Of a stretch of 64,000 nucleotides of DNA, positions 1 through 64,000 are shown one piece after another. The notes beneath the pieces were generated by a model. That model did no database searches and had not been told where the DNA came from. It was given only the letters and a program-made list of their open reading frames with translations. Both the position numbers and the translations under genes were made by a program. The number at the start of each line of letters is the position of its first letter. The stretch's first letter is position 1. Where the stretch lies: assembly GCA_032358255.1 (NCBI GenBank), contig JAULBX010030707.1, positions 115,882 to 179,881 of the forward strand, in the 5' to 3' direction. The stretch is from Heterotrichella gracilis. Taxonomy: Eukaryota > Sar > Xanthophyceae > Tribonematales > Xanthonemataceae.

Positions 1-34
1 ATTTGCACTATGCTGAAATTGCAAGGGACGGTAC

Positions 35-668
35 CTGGAGCACAGGATCACAGACGACAGACTGCTTGGCCAGCTCCTTCTGCACTGCATGCTGCTTGGC
101 CAGGCGGATGGTTTTGATCCACATCCGCCAGCTCTTCCAGAGGCGGAAGCTGTGGAATGTCCTTTTGCTGCGCAGCGCTTGGAAGCAGGCCGTCTCCCGC
201 TTCCATTGCGCCAGGCTCACAAAGTCGGCGGTGCCATCCGCAAAGCGCTGCAGAATCCCCTGGGCCACAAGAGAGTCACATGGGTGAGTGTGGAGGACCC
301 TTATAATGAACGATGCCAAGGATGGTGATTGTGCGCATTGCTTGGCATGGGCAATTGTGTTTTTGCACCTTGATTCCAGGCAGGCAACAGAAAAACCACG
401 GTACCAAATGAACAACAACGCCAAAAGCAGGCACCTGGTTCACATTTGAGGCAAAAAGAGCAAATATTGCTCATTTATTGCACGTACCTTGTCGGTCAGT
501 GTGATCAGCTCTCCAGCGGGAAGCTGCTTGTACTCCACCACCTCCAGGTCGTATGGGTTGAAGTGGACAGAGCTTGCAGGGGTGGCACGCCGCAGGTAGT
601 GCATCTCTGTGATTTCATTGGCGCTTGCATGGGCCAGCAGCTGCTTCCTGTCAAGGTGCTCTAACAGC
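35..668 (-). CDS. Axonemal dynein heavy chain, N-terminal stem fragment
   Basis: Two minus-strand exons, 488..668 and 35..259, join in phase; the gene continues left beyond the window. The first exon encodes NPYDLEVVEY, the second ADGTADFVSLAQWKRE followed by FRLWKSWRMWIKTIRLAK. This NPYDL / FADG / W-rich FR-WK--R-W block is a landmark of the N-terminal tail of axonemal dynein heavy chains, the motors that drive flagellar beating. Donors are GACAAG|GTACGT and CTCCAG|GTACCG; acceptors are CATAG|G and CCCAG|GGG. AAA domains lie outside the window, so the inner- or outer-arm class cannot be told. The N-terminal exons must lie at higher coordinates and are only tentatively seen (next entry). Confidence 0.8.
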
Positions 669-3309
669 CTATGCAGGTTTGAAAACGCAGAGTTCATGTA
701 AAAACTCCCTACAGTGCCATTCCTAAAAACATCCTGGTTCAAGCAAGCCCTCGTGCACAGCAGGACGCAACGCAAAATTCTGGCGGGAAAGGTGGCTCCA
801 TTGCCAACTGCCTGCGTCCACCCACCGACCACCGCTAACACCTACTAGTGGTGACCTCAAAACCCCAAAGATCAAACCCTAGACCTTGTACATTACGCAT
901 TTTTCGAGTTTTACCCGACCACCAATACCACCTACTGAGAGCAAAACATTTCCCACAACTGTGTGACATCAAATGCAGCCTGCAGTGCTTACGGACGGCT
1001 ATGCTGCGCAGGCAGTGGCACCCGTCACAGGGACTTGCTGGCAGCTGGTAATCGATGCCATGCAAATGGTGGTATTGGGTGGCCTTTAAAGTAATAAATA
1101 TGTTTTTTGAGAGCTATTACTACAAAAACTTTAGCAAAATAATAATAAAAATTGATTGCAAATGGTGTACATATTCATCAGCCGGCCTGGAAGCACTGCA
1201 ACCTCAGCCCTGCCTTATGCGCATGCCCTGCTGCCCAATGCACTGGAGGCTTACCATGTGTACTGCGCCCTGCCACTTGCCCCGTGTTGGCGCCTTTCCG
1301 GAGGAGGCTCCGCCGCAGTAAGCACCGCCCCTGCATTGTGTGCGGACCTCAGTACACCCTGGTAGGTCGTAAGGGAATAAACCCCTTAACGTGCCAGAGT
1401 CTCTTTAGGGTTTAGGGCTAGAATGAAACCCTACTGCCAGCGGAACCAGGTGTAGACGGTCAGGCAGGTGCGCAGTACAGTATTGGCCCTTTCCAGCGAC
1501 AACAACATGCGCATCACCATTTAGGATCCATTCGTCTGCTAGGTTGTGAGCATCGGTGGTATGCTTACTTTGTGAGGGGCTGTGGACAGCAGCATCTGAG
1601 GGTTGCGCAGCCACATCTTGTTCTGTAGTTGCAACAACCCTTACTGCAGGTCCCTCCTGGTGTGGCTGCGAGCACCAGCAAGGACTTGATCAACCTCCTG
1701 ATTGAAGGCAGAACTGCAGCACAGCGTTGGTGCGCAGAATGCACATACCTTTGATACCTTGCTCCGCCCCTTGGTGTTCTGCTCCTTGAGGCATATGCTA
1801 GCCAGAAGCTCCCCCGGACGCTGTGGCACCAGTGCAGCCTGTCAGTATCCTTTTTTTTGAACCTGTTTAACTAGTGTAAGCATAGCAACATACCTTCCTG
1901 TGCAGATGTGCCGGGGTGCTCCCATCCATGCTGTTCAAGGCAGGACAGCCCAGTTGCGCTCAGCTTGCAGCATGGCAAACCCTGCCAAGGAAAGTGTGAA
2001 AGCTAAAGGATGGCAAGCGCCTGAGGATATAGCAGTGAATGGGTATATAGGGGCGGCGTATTCATAGCTCACACACTGGAACTCGTTGAAGGGCACTAAC
2101 AGAGACTTTGACTGGGAACACAAGGCTTTTGTGGGCAACGAACCCTGATACAATAGTGCCTGTCGCAACGCTATAATCTTCTTACGACTTTCAAAGTGAT
2201 ACAGTGATAAATGCAGGTTGATTTGTGATGTTTATGAGCCCACAGCAAAACCACAATCGGTCAGGTTTTGGGCTTGCCTGCCACAAGTGCAGAAAAAACC
2301 GCCTTGGCACAACCAATACCGCTTAGACGTTCGCACAGTGTACATAATTGAGCGATTGCATTTCTTGCTAGACTTGTGACAAGTTGGGAGGTATTGGGTT
2401 GGTTTTGTACAACGCAAGTATAGAACCAACGAGCTATGTGTTGACCTCAACCATATGCATCCATACAAGCCAACTCGTACACTAGCGTGCTCAAACCCTA
2501 GAAAAGGCGCAAGAGCCACAGACCCAGAAAAATGTAGGATTTACACAACCCACCTCTTTCTGCCGGGCTGTGCAGCTGCAGCAAAAGCATGTTTCTTACT
2601 CCGCTGCCAGGACATGCGGGGCCTGCATGCGATAGCGAAACCCTCGACCCAATACTAAGTACGTGTACGTCGAAACCGCAGTGTATCCTCCAAATTAGCT
2701 TGTACGCAAAAACCACCTGTGTTGACACCAAAAAAACTCTCCATTTGCATACAAAACCCTCATATGAATGCTATCCATACTGCCCGGTGCACTGTCTGCG
2801 TGAGGTCGACCTCGCTCATTCGTGAAAAAGTGGGGCCCACATTGTGGGCCACAACTTGGCAAACATCTACACGTGTACGGTAGATGTAGCGTACTACACA
2901 ATCCAAGCTGGTTGTTGCTGACACAACCCTGACAGTTCGCTCGCTAAATTATTGTGTGTGGAATACTTTTGTATAGGTACGTACTGCCTACTCCGAAGTT
3001 GAACGCAGCCCACTTTCCACAAGCCTCGATCTCTGTCAAGGGCGGTGTTGTGAGAAAGGAGCACCCTGTGTCGTGACATCCGTTTGCAGCATATACCTTG
3101 GCCTGTCATTAGCCAGCTGAGCAGCCCATCATCACCTTACAGCCACATCGCTGACGCCCATCTGGACGCTCAACGACTTTCAGCTGCCCTGGACCGCACC
3201 ATACGCCTCCATGTACCCGAAACCAGCCAGATCCCCGCCCCCCAGACCTCCATGATGACTGGCCGATGCCGATGATAGCGGCCTGGCAAGTGACTACTCG
3301 CCCACCAGC
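669..3309. other. Region between dynein and SGNH genes
   Basis: Apart from the two tentative dynein exons I find no supported gene here. The stretch is less GC-rich than the exons around it and has scattered AAACCCTA-type motifs, for example near 866-885 and 2490-2505. It should contain the divergent promoters of the dynein gene (minus) and the SGNH hydrolase gene (plus), but no clear TATA box or other element could be assigned. Confidence 0.5.
1568..1820 (-). CDS. Possible upstream exons of the dynein heavy chain
   Basis: Two open blocks on the minus strand could be N-terminal dynein exons. One runs from an acceptor near 1820 through PGELLASICLKEQNTKGRSK to an AAAG|GTATGT donor near 1750. 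The other contains QNKMWLRNPQMLLSTAPHK and ends at a CACAAA|GTAAGC donor near 1568. Their composition and splice signals look coding, but I see no diagnostic family motif, and at least one more exon is needed to restore phase into the exon at 668. Confidence 0.3.
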
Positions 3310-6300
3310 ATGGCCCACATGCACGCCTCGCCCGCACCGCTATGGCTGCTGTGGGCAGCCGTCTGGCTCGCAACCTGCTCGGCCATGGTGTACCCTCCCA
3401 TCGGCTCGTGTGCCACCTCCCCATCCGCGCTCGAAGCACGCAGGCGGGAGCCTTTCAACGAGGTTCGCCTTGTCACCCACCAGAGACTACCTGAGGACTC
3501 GGCCTTTCTGCGCAACGGCACGGAGGTACGAAGCCGACGCCATGATGCCCTGAAACTGGAATGAACCTTAAACTTGTGGGGCGCTGCAAATCTGCAAAAC
3601 CCTGGTGGCTTGACAAACCGCCTCGGAGGATCCTTTTTGGCGTATGCATGGACCATGATTTATACAGGGTTACGTCAAGTTGTCAAGAGATTTGCTGATG
3701 CCTTAATCACGCACCTCCTGCAGGTGCAGGTATCTCATATCAACTAGTAAGCTATTCATGTCCGAGTTTGGCCCTCCCGGCAGCACGCTTGTATGCACCC
3801 TTTGCAGCATGCCCTCCTCTCCACCTCCCCCTTCTGCCTTGTCCTGCTTTTAATAATAGATACCAAGCAGCAAAGTTAAAGTCCAACTGCCCTTTCTACT
3901 TGCTGCAGTGGCCTATTCTGAACCAGATCTACACTTATGAGCCAGCGCTGCCCGCATCCAGACTGGCGCTGGCTCGGGGGGTGACAGGCAACGCCTCACG
4001 CATGCGCTCTGTATTTGCAAGGCTGTTGGCAGGTAAGGGAGGCGTGGATGGGGCCCCACGTAGCACAGCTCCCTTGATGCAGATGGGCATGTGAGAGGCA
4101 TGTGGCACGTACTAGGGTTTGGGTGTAAGGTCAGGGTTTACGGTTTGGTCAACAACAGCTGGGTCCGGGGGTGACAGGCGCCTGCGTGCTGTGTTTGCAA
4201 AGCTGCTGGCAGGTAGGGGAGGGCTTGAATTGGACACGGGACCTCTGGCTCTGGGTGGCTTGTGCAAAAGATACCATCTGGGCAGACCACTTAGGGTTTG
4301 AGGATTGGTCCCCATCTGACGCAGAACCCTTGATGCAGATGGGCTCATGAAATGTGTCAGGGTTTGGGATGCAGGGGTAGGGTTCAGGGTGTGGTTAACA
4401 ACAGTTGTGTGACGGGTTTGGTGGACGGTCTGCCATGTAGGTTTGCATGGGCCGTGGCCTGGTGGCAACCCTAAGTACTAAACCCTAACGCAGTCACTCG
4501 AGCGTGTGCAATGCTGGCTCGGCATCTGCATCACTACCATGGCAACATCCTTTATTTAGATTGAAAGCACAAAAGGGTTAACCCTGAACCCTACAGCTGC
4601 ACCTGCAATGCCACCAACCTCAGCCATCCTCCCATACCCACCAACCCCACCCACCCCCCTCTCCCCCCCTCCCAGGCCAGCCCATCACGGCCGTCATGCT
4701 AGGTGGCAGTGTGACCGCAGCAGCAGGAGCCATGTACCCCGCGCAGGAGGGGTACGCATACCAGGTATGGCGGGGGCACCTGGCAGAATGAGCGCCCTGC
4801 TAGGCTGGCTTTCTGTCACTATCGCTTTGCATGTTGAGGGACGCATTGGCAACGCCCCTGTACATGGAGAGGAGGCATGCGGTTTTTCTTTCCTTGCATG
4901 CTCAAACCCTAATCCCTGTGATTCTAAACCCTAACCACATGCCTCCCAGGTGCTAACGTTCATCAACACACCCATGGATCAACCTGCACCCCGTCCACGC
5001 CTCCTCAGCCCCTAAACCCAAACCGGATGCCTTGCAAAATGCTGATATGAGTTAACACCGTTTTACAGTACCCCGGGCCTCCACATCCTGAACCCCTTAA
5101 CCCTAAAACCTGTATGGTTTATGAACCCAACCCCTACGTAAAGCCTAAACCAACGCCTCCCTGTTGCTGATGTGGACTCCTAAGGCCTTACACGTATAGA
5201 TTCCATAAACCTAAACCCTGACACACAAATCCTACATTACGGTACCCTAAACCCTCCACCCCTCAGGTGCTGACGTGGCTCAACACCACCTTCCCGCATC
5301 CCGGCCACCGCCTGCTCAACCCCTCAGTGGGTGGCATCGCCTCGCTGTGGTACATGGCCTGCCTGGAGGACTTTGTGCCCCCAGATGCAGACCTGGTGGT
5401 GCTTGAGTGGACGCTGAACGACTACTTTGTGGCGGGGAAGGACTTTGACTCCGTGTACAGGTAAGGGGGGATGTCTGGCATTTGGCGCTCTGAGTGTTTG
5501 CCAAAGGGGCAAGGGCATGGCAGTGTTGGGTGGCCGCTGGTCTTGATCTGGCTGTACCGTTGGAACAGCTAGAGTGCATAAGTCTTGATAATATACTAGA
5601 GAGCGCTGAACCAACACCTCCGTGGCCGAAAAGGATTTTGCCTCGGTGTACAGGGGTGTGCAGAAGGTGTACTGCTGATGTGTGGTTGTGATGACTCGAT
5701 CTTGTTAACAAAAATTGGGAGGAGACTTTAGTGGAAGCCACTTCTCCTGCACAACAATTCCAGCCTTGCATTACACGCGGACATTGGTGGCACATCGCTA
5801 CACATGCTTTTCATCAACCACTGGCACACCCACCCACCCCACCCCATCCCCTGAATACGGTACCCCACTCAAAACCCCACACGCCCCACCCCACCCACAG
5901 GCAGTCCCATGAGGTCATCCTGCGCCGCCTGCTCTCCCTACCCACCCACACCGCGGTCCTGTACCTCCATTGGTACGCCCCCTTCTACGCCAAGGGGGGG
6001 ATTTTCTTCGAGACCGCAGAGGACGCGCTGGACATTTTCATGGCCCACTACGACATCCCCTCCCTCTCCTTCCGCAACTCGCTGTATGACCTCATACAAG
6101 GGAATGTGACAGGGTACCAGTATGTGCAGATGTTCTGTGACGAGGCCCACCCCAACCAGCTGGGCCACAGGTGAGGAAATGGCATTTGAAAGGGTTAATG
6201 CAATAGTCTGAAATATAGCGCATGTATGTTAGAAAATCATCGTTAAAGATTTATAATAAAATGCAATTGCACCAGGCCATCGCTCGACCTGCTATGCAAG

Positions 6301-8260
6301 GCAGAGATTGAATCCTAGAAAGCACTAAAACCACGGCGGGGGCGTGGAGAGAAATACAGTGTTAATATAATCTATGCTGATCCTTATGCCGTACCCTCCC
6401 CTAGGTACTTATCAGACATCGTGATCGCCTACCTGCAAGACGTGGCCGCTGACGTGGCGCTCAATCCGCTGACTCAGCGCGACACCGATGCCCTGTCAGC
6501 GCCCCTCATGGACCCCCTGCTGCCCTACGACACCACGGGGTCCAGCTGGTGCAGGCGAAACCATGCGCTGGAGGAGGTGCAGGTGGCGGCGAACCAGGTG
6601 CGGGGTGCGGGGGGGGGACCAAAGGGGGCGCATAGGTGGGGGATTGTGGAAATAAGATCAATAAAGTCGGAGGCCAGCATTCTGTTGCCTGCTGATTTGA
6701 ATCTAGACCGTGCATTGGATGTATGATCCCAGATGGCCTCGTTCTCAAACATTTCATTTCTGCCTCGAGTAACGCCCACCTACTTGAGACCAGGGGCGCA
6801 TTTATCCATCTGTATACATTTGTTCATGCGTTTTTCCCATTTTGCAGGGCTGGCAGTACACCCCCCTGCACTACAACGGCCAGGACGGGTTTGGCTACTC
6901 CACCACCACGCCTGGTGCGCTGCTGCGGCTGAAGCTCCAACCCGCCCAGTGCGGCGAGCCTGCGGTGTACGGGGAGGGGTCGGTGGTCGGTGTGGGGTAC
7001 ATCAAGGCATTTGGTGCTTTGGGCAGCGCCACGTTGAGCTGTGTGGAGGGGTGCACATGTGACACACAGGTGCGCAAACCCTAAACCCTAAACCCAAAAA
7101 TAGGGTGCCTCTCTAGGGTGGGATCTAGGTAGGTCATGCAGGGTCATAATCACAAGTAATTTGGTGCGGGGGCCCAGCGCCACATTGAGCTGCGTGGATG
7201 GGTGCACGTGTGACACGCAGGTGTGCAAACCCTAAACCCTAATGCTTGATGGCGTAGACCGTCTCCTTGAAGCTGGTGGTGTGGAGCATGTCCGTGGGCG
7301 TGATCATGCGGCATGAGCTGTGATATAGGTAAATCATGTAGATGCTTAGGGAGAAAAGCAGAAAGGGATCGCACACAGGCGGAGCTAGTGGGTTGCAGGG
7401 GAGGCGCACTAGCACCAGGTGTGCTTGATAGATCATCCACCCCGTGACACCCACCTTCCTTCAAATTCGGTGGGAAATTTGTGGCCGCTTTTGACGTGCG
7501 CCCACCCACCTTGGTACAGATGCTTGATGCCAGCAGCCAGCGCAACGTGTCTGAGGAGTCCTGGGCCTACCTGTCAGTTGCACAGACCCAGGCCTGCGCC
7601 CTGGAGCTCAAAACAGGTGGGGATGGCAGCAGATGGCAGGGGAAATGGTGGTCACATATAGTAATAGCATTTCCTCAAAGGTAATGTCCTCCTTTTTGTT
7701 ACCTCCTTCAGGAGGTTTCGTATGGACCTGCCCAGGAACGCGCTGCACGCATGCCATTCATCAAGGTTACATCAAATATATGTTCACATTGCAGGCATCG
7801 GGTATAGGATGGTATCTCCGTGTTCTTGTTATGTTCTGTAAATTTTTTAAATATTTTCATTATCATATGAATTCCAGCCTTGAAGCTAAATCAGCCAGGT
7901 CACATTGCATACCCGGGGATGCAAATCTGTGATGCTCTGTAAGATGTACAGATAGCTGCTTTCACATATCTATTTAACGTGTAAATCTGCGCACACAGGC
8001 GACGCACCAGCGGCCCCCGGCACCGTACACATCAAATTAACCTGTAATTTGCGCACACAGGCGACGCACCAGCGGCCCCCGGCACCACCTTGAGCTTCCA
8101 CCTCACCGCGCTCAGCGTCAGCTGCAGCAGGCCAGCCACCGCGCAGTACTTCCAGAAAGCCGACCTGGCCAAGGTCAAGTCCCACGAGGATGAAACGGAT
8201 GCGCGCTGTGCCGTGGGGCAGCCTGTGCTGGGGGGCCACGTGTGCCCCGGGAATGCGTGA
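3310..8260 (+). CDS. Secreted SGNH/GDSL-type hydrolase
   Basis: Nine exons: 3310..3525, 3909..4032, 4676..4764, 5267..5460, 5901..6170, 6405..6597, 6848..7069, 7520..7616, 8061..8260; all phases agree and give about 534 residues. The ATG at 3310 starts a hydrophobic signal-like segment (PLWLLWAAVWLATC). Catalytic blocks are visible: LGGSVTA with the nucleophile Ser near residue 125, a TLNDY block with Asn near 194, and DEAHPNQLGH with Asp/His near 288/291. SGNH enzymes hydrolyse esters of lipids or carbohydrates; the substrate here is unknown. The Cys-rich C-terminal third (CVEGCTCDT and later) is unlike a bare esterase and may be an extracellular accessory domain. Exon 8 is the weakest call: the frame is open upstream of 7520, but no AG acceptor fits there. 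Several exon edges are duplicated inside the introns (separate entries). Confidence 0.75.
3968..4222 (+). repeat. Duplicated exon 2 donor end of the SGNH gene
   Basis: The last ~65 bases of exon 2 plus its donor (3968-4040) recur, diverged, at 4157-4222. The copy still reads in frame as GVTG..LRAVFAKLLAG and still has a GCAG|GTAGGG donor. TTTAGGG-like motifs follow each copy. Confidence 0.85.
4943..5300 (+). repeat. Decoy copy of the exon 4 acceptor
   Basis: The sequence CTCCCAGGTGCTAACG at about 4945 and its following bases resemble the true exon 4 acceptor CCTCAG|GTGCTGACG at 5262, including the TTCATCAACAC / GGCTCAACAC continuation. A weaker third copy is near 5157. AAACCCTA motifs separate them. 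Confidence 0.7.
5427..5655 (+). repeat. Decoy copy of the exon 4 donor
   Basis: The exon 4 end GACTTTGACTCCGTGTACAG|GTAAGG (about 5440-5465) recurs at about 5628-5655 as GATTTTGCCTCGGTGTACAG|GGGTGT. The copy has lost the clean donor consensus. Confidence 0.7.
7021..7243 (+). repeat. Duplicated exon 7 donor end with telomere-type motifs
   Basis: The last ~45 bases of exon 7, its donor and the following CAAACCCTAAACCCTAA (7021-7095) are repeated at about 7173-7243. Both copies end in a usable donor (CACAG|GTGCGC and CGCAG|GTGTGC), so two alternative exon 7 ends are possible. Confidence 0.85.
7989..8096 (+). repeat. Near-perfect 46-base duplication of the last acceptor
   Basis: 7989-8034 and 8051-8096 are direct repeats (period 62) holding the acceptor CACACAG|GCGACG and the first codons of exon 9. 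Only the downstream copy continues in frame to the stop. Confidence 0.9.
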
Positions 8261-9761
8261 AGGGGGCGGTGGGGTGGGTGGGTCTTTGGGGGGGTGCAGG
8301 GGAAATGGGGCAGGGTGCTTTGCTGAAAGGGGGCAGGGTGTATGCGCACCATGGGTTGCACGCATTTGTTGCTGGTAGAGTTTACGTTGACATTGAGCTT
8401 GTTTTTACTTTGTTTACCCATGCTATCCCTTGTGGCAGTCATGCACCAGCTCTTTGTAGTGGCCCATCGAGTGCAGGCAACCCCCACGTGGCACCTCCTA
8501 CATTTACTACACCCAAGGGGGTTGTGTCAGAGTCAGCATGATGTGCCTCAGAAGCAAATTGTGATATTTGTGCATTTGCAAAATTCATGCCGTTTGAAGG
8601 ATGCATTTTCTACTTTACTGTTTGCGGGGGACCGTCCCCCAATTATTGTGCTATGTTGCCTGCATTAAAACTGCACATTGCCAATTGACATTCAACGCAC
8701 TGAAAACTGAAATTCTCATTGGTTTCCACTTATTTTTGTTGGGAAGGATTGCAAGAAAGGCCGGCCCTTTTTGGGAAAGGGAAGTCTCGAATAAGCATTG
8801 CTATTTACCCAGATTCATCACTGACGGAACGGTTCCGTCATGGCTGGGTCTTCAATCATAATGCTCTAATCATAGGATGCCCAATGATTGTGACTCGTAC
8901 TTGTACAAACATCACTCGGAGTCAGCAAAGCCCTGATAATGTATCGGTCCAGTTTTACAACGGCTGAAAGTACAGTGCTTTACCCAGGAATAAAACAAAG
9001 AGGAAATCAAGCGGGCCTACATAATATGCTATTAGCCCTATTATTTGACCTATCCATGTAAATTGGTCTACGCCTCAGGCAGTCTGGCGAAGAAGGTTTC
9101 AACGCCCTCGCCTAAGTCACATGCCAGTGCTGGCGGGGCCTGCCCTAGCAAACCGTCCTATCTCAAAAAAGTTGAAACTAATTTCCAAACTGATGAGACT
9201 CAATACTGCCAGTGGCACTGGCTCAAGGATGCATTACCGTACTGGACATTGTCAACAGACAATCCAGCAGACAGCTCACTACTGCGCGTACAGTCACAAC
9301 CCACTAACCTTGAAATAAAGGGCTCAAAGTAACCAGTAAAAGGGGTGTGGCCGGTATAAGATTGCACCACCTTCCCACCAAGTTTGTTGAACTCACAATG
9401 CTGATAACTAACATACAGGGCAAGCTATTGTACAACAAGTTCACCAACCAGAAGGAGAATATACAAAGTGCGTTGGGCGCGAGCGTCGCAAGTGGCAACC
9501 GTTGTGTGCTGTGACCCATGTCCCCCACCAAGAGCCGGGGGTGCGCCACCACCACAAAAATTCGAGGCTGCAAAGCCTTTCAAGCTGTAACATCACGCAA
9601 GGCGCGGCGCGGCGCGGTGTACACACACGGTCCAGAAAATCCTGGGCAGTTCGACCATAAATCCCTATCCTTGGCCAGCTCCCCTCCCAGCTGACAGGAT
9701 TATAACAGTCTGTAGGCAGTGTACAGTTATTCTCAATACAGCGTCATCACCGAGAGTAGTG
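8261..9761. other. Convergent 3' ends of the SGNH and PYRP2-like genes
   Basis: No gene is seen. A TGTAA on the plus strand at 9057-9061 could end the SGNH transcript and a TGTAA on the minus strand (TTACA at 8955-8959) could end the PYRP2-like transcript, so the two 3' UTRs may overlap by about 100 bases. A GCGCGGC repeat lies near 9603-9617. Confidence 0.4.
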
Positions 9762-11731
9762 TCACCAGTAGTCCCTATCCATGGTCATCACGGAGGAGGA
9801 AGGCTTGGGCGCCTCCTCCTCTTCCTCCTCCAACTCTAGCCCATCTTCATCAAACTGTGGAAACAACACGGTGGAATCAGTGACCAATGCAAACGCAGGG
9901 GCTGTGCAGGTGGGGTGGTGATGAGGTGCAAACAGTGCTATTCAAGGGTAATCGAAACGTTGGAGAACAGTAGGGCCGTGGACGCAAGCACATTGTGTGG
10001 TAGTGCCAAGCAGGGAGCTTCTCTTACCTTGGAGCCCACCAGGCCCTCGTATCTGAACAGCTGCTTGAGGTTGACAAAGGACACCTCCTCCAGGGAGCGC
10101 ACCACCAGGTCAGCGGCCTTCAGCTCATACACAGGGCTCCTAGAGGCCACCGCCACGCACTTCATCCCACACTCGTGTGCCGCCTCGATGCTGTGGTTCG
10201 AGCTGCCCACCACCACGCAGCGCGGGGGCGGCCTCCCCAGCAGCTGCGCCGCATACAGGTAGGGCTCGGGGTCTGGCCGGCTGCGGTACACATCCTCCGC
10301 AGACACGATGGATGCAAAGGCGCCGGACAGGCTCACCGCCACTAGCTCAGCCTTGGTGCGCGCCTCTGGGGCAGAGGAGACGAGTGCCACTGGTACCTGC
10401 AGGGTCACCTCAGTGTCAGCCCACGGCAAGAGTATCACACAAAGTCCTTAGTGTCAGCAGGGCAGCAGTTGTTTAAAGTCTGCACTGCCCTTCAACAAAG
10501 AGTCTTTATAGAAGCAGTCATGTCAACTATGAACAGTGCGGGATAAGCATAATAAGTATCCAGGAGAGCAGAAAGAGCCACCCCATCAAGGACTCAAGCA
10601 GGGGTAATGAGATACCCCTAACGGTTGTGGAGAGTGCATACCTGGTGGGAGGTCACAGTAGCAAGAAACAGTCTCCATATAAGCAACCATGTCACCAATG
10701 GTCAACGCGGGTTTAGCATAATAAGAACTAATGAGAGCAGAAAGAGCCACCCCATCACGGACTTGAGAGCAGGGGTAATGCCACGCCCTAAAGGTTGTGG
10801 ATCGTGCATACCTGGTGGGAGGTCACAGTGGCGAGGAACTTGTCCACTCCGGCACCCGAGTACGCCTTCCGCTCGCCTGTCAAGTCCCTGTAGATCTGCT
10901 CCTTGCGCACAGCCAGCCTCCGCAGCTCCACAGGGTTGCGCGTCCAACAGAACACCTCTGACACCGCCTGCACATGCCAAGAGATCAAACATGAAAGCAG
11001 GCGAGAGCATATGCCTCAGCGCCCAAGGTATTCCCCAACACCCAACCACGTTGCGGTGGGTCCTGTCCCAAGACCTATGCTGAAACCAAGGCCAAACATC
11101 CACCACACATGTGGTGATGAGACAATCCATCCCTTGGACAGTCCAGTCAACTGCCCTTGCGTGCTGAAGCACAAAAGGTGCATATGGAAACCGTTACTAA
11201 AAGAAGATCTGGGCACACCTGCTCTGCCTTCATGCCAATCGCCCTGGTCAGTGCCCAGTGAAAGGGCTTTTGCTTGCCCTCTTCTTGCGCCAGCCTCACC
11301 CAAGACAACACTTCTGCCTCTGCGCTGTAGTCCACAGCCACACCTTCCAGCTCCATGATCACTCCTATCCAGCCCGTCCCCAGGCGGTGCATGCGTTGCA
11401 AGGGGTTGTGCAACGAGGGGTCGTCCGCCAGGTTCTCAACCGCCTTGGGCAGCTTTTGCAGCTGTTGGAGGTTTGATTGCTCGGATGAGTACCCCTCGCC
11501 GAGGGGCTTTGGAGGGCTTGTGGTCGCATAGCAGGTTGTTTGCAGACCAGGGCGTGATGCGAGCTCCTTGGACCGGCTTCCAACGGCTGGGAACCCATGG
11601 TTTGCGTGCGATGGCGAATGTTGGAGGCGTTTTAAAACGTCCTTCGCTGCATGCCGACTGTGCCCACTGGGTTTCTCCAGCACCAGGCGCCCACACTGCA
11701 CAACGTGGCTACCAGCAACCGCGGTTGGCAT
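9762..11731 (-). CDS. PYRP2: PYRP2-like HAD phosphatase (riboflavin biosynthesis)
   Basis: Four minus-strand exons, 11219..11731, 10812..10967, 10028..10396 and 9762..9854, give 376 residues with every intron in phase 0. The first ~100 residues look like a plastid transit peptide plus linker. The core follows the plant 5-amino-6-(5-phospho-D-ribitylamino)uracil phosphatase PYRP2 family: MELEGVAVDY, EVFCWTRNPVELRRLA, VSSAPEARTKAEL (motif II-like), RPDPEPYLYAAQLL (motif III) and CVVVGSSNHSIEAAH (motif IV). The usual motif I DxD is replaced by ELEGVAVD; family members I recall also have a variant motif I. The tail is acidic (six consecutive Glu) with SSSV, as in plant homologues. The predicted role is dephosphorylation of the pyrimidine intermediate before lumazine synthase, in the chloroplast. 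Another HAD substrate remains possible. Confidence 0.83.
10508..10850 (-). repeat. ~170-base tandem duplication covering the exon 2 donor of the PYRP2-like gene
   Basis: 10508-10676 and 10677-10850 are diverged tandem copies, both with CATACCTGGTGGGAGGTCAC, the minus-strand end of exon 2 and its CACCAG|GTATG donor. Only the copy at 10812 is joined to the rest of the exon; the copy near 10640 is an orphan donor inside the intron. Confidence 0.85.
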
Positions 11732-12752
11732 AGCGGCCAGAACGGGAAAAACGTCTCAAAAAGCAAAGTGCACCGTCAGCCCGCTTCTGCACAGAACGAC
11801 GCAGGCTATTCACTTGCTGACCGCTGGTCTCTCACTACGGCCCACAACTTTCAAAATCCCTTGGCAAGTAAAACAACGGGCTGAAGCACAGCGAGCCGCA
11901 GACCCGGTTGTTCAAAGGGCACACTCGGTGTGGTGGGCAGATCGCGTGGCTGTTGGTACAGGTGTGTGGTGAAGTGTGAACATGTCCCTACTAAATATCT
12001 GGACAGCACAGCGCACCGTGGCAGCTACTCGACTGGTAGCTGTTTGGTCATGCGGATCCCTGGGATTTTATGGCAATGCTGGGACTGAGTTTCCCAATGG
12101 CCCACTTTTCAAACAATAACCCATTTCAAAAAAAGTTGTTGTGGGTATCATCCACGAGGTGGATCTTATGCCCTAAGAAGTGTTTGAGGATCCAAGACTG
12201 GACTTGAAACCGCGGAGGACCTAGCTGTCGAGACTAATGTGTTCCGCGCCTGTAGTAACCTACTGATACCACGCTATAGCCAAGGACACCGTTGGCTTCG
12301 ACGTGCGAGGGGTGCCCACTACAGTGGTGTACCGCCCACCTCCCAAATTTTTTCAGGTATTGTAACACACACGTCCCTATCGTGGGTTCTCCTGCACTTG
12401 CAAACTCGCGTATTAGAACGTGCCCCTCACTCCCGTTCACCAACTTTGCGGAAGGCATGCCGATGTGCCCATTGCTCCAAATCCGACCTGTATGTGGGTG
12501 TGCTCTTGCTGCATCCACGATATACCTCGCTGGTTGAACTATGAACGTTGTTCTACACTGCACGGTAGCCGGCGTTCGCATACACACATTGGCCTACGCT
12601 GTTCGTCGGGACCAATAAAGCCGACCTGTTCAGCAACCAGCTATCCTCCACGCCCATACACATGCAACCCGTGCTCCCTCGTGCCAAACCTTGCACTAGT
12701 ATGCGGGCCCCGCAACCGCTCACCCGCTCCTATGCCTGCAGGCACACATGCA
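11732..12752. other. Divergent promoter region
   Basis: This separates the minus-strand PYRP2-like start (ATG at 11731) from the plus-strand disordered protein (ATG at 12771, or 12753). No gene, TATA box or RNA gene could be supported. Open frames on both strands are short and have no recognisable family features. Confidence 0.4.
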
Positions 12753-12770
12753 ATGTACATCCCTCCACCC

Positions 12771-15700
12771 ATGGCTGCCCCTCGTGCCCAGCGAACGGTG
12801 GTCGACCTCACCGACAGCTACAGCGATATCATCGTGCTGATCAGCGACAGTGACAGCGCGCCAAGCCCTGTGGTGGACTTGGCAACTGAGGATGACGCCA
12901 CCTCACCTCCTCCTGGCACCACCACCACCACCATAGCGCCACCACCACCGCCACCACCACCACCACCCAGAGCGCCTGCAGGGGCCACAGCCACCTCCAC
13001 CGCACGCCACCACCCACCCGCGCACCGCCCGCAATGCCAGCCGCCTGTTACAGGCAAGCAGCAAGGGGATGCGCGCATGCAGGAGCAGGGCATGCAGCCA
13101 CTTGGGCAGGGTGCCACCACCACAACCCAACTCGCTGCCTCGCCCAGACTGCCCGCCAGGCGTGCGCAAGTGCCACACAGCGGCCCCACCACCACCACCA
13201 CCACCACCACCACCACCACCGCTTCTGGCCAGCAAGGGGGGGAGGGGAACCAGCAGGACGTGCAAGGGGGTGCACGCATCCAGCAGCAGGGCAAGAAGCT
13301 CCATGGGCAGGGTGCCACCACCACTGGCCAGTTCCCCGCCTCCCCCAGACTACCCCCCAGGCGAGCGCCTGGCAGCGACCCCACCACAGCCACCACCACC
13401 ACCACCACCGCCGCCGCCGCCGCCACCACCACCACCACCACCACCACTGCTGGCGCCCCCGCACGAGCCCAGCCACTCACACCGGAGGGCGCGCTGCCGC
13501 CCTCCCTGCGCCCCGCCACCCTCAGCCCCCCCACGCTCCCATCCACCGCCCGCCAGCCCCCTCCAGCACCCCCACAGACGCAACGATATCCCTCTCTAGC
13601 CCCCTCAAAGGCGCCACTGCAGCGTACCCCATCACAGGGGCATCGGCAGCCCCGCCCCCCGGGGGTGAGGGCTGCAGCTGTGGAGGCGGGCGGGCGCAAG
13701 CGCAAAGCCCAGCAAAATGCCCTCCAGAGCCCGGGGCGCAACAGGGCGCGCGTACACGCGCCACTCTCGCCGCCACCTAAGGCAAAGGGGCTGCCAGGGC
13801 TGCAGCTCTCGCAGCCACAGCTACAGCCAGTGGCACAGCCACAGCCACNNNNNNNNNNNNNNNNNNNNNNNNNNNNNNNNNNNNNNNNNNNNNNNNNNNN
13901 NNNNNNNNNNNNNNNNNNNNNNNNNNNNNNNNNNNNNNNNNNNNNNNNAGCCAGTGGCACAGCCAGTGGCACAGCCAGTGGCACAGCCAGTGGCACAGCC
14001 AGTGGCACAGCCAGTGGCACAGCCAGTGGCACAGCCACAGCCACAGCCACAGCCACAGCCACAGCCACAGCCACAGCCACAGCCACAGCCACAGCCACAG
14101 CCACAGCCACAACCACAGCCACAGCCAGTGGCACAGCCACCCCCACAGCTGCAGGTGCAGTCAGAGCTACCCAGCTCGCCCGTGGTGACCCCACCACATG
14201 GCCCATGGCCATCGCCCCAGCCCTGCTCGACCTGGTTGCGGCTGCCGTCCCTGATACGGTCGGTGCTCAAGCCCATGCAGGGTCCTACCCCGGCTGTGCA
14301 CCGTCAGCCAGTGGGGGCACAGTCGCCACCAGCCGCACCACCACCCGCACCACCAGCCGCACAACCGCAGCCACAGCCACAGCCACAGCCACCACAGCCA
14401 GGACAGGCGTCAGCACCCCCCGCAGCACCATCTGTACCCACCACTGGGGTGGCCGCGCCCCCACTCCCTGCGGTGGCAACGCCCCGCAAGCGCCACTCTG
14501 GGGGCCGCTTCAGCAAGCCACCACCCCCAGGCGCCCCCGCACCCACCACCACAGCCACCACCACCATCACCACCGCCACCGCCGCCGCACACACCACCGA
14601 CGCCGCGCCCACACCCACCACATCAGCACCAGCACCAGCCAGGGATCGGGGTGGTGCCACTGGCCAGGTGGCGGCCGCAAAACCCTCGCCAGGGTCTACG
14701 CCAATACCCTTGCCAGGGTCCACGGCAAAACCCTCGTCAAGTGCCTGTGGATTGCAGCCCGGGGATGAGGGGGGCTGGGATGAGGAGGATGGCAGCGTGG
14801 ACCTGCACTGGCAGATATCTGGGGCCCTGTGCGATCAGCTGTGCGGGGGGATTGACGACGAGGATGATGGGGATGGAGCAGGGGATGCGCTGCTGGCTGG
14901 GGATGCGTGTGTCCAGGTGCGCTTGCGGGTGCCCGTCTGCTCCCTGTGTGTGGGTTGTGTTGATGGACTATGCCGATTGCTCTGCTGGGTGATGCATTTC
15001 CTTGTCCTGATGCCCGACAAACTCCTGTGTGTCGTGTCACATCATAGACTGTGAATCATGGTGCTGGGGAGGTGCCCACATGCAATGGCTCATGGCCCCT
15101 GCACACAGTGAGTCATGGGGCATCGCCACTTGTGCTTCCGGATCAAGCATCACTGTTCCTTATTTGTCATTGACACCAGTGTTATGTCCCCTTGTGTGCA
15201 GGCTGCACAGGCCACCCCATCAGCCTCGCCCCCCAGCCACACCCCCACACCCACGCCGCGGGCAGGGGCCGCAAACCATGAGGCATCCCCACCTGCCACT
15301 GGCACAGCTACCAGGTGCGCACAACCCCTATCTCCCCACCAGCACCAACACCACCCCCCACCCGACTCACGGCCATCCCCCACCTGAAAGCGCCGCAGCT
15401 TGCCTGGGTTGAAAGTAAAGCAGGCCGGGATGGACAGTGAAGCAGGCGGGGTGCCCTTCCTGTGATGCAGGCCACGTGTTTAGAGTTAGGGTTCAGAATT
15501 TAGGGTTTGAAGTTTAGGGTGCCCATCCTGTGATGCAGGAACCCGTCTCCATGTCTGACACACATCACTGTTCTACCTTTTGCGATGCAAAACGAGCACG
15601 TCGCCTATCAAGCCATGTGTGAGGATTCCGAGGAATTAACTTTAAATAAACTGATTTAAAGTTAATTAAATCAATTAAAACAATTAAAGTTGATTAAGTC

Positions 15701-18700
15701 ATGTCGCGCAGCATACCTTCCCCCTGCTGTATCCAATCCCTTCTCCCTGCTGCATCCAACCGTTTCCCTCCCCTGGGTCCTGCAGGCCCTCCCCCCCTGT
15801 CAGCGCCCGCCCCTGGTCCTCGTTTTGGTCCAGCACCCTCACTCACATGCTATCCCCAGCAGCCGCATCCCCAGTCCCCACACCCCCAGTACCCACACCC
15901 TCAGCAGCCAGCCCCACCAGGCAGGATGGCAGGGAGGGGAATGGCGCTACTGTGCCACATGGCGCACCCACAACCAGAGCCACAGGTGAGCGCTGCTGTA
16001 AAATCATGAAAGTCCGTTTTAACGGTATTTTTGGGGTGATGATATCTAGGTAGAAAGTAGAAAGCAGATACAGGATAGACAAGGTTCCTATGCCTATCAA
16101 TCCTGGATGTGCAAGGTCTTCAGTAACCAGGGCGCTCTTTGGCCTTGATTGCACTAGAATTGATTGTTATCTCAATCGTTGTATCACATCGAAGCTAAAT
16201 TGGCTGTGGATGCTTTGTGATTGTGGTGCCATTCAGTTAAATGACAAATTTAAACTGGGTTTCATATCTCGTTTTCTAGAAGTTTCAACAGGACATCCTT
16301 GTATGTGACGTGTTGTTTGCCCACATCGCAGGCGCGACTCCACGAGGCAATGCACCACCTGGCGCCCCACCTGGGCAAGGCCAAACCTCACACCCACCAC
16401 CCCAGCCACGCATGCTGGCATCGGGACGTGAAGCCCCCACCAACACAGCCCCTGCCCAGCAGCCTGGAGCTACTGCCCCGGGGCGCAGGCGGGGGCGTGG
16501 GCGCCGGCCCAAAAGCGCGCAACCACCTGTGGCCCAAGCACCACCAGTGGCAGCAGCCGCACCACCACCTGTGCCGCAAGCATCACCACCACCACCACCA
16601 CCACTCGTCGCCAAAGCACCACGCTTGGCCAAAGCACCACCACCACCAGCGGCAGCAGCTCCACCACCATCCGTGGCCACAGCACCACCCCAGTCACCTG
16701 GGGCGCACCCCCTCCAGCCAGGCAACCATCACACTGAGCCAGGGCAGGCACTGGAGGGGGCAGGCAAGGGGGCAGCACCCAAGGCAGGAAAATCGGGGAA
16801 GGCGAATGCAGCACCAGCCAAAGGGGCAGCACCCAAGGCGGTGAAAACGGGGAGGGAGGCATACGCAGAGCTGATAGACAGCTGCCCGGCGCTATTCGAC
16901 CCCCTGCGGCGGCATGGGACTGAGGCGCTGCCATTCAGCCCCCGCAAGATCCCCCTCCCCCTGGCGGTGGGGATGGCCGTCAAGGCGCGCACAATCCCCG
17001 GCGGTTCCGGTGGGGATGCAGCCTGCTCAGAGGGTGCTTCCCCCTCAACTGGTGGTGGCGGTGGCATCCTTGCAGGGGAGGGCGCTTTGCCCCCCTTGGC
17101 ACTTTTCTTTATGGAGGCTTCGGATGATGCAGGCTTGGGAGGCAGGCGGTCCATGTGCGGGTTGAGGGGTAGCGCGCAGGCGGGCAGAGGGTTGGGGGGT
17201 GGCACACATGTGGGTGAAGGGGTGCTGGGAGGGGTGGGGGCGCTGCCACCTAAGCCCATGCGCGTGGTGGGTACGGAGCGTGCAGCGCAGGCGTTGAGAA
17301 CTGGCCCAGTGCTCAATGTGTGTGTGGAGCAGAGGGCGCCTGCGCAGCCCGCGCACCCATCCGCAGCAAACCCCACCTCCCCTGGTGGTGTGGCTGGTGG
17401 TGGTGGGGGTTCGAGGGATGGGGCTGCGGCGTCGCCGCAGCCGCCACCACCAGCCACCACCCCCGTCGCCCACTGGCTGGCGCACACCCCAAGCCCCACA
17501 CCGGGAGCGCCACCTCCCACCACCCACCGCCCACCACCCACCAGCCCCATGCCAGGCGCGCCGCCCTCCACCGGCACCCCACCAGCGTGCCCCGATGCGC
17601 AGACACCCACACCCACATCCACTGTCCGCCAGCAGTCGCCACCTGGCGACCCGTCAGCAACCCCTGCGCATGAAACAGCAACCCGCGGCCACGCTGCGCA
17701 TCACAGCATTGGCGATGCCCTTCGGGCTGAACATGGCCTGCATTTGGCGGAGGGGCGGGGGGTGAATCCCGGGGATTCCGATGCCACCAGGGCCTGTGCG
17801 GCGCTTCTATCCCTGGGGGGCGCTTGTGCAGGGGCGGAGGGGGCCCAATGTCAGGGCGCGGAGAGGGGAGGGGATTCCCCGCAGGAGGGTGCCAAGGGGG
17901 GGAAGCAGGGTGAAGGTGAAGGGGAGAGCACTACTCCTGCGGGACAGGCCAGCGGCAGCTGCGCTGCACTCGACATCATCACACCCACACCCATGCGTGT
18001 TCCTAGGGTACGTGTCAAAAGTTAAGGGTGTACAGCTTGCCCTGAAACTATCACATACCCTAGGCTAGGGTGTCCTCAGAAAAATCACGCAGGGAACAGG
18101 GGACAAGTCACACCCGCACATCTGCGTGTGCACTCTTGACACATGTTCGCACCAATCCCTCTTAAAGGGGCCTGCTTCTCCTTCCTGTCTGACTGCCACC
18201 TGCCGCCTCCATCGGCACAAACCCTAAACCCTTAGCCCTAATCCCTACATTCGTTTCCTCATCCCCACCCCTCTCGCAGGTCCACTTTTCCTTCCCGTTG
18301 GATTGCCCCTCGCCGCCATCACCTGCACAAACCCCACACCCTTAACCCTTAGCCCTAAACCCTACATCCTCCCCCCTCCCGCAGGTCCGCTTCTCCTTCC
18401 CTTCAGACTGCCTCTCGCCGCCATCGCGCGACAAAGCCAAGCGCAAGCGGCTGGCCCCAATGCGCACACTGGAAAACCGCCCAGCCAAGCGCCCAGCAGG
18501 GCTGGCTTACCCTGTGGCTTCCTCCTCGTTTTATAGTACGTTCTACCCCCTCCCCTCGCCCCCACCGAACCCTTCGCTGCCCCCCTCCCACTACCGCACC
18601 ACACCGCCACCACCGCATGTTGTGCTCACATATGCGCTCAAGTGCGGCAAAATGCGGCGAGCATGCAAAGTGCCACAAGCTCATTGCATCCAGTTGATGT

Positions 18701-20973
18701 GGAGATCTTGAAAGCCGCGTGACACTGCATCCTATTGCATGTGCATCCACTGCTTTGGCCCGCTTGGTGGTTACCAGGTGGCAGCTGCTGTCCCCTTCCG
18801 TTGCATATCAAACCCCCGTTTTTCAGGCAACAGTGCTGATGGGAGGGGCCGTCTTGTACACCGTTGAGTTTTTACTTCCTTACTACTCACTGTTTGCGCA
18901 GCAAAACGGCGATGCGGCGGGGCAATATGCGTAGTCAAATTGCACATCATGAGAATGATTGAAACCACATATATATGTATTATATTCCCTGATCATCATA
19001 TGTATCTGCGCAGCACCGCCAGGGTGGCGAGGCAACGGGGTCCCCGGCATCACCACCAGGGGCGTCCCCCCATCCCTGAGGGAAAATCTCGCATCCCGGA
19101 GGGACACCTCGGCATCCCCAATGGCCGTCCCCAGGCCGGCGCCAGGTGGCGGCGCTGGGGGCCCTGTGGCGGCGCCAGGTGGCGGTGTGGTGAGCATGCA
19201 GAGGCAGGTCAGGCAGCAGCGGCCAGGGCCGCGTGGGGAGAAGGTTGGCGGCAAAGAGGTGCGTTGAAAGTACCCCATATGCATCAATGAAAACCACGGC
19301 AGGCCTTGGAATTGGCAATATTTCCACCCGCTGCCAACCAGCCATCCATTCTTCATTATCTTTATTCCTGAACCCTGAACCCTGAACCCTGAACCCTGAA
19401 CCCTAAACGCAGGAGGACCCGCTGGAGATGGCGTACCGCGCCGCCTTCTTCAACCGCCAGCTGGCACGAGAGTGGCAGGGGGGCGCGCGCTGGGCCCAGG
19501 TGGACTATGACGGCTGCGAGCTCACGCACCAGGCCTGTGCGGAGCATTTGGACAGATTCGAGGCCACCAGGAAAAAGGTGGGTGGCCAGGGGTGGCTGAT
19601 TCTTTTACGGTAACATAAGAAAATATATATTTGTTTCTTTTCAATTATGGGCCACCACGAGGAAGGTGGGTGGCTGATATTTTTACAGTAACATTAGCAT
19701 ATATATATTTTTTATTATTTTCAATTTCTGGCGACGAGGAGGAAGGTGGGTGGCTACTTATTCTACACTAGCAAAACAAAATCCATTTGTCTTTCAACTA
19801 ACGTAATCATGTGGCTTACGTGCGTTTGGCATTGCAGTCCTAGTAACAGTCAGCCCCATCTGCCATACTCCGCTGCCAGCCAGCTGTCCTATATAATTAA
19901 CACTGCTGTAGTGTACAATTTTAGCCAAATACCCTGATCAATCACATCAAATTTCTAAAATTATTCCCATCCCCTGCGCAGGTTCTTGTGCGGCGTGGAC
20001 CTCAGTGGCTTGAGCGTCTCGAGGGCAGGGTGCAGCTAGAGTGGGGGCCCTTCATGAGGCTTCGCATATGGCAGCAGGTGAGGGCTGGTGGTGGGTGGGG
20101 TGTGGTGGGTGTGGTGGGGTGGGGTGGGTGGGTACTGCATGTGGAATGGTGCTTGGGTGGTGGAAATGGAAGGCCAAGTGGGAATGGAAGGCCATGTGGG
20201 CTACTCGCCTTCCAATCAGTTGCAAGTGGCATCATACGAGTGGATCAAATTGCATTTCCACAGAAGTGGCATCCACTAATTTGATCAGTTGCGAGTGGCA
20301 TTTGGCCCTCTTCCCTCTCTTGCCCTGCTGCCACCCACCATCTACCTACTATGTTCGACGTGCTGGTGGGCCCATCCAAAAGTTGTACACTCCGAGAGTT
20401 TGCTCTCAGACATGAGTAGAATAGGACGTCGGTGTGTGCCTTCCATCATCAAGATGTACACGTGCAGTGAGTGCTCTCATTCATCAGTACAATAGGACGG
20501 CTGTGTGTGTCCTCCTCGCAGTAATCACGGAGTAATAAAAAAGCCATCATAGTGTAATCATAGAGCTGAGCTGGGGCCATTGGCTATTTGCTGACCGAAC
20601 CACCGTGCTGTTATGGAGATATCCTAAACCCTAAACCCTAATTTGTGTGCTACGTGCAGGGTGTTGGCAATGGCCATGGCAGCGCCCAGGCTGACCAAGC
20701 CACATGCTCTTATTTATATACCCTGAACCCTAAACCCTGAACCCTAAATTACGTGCTATTTGCAGGGTGTTGGTAATGGCCATGGCGGCCCCCAGGCTGA
20801 CCAAGCCACATGCTGTTGTTTATATACCCTGAACCCTAAACCCTGAACCCTAAATTACGTGCTATTTGCAGGGTGTTGGCAATGACCATGGGGGCGCCCA
20901 GGCGGACCAGGGCGAGCCTGCCATCAAGGGCATTCTCAAGCGGCCCCCTATGCCGCCCATGGTGGCGGCGTGA
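12771..20973 (+). CDS. Large disordered protein with SIM-like and PP1-docking-like motifs
   Basis: Not a recognised family. Nine exons in consistent phase: 12771..14916 (interrupted by the gap), 15202..15314, 15786..15985, 16332..18007, 18385..18535, 19014..19258, 19413..19577, 19982..20077, 20872..20973. Residues 10-40 hold three acidic-flanked hydrophobic cores, [17 protein letters not shown] and VVDLATEDD, typical of SUMO-interacting motifs. Long Thr/Pro/Gln/Ala tracts follow, then basic patches GRKRK and [11 protein letters not shown] (nuclear signal or AT-hook-like). Splicing of exon 4 to exon 5 creates RVRFSF, an RVxF-type PP1 docking motif; the last exon has KGILKRP, a SILK-type motif. 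Exons 7-8 encode the only globular-looking part ([34 protein letters not shown]). An alternative ATG is at 12753. The frame changes by one across the gap, so the true gap length is not 100. A nuclear scaffold is inferred. Confidence 0.6.
13180..13450 (+). repeat. (CAC/ACC)n microsatellites in exon 1
   Basis: Runs of ACC at about 13187-13220 and 13396-13447 encode Thr tracts in the chosen frame (Pro or His in the others). They cause long spurious open frames on both strands. Confidence 0.9.
13849..13948. other. Assembly gap of 100 N
   Basis: Exactly 100 N, a placeholder length. It lies inside a CCAGTGGCACAG / CCACAG minisatellite that defeats assembly. The coding frame before it (…QPVAQPQP) and after it (PVAQPVAQ…) differ by one base, so the missing length should not be a simple 100. 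Confidence 0.99.
13949..14131 (+). repeat. 12-base and 6-base coding minisatellite
   Basis: About seven copies of CCAGTGGCACAG (PVAQ) pass into about sixteen copies of CCACAG (PQ). The array flanks the gap on its right; two CCACAG-like units are also visible on its left. Confidence 0.95.
15634..15667. repeat. AT-rich 13-bp inverted repeat in an intron
   Basis: AATTAACTTTAAA at 15634-15646 is the exact inverse of TTTAAAGTTAATT at 15655-15667, with an 8-base spacer. More AATTAA repeats follow to about 15700. It lies in intron 2 of the disordered-protein gene. Confidence 0.85.
18172..18440 (+). repeat. Three tandem copies of the exon 5 acceptor region
   Basis: Copies start near 18175, 18277 and 18380 (period about 103). 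Each has CTTCTCCTTCC-type sequence, then TGCC…CCGCC, then (first two copies) CAAACCCTAAACC-type motifs. The last two have GCAG|GTCC acceptors, and both would restore an RVxF-type motif (RVHFSF or RVRFSF) when joined to exon 4. Confidence 0.85.
19369..19412 (+). repeat. Degenerate telomere-type array ending at an acceptor
   Basis: Tandem CCTGAAC heptamers (five or more) end in CCCTAAACGCAG, whose last AG is the acceptor of exon 7. The array takes the place of a normal polypyrimidine tract. Confidence 0.85.
19550..19765 (+). repeat. Three tandem copies of the exon 7 donor
   Basis: GCCACCAGGAAAAAGGTGGGTGGC (true donor, about 19563) is followed by copies near 19650 and 19733 ending in AGGAAGGTGGGTGGCT, at intervals of about 85 bases, with TATATAT-rich sequence between. 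Confidence 0.85.
20655..20900 (+). repeat. 106-base tandem triplication of the last acceptor
   Basis: Units begin near 20658, 20764 and 20870. Each carries GCAGGGTGTTGG(C/T)AATG and the first codons of exon 9; the first two also end in a CCCTGAACCCTAAACCC array and are closed soon by a stop. Only the third continues to the real C-terminus. Confidence 0.95.
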
Positions 20974-21080
20974 TCGCCAACATGCGGGGGTGGGTGGGTG
21001 GATGGGTACTGCGGCTGGTCGGTGGTGGATGTGGGTGGGTTGGAGGCTGGACCTTCCAGAGACTGACGCCATTGCGTGGA

Positions 21081-21085
21081 TGTAA
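21081..21085 (+). terminator. TGTAA polyadenylation signal
   Basis: TGTAA lies 108 bases after the stop of the disordered-protein gene. TGTAA is the usual green-algal poly(A) signal. Confidence 0.6.
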
Positions 21086-21890
21086 CCATACACTGTGTGG
21101 TGCCTGAGACGCAAGTGCAGCATTGCCCCACGTTTGGTGCAATGACAATCACACAATCCACCGTGGTGCCTGAGACTAAGTGCAGCTGCAGCGGTTGGGT
21201 GACAGGGCGCTGCACCGTGTTGGCAGCAACAGCAGGGGGTAGCCCATCTTTTCATTTTCCCCCCTTCAGTGGGGCACACGGCATTTTTGGGGGTAGGCCA
21301 AGCACTGTGCTTTTTGCCAGTACTGGTCTTTGATTACAGCGATTTGTGTGGCTGGTTTTATCTGTATTCTGTAGGGTAGGGTCTAGGGTGAAAAAGGACA
21401 AGGCCTGAGGTAGAATTGTAACCTGCCGATGAAGGTGTGGTATTGAAAAATACCCATTTTTTGTCGTGGTTCGTTGAGCTTCCCTTTGTGCAAGCTGTGC
21501 TGTGACAGACTGATGACAGTCCTACAATGATTGGGTCCAGCTAATACTGCAGTGGTAGCCAGCCCTGGCGCCACGTGGTTCCTGATAGGGTTTACCTGTC
21601 AGGGTTCAGTGGACCCTGCTGCTTTGCCTATGCTTTTGTGTACTATTGGTGACAGGGACAGGTGACCAGGCTGCTGCAGCGGCCGGCGGCATTCACCGTT
21701 TTTTTTGGTAATTATAATATATACCTGTCGTGCGATATGGTGTGTGCACGCGCCAGACTGGCACCCTCGTGCAGTTGGCGCCCTCGTGCATTCGGCACAA
21801 ATAATGTTACACCTCACAGGTACTGAGTCATCACAAGAGCTGCCGGCGGCGGCTGGCAGTTTGGCACCCCCTGCATACTAGATAGGAGAG

Positions 21891-21918
21891 TATAAATACA
21901 TATAAGACGTCTTATATG
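21891..21918. promoter_or_regulatory. TATAAATA followed by a 20-bp palindrome
   Basis: TATAAATA at 21891-21898 is followed at once by the perfect palindrome CATATAAGACGTCTTATATG at 21899-21918. It could be a protein-binding site or a promoter of an unannotated transcript; no reading frame downstream supports a gene. Confidence 0.3.
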
Positions 21919-22952
21919 CGTACTACGGGAGGAGGGGAGAACCACATGGTAACAACATGATATCATAAACCCCTCAGTAGCGTATTGTGGCCTACACTGG
22001 GACGGACCATGATGCTGATTAGTATTATTAGTATTATTAATATATAACCTGGTATGACAATATTGTTATCAGATGGCCCGCATGACACTGACTGATTTCC
22101 AAATTCTTTCGAAAAGAGAAGTATCTATAGAACAGGGTAAGCAAAACCTAAATAGACTAGCGCTACACTGAATTGAAACAAACCTTTTACACCTGATCAG
22201 CAAAAAGCATCCATCTAACGAATAAAGAGTTGTGCAGATTGCCGCTGCAGACGATCTATATCTAATGTGACACTCCACTCGCAAAAAACGCTTCTAAAAG
22301 ACATTTACTGCTCTACTAGCTGGAAAAATGGCTTGTAAAGGACCAACAAACCAACAATTTATTTTGACAAGACACACGCTGGTCATGCATGGGGACTGTG
22401 CCATGCTAGCCAATAAAGGTCCAATGGCGTGCTGACCTGGCGCGTGCAGACTGCATAGCTGAAAATGTTTTCAAGGGAGCACCCACCATGCCCCTCTTGC
22501 ATGTGTGGTATGGCAACCGCGAAAACTGTAAGAATTACTGCACTGCTGCCAGCCAAAAAGTGAACCCTCAGCTCATAGTCTTTGCCCTAGCGCCAGCTGG
22601 TCCATCACACGTGATTTGGGCAGCTTGACAACTCCAGCACGCGGCAATCAATGACTGGCCAATAGGCAGTGCCGCATGACAGGAGGCCAAGCCACAACAC
22701 TGCTAGCAAGCGCGCACGATGCCAGGTGGCAAAGAAATTAGATGTAACGACTTGATGTGTGCGCCCATGACTTGGCCACAGGTGCCCCCCATGGTACATC
22801 TTTGAACCGCAACCCGCACTCAACTGCATGGAGAGCTAGGCACATCCTCATGAACACCGCTGCCATGTTGGCGTGAAAAGCGCAGCCTAACCCACCCATG
22901 TATCTGCATGTCACCCTCCTGGTGGTATGGCCACTGCTGACGTGTGTTCCCC

Positions 22953-25900
22953 TCACACACGCATCAGAGGCGCCCCAGCAGCTGCCAACCGCACAGGCAA
23001 GCGCAGGTGGCGTAGCTGCCGGGCAGGGGGTACCCATGGTATATGCTGCAGACCTAGCTGCTTCCGTGGCAGGCCCATGCTGCTGCTCCTGTTGCCTCCG
23101 CCCACAGCAATGCGCCTGCCACCGCTGCCGCCACCGCTGCCGCCACCGCTGCCGCCACCGCTGCTGGCCGCTGGCGAGCCCCAGGGCTTCTTCAGTTCAG
23201 GAACCTGCTTGCCCGCTGCTGGCCCCTTGGCACTAGTGCTGGGTGTGCTAGTGCTGGGTGTGCTGAGGGTTGCCACAGGCAGGAGCGCTCCCGCAGCGCT
23301 GATGACGGGGCTGCCCTGAGCAATGCCCTTCAGGAACTGTGACACATCTGCCACTGCTGCAAAAGGGTATCCATCAATGACTTGCTTCACGCTGATGAAC
23401 ATCCCCTTGTGTGCCACAATGTGGCGCAGGCACACATGCAGATGCGCAACTAGCACGGCTGTATCCTCCTGTTTGTCGACCAAGCTGTAAAACGTTATGG
23501 CCGCAGATGTGCATTTCGGGTGCCCCGACACTAACTGTGGCCACGGACCGCTCCACCAGTCAGTGCCTGAGCACGTTGTGTGCAACGTCATCCTCTGCGC
23601 AGGGTGGATGTACACTGTCAGTGACAGTACACCAACAGACTGGAAAGCTTCAGGCGAGAGCGTGATGAGGCAGGTGCTCCGGTATGGCTCTGAACTTAGC
23701 ACACACCATGCAAACAGATTACAAGCCATGACAACAGAAAAGCAGAAGGCTTGCCAACTTCCTGTCACCTTGAAGGTGATGCGCAGATCGTCAACCAAAG
23801 GCTTGGACTTCAGCGCGGTGTTCAGCTGCTCCCCAAAATTCATCAGCGCCTCACAGGCACTGGTGTAGGCCATTGGCGTCCAGTCAGCGGGCTTGAACAG
23901 GGAAAATTCTGCCACCTCACCATCCTCGCGTATCAAGCTCTGCAAGCACAAAATGAAATTGCTGGAAATGCTCACAGGACTATTTTTTCTTCCTTTCTTC
24001 CTTGTGGAAAATTTCAGCATCAGCTTGGCATTTGCTCCCCCTCAATAATTCAATTACTTCGCTAAAGATAATCCACAGGCACTAATTGATTATATTTACC
24101 TGAGAGTCAAAAGACCTTTACGCTGAATTGCAGTACATGGACCAACAACATGCAGCGCTTTTTTCAGCAACAAGCACATGGGGCGAAGGTGTCAATTAGA
24201 GGCTACCGTATAGCAACCTCCCACAGAATAACCCAGGGTGGGCAAGCTTGCAGCCCCTCTTCGATAACTAACCAACAAATCCATACCTTGATGAGGGTGG
24301 CGTGCAAGGGAGCGCCCTCCAGGCACATGACGGCATTACCCAACTCGTCCATACCAAGTGTCGTCAAGTAAGGACCCAACAGGTCCGTGAAGGCGCCTGG
24401 AGGCATTCCCGCTGCCCCGTCGTGGCTGGCTAGGGCCAAGAGCAATATGCGCTGGTCGTTGGACAGGCTCTTCAAGGTGGGAATGAAGTCTGAAGCTACC
24501 TGCACAATCAGCGCACTTGAAGCCCTTGCGTAAATGCAACATTGGACTACCTACTCAACCATACCCAAAAAAGGTCCAACTGCCCGTAACACCATCAAAT
24601 CTCCATGCACTCACTTCATACAGGAGTTTTGTTACTTCAAAACCCTGGACAAAGGCCAGTATCTCTGCCTCCGAACTTGGTGGAACTGGTAGAAGGAGGA
24701 ACTGCTCCGCAAGGTACACCTGCATGGCGGGGAGTGACCGCAAGATGTAGGGCGCCAGACTCTCCGGCAGCCTTGGGCAAGCTGCCCGCAGGAACTGCCA
24801 ACTCTCAGCTGATGCTTCGGCGCTCATTGCTGCTGGCAGGTTGCACCGCGGACTGTAGTTGAGCATGCTGATGCCGTTGGGGGTCATGGCAGCAATATTG
24901 GCCCAGACAGAGCACATGCTGCTGCCTGAAAAGGCGAACAAGGCTGCGCCATGGGTCCTCAGAACAAGCGTCTTCAACAGAGCGCGAGCCTTCAGCATCT
25001 CATCCTCTGACCGCCGCACGAACCACGCCTGCAGCTGCACCACAGACGTGTTGTTAGTGCAAAGCCAGCCACCTTCCAACTAGAAAATTATGTGCACCTG
25101 TGGCCGCGCACTTGGCACGCTGCCTGTACCGTGTAAATGGTGCGGGCTTCTTGACCGCTGCAACTCTGTGTGGCACCACACGCAGACATACTTAGGGCTG
25201 CCTACCTCATCGCCAAGAAACAACGTAGGCTGAGGCAGGTTGTCCATAAACATCAGCAACGCTCCTTCCAGGCTTGCAACTCCCATACTGCCCAAGGAGG
25301 TTATGGTCTCGTCCGCAATCTGCCAATGGTCAAAGCACACATCTGTCTTTTAATGAGCCTCAGGGCAACAAAGTCTGCAAGCAAGCTTCACTGCCCTTCC
25401 CAAGGGTTTTGTTACAGCGGGTCAACAACTGCACGTTTGTAATTGCAGCAAGGGTGTTGAGCCTACCGTGCCCCCAGCCGCCCATGTACGCAGCTCAATC
25501 AAAAGGCTGCGCAGAGCATCTTCAAGAGACTTGCCCCCAGCAATCTGTTCAAAGTTGAGGCGGCACACCAGCAACTCCATGTCACCTCCCAACCCAAACC
25601 TGGGATGGCCCCGTGCCACTGCTGGCAAGATCTCGTTCAGGCAAAAGGACTTCCCGGCCTGCACATGACGCACCAAAGTACCGAGTTATTATGTGGCATC
25701 CAGCACGCCAAGGTTTGGGATATCAACCTCTGTAAACGACTGCTCACCTTCACTGGAGCGTTGATGGAGGGGAAGCAACCGGCCAGCAAAACTCCGTGAA
25801 ACTTGTTTCACCTCGCGCATGTCGTACAGTCCTGTCCCCTGCTGGTCTACAGCAGTCTGACCCACTCAAGCCCCTTGCAAACAAACTGTGCTGAGCTTGG

Positions 25901-27350
25901 AAAAGCCTGCTGCTTGACGTTGACTGTTTGCTGCCGCTGCACTGTCTGCTGGGTCCGCTCAGCTCAGCCAGAATATCGAAAACGGTCCGTGGGTGGTGCC
26001 TCAACTGTTTGACCCACTCGGTATTGAAGGGTGGGGAGGAGAAGAGGCAGGGCATCTGGGAGCATCTGCTGCTGCCATGTTGGTCCACAACCATTGTGTC
26101 AAGCCATCCTCCAAGAAAGAAGACCATCTCCCCGTTCGGATCAATGAGGAACAGTGGCAGCTTCTTGCGCATCCGCTCTGCACCATTGCCCTCCTTCAAT
26201 ACGCTCAACAGTTGACTCTTTTGCTCGAGAATTGGAGCTCGGTCCAGGCGAGACTCTGCACAAGTCAATATACTGTTTAGGGTTTGGGGTTGTCCATTGC
26301 AACAACATAGCACTCGTTTGGAAAACCCAGGCAGCTGCGCCGGCAAGCAGCAAACCTGATTGCAGCGCCAACAGTGGTTGCACCAGCTTGCAGGTTCCCT
26401 TTCCCAACTTCAAGTTGCAGTGTTTGTTTCCAGGCGTGGGCTCACTACAGCTTGCAGGCACCAACAGAAAGCAGGGCGCTGACTATACCTGGTGCGGGCG
26501 AGAAGCGCAAGCTCTTGGGGGAGGCATCTGCAAGCAGGCACAACTCCGTTGGTGATACTATGCACAGCAACACCCAGGCAGTGCAAAGCACCCTGTGGAA
26601 GTGGATATGACTATGTGCACTAGTGGTGCAAATGAGGCTCAAGGACTGCAAGCAGGAAGTGCAAAGAACTGTTGTATACCCCTGTTTGTGAAGCACACCA
26701 GCGAGATGGACATAAACGCAAGGAAACTGCTGCGAGATGGACATAAACGCAAGGGAAATACGCCAGCGGCTATGTCAGAAGCTGCCCTAACAGATCAGCG
26801 CCGACTGAGCTGGGCTGGGGGGAACAAACACGGAACCTGTAAGTGGCTGACAGGTCAACTCACGCGCGATGCTGCCACAGCTAGCAAAGAACCTTCTTAG
26901 CCTACAAATTGCCAAGGCTTCTACAATCTTGTCAAAGGCAGCATGCAGCAAGAACCCCCTCCATATACACCTAGCGTAAATCACCTGCTTCAACAGCACC
27001 AAGCTTGAACTGGCATGCCCTGGATAGCTACCTGGTGCTAGGGAGTGGGCAGCTGGGCTGTCAACCACGGTGCTGCGAAAAGCATAGTCTACACCCCTGT
27101 AGGAGTGACTGGCCAAACACGTTTACAAGATAACCTTCCGGCACTACCAAACAATACCTATGGTTTCCTCCCTCGTTTCCTTCAGCTCCCTTCTCAACAC
27201 ATCGATGACTTCGTCCTCCAGGAGCCCATCCCACAAGTCAGGCTTGCTGGCCGTCAGGTGCAGCAACTGGCCCCTTTCGACAGCGGTCACAGCTGCAGCA
27301 CGGACCAAACGCTGCACAGTGCGTTTGTCTTCCACGTTTTCCCTCGACAG
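22953..27350 (-). CDS. Unrecognised P-loop protein, possible ATPase
   Basis: The 3' part has six exons in phase 0: 25467..25658, 25206..25319, 24615..25028, 24287..24499, 23769..23939 and 22953..23594. Upstream pieces are less certain: an exon ending at 25748 (FPSINAPVK), an open block at about 25950-26190 (SSPPFNTEWVKQLRHHPRTV) and one at 27158-27350 (RTVQRLVRAAAVTAVERGQL). The exon junction gives NAPVKAGKSFCLNEIL, a Walker A-like GKS followed by LN; LPQPTLFLGDE may be Walker B; a helical region with LSNDQRILLLALASHDG resembles a winged-helix or lid part. The C-terminus is Gly/Ser-rich from a GCC-rich 12-base repeat. I do not recognise the family. A multicopy or selfish-element ATPase (crinkler/RHS-like) is one guess only. 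Confidence 0.5.
23104..23165 (-). repeat. 12-base minisatellite encoding Gly/Ser
   Basis: About five copies of CCACCGCTGCCG; on the minus strand they encode GGSG units in the C-terminal tail of the P-loop protein. Confidence 0.9.
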
Positions 27351-27359
27351 TACAGGCAT

Positions 27360-28500
27360 CCTTGCACATCAGAGATGATGCCCAGTTGAGAGGTTCAGCA
27401 GATCCCTGCCAGGGCAAGTTGGGTTGCCCCGAAACCCACCGTTGAAACAAAACAATCTGTGTTCAAACGTCTTGTCATCGACTGTAGCAACAAGGACTGC
27501 AAGTTGTCACAATGGGCGGCCAGGAGCCTTTTTGGCGCATGGCAAATATGCACGGCACATGCATGCATGCAACACCTTGGCTAGGGTTTGGCCCAGGGTC
27601 ACCCGGTGTGGGCTACGGCCTTTCCCTCGTGAGGGTTTTCTCACACAAACCTTGTCAACGGCTGCGTGGCTGCTGAGTTGGGCTACCCCATGTACGTTGC
27701 CGTTCTCTGCACATCGCAAGTATGTGAAACACTGTAGGCTAGGGTTTTTAATCATAATGGCACCCGGTGTTTTGTGGCTGTGCTAGAAGCGGGGAGGGAT
27801 GGCAGCGCATTGGGCAGACTGGCAGCATCCCACACCCTGACTGTCAGTGATTTGCGCAAGGATAGTGTTTCACAATACAGACCACGGTGTTTGATTGCAG
27901 CACCTGCGTGCGCAGCAGGTCATGCACACGTTCTCACGGATAGGGTCTAGGGTGACCCTCAAGCATGTACATGTTGCTCAGCGTTGGTCACCCTACAGGG
28001 TTCGGCGTGACTCCACTCCCCTCGGTGTCACCTCAGTGCCGCAATTCAAATATCAGTGAAACTCGCCAGCGTACGCATTGCATTTCAGCATTCAATTCCA
28101 CAGTCTCCTACCACCACTCGGAGTCCCACCCATGCGTCACAGCCTATAGCTAGTAGGCCGTGCACAGCGCCCTTTGAGAAAACCAAGGACTCACCAGTAC
28201 CCCGCTACCCCCGCTGCCATGTCGCCCACCCTCGCCACAGCTTGCTTGGCAGCAGTTTTGGCTGCTGCTAATCATGCACAGGTAAGATTACGCTACCACA
28301 TACCCTCATCCGCCAAGAGCTCCCTGAATACAGAGTGCGGTGCCTATGCGAGCATTTCGGCACTTGGCACCCACTGCCACAACAAAGCGCCCTCAAACTG
28401 AATAATACTCTGGGATTCCTGAGCATCCTACCCCTCCCCCCATTTGCTATCAGCCCACCCCCACCCCTCCCCCCATTTGCTACCCCCCACCCCTGCCTGC
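27360..28500. other. Region between the P-loop and NAGK genes
   Basis: No gene supported. It should hold the 5' region of the P-loop gene and the 3' UTR of NAGK. Around 28315-28345 a diverged copy of the NAGK last exon (AGCTCCCTGAATACAGAGTG) is visible. Confidence 0.4.
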
Positions 28501-31705
<3,205 letters not shown>

Positions 31706-32495
31706 GCTAAACCCTGTTTCGCCTCTCGGCCAAGCTCACGAATGGGAATGGTTCCTACGTTGGGAAGGGCTGGCAGGTAGCAAAGACGCTATCTAGCGAG
31801 TGCTGTGCTTGTTGTGGGGGCTGCGCGTGTTATAACCTGGTGTCCCATGCCGCAAACGTTTTGGCTCACGTTTGACTGCAAGGGGGATGGGCCTTTCTTG
31901 TGGGTCACGGGGGGGAAACAAGCCCATTAAAATGCGCGCCAATTAATTTAAACAGAAAATGCACATGCTTTGTCAACACCTGCCTGCACACAAAGGTGGA
32001 TGAACTGGCCAAAGCATAGAGTATGTTGCTGTTGGGTGTGTATTTCCACCCCAGTACTTTTTACTGCAAAACTGTAAAACACACTTTTCACTGGCGAAAC
32101 GGCCTTGAAGTGACCTCAAAAACGGGCAACCCTTTGCGCCCCTCAGTGCCAGTCGTGAGCTCAGCTACACAGGCAGTGCGCCAACATAATTGGCGGGGAT
32201 CTCTGAAATCCAAACCCTAGCCAGAGAACCTGCAGCTTCCATAGCTGAAAGCTCCGGTACTGCCTCCCCAATAAAGTCCACCCCAGTTTCCCCCAAATTT
32301 ACTCATGCCTGATTGGCTCCCGTTATGTATGAGACCTGGCGCACAGTCCTGCCAAAGCTGACCATGACCAGCTACACACACACACACTCAAAAGGAATCT
32401 GCCAGTTGAAGGCCCTCGACGCAGAGCTCTGCACTGCAGCTACAATGCTCCCGCCAGTCCCTCCCCTGCCCCTCTTCAAGCAAAACCCCCCTGGC
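31706..32495. other. Region between NAGK and the WD40 gene
   Basis: This should hold the NAGK promoter and the 3' UTR of the WD40 gene. A copy of the WD40 last-exon end (GACCTGGCGCACAGTCCTGC) is at about 32335-32370. No other gene is seen. Confidence 0.45.
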
Positions 32496-32565
32496 TCATG
32501 CCTGGTCGCCCCCCGCCACGTACGTGACCTGGCGCACAGTCCTGTCAAAGCTGACGGTGACCAGC
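32335..32565 (-). repeat. Copy of the WD40 last exon in its 3' UTR
   Basis: GACCTGGCGCACAGTCCTG(C/T)CAAAGCTGAC appears at about 32334 and again inside the coding end at about 32526. Confidence 0.85.
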
Positions 32566-35500
32566 ACGTTTTCCTCCCCGTCGTAGTGCATGCCCCTCAC
32601 CCCCTTGGTGTGCACCTTGAGCCGGGCCACCTCCCTGCCGCTGCCCACGTGGAACACACACACCACACCGCCCTCGCCTGCAGACAACACACAACGAATC
32701 AGTAGATACATGCTGCCCATCCGCCACATCAGTATATCCTTGCATGAGACCGCTATGTAGAAACACCTTGGTCAGAAAAAAGAAGAAAAAAATACTCGCA
32801 CAACCAAAGACGTAAACCAAAAGTGTTAGGGTGTTACAGGACCCCACTCGCACCCGTTGCAAAGGCATAGTACATGTTAACATGTTTTTTGAACCCTAAA
32901 CAGCCCTAAATAAAAAAGTTTAAAATAAAGATTGAAGAAAAAAGGTGTCCACAGGATCCCACCCACACCTGCAGCAAAGACATAGTAGCTGCTTGCATGC
33001 CACGCCGTGATGGACGTGTGGAACCGGTCGGCCACCGGCAGGCCATACAGGGTGCGCAGGTGGTGCCAGGTGGCGGTCGCCAGCAGCAGGAGCCTGGATG
33101 TGTCTGTGGCCACCAGCAGGAAGCTACCACATGGCGACAGGCTGAGGTGGGTGGCGGTGAAGGACACGTGCTCGTCGCCTGACTCGTTCAGGTTCACGCG
33201 GGACTCCTCCTGGAAACAACAGATAATTAAAAACAAAAGTAAATCAGTAATGATTGAGAATGGCGGTGAATTAACTGGGCATGGTCACATGCAATTCAGC
33301 ATCTACATTTGCAAATAATCAATACATTAAAAGGGACAAGAATAAATTGCAGCGGCGCAGAAGGTGCCCTCAAAATTTGGAGCTCTTGAAAGTGCACTGG
33401 TAAAACAGGTAAAATCTAACGACACTAGCCGTTCTGCAGACAACGTCAATCATCCATGATTTGCAGGCTGGTTCACGCGGGTGTGGGTGTGATGCTGGTG
33501 CCTACCCCCTTATCATCGCAGCTGTGCACCCGCAGGTAATTAGTCCCCCTCACAGCCACCACCGCGCTGCCCCCCATCACCTCCACATCCATCACCTGAC
33601 CAGGGTGGGTGTAGTGGCGGGGAGAGGCAAAGCCAGCCTCATCTGCATGCACCACCACACAGGGCTTAGGGTTTAGGGTTTAGAATGAGGGTTTAGGGTG
33701 CATATGCAGGATCCACCACACAGGGTTTAGGGTTAAGGGTTAGGATTTAGGGTGTGTATGCAGGATCCACCACACAGGTGTGGGGTCAAGGCAGGCTATT
33801 GCATGTGGTCCGTGTCAAACCATGCTGTCAAGGGTGTGGGGTCACAAGGGGTTGGCATACCATTACCGTATACCATAACTGCTTGATGTCTGCCCGTGTC
33901 CCCAACCTCCACCCCCCCGACCTGTGTACACCATCAAACCCCACCCGCCCCATTCCCCACCTGTTGTACCCGCCACCGTAGTCCCCCACCCCCAACACGC
34001 ATCCCCCACCCCCCACCTGTACTCCTGTCACCGCACTGATGTTGTCCCCCCTCCCCAACCCCCACCCCCCAACCCCCAACCTGTCTGACCCCGTCACCGC
34101 ACTGATGGTGTCCCCCCACCCCCCCACTTTGCAGCCACCACATACTTCTGGTGCAGGCGCAGGGTATGCAACAGGGTGCCATCTGATCCAGCAGCCATGC
34201 CAATGCTGCCATCCATTCTACCCAGGAGGATGCGCTTATGGTGGGGGCCTCTGTGGGGGGGGGGGGAGGGGGGAGGTGAGGGCATGTGTGTCTCATAGGC
34301 TTGATAATGGCAGAAGTATGGCTGCAAATCCGTGTTTTTATCACATTATAAACACATCTAAAAACACGTTTAAAACATGCAGTAGGCACGTTTTCAAACA
34401 ATTTGACTAAATGTGTTTGTGTGTCTATGTTTCTGTTTCCAGACAACACAAATAGATGCACCAACATACGTGGTGTATCCCCCTTTCCACTTACTCCATC
34501 CATCTCGGGTGCAGCTCCAGGCTGATGATGCCCCCCGCCCCTGGCAGTGGGTTATGCCACCGCAGCTCCCCAGCCATGGTGAAGGCCTGAAGGGTGCCGG
34601 TGGCTGCACAGCACACAGGCTAGTGATATCGAGGATTAGGGTCTAGGGTTAGGGTTCAGGGTTCCGCCAAAACCCTGTGCCAGTGCTATGCATTACTCGC
34701 ACAGGGTTTGCGCTCTAAAGACCAAACATAACTGGAATGACAGAGTCAATGTGGACCCAAGCTACGCGCCCAGTTCCCTGCCTGTCCCCGTGATCAGGGG
34801 ATTGTCCTGTGCGCAGCAGGACACCGAGGACATAATGCCATCAACTTAATTCCCATGCTGTCAGCCTCCGGCCTTTGCTTTCCAGACACATAACACATAA
34901 ACCATGCTTTTGCTTGCAGTGCTATGCGCACCAATCTTTTCCTATTTCTGTACTCACAGTAAGTTCACAAGGAGGAAGGTGGTGCCTTACCTGTCCCCGT
35001 GACCAGGAAATCATCCTGTGAGCAGCAGCACACCGAGCATATGTTACCATCATGCTGACCCTCGATGGTGCGCGTTAGGGTGTTAGGGTAATCGTCGGCG
35101 CCGCCATACACCAGCTGCTCCACCGCGCTCCTGTCGGCTGTCGCTGAATCTAATTGGTCCACATCGTCTAGCATTGCTTGCTCAATGTGGCGGTACACTT
35201 GCTGCGGTGGGAAGGGTGTAGGGTATTAGGGTTCAGGGTACACTTGCTGCATGCGGAAGGGTGTAGGGTTTTAGGGTTTAGGGTCTACTTGCTGCTGCGC
35301 CCGCTTTTGGAAGCTAGGATCAAACACCAAGCGGTGCTCTTTGGCCACAGAGCTCAGCAAGGAGAATCCGCAAGAGTAAGAGATGTTGCTTCATAGTTTT
35401 TCAGGCACCAGTGCCACCTACCACGCAGCTATGCGACTTGCAAGTCAGCCTGGGATGCCAACGAGCTGTGGCTGGGACCCTAAACCCTAACCAGGGCCTG

Positions 35501-36086
35501 GTGCTGATTTCCGTGTTGCAGCAACAAGTTGGCAGGCACTCGCAATACACACCCTGAGAGCAATGGATGACGTTATATGCTGCGGTTGTGCGGCACAACG
35601 TGTGCCTCACTGCGTACCTCCAGGAGCATGCCCGCGTGGGGGAGGGCTCGCGGGTTGTAGCGCTCACCCGCGCTGGCCTCCAAGGCGTGCAATGCTGCAG
35701 GGAGTGAAATTTTAAGATTCAAGTCAGCGCACTCAGTGCAACTAAGCGACTCCGAAGTCATCCGGCCACATGCATGCATATTCGATGCATGCATGCATGT
35801 GAAACTTGATCGAGGTGCCTGGCTGCTGCATACCGGATGTTGGAATAAATAAATTTGCACGAGGTTATATTGCATTCGTACAGGTTCTGCAGCAGCCAGC
35901 AGCCGTGTGAAGAGACAACCCAGTGGGCTGCATGCATGCATTGTGCAGTGTTGCCGGTCTGGGCTCCTATGAGTGTGGAGTGTGGAGTGGCGACGATAGG
36001 CTTACCTGCAGTTTCATCGCGTTCGTACAGGTACTGCAGCACCAGGAGCCGTGCAAACTCCTCCGGGTCGGAACACAGGGCCGAGC
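32496..36086 (-). CDS. WD40-repeat protein (5' end not found)
   Basis: Nine minus-strand exons with agreeing phases: 36006..36086, 35618..35694, 35289..35336, 34991..35201, 34495..34603, 34120..34250, 33506..33642, 32969..33209, 32496..32677; at least 405 residues. The first recognised exon encodes CSDPEEFARLLVLQYLYERD; one or more exons with the start codon lie upstream and could not be placed. The N-terminal part is helical and acidic (AMLDDVDQLDSATAD). Then come blades with WD40 spacing: EGQHDGNICSVCCCSQDDFL, TGTLQAFTMAGELRWH, RMDGSIGMAAGSDGTLLHTL, LSLSPCGSFLLVATDTSRLL and HTKGVRGMHYDGEEN…VSFDRTVR. WD40 propellers are protein-binding scaffolds; I cannot assign a named orthologue. The short exon 35289..35336 uses a weak acceptor. 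Confidence 0.72.
33640..33785 (-). repeat. Repeated acceptor with TTTAGGG motifs
   Basis: CATCTGCATGCACCACCACACAGGG at the exon acceptor is followed by two further GCAGGATCCACCACACAGG copies near 33707 and 33762, separated by GGGTTTAGGGTTTAG-type sequence. Confidence 0.85.
34770..35052 (-). repeat. Copy of a WD40 exon donor end
   Basis: The exon end at about 34985-35050 (CCTGTCCCCGTGACCAGGAA…GAGCAGCAGCACACCGAG) is matched at about 34778-34835 inside the intron. Confidence 0.8.
35192..35302 (-). repeat. 45-base tandem units that form an intron
   Basis: On the minus strand, two 45-base units, each beginning GCAGCAAGT and containing CCCTAAACCC or CCCTGAACCC then CCCTACACCCTTCC, are followed by a third GCAGCAAGTGTACC. 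The intron 35202-35288 (87 bases) starts at CAA|GTAGAC of the first unit and ends at GCAG|CAA of the third start, so one motif gives both splice sites. Confidence 0.9.
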
Positions 36087-36959
36087 CTGGGGTGAGCATC
36101 GGCGTGTGTAGCGGGTGTGAGGTTGACACACAACGCCACACGCTAACTGGGCGATAGAGTTGCAAGACCCTTCTTCAATCTGTAGCAGATTGTATTGGCT
36201 GGAAGTTTGGCCGCAGTGGGCTGTGTCGTGTGCTACATATACTACCTGTACCTGTGGTAACACCCTAAAACCCTAGCAGGCATTCCCAGAAATACCAGTG
36301 GTCACCAGTCCCTCGTATCGGAGATTGCAACCTTTATGCGGTTGCTGATACGAGTACAAATTTGGTCGCAGTTGGCAAACCCCGACCACGGCATAGCGAC
36401 CACTGTAGCCGCATTGGACGAACGCACCAGGGCAACTGTACCATCACTGATGACCAGCAATAGCATTGCTATTGGGCAGCACTTGGCGCACGACGTTGAA
36501 CAACGTCTTTGAGACTTTCCAGCGGTTTACAGTAGCCTTTTGGGTAGTACAATGGGTTCTTTGGCCATTGCTCCACACAAGGGAGGAGGAGTACACAAGA
36601 AGACAAGTACACAGAAAAATAGTATCACCCGGGGGCCTTGCTTAAAGCTTACCCTGCCAAGGTCCTGCTGCACAATTGTATAAACAACCCATAATGTTAA
36701 CCATACCCAAAATCACAAACATAAGCAGTGCCGAGGGTTCTGTAAGGCGGTACACAGGGCCAGCGCAGGGTCAACCTGCTGCTTCACAATTGTATTCATG
36801 ACCCATAACCATAACCGTAACCATAATCCATGTGCTGTGCCAATTGGTTCCAGTCATGCGGTGCACAGGGCAAGCGCAGGGCCAACCTGCTGCTGCACAA
36901 CTGTATTCATAGGCCATAACCCATGATTAATATATATATGCACTGCCATTTGGTGCTGC
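36087..36959. other. 3' flank of the BRCT gene and unresolved WD40 5' end
   Basis: It contains at least two diverged copies of the BRCT gene's C-terminal exon (near 36735-36805 and 36855-36915) and a minus-strand TGTAA at 36527-36531. The missing 5' exon(s) of the WD40 gene should also be here; none was convincing. Confidence 0.5.
36527..36531 (-). terminator. TGTAA polyadenylation signal of the BRCT gene
   Basis: TTACA on the plus strand, 429 bases downstream of the BRCT stop codon. Confidence 0.45.
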
Positions 36960-37012
36960 TCAGGCGGTGAACAGGGCCAGTGCGGGGTCCATCTGCTGCT
37001 GCACTATGGCGT
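36640..37012 (-). repeat. Tandem copies of the BRCT gene C-terminal exon end
   Basis: The terminal coding stretch (CAGGCGGTGAACAGGGCCAG…CTGCTGCTGCAC, about 36960-37010) recurs near 36853-36910 and 36747-36800, and more faintly near 36660, each with CCATAACC-type tails. Confidence 0.85.
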
Positions 37013-40000
37013 CCATGAGGGCAGTGCGGGACCACACCAGGGCGCCACGTGGCACGTTCCTGCGGCACCACTCCACCTCCCTCCGGCGCTGCGCCTCGTC
37101 GGCGTCGGCGATGGCGATGCAGCGCGCTGAGCTGGCGGCCCGTGATTGGTCCGCCACCAGGGTCCCCCCCGCGTGCTTGATCAGGTCGCGCAGGCTTTCC
37201 ACCTTGGTGCCCTCAACGGCTTGGAGACCTGCAGCCATGGAGTTGGGCGAGATTGGTACTTATTTCTTTTAATGCGCAAAGCTCCTGGCAAAGCTGTCTT
37301 GTGCAGCAGCGGGCTGTGCGGTCCAGGGATGTGGCAAGGCTGAACCGCAGAACCTACAGGGTATATCAAACCGGAAATCCTACACTATGTATCCTACAAC
37401 CCTCACCTGGCGTCAGCACCACTGCTCTATTGTGAAGCAGGAACAAGTGCTGCGCCCCCAACAGGGAGGTGGCCTGCTTAACCCTTAACCCTAAAATACT
37501 ACACCTACAACCCTACTCTGGCGTGACCACGACTGCTGTATTGTGCAGCAGCAGGGAGTGTCAAGCACAAACCATTGATACCCTAAACCCTGCAATCCCA
37601 CCCGGCCAGAGGGAGGTGGCAAGGCTGAACCCTACAACCCTACAACCCCATACCCCACAATCCTCACCCGGTGTGAGCACCACTGCAGTGTTGTGCAGCA
37701 GCGGGCTGTGCTGCGCGCGTTCCAGCGAGGTGGCAAGGCTGAATCGCAGCAGGCGCTCAGCGGCTGGGTCCTGCAGCAGGTGCGGTGCGTGGTCCACCCA
37801 CCCGCCCATGCGCCCGCTGGTAACCACCCACGAGTCCTGCACAATGGGCCGGCCTGCCGGCACCCAGCACTGTTATTAGGACTGATTGAAACTGATCAGA
37901 ACTATCATGATTGCGGGTGGGATGGGGTGGCGGATGGTGGACAATGGGGTGCTAAGCACGTCAAGCGCATGATTAAGACTGATCAAACAGATAGGGCTTG
38001 AAGTTCTTGACAATGTGTAAGATTCGCCGCATGACCATGATTCAGTAGAAAATCCCCATCACCATCCCCCAGCGCCACCCAGCCCAGAACTTCATTCCTT
38101 TTTCCCTTTAATTCTATGGATCTCATTCTTAACTTCGATAAATATATACATTTACTATACGTCCATGTCCCCCACTCACCTGCTGCCAGCGCCACCAGCG
38201 TGCGCAGCGACTTAACAAACCCGTGCTCCCTCTCCCCCTTGACAGGGTTGAGTGTTACCAGGTGTGTGAAGTCAAGGTCATCGCCACCCACCACCACCCC
38301 GCCCAGCCGCTCTACTGTGCGCCCCAAGGCGGCTCGCGCACAGGCGCTGACACAGGAAGACACAAGCACACGCACCTGCCTGTATTGGGGAGGGGGCGGA
38401 AGCAGGCACCAATTAGTAACTTATTAGCTGGTTTGGATCACGTCCAAATCGCCCAAGATTTCAACAAATTTTAATTATTAACGCCAATATTAATATGAAA
38501 TTTACTGTTACATCATTTCATTCCAAAGAAATTGTGCTTTGCAACAGGCATCACATTGAACAATTAACAAGGCAAAAACATGGTGTAGGGTTGGCCTTAC
38601 CTGGACTCTGGCTTGCCCCTCAGCCTGCTCCGCTCATGTATGCCGCTCACCCCCGCCCCCCCCTCCTGCGTTCCCTCCTTGGCCACCACCCCGCCACCTG
38701 CACCCCCCTTCCCACCAGCCCCCCCTCTCCCCCTACCACTTGCACGCGGCGCTGCAGGTGCGCTGGCTTCCGCCACAGCCCCATCCTCCCCGCCGAGGTC
38801 GAGTTTGCCCCTCTTGGTTTGCCCCTTTCCCCTGGCATCCTCCCCTTGGGGGTCACCCTCCGCTGCCCGCTTTTGACCACGGGACCGCGAGGCTGTTTCG
38901 CCTGGCGCCTGCTGAGGGAGTGGCGCCTCTGCTGCCTGCTTCTTGCCGCGGGCCCGCGAGGCTGTTCCACCTGGGCCACCTACTGTTTCGCCTGCCGCCT
39001 CCACTGCCTGCTGCTGCCCCCGCCTCACGCCGATCCGCATGCTACCCACCCCTTGAGCAGCGCTCGGCGCCGCCACATCCTCTGCATTGCCACGGGTGGG
39101 GACCCGGGCAGCCCTTTCTGAGGGCTCCTTGGCAGCTGATGGCGGTGGTGGTGCTGATGCTGGTAATAGTGGTGGTGGTGCTGGTGGGGGCAGCTTCCCT
39201 CCCCGCCCTGCTTTCCCCTTCTCCACGCGGCCTTGTCCCGCATCCTGACTGGCTGTTGCTACTGGTGCTGGTGCTGGTGCTGGTGCTGGTGGTGGTGGCA
39301 GGTTCCCTCCCCGCCCTAATTTCCCTCCTTTCCCCCTGGTCGCATGGCCCTGTCCCGCATCCTGATTGGCCGCTACAGCCGGGGCGGATGGACCTCCTGC
39401 TTTCTCTCCCTTGATCGCTGCTGCTGCTTTGCCCCTTGTAGGACGGCCTGGCTGTTCCGGGGCGATGGCTGGCTCAGGTGGGGGGGGCACTGGGGAGGTG
39501 GTGGATGCTTTCCCCCTTGCGCCCCTGGCTCGCTTTTCCATGGCAACAGCAGGGGGCTGTGGCAGTGCAGGTGAGGCTTTTGTTTCATTTGCTTTCCCCC
39601 TTGCACCCCGGGCCCTCTTTTCAGCTGCACCAGATGGTGGTGGTTCTGGTTCTGGTGGTTCTGGTGGTGGTGGTGGTACTGATGTTGCCGCTGATGCCGT
39701 CGCTTCAACCCTAGAGGGGCGGACTGGCTGTGCAGCGGCAATGGCAGCGGCAGGGTGGGGTGGCGGGACAGGGGAAGCATCCATTTTCTTTGCTTTCCCC
39801 CTTCCTTTCATCCGAGAAGATCCCACTGCTGCCGCCTCCCCTTGCCCATCCCTGCCCACAGCCACGCCCTCATCCACACCACCACCAGCACCCTCCTCTG
39901 CCGGCGAAGGTGGGGTCGCCTGGCGTGCGCGCTTGCGAGGTTGGGGTTTCGATTGGGCGGCCTCCACCTGCAATGGCATGCAAGGTGTTACGCCACAGTT

Positions 40001-40669
40001 ACGCCACTCGGCATTATCCAGGGATTGGATCAGGGTCAGCACAGCAATTAAGAATCCAGCACTAGACGACCAAACATGTCATGAACCAAAAAATGCACAA
40101 GTTGACAGCCGCCAATGCGGTGAATCCTTTGGTGAAGCATTGTGAACCACAGCGATGACGCCACCCATCATCAACTGATGTAGCACCAAACCACGCAGAC
40201 AGCACAACCCAATAAAGAGCAGAAAAACAGGAAGCAATATCATTGGAGCACGAAAATATATACGGCCCTGACCTTGCGAGGAGCTCGCTTGCCGCTTGAT
40301 CGTTTGTGCTCCCCTGGCAGGCTGGTGGGTGGTGGTGGGCTAGCGGTGGGTACTGAGGGAAGCGCATCCGCACCCACATCCACTGCCTCAGCCGCCTCGC
40401 TATCGGGCACCACCCCCTCACCCACAGCCACCTCCACACCCACAGCCACCCCGCCACCCAACACCTCACTGTCCGGCAACACATCTGAGCCAGCAGTGGG
40501 TACTGAGGGAGCCACATCCGCACCCACAGCCCCACCAGCAGTGGGTACGGGAGCACCCACATCCGCAGCCGCCTCCTCACTATCCGCCACTATGGCCCCC
40601 CCACCGCCATCAGCAGCGGTGGGAACACCACCCGCCTCCCCTCCCACAGCCAATCCCCCATCGCCACCC

Positions 40670-40717
<48 letters not shown>

Positions 40718-43700
40718 ACTTCTGGTGGTGCTGGTGCTGGTGCTGGTGCTGGTCCAGCTGCTATCCCCACAAATTCCTGGGGATCGTTTGGTCCCAGAGA
40801 TTCGGTGGATGGGAAGCAGCTTGCTAACCGGGCCACTGCCTGCAGCGCGCCTGCCATGTCCTGGCTGGTGGGCTCTGAGGAGGGTATGCTAGGGTGTTGG
40901 GTGGAGGGTTTCGCCTTCCAGGCGCCCGGCTGCGGGGGGCGGGCCTGCAGCAACGGGGATGGAGAAAATAAGTACCATGGCATGCGGTGCTTTGGAATCG
41001 AATGCACAGTCAACCCAGAGGTAACAATGATGTTTAATCCTAATTTACCGTCCATTTTGTTGCTGACAACGAGCCATATCTAGGTCGTTGAGGCCACTTG
41101 GAACCCCATCCAATCAAAAACTAATTTGACCAACGTGTACAATCCGTCGCAATCCACTGACAAACACTGCAGGCGGGATTGCGTGCACGCAGAAAGGCCC
41201 CCAGAGCACCCTTGCCACCCCACCAACACTGCCAAACCCCTGCCATCCTTCCCTGCTAATCCGTAGCCAACCCAGCAATCCACACCAACCTTAGATCCTC
41301 AACCCCAAACATTTTTACATGAATTCCAGCAGAACAGCCAGGTAAGTAAAAACCTAAACCTTGAACCCTAATCCTCGCCTGCTGCAGCAGCTGTCCCGAG
41401 GGCGCGCCTGGCGGGAGGGCCTCTATCGTCCAGCTGCCGCCAGCAACACCCTCGGTAGGGTTCTGCACAGGAGCCGCACCCTCAACAGGGTCTGGCACAG
41501 GTGCTGGAGGCTGAAGAGGGTTCTGAACAAGGGCAGCACCCTCGAAAAGTGTTTCCACAGGAGCTGTACCCTCAAGAGGGTTTTCCACAGGGGCTGCAGC
41601 TCCCACAGGGTCTTGCTCAGCAGGTGCACCCTCAGCAGGGTTTTGCAATGGAGCTGCACCCTGGTTGCTGGTAGGTGGTGGAGGCGGCGACCCTGGGGTA
41701 GGGTGTTGGGAGCCCTGAGCCGCCTGCGCATCCTCCCCTTGGCCTTCAGAGTCCGCCACGACATTGCCTGTGGGTAGGGGTGGGTGTCATGGGGTGTGCC
41801 AACTTGGCATGCCAAGGGGTGTGTGATCATGGTGTCCATGTGGTGTGAGGGTGACAATGGTGGGTGTGGGTGGGTGGCATGAGTGTGTTTGCCTACCCCA
41901 CACCCACACCCCGCACTACAGCCGCGTGGGGTGTAGCAGCATGACGCGTGCGCACCCATGCCCAGCCGCACGCCCTTCCGTTGAACACGGAAGCAACGCC
42001 TGGATTTGCGCAGGGGCCGCACAGTCTGAGATGCATGGCCGCAAGCAGGGCAATGGTTTCAAGGTCTAGGGTTTAGGCTGACACACCCACCTGCGGAATG
42101 CCCGGCGTCGCACGCAGCGCCTGTGGCTCGTTTGGTGTGCCAGGTGGCGCCCTGTGAGCCACTCTGGGGCATTGGCACAGCCGCTGCATGCGCCTCAGGC
42201 TGTGGTCCCCTCAAGGCATCATCATTTGCACCAGCTGGAGCATCAGGGGGGCACAACTCCTCGCCACATGACTCATCTTCGGTTTCATCCCCAGATCCGA
42301 GTGGTCCCCCCCCTTGCGAATCCTCAATTTCCTCCCCAAACGCACGCATCCCGCCCCCTTCAGATGCCTCCGTTTCAGTCCCAGGCGCTCGGCCCCCCCC
42401 ATCCGACGTGTACATCTCCGGTGCTGGCTGATTGCCACCTGGCATGGGCTGTGGTGGAGCATTGCTCACGATCGAAGCTCCAACCTCTGGCAGGTGACAC
42501 TGCGCGGTAGTGGCTGCTTCCAACATCCCAGCTGGCTGTGAATCCGGCCCCTGGGACGAAGTCGGAGAGCCATCGTCCCCAAGCAGCAGCAGCTGAGGAT
42601 TTGCATGGGATGGAGATGCCTGTCCGCCGTTTTTCTGAGGCTCGGTGCCCTCCTGAATGGGGGTCAGATTTGCATTCCTTTGGGCACCACCACCACCACC
42701 ACCACCTCCACCACCTTCCCCTGCATCCTCCCCCACCCCCCCTGCAAGCTCACTGTGCTGAGGGCTGGGTGCAGCAGATGCGACCTCCCCTTGTGCAGCG
42801 GCTGCCGCCACCACCACTCCTTGCGCTGGCTCAGGTGGGTTGTTCTCCCCCCTGGGGTGGGGTGGGGCACCGCCACCTGACCGCTGCGACCCCCCCACAG
42901 ACTGCCTTCCTGTCCTCCCCCTGTCGGGATGTGCCAGATGGGAGCTATGCACCCAATCAGGCTTGTCAACCTGCAGCCAGGATAAGGTTGAGGGTGTAGG
43001 CTTTGGGATTGAGGGTTTAGGATTTTGCGAGTACTCCAAGGGAGCTGTGCACCCTGTCCACCCACGCCTGGTGCAGGGATTATTCGAAACACTTTAAGAG
43101 ACTGCTTCGTAAGGTTTGAGTCGAGCGTGTGAAGCGGGGAGCGGCAGGAAAATTGCGGCAATGCATGAGCCCATGGGCCGAGTGGCGCATGTGTACAGGA
43201 CGCTTTCAGCAGCAACACTTGCAGTGCAGCATGCTGCACAGTGCAGTGCAACTAGGCATGCAGGCTGTTGGCAGCGGTACTGTCAGGGGTGGCAGCATAA
43301 ACCTAAATAGGGTTGCAGCGTGAACCTAGCCAGGCATGGTTGCCAATCAATCCTGTGATGCACTGCCCGCCCTGCCTTGGAAGCCGGTGTTGGCAAGACT
43401 GTACATGCATCCCCACCAACTAACACCGCACCTCTCACCTCACCCAGTACATGAACCTCAGGGAACACAACGGGTAGCCACCGCAGACCGCCAAACCAAA
43501 GGCAAAAACCTCACCCACCCACCTGCTGCGATGGCCTCACTGGCTCTGGAGCGATGACCTCCCCTTGTTGCACCCCCTCCCCATGTTCCTCCCCCTGGCT
43601 CCCCTCCTCGCTGTGCCCATGCAGCAGGTTAAGCAGCAACATGCCTCGATCGCTACCATCACCACCACCACCACCATCACCACCACCTCCGCCACCACCA

Positions 43701-44311
43701 CCACCACCACCGCCACCACCACCACCACCACCCTCCAACGCCTCAGGGAGTGCACACAGCTGTGTGGCGGGGGGGATCTCCATCCCCATCCACTGGGTGG
43801 CTTCGTGTGGGGGGTGGGGGGCTGCGGGGGTGGCGGCTGGTGGGCTGGCTTTGGGTGGGGGCTGGCCGCTGGTCAAGGGGTGTGTGGCAGGATCAACAGG
43901 CTGGGAGGTTGCTGCAGCTGGAGCGGCGGTGGGGGCGGGGGGTGGCGAAACCCTTGATGGGGTCGGGGCAGTGAGGGTCTGTGTCTCACCAAGGGAGTCT
44001 GCAGGTGGGGGTGAGGGGGGGGGAGGGTGTTTCCCCACGGGTGTCGCACTAGCTGTGGGGGGCTGAAGGGCGCTGATCCCTGCCTCTTCGGTGGTTGACA
44101 ACCCCGCAACACCCCCTTCGTCGCCACCACCACCACCACCACCACCACCACCATGCTGTGCCGTCTGTGCCTCCTGCTGCGCTGCCCCTGGCTCCCCGCG
44201 CTCGCTGCCCTCCCCTTGCACACCAGTCGCTGCGCCCCCTGGGTTGGGCTGCGCGCCTGTTGTAGATCCCCCAAGGTGGCTGGCTGGAAGCGCAGGGGAG
44301 GGACCGCCCAC
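36960..44311 (-). CDS. Tandem-BRCT nuclear protein, MDC1-like C-terminus
   Basis: Eight minus-strand exons in consistent phase: 43523..44311, 42091..42970, 41379..41767, 40273..40944, 38601..39967, 38180..38379, 37668..37853, 36960..37228 (1583 residues). A possible first exon is 44367..44678 (ATG at 44678), uncertain. The last three exons form two BRCT repeats. BRCT1 has RVLVSSC, ERLGGVVVGG, VKSLRTLVALAAG and PIVQDSWVVTSG; the linker is DPAAERLLRFSLATSLERA; BRCT2 has LIKHAGGTLVAD. The Lys of VKSLRTLVAL aligns with the Lys that contacts the phosphopeptide in MDC1-type BRCT pairs, suggesting binding of phosphorylated histone tails. The middle is disordered: acidic GGG-spaced repeats, 30-base repeats, poly-Ala, poly-Gly, and basic RARGARGK / TRGK motifs likely to touch DNA. 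The 41379 exon end may use a GC donor. It may be the 3' part of a fusion with the FHA gene upstream. Confidence 0.78.
37300..37760 (-). repeat. Copies of a BRCT exon donor in the following intron
   Basis: The real exon end (CAGCAGCGGGCTGTGC…GGTGGCAAGGCTGAA, about 37695-37742) is echoed near 37304-37352, 37430-37475 and 37545-37632, with AACCCTACAACCCTA motifs between. Confidence 0.85.
40675..40714 (-). repeat. (GCT)n run encoding poly-Ala
   Basis: About thirteen GCT/GCTG triplets; on the minus strand they encode a poly-Ala tract in the BRCT protein. Confidence 0.95.
41432..41665 (-). repeat. 30-base coding minisatellite in the BRCT gene
   Basis: About seven diverged units of 30 bases with core CCCTC(A/G)A(C/G)AGGGTT; on the minus strand each encodes a decapeptide like EGAAPVQNPL. 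Confidence 0.9.
42681..42720 (-). repeat. (CAC)n run encoding poly-Gly
   Basis: CACCACCACCACCACCACC-type run in the BRCT gene exon 42091..42970; Gly on the coding strand. Confidence 0.9.
43656..43735 (-). repeat. Imperfect (CAC)n tract encoding poly-Gly
   Basis: Long ACC/CAC tract giving about 25 mostly Gly residues in exon 43523..44311; a second tract lies at about 44127-44155. Confidence 0.9.
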
Positions 44312-44873
44312 CTGGTGCAACACCACCCCAAGGCTTCAGTGACTGGTGTGCAGAGGGGGAGGGCACCTGTGGGAAAGCAGCTACGACGGGGATGACAGTG
44401 GCGGGAAACGAGGCGGCAGGGGAGGTCAACGAGGCAAAAGCAAGAGGGGATGCGGGGCAAGCGTGCAAGCATACAGCATTGGGACGAGACATATGGTTTT
44501 GATGATCTGTGTAGTTACTCAAATATTTGCCACCAGGTGGCGCAACCAACGTCTGACACAACGGTTCATTTGCAGATATGAAGCAAGGCAAGAAAATGCC
44601 CACGAATATCAAAGCCATAAATAGAGATACAGGGTCTGTTAGAGCGTCAATAGCCAGTGCACCTGGGGTGCGGTCCATACAACTGTGTTAGTCAAACGAG
44701 CTGTACGTCAAATCCAGGCAAACTCAAACAACAAAGTAATTTTGCAGTACGTTTTTTAAAGCGCAGCTATTGTTCCAGCTCTTGTAAAATGGCTGGTGTT
44801 GAAAGACTGGCGCTACGGTCACATACTTTGCAAGGGAGGAAACACGCCCTGCAAGTGGCCATGGTAGCACGTA

Positions 44874-44878
44874 TTACA
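44874..44878 (-). terminator. TGTAA signal after the FHA gene stop
   Basis: Minus-strand TGTAA 227 bases after the FHA stop at 45105. It supports the FHA gene ending here as a gene of its own. Confidence 0.5.
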
Positions 44879-45104
44879 AGGCCTTTGCAGCCCTAAACAC
44901 TAAACCCTCACAGGCATTTGCAGCCCTAAACCCTATCAAGCTATATCTAGCTCTCCCTCCCACCAACCCCTTACGCCTCCGGGTGTTACCACGAAAAAGG
45001 GTACTGCTTTGAAGTCATATAATTCCTGCACTAGTGCAGTGTAAAGCGAGGCGCTGAAAAATGGAAAAGGAAAACCCGTAACCCGCAAAATCCCACTGAA
45101 AACC

Positions 45105-47347
45105 CTAGGCCAGCTGCTTTGCCAGGCGCCGGAGGTCATGGAATCGCGGCGATTTGGGCGAGGGGGAGGGCACGAGGGGACCCACGGTGGGGGAGTCGTG
45201 GCTGCGCGTGCGCTTCATCCGCGGGCTGATGGGTGGCGAGGTGGCGCTGGCGGTGGAACCCCCCACCATGGGTGGTGCGGTGACTCCCGCCACCACCGGT
45301 GGTGAGCTGGCACCTCCCGCCGCAAGTGGCGAGGATGTTGGGGGCAGGCGGGCAAGGCTGGGGAGGTTCTGCCTGCGCGACTCCGCCATAGACCCTAGGG
45401 TGGGGGTCCTTGGCTCGGAGGATTTGGAAGTCAGGGATTCGGTGAATCCCAGGGAGCCTCCGATGCCATCCGCGCAGCTGATGCTCTGCGTGTCTGACTC
45501 GCACTGGGTGTCCAGGGAGGTCGCTGTGGGCAGGCCCAGCTCGACATCATCCAGCATCCAGTCGGTGAGCGACAGCTGGCGCAGGCTGGCCCACTCGCTG
45601 AGGGAGGGCGCGCGCTCCGCGGTGATGAGCGACGCGCGGCGCGCGTGCGGGATGGCGATGGCGTGTTCGTGCACCGGCCTATGGAAAACCCTAGACCCTA
45701 GCTCCTGGGAAACGGGCGGCCTAGCGTGCAGGGGGCTGCTGGGTGGTGCGGGTGCAGGTGCGCAGGGGACGTGGGGTGGGGTAACAACCTGTGCGACGCC
45801 CGGCAGGGGGTGGGGGGGAGGCGCGGCGGGGCTGTGGGCGCCTGCGCCTGGTGTAGCGGCAGCTTGTTGGGGGGCGGAGGTGCTTGGGGGGCTTGGGGGC
45901 GCCTGAGGGAGGGTGGGGAGGGAGGTTGGAAGCTGGAGGTTGTGAGAAGGGAGGGAATGTGGGGAGCTCTATCCCTACCCATATATTCATCCCAGGGCCA
46001 GATGGGCACTGGGTGTGGATGTGCCAAGGGTGGGGGGAGCGGGTGCATGGCGCGTGCAGACTGGTAGCTGGAATCCTAGGGGTAAAAGTGCAGCACATAC
46101 TAGGTAGACTGACCCAGAACCAACCGGAAAGGCAGTGCAGCATGAAGGTTGTAGGGACACAGAGCTGCACAGCTAGGTTGTGGGTGTGGCAAATTGTGGG
46201 TAGGGCAGGTTTGGCTGGTGCCTTGCCACTGCAGCGCTGCAGCTGTCATGCACAGGCCAGCTACCACTCAGCAGCCACTGGCCCCTACCTGACGAAGCGT
46301 GCACTGCACAGAACCAAACTGCAGCACGTCGCCGGGCTGTACCGTGTATCTGTCCCCGGGTTGTAGCGTCATCTGGGTGTCGTTCCGCTTCAAATAGCTC
46401 TGCAGGCACAGGATGGATGTGGTCACGGCATGCGCAGGTGCAACCCCAGCTAGGCAGCTGCGAAGGCGGTTTTGAAAGACAACCCACCTTGTTTTTGCTG
46501 TTCATGTCCTTGACAAACCACAGGGCACCCTCCACGTCTGCGGCACGAGGGTTGGTAAGGCAACTACGGTCAGATGCAATGCAGCAGCGTCGCAACAAAG
46601 ATTGATGTTTTGCAGCACGAGGAGCTTACATATATCAGCGTGCCTGGAAGACACACTCTTGTCGTCGATGAACACGCCTGGACAAAAAAAAACGAGACGA
46701 TAAGGGGACGCTGTGAGTATGTAGACAAACAGCGCTGGCCCACTTCGCGTGTGCACACAACATCTCAAAGCATACCATGAACAGGCTGTGACGAGGTGCT
46801 TTGCCACTCTTGCACGCGCTGTCTGTCGTTGCTCGACTGCAACGCTTTTCTGCATATCACATTGCAGCCTGCGTGGTAAGTTTGAAAGTAAAGTCGGTCA
46901 GCCTTGGCGTGGGTGGTGGCTACTATCGTAACTGGGCATTTGAACGAGCAAGGTAGTGCTTGGGTCTTGGTCTAAACACACTTTTAGTCGTACCTGCGTG
47001 TAGTGGAGCGCGGCCTGACCCAGAAGTTCCCTGTATTTGTAGAAAGCCCACCTGTGAATGAGCAAGGCAAGGGTGAGCTGTGAGAACACCGAATCAAGCC
47101 CTGGTCCACGTGGATTTTCATAGGATGAAGAGATGCAACGCTACCCAGAAAACAAGAGTCCAGAGGGGTCAAGAATTCTTCTTCATTGCAGGCTTTTTGC
47201 AAGAGGGCACAAGCTTCCACAACAAATTTGGCAAGCGCAGCCCTTGAGCAGCCCTTGAGCAACGCATGCACCCACCTCTGGCTTCTGTGGGGAAGGTTCT
47301 GTAAAGTCGTCAAACCCGAACACGTCCAGTTCCTGCGTTGCGTCCAT
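45105..47347 (-). CDS. FHA-domain protein, MDC1-like N-terminus
   Basis: Six minus-strand exons, 47276..47347, 46994..47051, 46630..46677, 46488..46537, 46289..46399 and 45105..45902, encode 378 residues with all phases agreeing. The N-terminus is MDATQELDVFGFDDF, with a Thr-Gln ATM/ATR-type site at residue 4. The FHA domain covers about residues 25-113: VGFLQIQGTSGSG, IDDKSVSSRHADI (the SxxH phosphothreonine pocket), WFVKDMNSKNK, and PGDVLQFGSVQCTLRQ. FHA domains bind phosphothreonine peptides in DNA-damage and cell-cycle signalling. The C-terminal 260 residues are Ser/Pro-rich with many SP/TP sites. The last exon could start at 45902 or slightly upstream; both acceptors keep phase. A GTGGGT donor at 45185 in phase 0 could skip the TAG and join the BRCT gene. 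Without that the protein is a free FHA adaptor. Confidence 0.83.
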
Positions 47348-48616
47348 GGTTGCTTCCAAAACCTTGCCTGCTGTTTAGGTCACACACTTCGCGAAGACAG
47401 TGTACCCAATATCGTGTCACTATGGTGATGGGATTCGGCCGTGCAATCAACGGCAGGTTTTTGCAGCGCACGCGAATACAAGAAGGGTGTCCGACAGCTA
47501 GCAGTATTCTGCATGAATGGGCCGTCCAAGGTGTTACAACAAGGCCACTCGCACGTGAAGTGGCGACTTTGTTCCACACAAAATTCAAAACCCACAGATT
47601 CAAACGTTTCGCGCCACCAAAGGGCACCTGACTTGTCGGTGATCATGATCATAACTTTGCCCATTCCTCCCCGTATCACTGATACGCTATCAGTCAAGGA
47701 TTACAAGTCACCCTATTTTCGCTCAACTGCCATTTGCTGGGCTTTTTGGAAGGGAACATGGAAGTGGCAGGTTGAGCTTGCAGTTAATAACAGTGAAGCA
47801 CTGCCAGGTTGTGCGCTCAACGCTTCCAGATGCACCAACACTCACCGGTGGACCCTTGAGTCTTCATGTGCATACCCATTATCACGGCGTTGGGCAATGT
47901 GTCCTGGTCAATCACACCTTAGTTTTTTGCTGGACCAGGTGGCTGGCGGTCATGTAACGCGCCATTGCACCCATACTGACTGCACAACAGTAGCAATGGT
48001 ACGTGCAATTTTGCTGGAAGGCTGCCAATGCCGCAACAGTCAGGCAGCACAAGTCATTCGCTGCGGCGGTTCAGCGCAACGTTTCTTATGGGCACTGGTT
48101 GTTACCCACTGCTCAGGGTTTAGCCAGAAGGCCGGGTACAAAAGTGCAAAGTGGGTGCTGGTCTGCAACCCTGCATTGCATTTATGTATAACTTCAGTGC
48201 CTTTGCTGAGTTACATTAGCTGTTCAAAAGGACAAGCTCTAGTGCTGCGCAACCACGTGTGCAACATCAGTGGCTGGCACGAGGCCATGTGCTGCAATAA
48301 CCCTTTCAGCAGTGATCACTACCCCATCAAGCATCCTACAGACGCTGATCAGTGCCTGTGCAAGACAAACCTCACTCCCCCTGAAACCGGGTGGTGCGAG
48401 GTAACGCTGCTCTTTGCGCTTGAAAAAATAGGTGAGGGTTGCAATTGTCAACTGCCACGTAACATGGCTGGGGCAGGAAACCCCATGCTAGACCCATCAA
48501 GATGTTGGAAACGGTAAAACACAATCGCAGGTAATTATAGGGGCACCCAAAACGGATGACCCCTAACTGTTGCGCCAGTCTTGGTGCGCAGCATCAGCGG
48601 GCTTCAGCAACCCCAC
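47348..48616. other. Region between the FHA and Rieske genes, with a long orphan ORF
   Basis: This separates two minus-strand genes, so it holds the FHA promoter and the Rieske 3' UTR. The plus strand is open from 47441 (first ATG near 47513) to 48517, about 335-358 codons, Cys- and Trp-rich, without recognisable domains or signal peptide. The frame is long for sequence of balanced composition, but no other sign of a gene is seen. CCCTAAA-type motifs are nearly absent here. Confidence 0.3.
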
Positions 48617-49924
48617 CTAACCAACCATCAGAACGTTGTCCTCAAGGAACTTGTACTCTGGCACTTCCAGGTTGTAGGGTGCTGGGCCCTTGCGGATGCG
48701 CCCAGATGTGTCGTAATGGCTCCCGTGGCAGGGGCAGAACCAGCCGTGGTAGTCACCCGCGTTGGGCAGTGGCACACACCCCAAGTGCGTGCACACGCCC
48801 ACAAGCACCAGCCACTGCACACAGCAATGGGAGAGGGTTATTGCACTGTCACAAGGGGCAGGCAGCGCACCAGACAGCGTTTGCAGTCAGGCAGGAGGAT
48901 GAGACGGCATGGCACTCACCTCAGGCTTCTGCACACGGACGCTGTCAGGCTGTGGGTCACGCAGCGAGGCCACGTTCACGTCCTCAGCCGCGCTGATGTC
49001 GTGCTCAGTGCGGTGGCGGATGAACACTGGCTTGCCACGCCACTTGACTGTGACTGTCTGGCCCACCTCGATGTTGGACAGGTCCACCTCCAGCGAAGCC
49101 ATGGCCAGCACATCCTTGGTGGCCTACAAAGGATACGTATGGATTGATCATCCAGTTTGGTGAGCAGATAGCTGCCTTGACCAGCATCCAGTTGTCCCCA
49201 CCGACCCGTAAGTGCTGGTCATTGGCGGCACCGCGCAGCTAGATGTGTGCACAATTCAGGGCAAGGGAAGTTGCAAGATAAATGCCCAACATATTGATAC
49301 CAAGGCCATGAGCACAGACATACCGTCATGGAGAGGATGAACTTGAGCACAAGTAGCCGGGCCGCAGATGCATAGATGAACCTCCCTCCAGTGAGCACAA
49401 AGTAGGTGAAAGCACGCTTGCTGGGGTCCCCAACAGGGTACCTTGGGTGTATGTGCTCATCATACCTAAAGACAAGTTATGTGCGTGTTATGAGTCAGTG
49501 GCAACGGTTCAAAGCAGCAGCAAACTCAAAAAGCAACTTGGATTTGCAGCAAGTAAGGGTCTTGTCCCCATGGTACTTACACAATGGCGTTGGTTGGGTT
49601 CTTGGTCGCATACACGGTGGGTGGCATGCCATATGTCTCGGCTGTTGTCAAGTCTGTTGAAGCTGCGAACCCTGCAAGAGGAAAATTTGCTTGCAAGGAG
49701 GTTTGATGCGGTTGTGAAGCCAACCCAGGGCAACGTGAAAAGCCCTCCGTCCCACCTCTGCTCAACACGGATGTCGCCGTGAGGGGAATAGAGGTCGATG
49801 TCCTGCCAGTGATTCCCACGCAGGATCCGGCAGCGCTGGAAAGTGTTGCTGTTGAGGCGTTGCATGCTTGTCCCCAGCTGACCAGCTTTGGGGACAGCTG
49901 ATGGAGGGCACGGCGGAGCGCCAT
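48617..49924 (-). CDS. RIP1: Rieske iron-sulfur subunit of mitochondrial complex III
   Basis: Five minus-strand exons, 49756..49924, 49581..49671, 49324..49465, 48920..49123 and 48617..48814, encode 267 residues. The Rieske protein carries a 2Fe-2S cluster that takes electrons from ubiquinol and passes them to cytochrome c1 in the inner membrane. The cluster loops are intact: CTHLGC and CPCHGSHYD, followed by [17 protein letters not shown]. The conserved N-terminal stretch [20 protein letters not shown] precedes a single membrane helix ([20 protein letters not shown]). The first ~60 residues ([13 protein letters not shown]…) form a mitochondrial presequence. The ATG has a CCACC context. The VYDEH… stretch and the mitochondrial presequence separate it from the plastid PetC protein. 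It faces the NOT4 gene head-to-head over 373 bases. Confidence 0.97.
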
Positions 49925-50297
49925 GGTGGCCTCCCTGTCCTGGCTTCCCTCCCCAACAAGGCAACGAGCTCACTACGCTATGAGAGGTGCAGACAGCTAC
50001 CCAGGCCAGACAAAGGAATACGATGCATGCTTGCCCTGTTGTGATAAAGCCGCAAACCCAGCGCAAACCCCTGTTCCTTGGAAGAAAATGTTGCCCACGA
50101 CCTCCTCGCAGGTTTTCTATTACTCATCCCCTCTGTGGGGTGTTTGAGCTCAGCAACTTATAAGAAGGCTGCTGCTGCCGAGAGCCCCACTTGCAACCCG
50201 TTAACGACCATTTTAGAGCGTTCGTAACGACCTGTGTTTTGTTCCTTGCTCCTGTGTTGTTTGCCTGCTTTCTTATTGCCGCCTCACGCTCTCCAAG
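49925..50297. promoter_or_regulatory. Bidirectional promoter region, Rieske / NOT4
   Basis: The 373 bases between the two divergent ATGs must hold both promoters and 5' UTRs. No TATA box is obvious; the sequence is free of TTTAGGG motifs. Confidence 0.55.
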
Positions 50298-53200
50298 ATG
50301 GCGTCCGACTGTCCACTTTGCCTCGAAACACTAGATGCCACGGACAGAGCAGTGGAGTTCTGCGTCTGTGGCTACCAGATGTGCCTGTACTGCTGGCACA
50401 AGCTGAAGGAGCAAGCCGAGAAAGACTCCATTCCGTTCCGCTGTCCAAACTGCCGCAGCGACTATGGACAGCTCAAAGTGCATGAGCTCGACCCCGAGCA
50501 GTAAGTTTGAAAGTGCAACAAAACATCCACACATTGCACTCTGCAAGCCAACCGCATTGATTGTCATAGAGGTTTCTGTTGTTAACTAGGTTGTGCAGTT
50601 TCTCCAGTGATTTGATCAGGTGGACAGCGGCCGTCAGGCTACTTGTGTGTTTTTGCTGCTATCAATCAAGATTGAGGCACACACAGCCTCCTTCCAACGT
50701 GGGGTGTATGTCCAGTCTTACACGGTTGCTATGGCTATTCTGGATATCTTGTGGGTGTTCTCAGTTTTTGTAGTCGGTGGCAGTTTCGTGATAGCGAGAA
50801 GCTGCAGCCTCCACGTGAGGATTGGCCTGCCATCATGCCTGGCCCAAATCCATCAGCTCTACCACTGCCTCTTGTGGCTGGTTGGCGGCAATATTTTGCA
50901 ACTTGATACACGTTTTCAATAGGCGCAACCTGCATCCACTGTGCTATAAAACGAGGTTTTGTTTCAGCTCCCCACCTGAACCTGGCTGCCAATGATGCAG
51001 GCTGGAGGAGGAGCTGAAGAGGAAGCCCAAGAAGGACAAGAAGAAAGTGGCTGGTGCCCCAAAGATCAAGCGAGACCTTCCGGTAATGAGTGCTCTCAGT
51101 GCTCTTGCAAATGTCTGGGTGTAGCACAGGCAGCGCTGTCCGCGCGGTTGTGCCCTCCTCCCCTTGCCAGGTGGCTAAGCTGGCATGGTGTTTGAATGCA
51201 GGCTGTTCGCGTCCTCCAGCGGAACCTCGTGTATGCGGTGGGCCTGGCAATGGAGGTTTGCAACGAAGATCTGCTCAGGGGCCACGACTACTTTGGCCAG
51301 TTTGGCAGAGTTGTCAAGGTAATGACTGCCGCCATTACTGCCTTGCCAACCCAATGCAAGGTTTTGGAATGGGAGCTTGCCAGTGAAGGGTGATACCTAT
51401 GGGTCATGCAATCTGAGACTGACACAGGTGGTCTTGTGTAGGTGTCTGTCAGCAGACAAGGAGCACATGCAGCAGCCCACGCCAAGAACGGGCCCACTGG
51501 CAGTGCGTACGTCACGTACAAACGGCCTGACGATGCCATGCGCTGCATACAGACCATAGACGGTGTGGAGTGGGCAGGTATGTGCAGTCAGTTATGGAGG
51601 CGCTTACAGACTGAGTAGCTTTATCATGCGAGATACTCTTCGATTGTTGAGAGCTTTTGCTTGGTGGTATACTAGTTAATTTCTTTTTGCTGCAGGCAAG
51701 CAAATTCGAGCTTGCTATGGCACAACCAAGTACTGCAACGCCTTTTTGAAGGGCATTGTGTGCAACAATCCAGACTGCTTGTACCTCCACGACATAGGTG
51801 AGATTCACTTTCGAGGGAAGATTGGTTGTCCCTTTCCCGGTCATCTGTAGCACAGGCTGACCCGGCTGCCCTGTTATTGTAGCTGATGATGCGGATTGCT
51901 TCACCAAAGAGGAGATGAACTCGGCATCTGGCGCACATGCACAGAAGCTGGCATCGCTCACCACCCCCGGTGGCCTTCGAAAGCATGCTGCCTTTATGGC
52001 ATCCCCCTGCTTGGGGGATGAGGAGTACGCAGCATCCTCCTCCATACCCATTCCCGGGGGTGGCGCCCGCCCAGGTTCTGCAAATGGCACTCCATCCAAG
52101 GCAGACGGCCTGTGGGACTCTCCACGTTCACACTCTCCCCAGGAGCCCTTCCCTGGCCCCAGCTCCAGTCACCCTACCTGGGCCGCCGTTTCAGCTTCCT
52201 TGCAACCAGCACCCTCAGCACCCTCTGCAGCACCCCCACTGCCAAGCGTGGACGACCAGGAGTGGCCTGAGCTGGGCGCTCCTGCCACCGAGGACAGCGG
52301 TACAAGCAGGGCGCCACCAGCTGTCAAGAAGCCCTTGGCCCAGCCTGGCGGCATGACCATGGCAGCACAGCTGGCGGCGCGGGCGAGTGCCAGCTCCGGG
52401 GCACAGAGCAGCGCGCACACTGGTGGGGATGCAGCAGCCGCCAATGGCAAGGGGAAGAAGCTCACGCAACTGCAGTCTGCCGGCAGCGCCAAGTTGACCA
52501 GGAGTGGTTCCAAGGGTTCCGTGCCACCCCCGCCACCCAGGGCGCTGACCTCCGGCCCCTCCACGTCCAAGCCAGTAGTGCTGACCAGCCACGCCTTGAA
52601 GCCGTCCGCGCTACAAGAGAGCGGGTCTGGCCCCGCCTCTGACAGCAGCTTGGACGATGACCTGGCAGACACGCAGCCGCAGCTGGTGGCCAACGGCAGC
52701 CACTCAGATGACCAGGATGGGGACCAGCTGCTGAGCGATGTGACGGAGCACATGGCGGAGCAGCGGCTGGAGGACTCCCTGGCAGGCTGTGGCGGTCATG
52801 CCTCGCACCAAATGGAGGGCCACGACATGGGCCGCAGGGGAGGGCCGCTGCAGGCGCCTCCTGGGTTTGCGGTGCCCCTGGGGACGCCGGCAGCTCGCCC
52901 CAAGCGGGTAAGCAGGCGGGGGGGCAGCTTGTACTTTAAATTGTGTTCGTGGTGGGAAAGACGCATGCTTGCAACAAGATATGGTCTTTATGCATGTTCG
53001 ATATGCATATTGATGCCATTTGTTTACTTCACAGAATATGGCTGCTGCACCTGTGTGTCACTGACCACTGTGGCTAACTTACGCTTTGTTTGCCCATATG
53101 CAGGGGCCGCCACCAGGTTTCAGCCAGCCCTTTGCCTCGCCATCGGTGTCTGGTGACCTGACGGGCCTTGCCAGCAGCAGCCAGGCCATGGCCAGCCCCA

Positions 53201-54435
53201 GCGGCGAGTACCAGCTGTTCAAGAGCGCCAGCGTGGATCTGTTTGTGCAGCCGGAGGAGGAGCTCAGCAGGCAATCGAGTGCTGCAGCACCCTACGCAGC
53301 CGAGCAGTTCGCCAAGGTGAGATGCTGCCTTGGAAATTCCCTAGCAGGGGGTCTATTGGGGCCTCGCACAACCTGGTTTGTGACTCTGAGGGTGGGCATG
53401 CAATTCGCATTTGCAACTGCACAGTTGCCGGGTCTACGCAATGGTTTTGGTTCTGTGCAATGGTTTAGGTTGTACTGCTGGACACGTGAACGACCGTTGT
53501 TGGTTCAATCTGGTCATTGATCGTGAATGGCGTCTCCTGTGCAGGACTGGGCGCCTGGCGTAGACCCTGCCATCATAGCTGCCGGGCCGAGCCGCGTGGA
53601 TCAGCTGCTGTCGCACAGCCTGAGCACCGAGCTGGAGGGGCTGCCACAGGCGGGGCTCACACGCCGCAGGCAGTCCCGCTTTGTGTTTGCACAGACCTCT
53701 GACGACGGGGAGGCAACTGCCTCTCCAGGCAGCATGGCTCCACATGGGCAGCAGCTGCCAGCCGGTGCCGACCCCAATGCGAACCTGCTGCGCAACCTCT
53801 TCCCCGGAGTGAACATCCACATCGCCAGCCACCCACAGCACATGCATGCGGACGCTGGGCCAGCTCAGGAGCCGTTCACGTCCTCCTTCTTTGACAGGAC
53901 AGCGCTGCCGTACAGCAGCGCCATGCCCTCCTCCATGCCACCACCGGCTGGGGACCCTGCTTCTGCGTTGCTGAGGCAGCTACAGCCCGGTGCAGCAGGC
54001 AACCCGCATGCAGCCTACCCACCACTCGGGTATGCCGATCAGCCAGCTGGCTTCTACGACCCAGCGATCCTGTCAGCTGCCCGCGTGGCACGCACGCCGG
54101 AGGGGCAGGCGGGCGCCGGCAGTGCCTACCCCGCGCCGCCTGGGTACACCGCCTTGGCTGCTGGCGGTGGGGCCCCATATGCTGGCGGGGGCCGGCAGAT
54201 GCCTGCTGCCCCGCCTGGATTTGGTGGCGGCAAGGTGGCCGCGTCTCCGGCTGGCGCAGGGGCGGGAGGGGCCGCGTCGCGCTTGTTCAACCAGCCTGCT
54301 GTGGATGCCTATGGCCGTCCGCACAGCTCTGCCAGCGTCACCAGCGGGTTCGGTCAGCAGCTGGGGCAGCCTGTGAGCGACTACGTGAGGCGGATGCAGG
54401 CTGCGCCTGTGCCAGCATGCAATGTCTTGAGGTAG
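50298..54435 (+). CDS. NOT4: NOT4-type RING E3 ubiquitin ligase
   Basis: Eight exons, 50298..50500, 51001..51082, 51202..51318, 51442..51577, 51696..51797, 51883..52907, 53104..53316 and 53545..54435, encode 922 residues in consistent phase. NOT4 (CNOT4) is the ubiquitin ligase of the CCR4-NOT complex, acting in mRNA decay and ribosome quality control. The N-terminus is a C4C4 RING: CPLCLETLD, CVCGYQMCLYCW, CPNCRSDYG. A basic linker (KRKPKKDKKK) leads to an RRM starting VRVLQRNLVYAVGL with DYFGQFGRVVKV, and then a C3H zinc finger (CNAFLKGIVC, CLYLH) and FTKEEM. The remaining ~690 residues are Ser/Pro/Ala-rich and disordered, as in other NOT4 proteins. No exon-edge duplications are seen in its introns. 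TGTAA signals follow at 54568 and 54594. Confidence 0.95.
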
Positions 54436-55351
54436 CGTGGAGTTCACGCACGCTGAAGCTGCTGCCTGTGTGAGCAGCGTAGTGAGCTGTGCCACTTTTG
54501 TTGTTGCTTGCCTTGTGTTCCAGGAGTTTCCACTCACCATCTTATCCTGCGGATGCGCGTTTATCACTGTAACACAGATCTACAACGTGTAGCTGTAACA
54601 GAATCTTTGTCTGCATGTACGTGTGACATAAGACTGTCCCTGGGAATTCCATTGTGCACAGCTATGGCTGTTGTGCTGGGTGCTGTCTAGTGGCTCACCA
54701 TTCCAGCAAATTTGCTTGGTGCGTGGTTGACTTGCTATTGCTTGTGGGCTGGTAGCCCAAGCTCTCTACTGAAAGCAACGAAGGGTGGTGGGGACTAACA
54801 CAGGGGCAGCATATTCCCCCACAGCTGCACTTGGTTACAAGATAGGATGCATAACACGAGTGATTGATGTGCGGATAACGAGGGTGACCTCCGGAGGTTT
54901 TTGGGTGCTTGCAAGCAGGCTGTCGAGTACGCTCACATACAGTATGTGCCACTGTTTGGCAGGTTCGTGCTCGTTCTTCTTCTCTTGCAGCAGGTATCCT
55001 TAATGCATGCGTGTGTCTATTGGTCGATTCCCTTGCTGGCGTATCCTTACTGGGTCTCCCTGCCACTCCTAACACTTCCTGAGGGTGGTTGGTGTGCATG
55101 CTGCCGCTAGCGAACCGTACTCTGGGCTGGGGCTTCCACTTTGACTGGTTGTCTGCACTGTAGTGGCAATAGAAACACCGCGCCGCTTTGTGTTTTTGAA
55201 CCAGCGTGCCAGTTCTACACCCCGAGGTAGACACTTGTATTTTGGGTCAGCACATGCCGTCCCCCACTTGAGTCACGACAGCTGAGCGTGCAACATCCAC
55301 CCCCACTGCATGCGCGTTCCGCACAGATCCAGCTGACGCCCGGTGGGCAGC
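54436..55351. other. Region between NOT4 and UGP3
   Basis: NOT4 3' UTR followed by the UGP3 promoter and 5' UTR. No further gene is seen. Telomere-type motifs are absent. Confidence 0.5.
54568..54598 (+). terminator. Two TGTAA polyadenylation signals of NOT4
   Basis: TGTAA at 54568-54572 and 54594-54598, 133 and 159 bases after the stop. Confidence 0.65.
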
Positions 55352-58300
55352 ATGGCGTTATCGTGCCGGCCAACCACCGCTGCCTTGGCACCAACGAGTA
55401 AACTCGTCTATGTGGAGCGATGCCCACCAACTCATCGGATACTGTCCAAGTCCCGCTCGCAGCTCGCCTGTTTGGCCTTTGGGAGGGAGGGGCTTGGGGA
55501 CAACAGAGAGGATAAAAGGGAGTTTGCGTCACGGCTATCAGCCACTGCAGCAGAGTCAAGCGCCGACTGCATCACCCTGCAGAGTGTCCTTGATGCCGAG
55601 CCTGATGTCCAGCTGGAGACGTTTGAAATAGAGGAACAAAGCAGCGACTTGGCCTTGTTGTTACAGCAGCTTGCGAGGGCTATCAGTATTACCGAGAAGG
55701 TATTGACAGCCCTGCCCCGTGTGTATGCAAACTGCACCCCAACTAGCTCACCCCCAGATCCTCCCCACCATGTGATGTGATGTATCCCCGACTGATCTGC
55801 AGATCCAAGCTGTCAAGAGCTGCTATTTGGCACAGCGTTTCTTCCAGTCCTCAAGGTGAGCCCTGCAGCGTGCATGACAGCATCACTCGCTCCTATCTTT
55901 CGTTCCACCCACACCTTCATATAATAATGGTGTTGTGACAGCCTCTGGGCTGGGAACCACATGAAGCACTGACGTTTGGGTGTGTGTGCGTGGTTGGGTG
56001 CAGTTGGACGCCTGAGCTGCAGACTGCCGTTGACCTGCTGCCGCTGGAGGGGCAGTACGCCATCTACTGCCTCCCAGCCATCCACCAAGCGCACGTGCTG
56101 AGCGTTCTGCCGAAAGGTACCCCACCACCCATGATCCACCCCACACACCCCTTGGTTTAGTCATGCCACAGGCCACCATTAGTATGCGTATCCACACAAG
56201 CATGGTAGTGCGCCACTGCACGTAGCCACGCCATAAAGGCAATGCCCCATCCCGTGTGACCGCGCCGGCATGGCGGTTCCACATCCCACTGTTCGCCCTG
56301 CTCACAACACCCACATATAGGCAACCTTACAAAGTTCGACACCCACCTGGGCGCCGCAGGTGTGTATCATAATACACACCCACCACAACGCACGTTAGAA
56401 AGCGTAACCCCACGTCCCTTCCCTTCCACATCCGTGCTAACCCGGCTGCATTGCTGAAAACGCACTAGCCAAACACTCCCCACGCCAACCCACCCCTTGG
56501 CACCCACCCGCAGGCCCCGTCCTCCGCTCCTCCCTCAAGCGCCTGGCGGCAGCCCTTGCGCGCGTGGACACCTTCTACAGCAGCCTGGGGGGCCTACCGG
56601 GGTACCAGCTGAAATGCCTGGACCTCATCAGGGCCTCAAGATTAGGCCCCCAACCCTGCATCGAGGACCAGGAGGGGAGTGTGTGCACCCAGCTGATGGT
56701 CCCTGTGGGTCCCGATCTGGGGGGGGAGGCAGGCAGGAGCCAGAGGGACCATGTGGCGATGCAGGGGCTGGAGGCGATGCCACACCTGGCTGAGATCTAC
56801 CCGCTGGGAGGTGGGTGGGGTCGGGAAGAGGGGGAGAGGGGGAGGGCGTAGGATGGTGGAGGGGCCGGTTCAGGGGTAGCGTTTGCACCCCGCTGGTTGT
56901 CCATGTGGGTCTTGGTGTGGGTTGGGAGGTGGTGGGACCATGCAGGGGTTGGAGGCCATGCCGCACCTGGCTGAGATCCACCAGCTGGGAGGTATGCGGG
57001 TGGGGAAGGATGTAACTGTACAGGGGAGGGCGTTTCCATGGAGCAGGCCTTGTGTGCTGCGCTGCACGCCACGCGGAGTACATGGCCATTGTGCATGGCA
57101 TGCCTGGCATGTCCACCCCATTACCCCCTTGGTCCAGCCAATTGCACATGCGCAGCACATGCACTCGCCTGCCAGCCACATGGGCAGTCGCATGGATGCC
57201 AGCTGGCCAGACCTGGAGCAACGTGGCATGGAGGTCTGGAAAGACCAAAAAGGAACCCAAACCCACCTGCCTGACCAGCTCTCGTGCGTATGCTAGGTGC
57301 TGGTGACCGATTGGACCTGCATGACGAGGTGACTGGGGACTGCCTACCCACAGCCATGCTGCCCTACTGCGGCAGAACCCTGCTGGAGGGTCTGGTCAGG
57401 GACCTGCAGGCAAGTGGGACATGCTAAACCCTAGATTTTGGCAGTGGGGAAGCCCTACATGCTAGCAGTGTCGTGGGGGATCCCTGCTGGAGGGCCTGAC
57501 GTGACCTTTGCAGGCAGCAGGAGTGGTGTGTTAGTTTCTATCAAGGGGGGAGTGGTAGGGCCTACAGGGTTCGCGGCAAGCGGGGAACAAACCCCGCAAT
57601 GTGCTGCGCTAGTGCCGTGGTTGTGAATGTGCTTGTGCTTCAGCTGCACTGCCCTGTATGGCATTATCAACTGTGATTGCCATTGGCTCCGACCGCAAAT
57701 GACTTATAAATAATAATAAAAACATTCTAATTGGAACTATGATGTGGGTTGTGATGAAGTAGGCCAGAGAGTGCTTGTACTATACAATCCACCCCTATCG
57801 CTGTGATGTCAAATCTCTAATGAATTGTAATCGTGATTGTGGTTGTGATGTCGCAGGCCAGGGAGTACTTGTACTACAGGGTGTGGGGGGTGCAGCTGGA
57901 CACCCCAATCGCAGTGATGACCTCAGACGCCAAGGGCAATCACGGGCATGTACAGCGGCTCATGCAGCGGGCAGACTGGTTCGGGCGGGGGCAGGAGGGC
58001 TTCAAGTGCGTAAACCCTACACCCTAAACCGTCCATCTTGAATTAATTGATAGCGCCATCTCATGCCCACAAACCCTGTTATCCCATACTGACATTCTTG
58101 TGGTTGTGCTGTGAGTCACTTGATGGAAAGATGCATCAAGTACAGCGGGTACAGTGGAGTGGGCGGGGGCAGGAAACCCTGCATATATGCTTTAACCCCT
58201 CGTCACCCCACTGCCCATCCCTTATTACAGGCTGTTCCGCCAGCCGCTGGTGCCTGTGGTGGCCGACACAGATGGGCGGTGGCTGCTGCCCGAGCCCCTG

Positions 58301-61300
58301 GCGCCCCTGCTGAAGCCGGGTGGGCATGGCGCCATCTGGAAGCTGATGCTGGACGAGGGGGTGTTTGACTGGCTGATCGGGGGGGGCAGGGAGGCGGCCA
58401 TTGTGCGGCAAATAAGGTGCGGTGCGGCTGGTGGTGGTGGGGTTGTGTGGATGTATAGGGGTTGCATGCGGGTGCAGAGGAGGTTTGGGGATTTGCCTTC
58501 AGTGCAATGCACAGAAACTGGGGATTTTATGCCCGCTTGCCACTGTGGCCATTGAGTTTAAAATCACTCAACTCACCTCTATTCCTACAATACTGCCCTG
58601 CCACAAGAACGTTCTCCCAGGGCAGGGATGCCAGTCCACTGTGTTCATTCCATTGCCCCCTTGCCTCTGACCACACCTCAACCCTTTCCACCTCCCTTGT
58701 ACCTGACCCCACCCCCACCCTGCCCCAGCAACCCAATGGCTGGCACCGACACCACCCTCCTGGCCCTGGCTGGCAGTGGCTACTCTGGAGGCAAGGCCAT
58801 GGGGTTTGCCTCGTGCGAGAGGGTGGTGGGGGCGGCCGAGGGCATGAACGTGCTGCTGGAGAGGACAGTCACAAGCAGAGACACGGGTCAGTGGCAGGAT
58901 TACCCTTTACCCTGAATTTTAAACCCTAATGCATAACTTCTTAACCCTAACCCATGAACGGGCTGCTGGAGAGGACGTCACAAGCAGGGACACGGGTGAG
59001 TGGCAAAAGCCTGAAAAGCTGAACCCTGAAGTTTCAGCGCATAAACACCAAGTGCAAAACTCTACACCTGTTCATTTGGGCCTGTCATCAAGGCCCTTAA
59101 GGCCTGTTATCACGTAGGTTTAAGGCCTGTTATCGAGTAGGGTTAAGGCCTAATCGCTTGACCTTCAACTTGTTCACCTGCTTCTTGCAACCCTTCCCCA
59201 AAAGGGAAAAATCGCCGCAATTCCTTGGTTGACGGTTCCCAATCCCCTGCAGGGATCGACACAGAGGTGGTTGAGTATGAGTATGGCGTGAGCAACGTGG
59301 AGTACACCGAGTTTGAAAAGATGGGCGTGCAGGACGTCCCCGCATGTGAGGGCAGCTGCTACTCCAAGTTCCCTGCAAACACAAACGTGCTGTACATAGG
59401 GCTCAAGGTGACGATCAAAAGCCTAACCCACACTTTAGCCCTTGTAGTGAGCCCGAATGCCTATGCCATGCCATGCCCTTGCATGCACATTGTGTTCCCG
59501 GGACTTGCGGTTGAAGCTGCTTCAAATGTGGTATAGGACCACGCGCACTGCATTCAACCCATGACACTTGCCCTCTCATCCCCCTCGCCATGTACCCCCC
59601 CACACCCCCCTCACCCACTAACACCCCCTCCACCCCCCACAGGCCGCCAGGCAGGCAGTGGTAGACGGGGCAGCTTCCGGGGGTGGCGCCGCACTCCCGG
59701 GGATGATCTTCAACATGAACAAGCAGGTTTCGTTTTTCGACGTGTCGCGGCGGGAGTCCATCTCAGTGCGGGCGGGCAGGCTGGAGTGCACCATGCAGAA
59801 CCTGGCTGAGGCTTTTGTGCAGAGGTTTCCATACCCCCTGGGGGCCAAGGTATGAATGGTAGAGGGCATAAACAGGCCGACCTGCCTGCACCATGTCAGT
59901 CAACGGTGTTGCCTGATGTACACCCACACCACCAGATCGCGCGGTAGCAGCACTGTGAGTTGATGACATGGTAGCAACTCAGATGGCATCAGATGAGATA
60001 CGCACCGATGTCATTGGCTCACATCTGATCAACATGTGCGTAAATAACACGCCCCAGTATGTATCATCCACAGCGGCAGTCTCCCCCGTCGTTTCTTTCA
60101 TTCTTTTATTAAACATTTTCTTTTCTTTGGGTGGGCAGGAGCAGGAGGAGCTGGACACCTTTGTAACGTTTTAATATTGTAATTTATTATCTAAATGTTT
60201 TCCTTGTTTGAGTGCGCAGGAGCAGGAGGAGTTGGACACCTTTATCTCGTTTCTTCCTTTCCCCCCATTAAAAATTTCAAATTTCTTGGGTGCGCAGGAG
60301 CAGGAGGAGCTGGACACCTTTGTGGTGTTTGCTGAGCGGCGCAAGGTGACGTCATCCGCCAAGCGCAAGCGCGCGCCGGGGTCGCTCAAGATCCACCAGA
60401 CGCCTGACGGCTCCTTCTATGACCTCATGCAGAATGGGAGGGACGCGATGCGGCTGGGGGGGATGGAGGTGCCGGAGGTGGGTGGTGGGGGGAGGGTAGT
60501 GGTGGACGGGGAGGGTGGTGTTGGTGGGACTAAGCATGGAGGTGCCGGAGGTTGGTGGGTGGGGGATGGGGAGAAGGGGGGAGGAATGGATGATGGACCT
60601 AGGCCAGCTGGGATTCAGGATTTGATTTCGTGGGGGCTATGCGTGGTTGCTGTGCCGCCTGACGCATGCCTCTGGCGGTGGTCTCCTTGGATTGGAATGG
60701 GAGAGTGCAGTTGCCTGTGCCCTGACCATATATGGAACCCGTGGTAAACCCCTATTATGTATGGTGACTTGACTCGTAGTGTGCAAACAACTCCACCACA
60801 CCTAGTGCGTTTATGACCTGATTTCCATCCACCCCTTGCAGATGCCCTCAGTTCCTGACTACCTGGATCATGGTCCCTCCTTCATCATATTGTACCACCC
60901 TGCCCTGGGCCCGCTGTGGGATGTGGTTCGGCAAAAAGTGAGGGGAGGGAGGCTTCATCAAGGGGGAGAACTGGTCCTGGAGGTGCGCTGTTTTATGTTA
61001 GGGTTAGAGGGTACCTCCTAGAGTGTTGGTAGGGTTTTCGTGCACGATGTCAACTCTGTGTTACACAAAGGCAATCCTGAAATGCGCTGGCCAATGGGTT
61101 TTCAATGTGTTTTACATAGTTAAAATCGTCAGGTACCAAAACCCTAGGGTTCCCAGCGTTGAGACCAGCCTGTTGGATATGGCAATCACCACCCCTCCAA
61201 CCACCAGCCCTTAGCAACACCCTAAACCCTTGTCCCCAGGTTGCGGAGGCCAGCCTATGCAATGTGGACATCAGGGGCAGCCTCCTGATCCACGCCACGT

Positions 61301-62222
61301 CAGTGATGGGGGCGGTGGAGCCGGTTTCGCCACCGGAGCCCCTGGCCCCCTCCACCCCCACCCAGCCCCACCCCCCACCGCTGCGCAACGCCGCCAACAA
61401 CGCGGTCACCTTCACCCACCCAACCACAGCCACATCCGCCTCCACCTCCGGTGGGGACGCCCCCCACCGGCTGGTGTACAGCGACCGATGCGGTCGCATC
61501 CGGATGCACAATGTCCGGGTGTGCAATGAGGGGGTGGAGTGGGGGGCGGGGGGGAATGTGTTTTGGAGGCACCAGGTGGCCAGGAGGGAGGCACTGGTGG
61601 TGGAGCTCCAGGGGAGGAGCGAGTTTGAGGCGCGGGATGTGGTGCTGGAGGGGGGGATGCGGTTCGAGGTGGGTGCTGGTGGCCAGCGGGTGGGGGGTGA
61701 GGTGGGGGTTGCTGGTGGTGGTGGATGGCAGGGGGGTGGCACTGGCACAAACGGATGTAGTGTAGTTTGTGGGGTGTGGGGATCTGCATTATGGGGCGGG
61801 TCGCAAATGCCTGCTTTCCCCCACCTTCGGTCATGCATGCACTGCTTTAGGGTTTGTTGCTTTAGGATTTAGGGTTTGCTTGGTGGGATTATATTGTCTT
61901 GCCTGCCCTGTCCCGGCTTTACGCATCCAGCACCACCACCACCACCATGATACCACCTTTCTGGCCATCGTGCAAACCCGCCCTTCCTTCCACCTCATCC
62001 TATCCCCAACCCACCCACCTCCCCCACCCCACCTCCCAGGTCCCCGACGGCTACAAGATGGTCGTAGGCAGCAGCGGTGGGACCATCACCACCTCCCTTG
62101 AGCCCCTGGCTGTGCCCAGCTGGCGATGGGACTACACCCGCCAGGGCGACCACGTGCGCCTGCAACACACATGCACCGCGGAGGGAGACCCTTTCGCCGC
62201 CGATGCAGCCCAACGTATGTAG
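55352..62222 (+). CDS. UGP3: UGP3, plastid UDP-glucose pyrophosphorylase for sulfolipid synthesis
   Basis: Fourteen exons: 55352..55699, 55803..55855, 56004..56116, 56514..56810, 57297..57409, 57857..58005, 58231..58416, 58729..58886, 59253..59407, 59643..59849, 60298..60477, 60842..60982, 61240..61668, 62040..62222. All phases agree; 903 residues, near the plant length. UGP3 makes UDP-glucose from UTP and glucose-1-phosphate in the chloroplast, feeding SQD1 and sulfoquinovosyl lipid. The first ATG (55352) starts a Ser/Ala/Arg-rich transit peptide; an in-frame GTG upstream is not the start. Blocks matching the family: YLYYRVWGVQLDTPIAVMTS, KPGGHGAIWKL, TLLALAGSGYSGGK, GFASCERVVGAAEG, NVEYTEFEK, FPANTNVLYI, RLECTMQN, ERRKVTSSAK, IHQTPDG and YHPALGPLWDVVRQK. 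Intron 5 has a GC donor (CTGCAG|GCAAGT). Several introns hold copies of exon edges. Confidence 0.95.
56685..56997 (+). repeat. Duplicated exon 4 donor end of UGP3
   Basis: The last ~125 bases of exon 4 (about 56687-56811) are copied at about 56885-56993. The copy reads QGLEAMPHLAEIHQLGG in the matching frame and keeps a GGGAG|GTATGC donor. Confidence 0.9.
57363..57910 (+). repeat. Copies of both edges of UGP3 intron 5
   Basis: The exon 5 end (CCTGCTGGAGGGTCTGGTCAGG, about 57380) is echoed near 57482; the exon 6 start (CAGGCCAGGGAGTACTTGTACTAC, about 57854) is echoed near 57758-57783. The intron thus contains inward copies of each of its own borders. Confidence 0.8.
58849..59002 (+). repeat. 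Duplicated exon 8 donor end of UGP3
   Basis: CTGCTGGAGAGGAC…ACAAGCAG.GACACGGGT(C/G)AGTGG occurs at 58850-58893 (real) and at about 58962-59005 (copy). AACCCTAATGC and AACCCTAACCC motifs lie between. Confidence 0.9.
60136..60330 (+). repeat. Three tandem copies of the UGP3 exon 11 acceptor
   Basis: GCAGGAGCAGGAGGAG(C/T)TGGACACCTTT occurs near 60135, 60216 and 60294 (period about 80). The first two reach stops or lose the frame soon; the third continues as exon 11. Confidence 0.95.
60463..60562 (+). repeat. Duplicated exon 11 donor of UGP3
   Basis: GGAGGTGCCGGAGGTGGGTGG (real donor, about 60466) recurs as GGAGGTGCCGGAGGTTGGTGG near 60538. Confidence 0.85.
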
Positions 62223-64000
62223 GGGGGGGAAACCCCTGAGGCTATAGCTGCTCCCTGAGCAGGGCAATGCGGGCAGATGCGCATCTGTAGGGGGCGGGGC
62301 GGCAGGCCTGGGTTGTGTGGCGCGTGAGTGCTGCATGGCGCACAAATGCGCCCAATTTCAATCGTGGCATGGTACAAACATGGGCAACATTGACCCTGTC
62401 AGTGTGCAAGGGCCTCTGCCAGGGCAGCATGGGGAGAGCGGACGCTGCACAATGTGGGTGTATCTGGAAGTACCTTGTGGTTTGTTGTGCATTTAGGTGC
62501 CAGGGCCTTTGCTAGGGGGGGGTGTTAGGACTAAAAAAGGGACATAGGGGACCCGCAATTTGTTGTAGGAAGTGGCATGGTGCTATTGCAGCTGCTGCAT
62601 TCTGGGTTTTGGGGGCAAGTGCGTTTTGGGGGTTTTGTGCGCTTGTGTGGGTGCGGCGCACCGTGCAGTGGGTTTGAGATGGGCCAGCAATTGCGCACGT
62701 GTGCTTTGCTCCCCGTTTTTGCAGTTTTCATTTTGTGCTTGTGGACTGTCCCACAGTGGTAATCATGTGCTGTGTGTTGTTATTGCATCTTGAGTTGAAA
62801 CTGCTATCTTTGGATTTTGCATGCTCAGCAGGATGACAGCATGTCATCCTGACAGGCCATGTGATCAGCTTGTCGACTGCCAGCTAATCACTCAGATCCT
62901 CATGATCATGTTGCAAATTTTGAAGGCTGCCATTATAGCGTTGCACGGTACCGTACCGTGATAAAACTTGATGGATTACCGTAAGTACTGATGATATGAG
63001 ACTACACTGTAACTGTTATAGTTGTCAAAAGTATATTATTTTGCAACTCGTGGTCACCGGGATGGTAGGGCTACCGTAGCCCGGCGGCCGCTGTTGACAT
63101 TGATTGGACATAATGATTATAATTCTCTATTTAAAGACGCCGCCATCAGTGATGGACCAGGTCAGTGATTCTGGACAGCCCTTCCCTGACTAACCCCGCA
63201 CCGGCAGACATTGAGATGAAAACTTTGCCGATAGCTAAAATCATTTAGCCACATTATGGCGCCACATTGTTAAGGTGCGCCGACTGTGACACCAATGATG
63301 CGCTGCAGCATTTTTCTTGCTAGCGTAGACTTCAAGTTTGGCAAATTCCAAGCTGAAGCCTGGAGTCAGACTCTTTGAGTTCAGATCAATCCAATCTTGA
63401 ACTTCACAACTGTTGCAGCGTTGAAAGGTACCTGTCATTTCATACTCACGATACTGAGTACCGATATATGCCTCAGTGAGTAACCAGCCCTTTACAGCTT
63501 GTACTCTAAGGAGTCTTGACCAAATACTAGAACACCACACATAAACAATTACCGGGTAACAAGGCTAATAGCATAGCATTTCATACAGGATCTGTACTCA
63601 ATTCCGAGTTTGCAAAGCAACGGCACAATGACAAATGGCGCAGCCTTCAGCGTTGACCTTCACTGCTGGTCCACGGCTCGTCGGCCTGGAGCGCCTTGTT
63701 TAAAGCTGACAACAGCTGCACACACATGTATGGCAATAAAGTTATTAGCTGCCCTACCTCAACACAGGCCAGTTGCTAGCAATGCCATGATATTGAACAA
63801 CTAATTGGCAGCTCTGCTGCCACAACATGAAGGGACCTCTTTGGATGCTGGTGCTGCAACCCCCTTGCTACCGCTCCCGCGCACCATCCCAAGTCTCCTT
63901 GACCATCCCACATATGCCTAGCCTTCCCATTCACCCCCCCGGGTCCCCTACCAGACATGCATGCTGTATGCCGTTCCGGTACCCATTCCCCTCGCCCCCC
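62223..64000. other. Right-hand end, no supported gene
   Basis: UGP3 3' UTR followed by sequence with lower GC. A 17-base near-palindrome, CACGGTACCGTACCGTG, is at 62944-62960. A minus-strand open frame at 63241-63540 (99 codons) has no recognisable motif. GC and C-runs rise again near 63880-64000, perhaps the start of another gene outside the window. Confidence 0.4.
63008..63012 (+). terminator. Possible TGTAA signal of UGP3
   Basis: TGTAA 786 bases after the UGP3 stop; long, but within usual green-algal 3' UTR lengths. Confidence 0.35.

Follow-up and report, generated by a model that had tools for sequence, protein, structure and literature searches.

In animals, broken DNA is marked by MDC1, a protein that carries an ATM-type Thr4-Gln before its FHA domain. 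An FHA domain together with a tandem BRCT (tBRCT) was found in 119 of the 119 metazoan MDC1 proteins examined in a 2024 survey (PMC11014961) and is also reported for one Dictyostelium and one Polysphondylium protein (PMC4013092), and the MDC1 FHA domain is described as binding its own N-terminus (PMC4157861). The same survey describes the plant counterparts of MDC1 without an FHA domain, gives the gamma-H2A.X-binding tBRCT as the sole feature common to opisthokont MDC1 and the plant counterpart, reports BCP1 and BCP4 as not unambiguously identifiable in most chlorophytes, and lists the SDTD repeats of MDC1 for vertebrates only (PMC11014961). Schizosaccharomyces pombe Mdb1 is described with S392 at the position of T1898, a retained K434 and no recognisable FHA sequence (PMC4013092), PTIP as carrying six BRCT repeats (PMC12842040), and NBS1 as having its tBRCT directly after the FHA domain in one protein (PMC8079451).

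The window analysed here, a stretch of 64,000 nucleotides, encodes on its minus strand an FHA protein with Thr-Gln at residues 4-5 and, downstream on the same strand, a long disordered protein with a C-terminal tBRCT; light-harvesting proteins point to a chlorophyte host. With a probability of roughly 0.48, the locus would encode a chlorophyte MDC1-like DNA-break mediator whose two ends lie in two adjacent same-strand genes. As in metazoan MDC1, a Thr4-Gln precedes an N-terminal FHA domain, the disordered middle is long and acidic then basic, the C-terminal tBRCT has a similar linker and the genome has an H2A.X with an SQE-aromatic tail. Unlike metazoan MDC1, FHA and tBRCT stand in two reading units, SDTD repeats are absent and three aligned tBRCT pocket positions differ. 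With plant BCP3/BCP4 the pair shares the green lineage, the C-terminal tBRCT, a disordered N-terminal part and TQx-hydrophobic motifs (TQEL, TQSI, TQTL and TQWM in the two algal proteins), but those have no FHA domain, as would hold for the algal tBRCT protein if the two units are separate genes, though not if exon 7 is skipped. The two amoebozoan MDC1-like proteins likewise combine an N-terminal FHA with a C-terminal tBRCT, but as single polypeptides, as is Mdb1, which shares with the alga a tBRCT of MDC1 type whose T1898 position is occupied by Ser (the algal Ser being aligned by eye). Like NBS1, the locus combines FHA and tBRCT modules of the DNA damage response; unlike NBS1, no tBRCT is found by Pfam in the FHA protein. 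NBS1 was rejected as the identity of the FHA protein, the Pfam scan giving no BRCT family match at E <= 1; the NIBRIN BRCT family was silent in this genome and in 14 controls, hence carries no weight for absence.

The FHA gene (47347-45105, minus strand) consists of seven GT-AG exons joined in phase into a 409-aa protein. Its ATG at 47347 is embedded in AACCATGG, a TAA lies in frame 10 codons upstream, and the N-terminus reads MDATQELD, with Leu at +3 of the Thr4-Gln. The start MDATQ followed soon by an FHA domain, as claimed in the original prediction, was thus upheld by this upstream TAA and by the Pfam FHA match (40.4 bits, 3.9e-10, residues 76-136). Exon 1 (47276..47347) encodes MDATQELDVFGFDDFTEPSPQKPE, including Thr4-Gln5, and ends in phase 0 at a GTGGGT donor. 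The FHA domain, complete in the joined model and at residues about 25-144, begins in exon 2 (46994..47051; GT-AG, entered in phase 0 and left in phase 1) with the first strands VGFLQIQG..., collinear with VGRLHIFSG of the human MDC1 FHA; it continues through exon 3 (46776..46868, phase 1) with ...CNVICRK... and a loop insertion, exon 4 (46630..46677) with the core FHA motif VFIDDKSVSSRHADI and exon 5 (46488..46537) with VEGALWFVKDMNSKNK, and ends in exon 6 (46289..46399), which closes in phase 0. Exon 7 (45105..45902) encodes a disordered tail with DTQ and SDTQ, a basic C-terminus and the stop TAG. The minus-strand TGTAA at 44874..44878 is a weak candidate for the poly(A) signal of this gene, the motif being unenriched on the minus strand of the window (35 observed vs 42.8 expected).

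The downstream gene (44311-36960, minus strand) has eight exons, A-H, modelled as 1583 aa. Exon A (43523..44311, phase 0 start) is acidic and SQ/TQ-rich (TQTL, TQWM, TQLC), and it is followed by the acidic exon B (42091..42970), exon C (41379..41767) with 30-bp repeats (NPxEGxAPV) and an uncertain donor, modelled as GC, exon D (40273..40944) with ADSE/PDSE motifs and poly-Ala, and exon E (38601..39967) with basic ARGK/TRGK motifs. The first BRCT repeat (VRVLVSS...FVKSLRTLVALAAG), weak in Pfam, lies in exon F (38180..38379), its end and an MDC1-like linker (LLRFSLATSLERAQHSPLLHNTAVVLTPG) in exon G (37668..37853), and the second repeat with the stop TGA in exon H (36960..37228). Exon A needs an upstream exon, because a stop codon closely precedes it in frame, its first Met comes no earlier than residue 175 and its coding signal is present from the first 90 bases. 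A candidate first coding exon at 44827..44862 (minus strand) encodes MATCRACFLPCK between an ACCATGG start and, after AAA, a GTATGT donor in phase 0; this start at 44862 is one among several ATG-donor pairs. Residues 1-900 are acidic (103 D/E vs 24 K/R) and residues 901-1400 basic (78 K/R vs 44 D/E), and a search for basic RGK/GK-type patterns matched in 8 places, in agreement with the predicted order of an acidic part and then TRGK/RARGK-type motifs ahead of the BRCT pair; these TRGK/ARGK motifs resemble the PST repeats of MDC1 but may be distinct from them. S/T-Q sites are in excess in residues 1-300 (7 vs 2.7 expected, p 0.009), but the densest 100-aa window shows no enrichment (4 sites, p 0.11); TQ alone is not significantly in excess (p 0.07 in the FHA protein and 0.13 in these 300 residues). 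No SDTD-type [ST]D[ST][DE] repeat was found in the two proteins, a single SDTQ being present in the FHA protein.

The original prediction was of an MDC1-like pair or fusion, the fusion being made by a join of the donor at 45185 to the acceptor at 44312 into about 1935 residues. The pair is sustained by the tBRCT, the gene order, the strand, the Thr4-Gln, the layout and the H2A.X SQEF tail. The fusion at this donor has to be given up, as the coding signal extends beyond 45185 and falls off only at the TAG at 45105. The join would give 1966 aa. The 26 codons 3' of the 45185 donor had a coding score of +7.8 bits; the stretches past modelled donors scored -4.7 to -35.2 in 13 of 13 cases, these 13 introns also being part of the non-coding training set, and with each intron left out when its own windows were scored, 0 of 120 intron windows reached +7.8 (maximum +5.6). 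The score over the whole of exon 7 was +103, falling after the TAG. Since coding runs past 45185 to the TAG at 45105 and ends there, two genes are favoured. A reading of this TAG as Gln was tried and rejected, the stretch beyond the stop scoring non-coding in all three frames.

As an unlikely alternative, one locus would give two products, exon 7 being an alternative last exon that when used yields the 409-aa FHA-only protein and when skipped an FHA...tBRCT protein of about 1727 residues. Exon 6 ends and exon A begins in phase 0, such that the join without exon 7 gives 144 + 1583 = 1727 residues, exon A codes from its first bases yet needs an upstream exon, and skipping would retain the exon 7 coding signal as well as the MDC1 architecture. 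However, a phase match is expected by chance in one case of three, the BRCT gene has the candidate start of its own at 44862, and the intron would measure 1977 nt vs 88-552 nt for the other 13. It is unlikely that green algae keep the full FHA...tBRCT MDC1 design and the Thr4 dimerisation switch, with one locus yielding either the full-length mediator or, when the alternative last exon is used, an FHA "dimeriser" on its own. If this were true, the full MDC1 architecture would already have been present in the last ancestor shared by animals, amoebae and plants, with later loss of the FHA end in land plants, as opposed to an independent origin of the plant and animal N-terminal parts.

As judged from its sequence, the FHA domain is generic, without MDC1 specificity. 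In the pairwise alignment with the human MDC1 FHA, the Arg of GR, one Ser of SxxH and the Asn of SxN are kept; three of the eight other FHA exons of the genome matched human MDC1 FHA equally or better (z 10.3, 8.6 and 8.4 vs 8.4), and the remaining five gave z 7.5, 7.3, 5.3, 2.0 and 1.7, one of these being read in the wrong frame and two being partial. A PDB search ranked GarA first, with the MDC1 FHA absent from the matches. Binding of phosphothreonine might be impaired by the insert of about 20 aa and by the Cys in place of the Gly that precedes the Arg. This generic sequence would suit a BCP4-type plant gamma-H2A.X reader with a tBRCT only, lying beside an unrelated FHA gene and with a coincidental TQ at residue 4, as would the stop of the coding signal ahead of the BRCT gene and the description of plant BCP3/BCP4 as having a C-terminal tBRCT without FHA (PMC11014961); we consider it quite unlikely. 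Against it, the composition-based chance of an N-terminal TQ is about 2% (~2.2% for a start at residues 2-9, ~0.3% for residue 4 exactly), and an FHA gene placed next to the tBRCT gene on its upstream side and on the same strand, in MDC1 order, is improbable because the genome has few FHA genes (12 exon matches genome-wide), with a chance of ~0.1-0.2% if 12-25 FHA genes, a guess from these matches, and 12,000 genes are assumed. The conjunction of features exceeds chance, though it was spotted post hoc. DWMLDD and DTQ also occur in the FHA protein, at most a lead towards the conserved SQSQ, DWD and DTQ regions of BCP3/BCP4.

Among PDB entries the tBRCT itself matches MDC1 best, with PTIP only slightly lower. 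The top four matches of the pair in a PDB search were MDC1 chains, the best being human MDC1 (5.2e-8, 36.1 bits), followed by PTIP (1.2e-7, 35.0 bits) and Brc1 (0.0025). With human MDC1, 41 of 137 aligned residues are identical, as are 12 of 33 in the inter-BRCT linker, such that both the BRCT pair and the MDC1-like linker foreseen for the downstream gene were recovered. In a fragment scan the second repeat passed the Pfam cut-off (BRCT_2, 28.1 bits, 2.6e-6) and the first was weak (PF00533, 0.024); the scan of the full 1583 aa gave the second repeat alone, below cut-off, and no further BRCT repeat at E <= 1, having missed the first repeat too, therefore divergent repeats could be hidden. In genome profile searches the locus was listed, below cut-off, with PF16589, and was not among the matches listed with PF00533 and PF16770. 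For the last BRCT exon by itself, AlphaFold gave too poor a model to use (mean pLDDT 52.8). The phosphopeptide Lys predicted to be kept (MDC1 K1936) is replaced by Arg in the HMMER alignment, with Lys at R1933. Of the MDC1 phosphoserine/carboxylate pocket compared (T1898, G1899, R1933, K1936, E2063), R1933 and K1936 lie within this alignment (R1933 to K, K1936 to R; the neighbouring R1932 is V), and the others, aligned by eye outside it, read T1898 to S, G1899 to S and E2063 to T. BCP4 is reported to bind despite other pocket substitutions (PMC11014961). That the tBRCT belongs with PTIP/BCP1 or Brc1/Rtt107-like proteins and not with the MDC1/BCP4 group is very improbable: PTIP nearly equals MDC1 in bits, but was rejected as the identity of this gene, the C-terminal pair alone being found at E <= 1 (in the scan that missed the first repeat) vs six repeats in PTIP, and the Brc1 match is far weaker.

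For the preferred reading, a mediator split over two adjacent genes, we infer the binding and phosphorylation steps as well as descent from a single FHA...tBRCT ancestor. The genome carries an H2A.X ending SQEF, the other H2A tails read ending KDKEA, and this SQEF tail is the expected candidate ligand of the tBRCT. After a DNA break, an ATM/ATR kinase would phosphorylate H2A.X at SQEF and the tBRCT of the downstream protein would bind the phosphorylated tail, its acidic SQ/TQ-rich half becoming phosphorylated and its basic half gripping nucleosomes. The upstream FHA protein, phosphorylated at Thr4, would dimerise via its FHA domain like MDC1 and may also dock onto phosphorylated TQ sites in the BRCT protein; the mediator would thereby be rebuilt in trans. 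Such a chlorophyte MDC1-type tBRCT beside a Thr4-FHA protein would give that group a candidate reader where one is missing and would make it testable whether the FHA end and the dimerisation switch are ancestral to eukaryotes; the complete MDC1 design may be much older than has been supposed, and a split mediator would be a natural separation-of-function experiment on MDC1.

Paralogue searches of the genome at E <= 1 found none: the two sets of matches, one of 4 and one of 7, lie entirely at this locus (contig C814). No homologue passed among the 7991 scored candidates with most shared words for the FHA protein, the 6246 scored for the BRCT protein region or the 63 scored for the FHA region of the joined model. 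Rfam gave no match within the window at gathering threshold, and a bacterial-type promoter scan is uninformative in an alga. As to other DNA-break components, the genome holds two MRE11 exon matches and six FATC (PIKK-class) matches across five contigs.

The reading favoured here is that of an MDC1-like mediator split over two adjacent minus-strand genes, one encoding an FHA protein and the next, downstream, a protein ending in a tandem BRCT pair (tBRCT). Three-frame reading followed by joining of exons gave an FHA gene of seven exons (47347-47276, 47051-46994, 46868-46776, 46677-46630, 46537-46488, 46399-46289 and 45902-45105), exon 6 ending in phase 0 and exon 7 in a TAG stop, with all six introns GT-AG and of consistent phase. 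Its product of 409 residues, beginning MDATQELDVFG, contains an FHA domain (Pfam, 3.9e-10), which together with the gene model bears out the predicted Thr-Gln at residue 4 ahead of that domain; since an in-frame TAA lies ten codons 5' of the start, the position of Thr4 is exact, barring an upstream exon. The window corresponds to C814:115882-179881 of a genome of 68.5 Mb in 903 contigs. The gene was absent from the matches of an exon-wise FHA search of this genome, which is no surprise with the domain split over five exons. Upstream on the same strand lies a Rieske [2Fe-2S] exon (48620-48886; PF00355, 1.9e-8).

The BRCT gene was modelled, also on the minus strand, as eight exons, A to H (44311-43523, 42970-42091, 41767-41379, 40944-40273, 39967-38601, 38379-38180, 37853-37668 and 37228-36960), giving 1583 residues counted without its start; the junction after 41379 is uncertain, requiring a GC donor or another site. 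Composition and motif reading of this model agree with the predicted layout, residues 1 to about 900 being acidic and 901-1400 basic with ARGK/TRGK motifs, followed by the BRCT pair. The intron at 37229-37667, which precedes the last BRCT exon, contains degraded tandem copies of exon G, the linker exon (63-93% identity over 27-84 nt), one of which retains, by eye, a donor-like CCAG|GTGAGG, and 2.4 tandem copies of about 111 bp of the last BRCT exon's end occupy 36745-37004, at and past the stop codon. Telomere-like TTTAGGG/CCCTAAA heptamers number 42 in the window against about 6 expected, and several of them lie within this locus, in its introns and spacers.

In a 222-residue fragment, Pfam detected the second repeat as BRCT_2 (2.6e-6, above cut-off) and gave the first a weak match (0.024), while in the whole protein the second alone was detected, under its cut-off. 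Across the genome, the locus was absent from the matches of PF00533 and PF16770 and fell below cut-off with PF16589, so that family models alone would have missed it. Against PDB structures, the resemblance of the pair to MDC1 was upheld by four MDC1 chains, 3k05 (5.2e-8) and three others, followed by PTIP (3sqd, 1.2e-7), Brc1 (0.0025) and nibrin (0.23); a Src chain also matched at 0.14, apparently by chance. Identity to MDC1 is 41/137 aligned residues, and 12/33 in the inter-BRCT linker, which is MDC1-like as proposed; for comparison, the reported figure for BCP3 and BCP4 of Arabidopsis is about 24% (PMC11014961). The HMMER alignment replaces MDC1 R1932, R1933 and K1936 by Val, Lys and Arg, contradicting the original prediction that the phosphopeptide Lys is kept, and alignment by eye replaces T1898, G1899 and E2063 by Ser, Ser and Thr. 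Phosphopeptide binding by the algal tBRCT is nevertheless plausible by analogy, because BCP4 binds despite an Asn at the K1936 position (PMC11014961). For neither the tBRCT nor the FHA protein did this genome yield a paralogue at E <= 1. A second multi-BRCT protein may be encoded elsewhere, at locus L013 (G000:C430), where a single contig carries two BRCT-like exon matches separated by 6.6 kb, of which the second falls under its cut-off.

The FHA domain aligned locally with that of human MDC1, collinear from end to end (z 8.4, 0/500 shuffles), the Arg, Ser and Asn of its phosphothreonine site being retained; unlike human MDC1, it has Cys in place of the Gly that precedes this Arg, and it carries an insertion of roughly 20 residues. 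When eight further FHA exons from this genome were compared with the human domain as a control (200 shuffles each), z was 10.3 for L001, 8.6 for L003, 8.4 for L002, 7.5 for L006, 7.3 for L004, 5.3 and 2.0 for the partial L007 and L008, and 1.7 for L005, whose sequence had been translated in a wrong frame. A PDB search with the FHA protein ranked GarA first, MDC1 FHA not being among the listed matches. Since three of the other FHA exons score at least as high and GarA ranks first, this FHA is MDC1-like by location and Thr4, not by sequence.

Coding signal in exon A starts with its first block (+14.4), its frame has a stop at 44338-44336 and its first Met does not come before residue 175; an upstream exon is therefore required. 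There are two candidates: an exon with its own start at 44862 (ACCATGG, with GTATGT in phase), giving two genes, or exon 6, whose phase 0 end would join exon A if exon 7 were skipped. A TGTAA at 44878, 16 bases before the candidate start, is compatible with a poly(A) signal, a motif not enriched in the window. Fusion from a donor at 45185 to the acceptor at 44312, as originally proposed, was examined with a locus-trained codon model, for which 1690 codons served as coding and 3613 intron bases as non-coding sequence; the final 41 FHA-gene codons and the whole of exon A were kept out of the training. The 26 codons past 45185 scored +7.8 bits (GC 0.71), against -4.7 to -35.2 for the 78 bases past each of 13 modelled donors, which include the uncertain GC site and whose introns had themselves been used as non-coding training sequence. 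Under leave-out training, the median over 76 coding windows was 11.1, with 3 of them negative, and the highest of 120 intron windows scored 5.6. Directly past TAG, GC drops to 0.44, and coding signal was absent in all frames of eight consecutive 90-base blocks down to 44385, the last of which has GC again at 0.63, though non-coding. As coding signal passes 45185 and ceases, with the fall in GC, at TAG, exon 7 most likely terminates at a genuine stop, which argues against the fusion.

In the split mediator, the tBRCT would read gamma-H2A.X, and ATM/ATR would phosphorylate Thr4 of the FHA protein and also a stretch of the BRCT protein rich in S/T-Q. That stretch has 7 such sites over 300 residues where 2.7 are expected (p 0.009); taken by itself, its densest 100-residue window is not significant (p 0.11). 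The FHA domain may dimerise and could also bind phospho-TQ sites, so that a scaffold resembling MDC1 would be reassembled in trans, with the basic half of the BRCT protein presumably holding nucleosomes. With assumed gene numbers, adjacency, order, strand, tBRCT class and Thr4 are unlikely to coincide by chance. Among the histone loci fetched, one H2A (L054, G000:C50:82038) ends GSVSQEF, the other H2A tails read ending KDKEA. MRE11 gave 2 exon matches, and FATC, a mark of ATM, ATR, TOR and kin, six on five contigs.

In MDC1, the N-terminus is bound by the protein's own FHA (PMC4157861), which drives oligomerisation, and the basic PST region binds nucleosomes (PMC6858307). FHA and tBRCT occur together in 119/119 metazoan MDC1 examined, whereas plant BCP3/BCP4 are described without FHA (PMC11014961), as is XIP, another Arabidopsis gamma-H2A.X reader (PMC9792525). 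In most chlorophytes BCP1 and BCP4 could not be identified without ambiguity, and the plant counterpart was concluded to have arisen independently of opisthokont MDC1 (PMC11014961); two amoebozoan Mdb1 homologues combine FHA and tBRCT, according to the Mdb1 authors (PMC4013092). A limited full-text literature search on green-algal and Dictyostelium MDC1, FHA and BRCT returned no chlorophyte FHA and tBRCT pair.

As for the host, a CP26 exon scored 311 bits to 7pi0, 306 to 6kac and 134 to 5mdx, and an Lhca3 exon 242 to 6zzx, 226 to 7bgi and 181 to 4rku. The former entries are from Dunaliella, Chlamydomonas and Arabidopsis, and the latter from Chlorella, Chlamydomonas and pea, respectively; the best structure matches of the light-harvesting proteins are chlorophyte entries.
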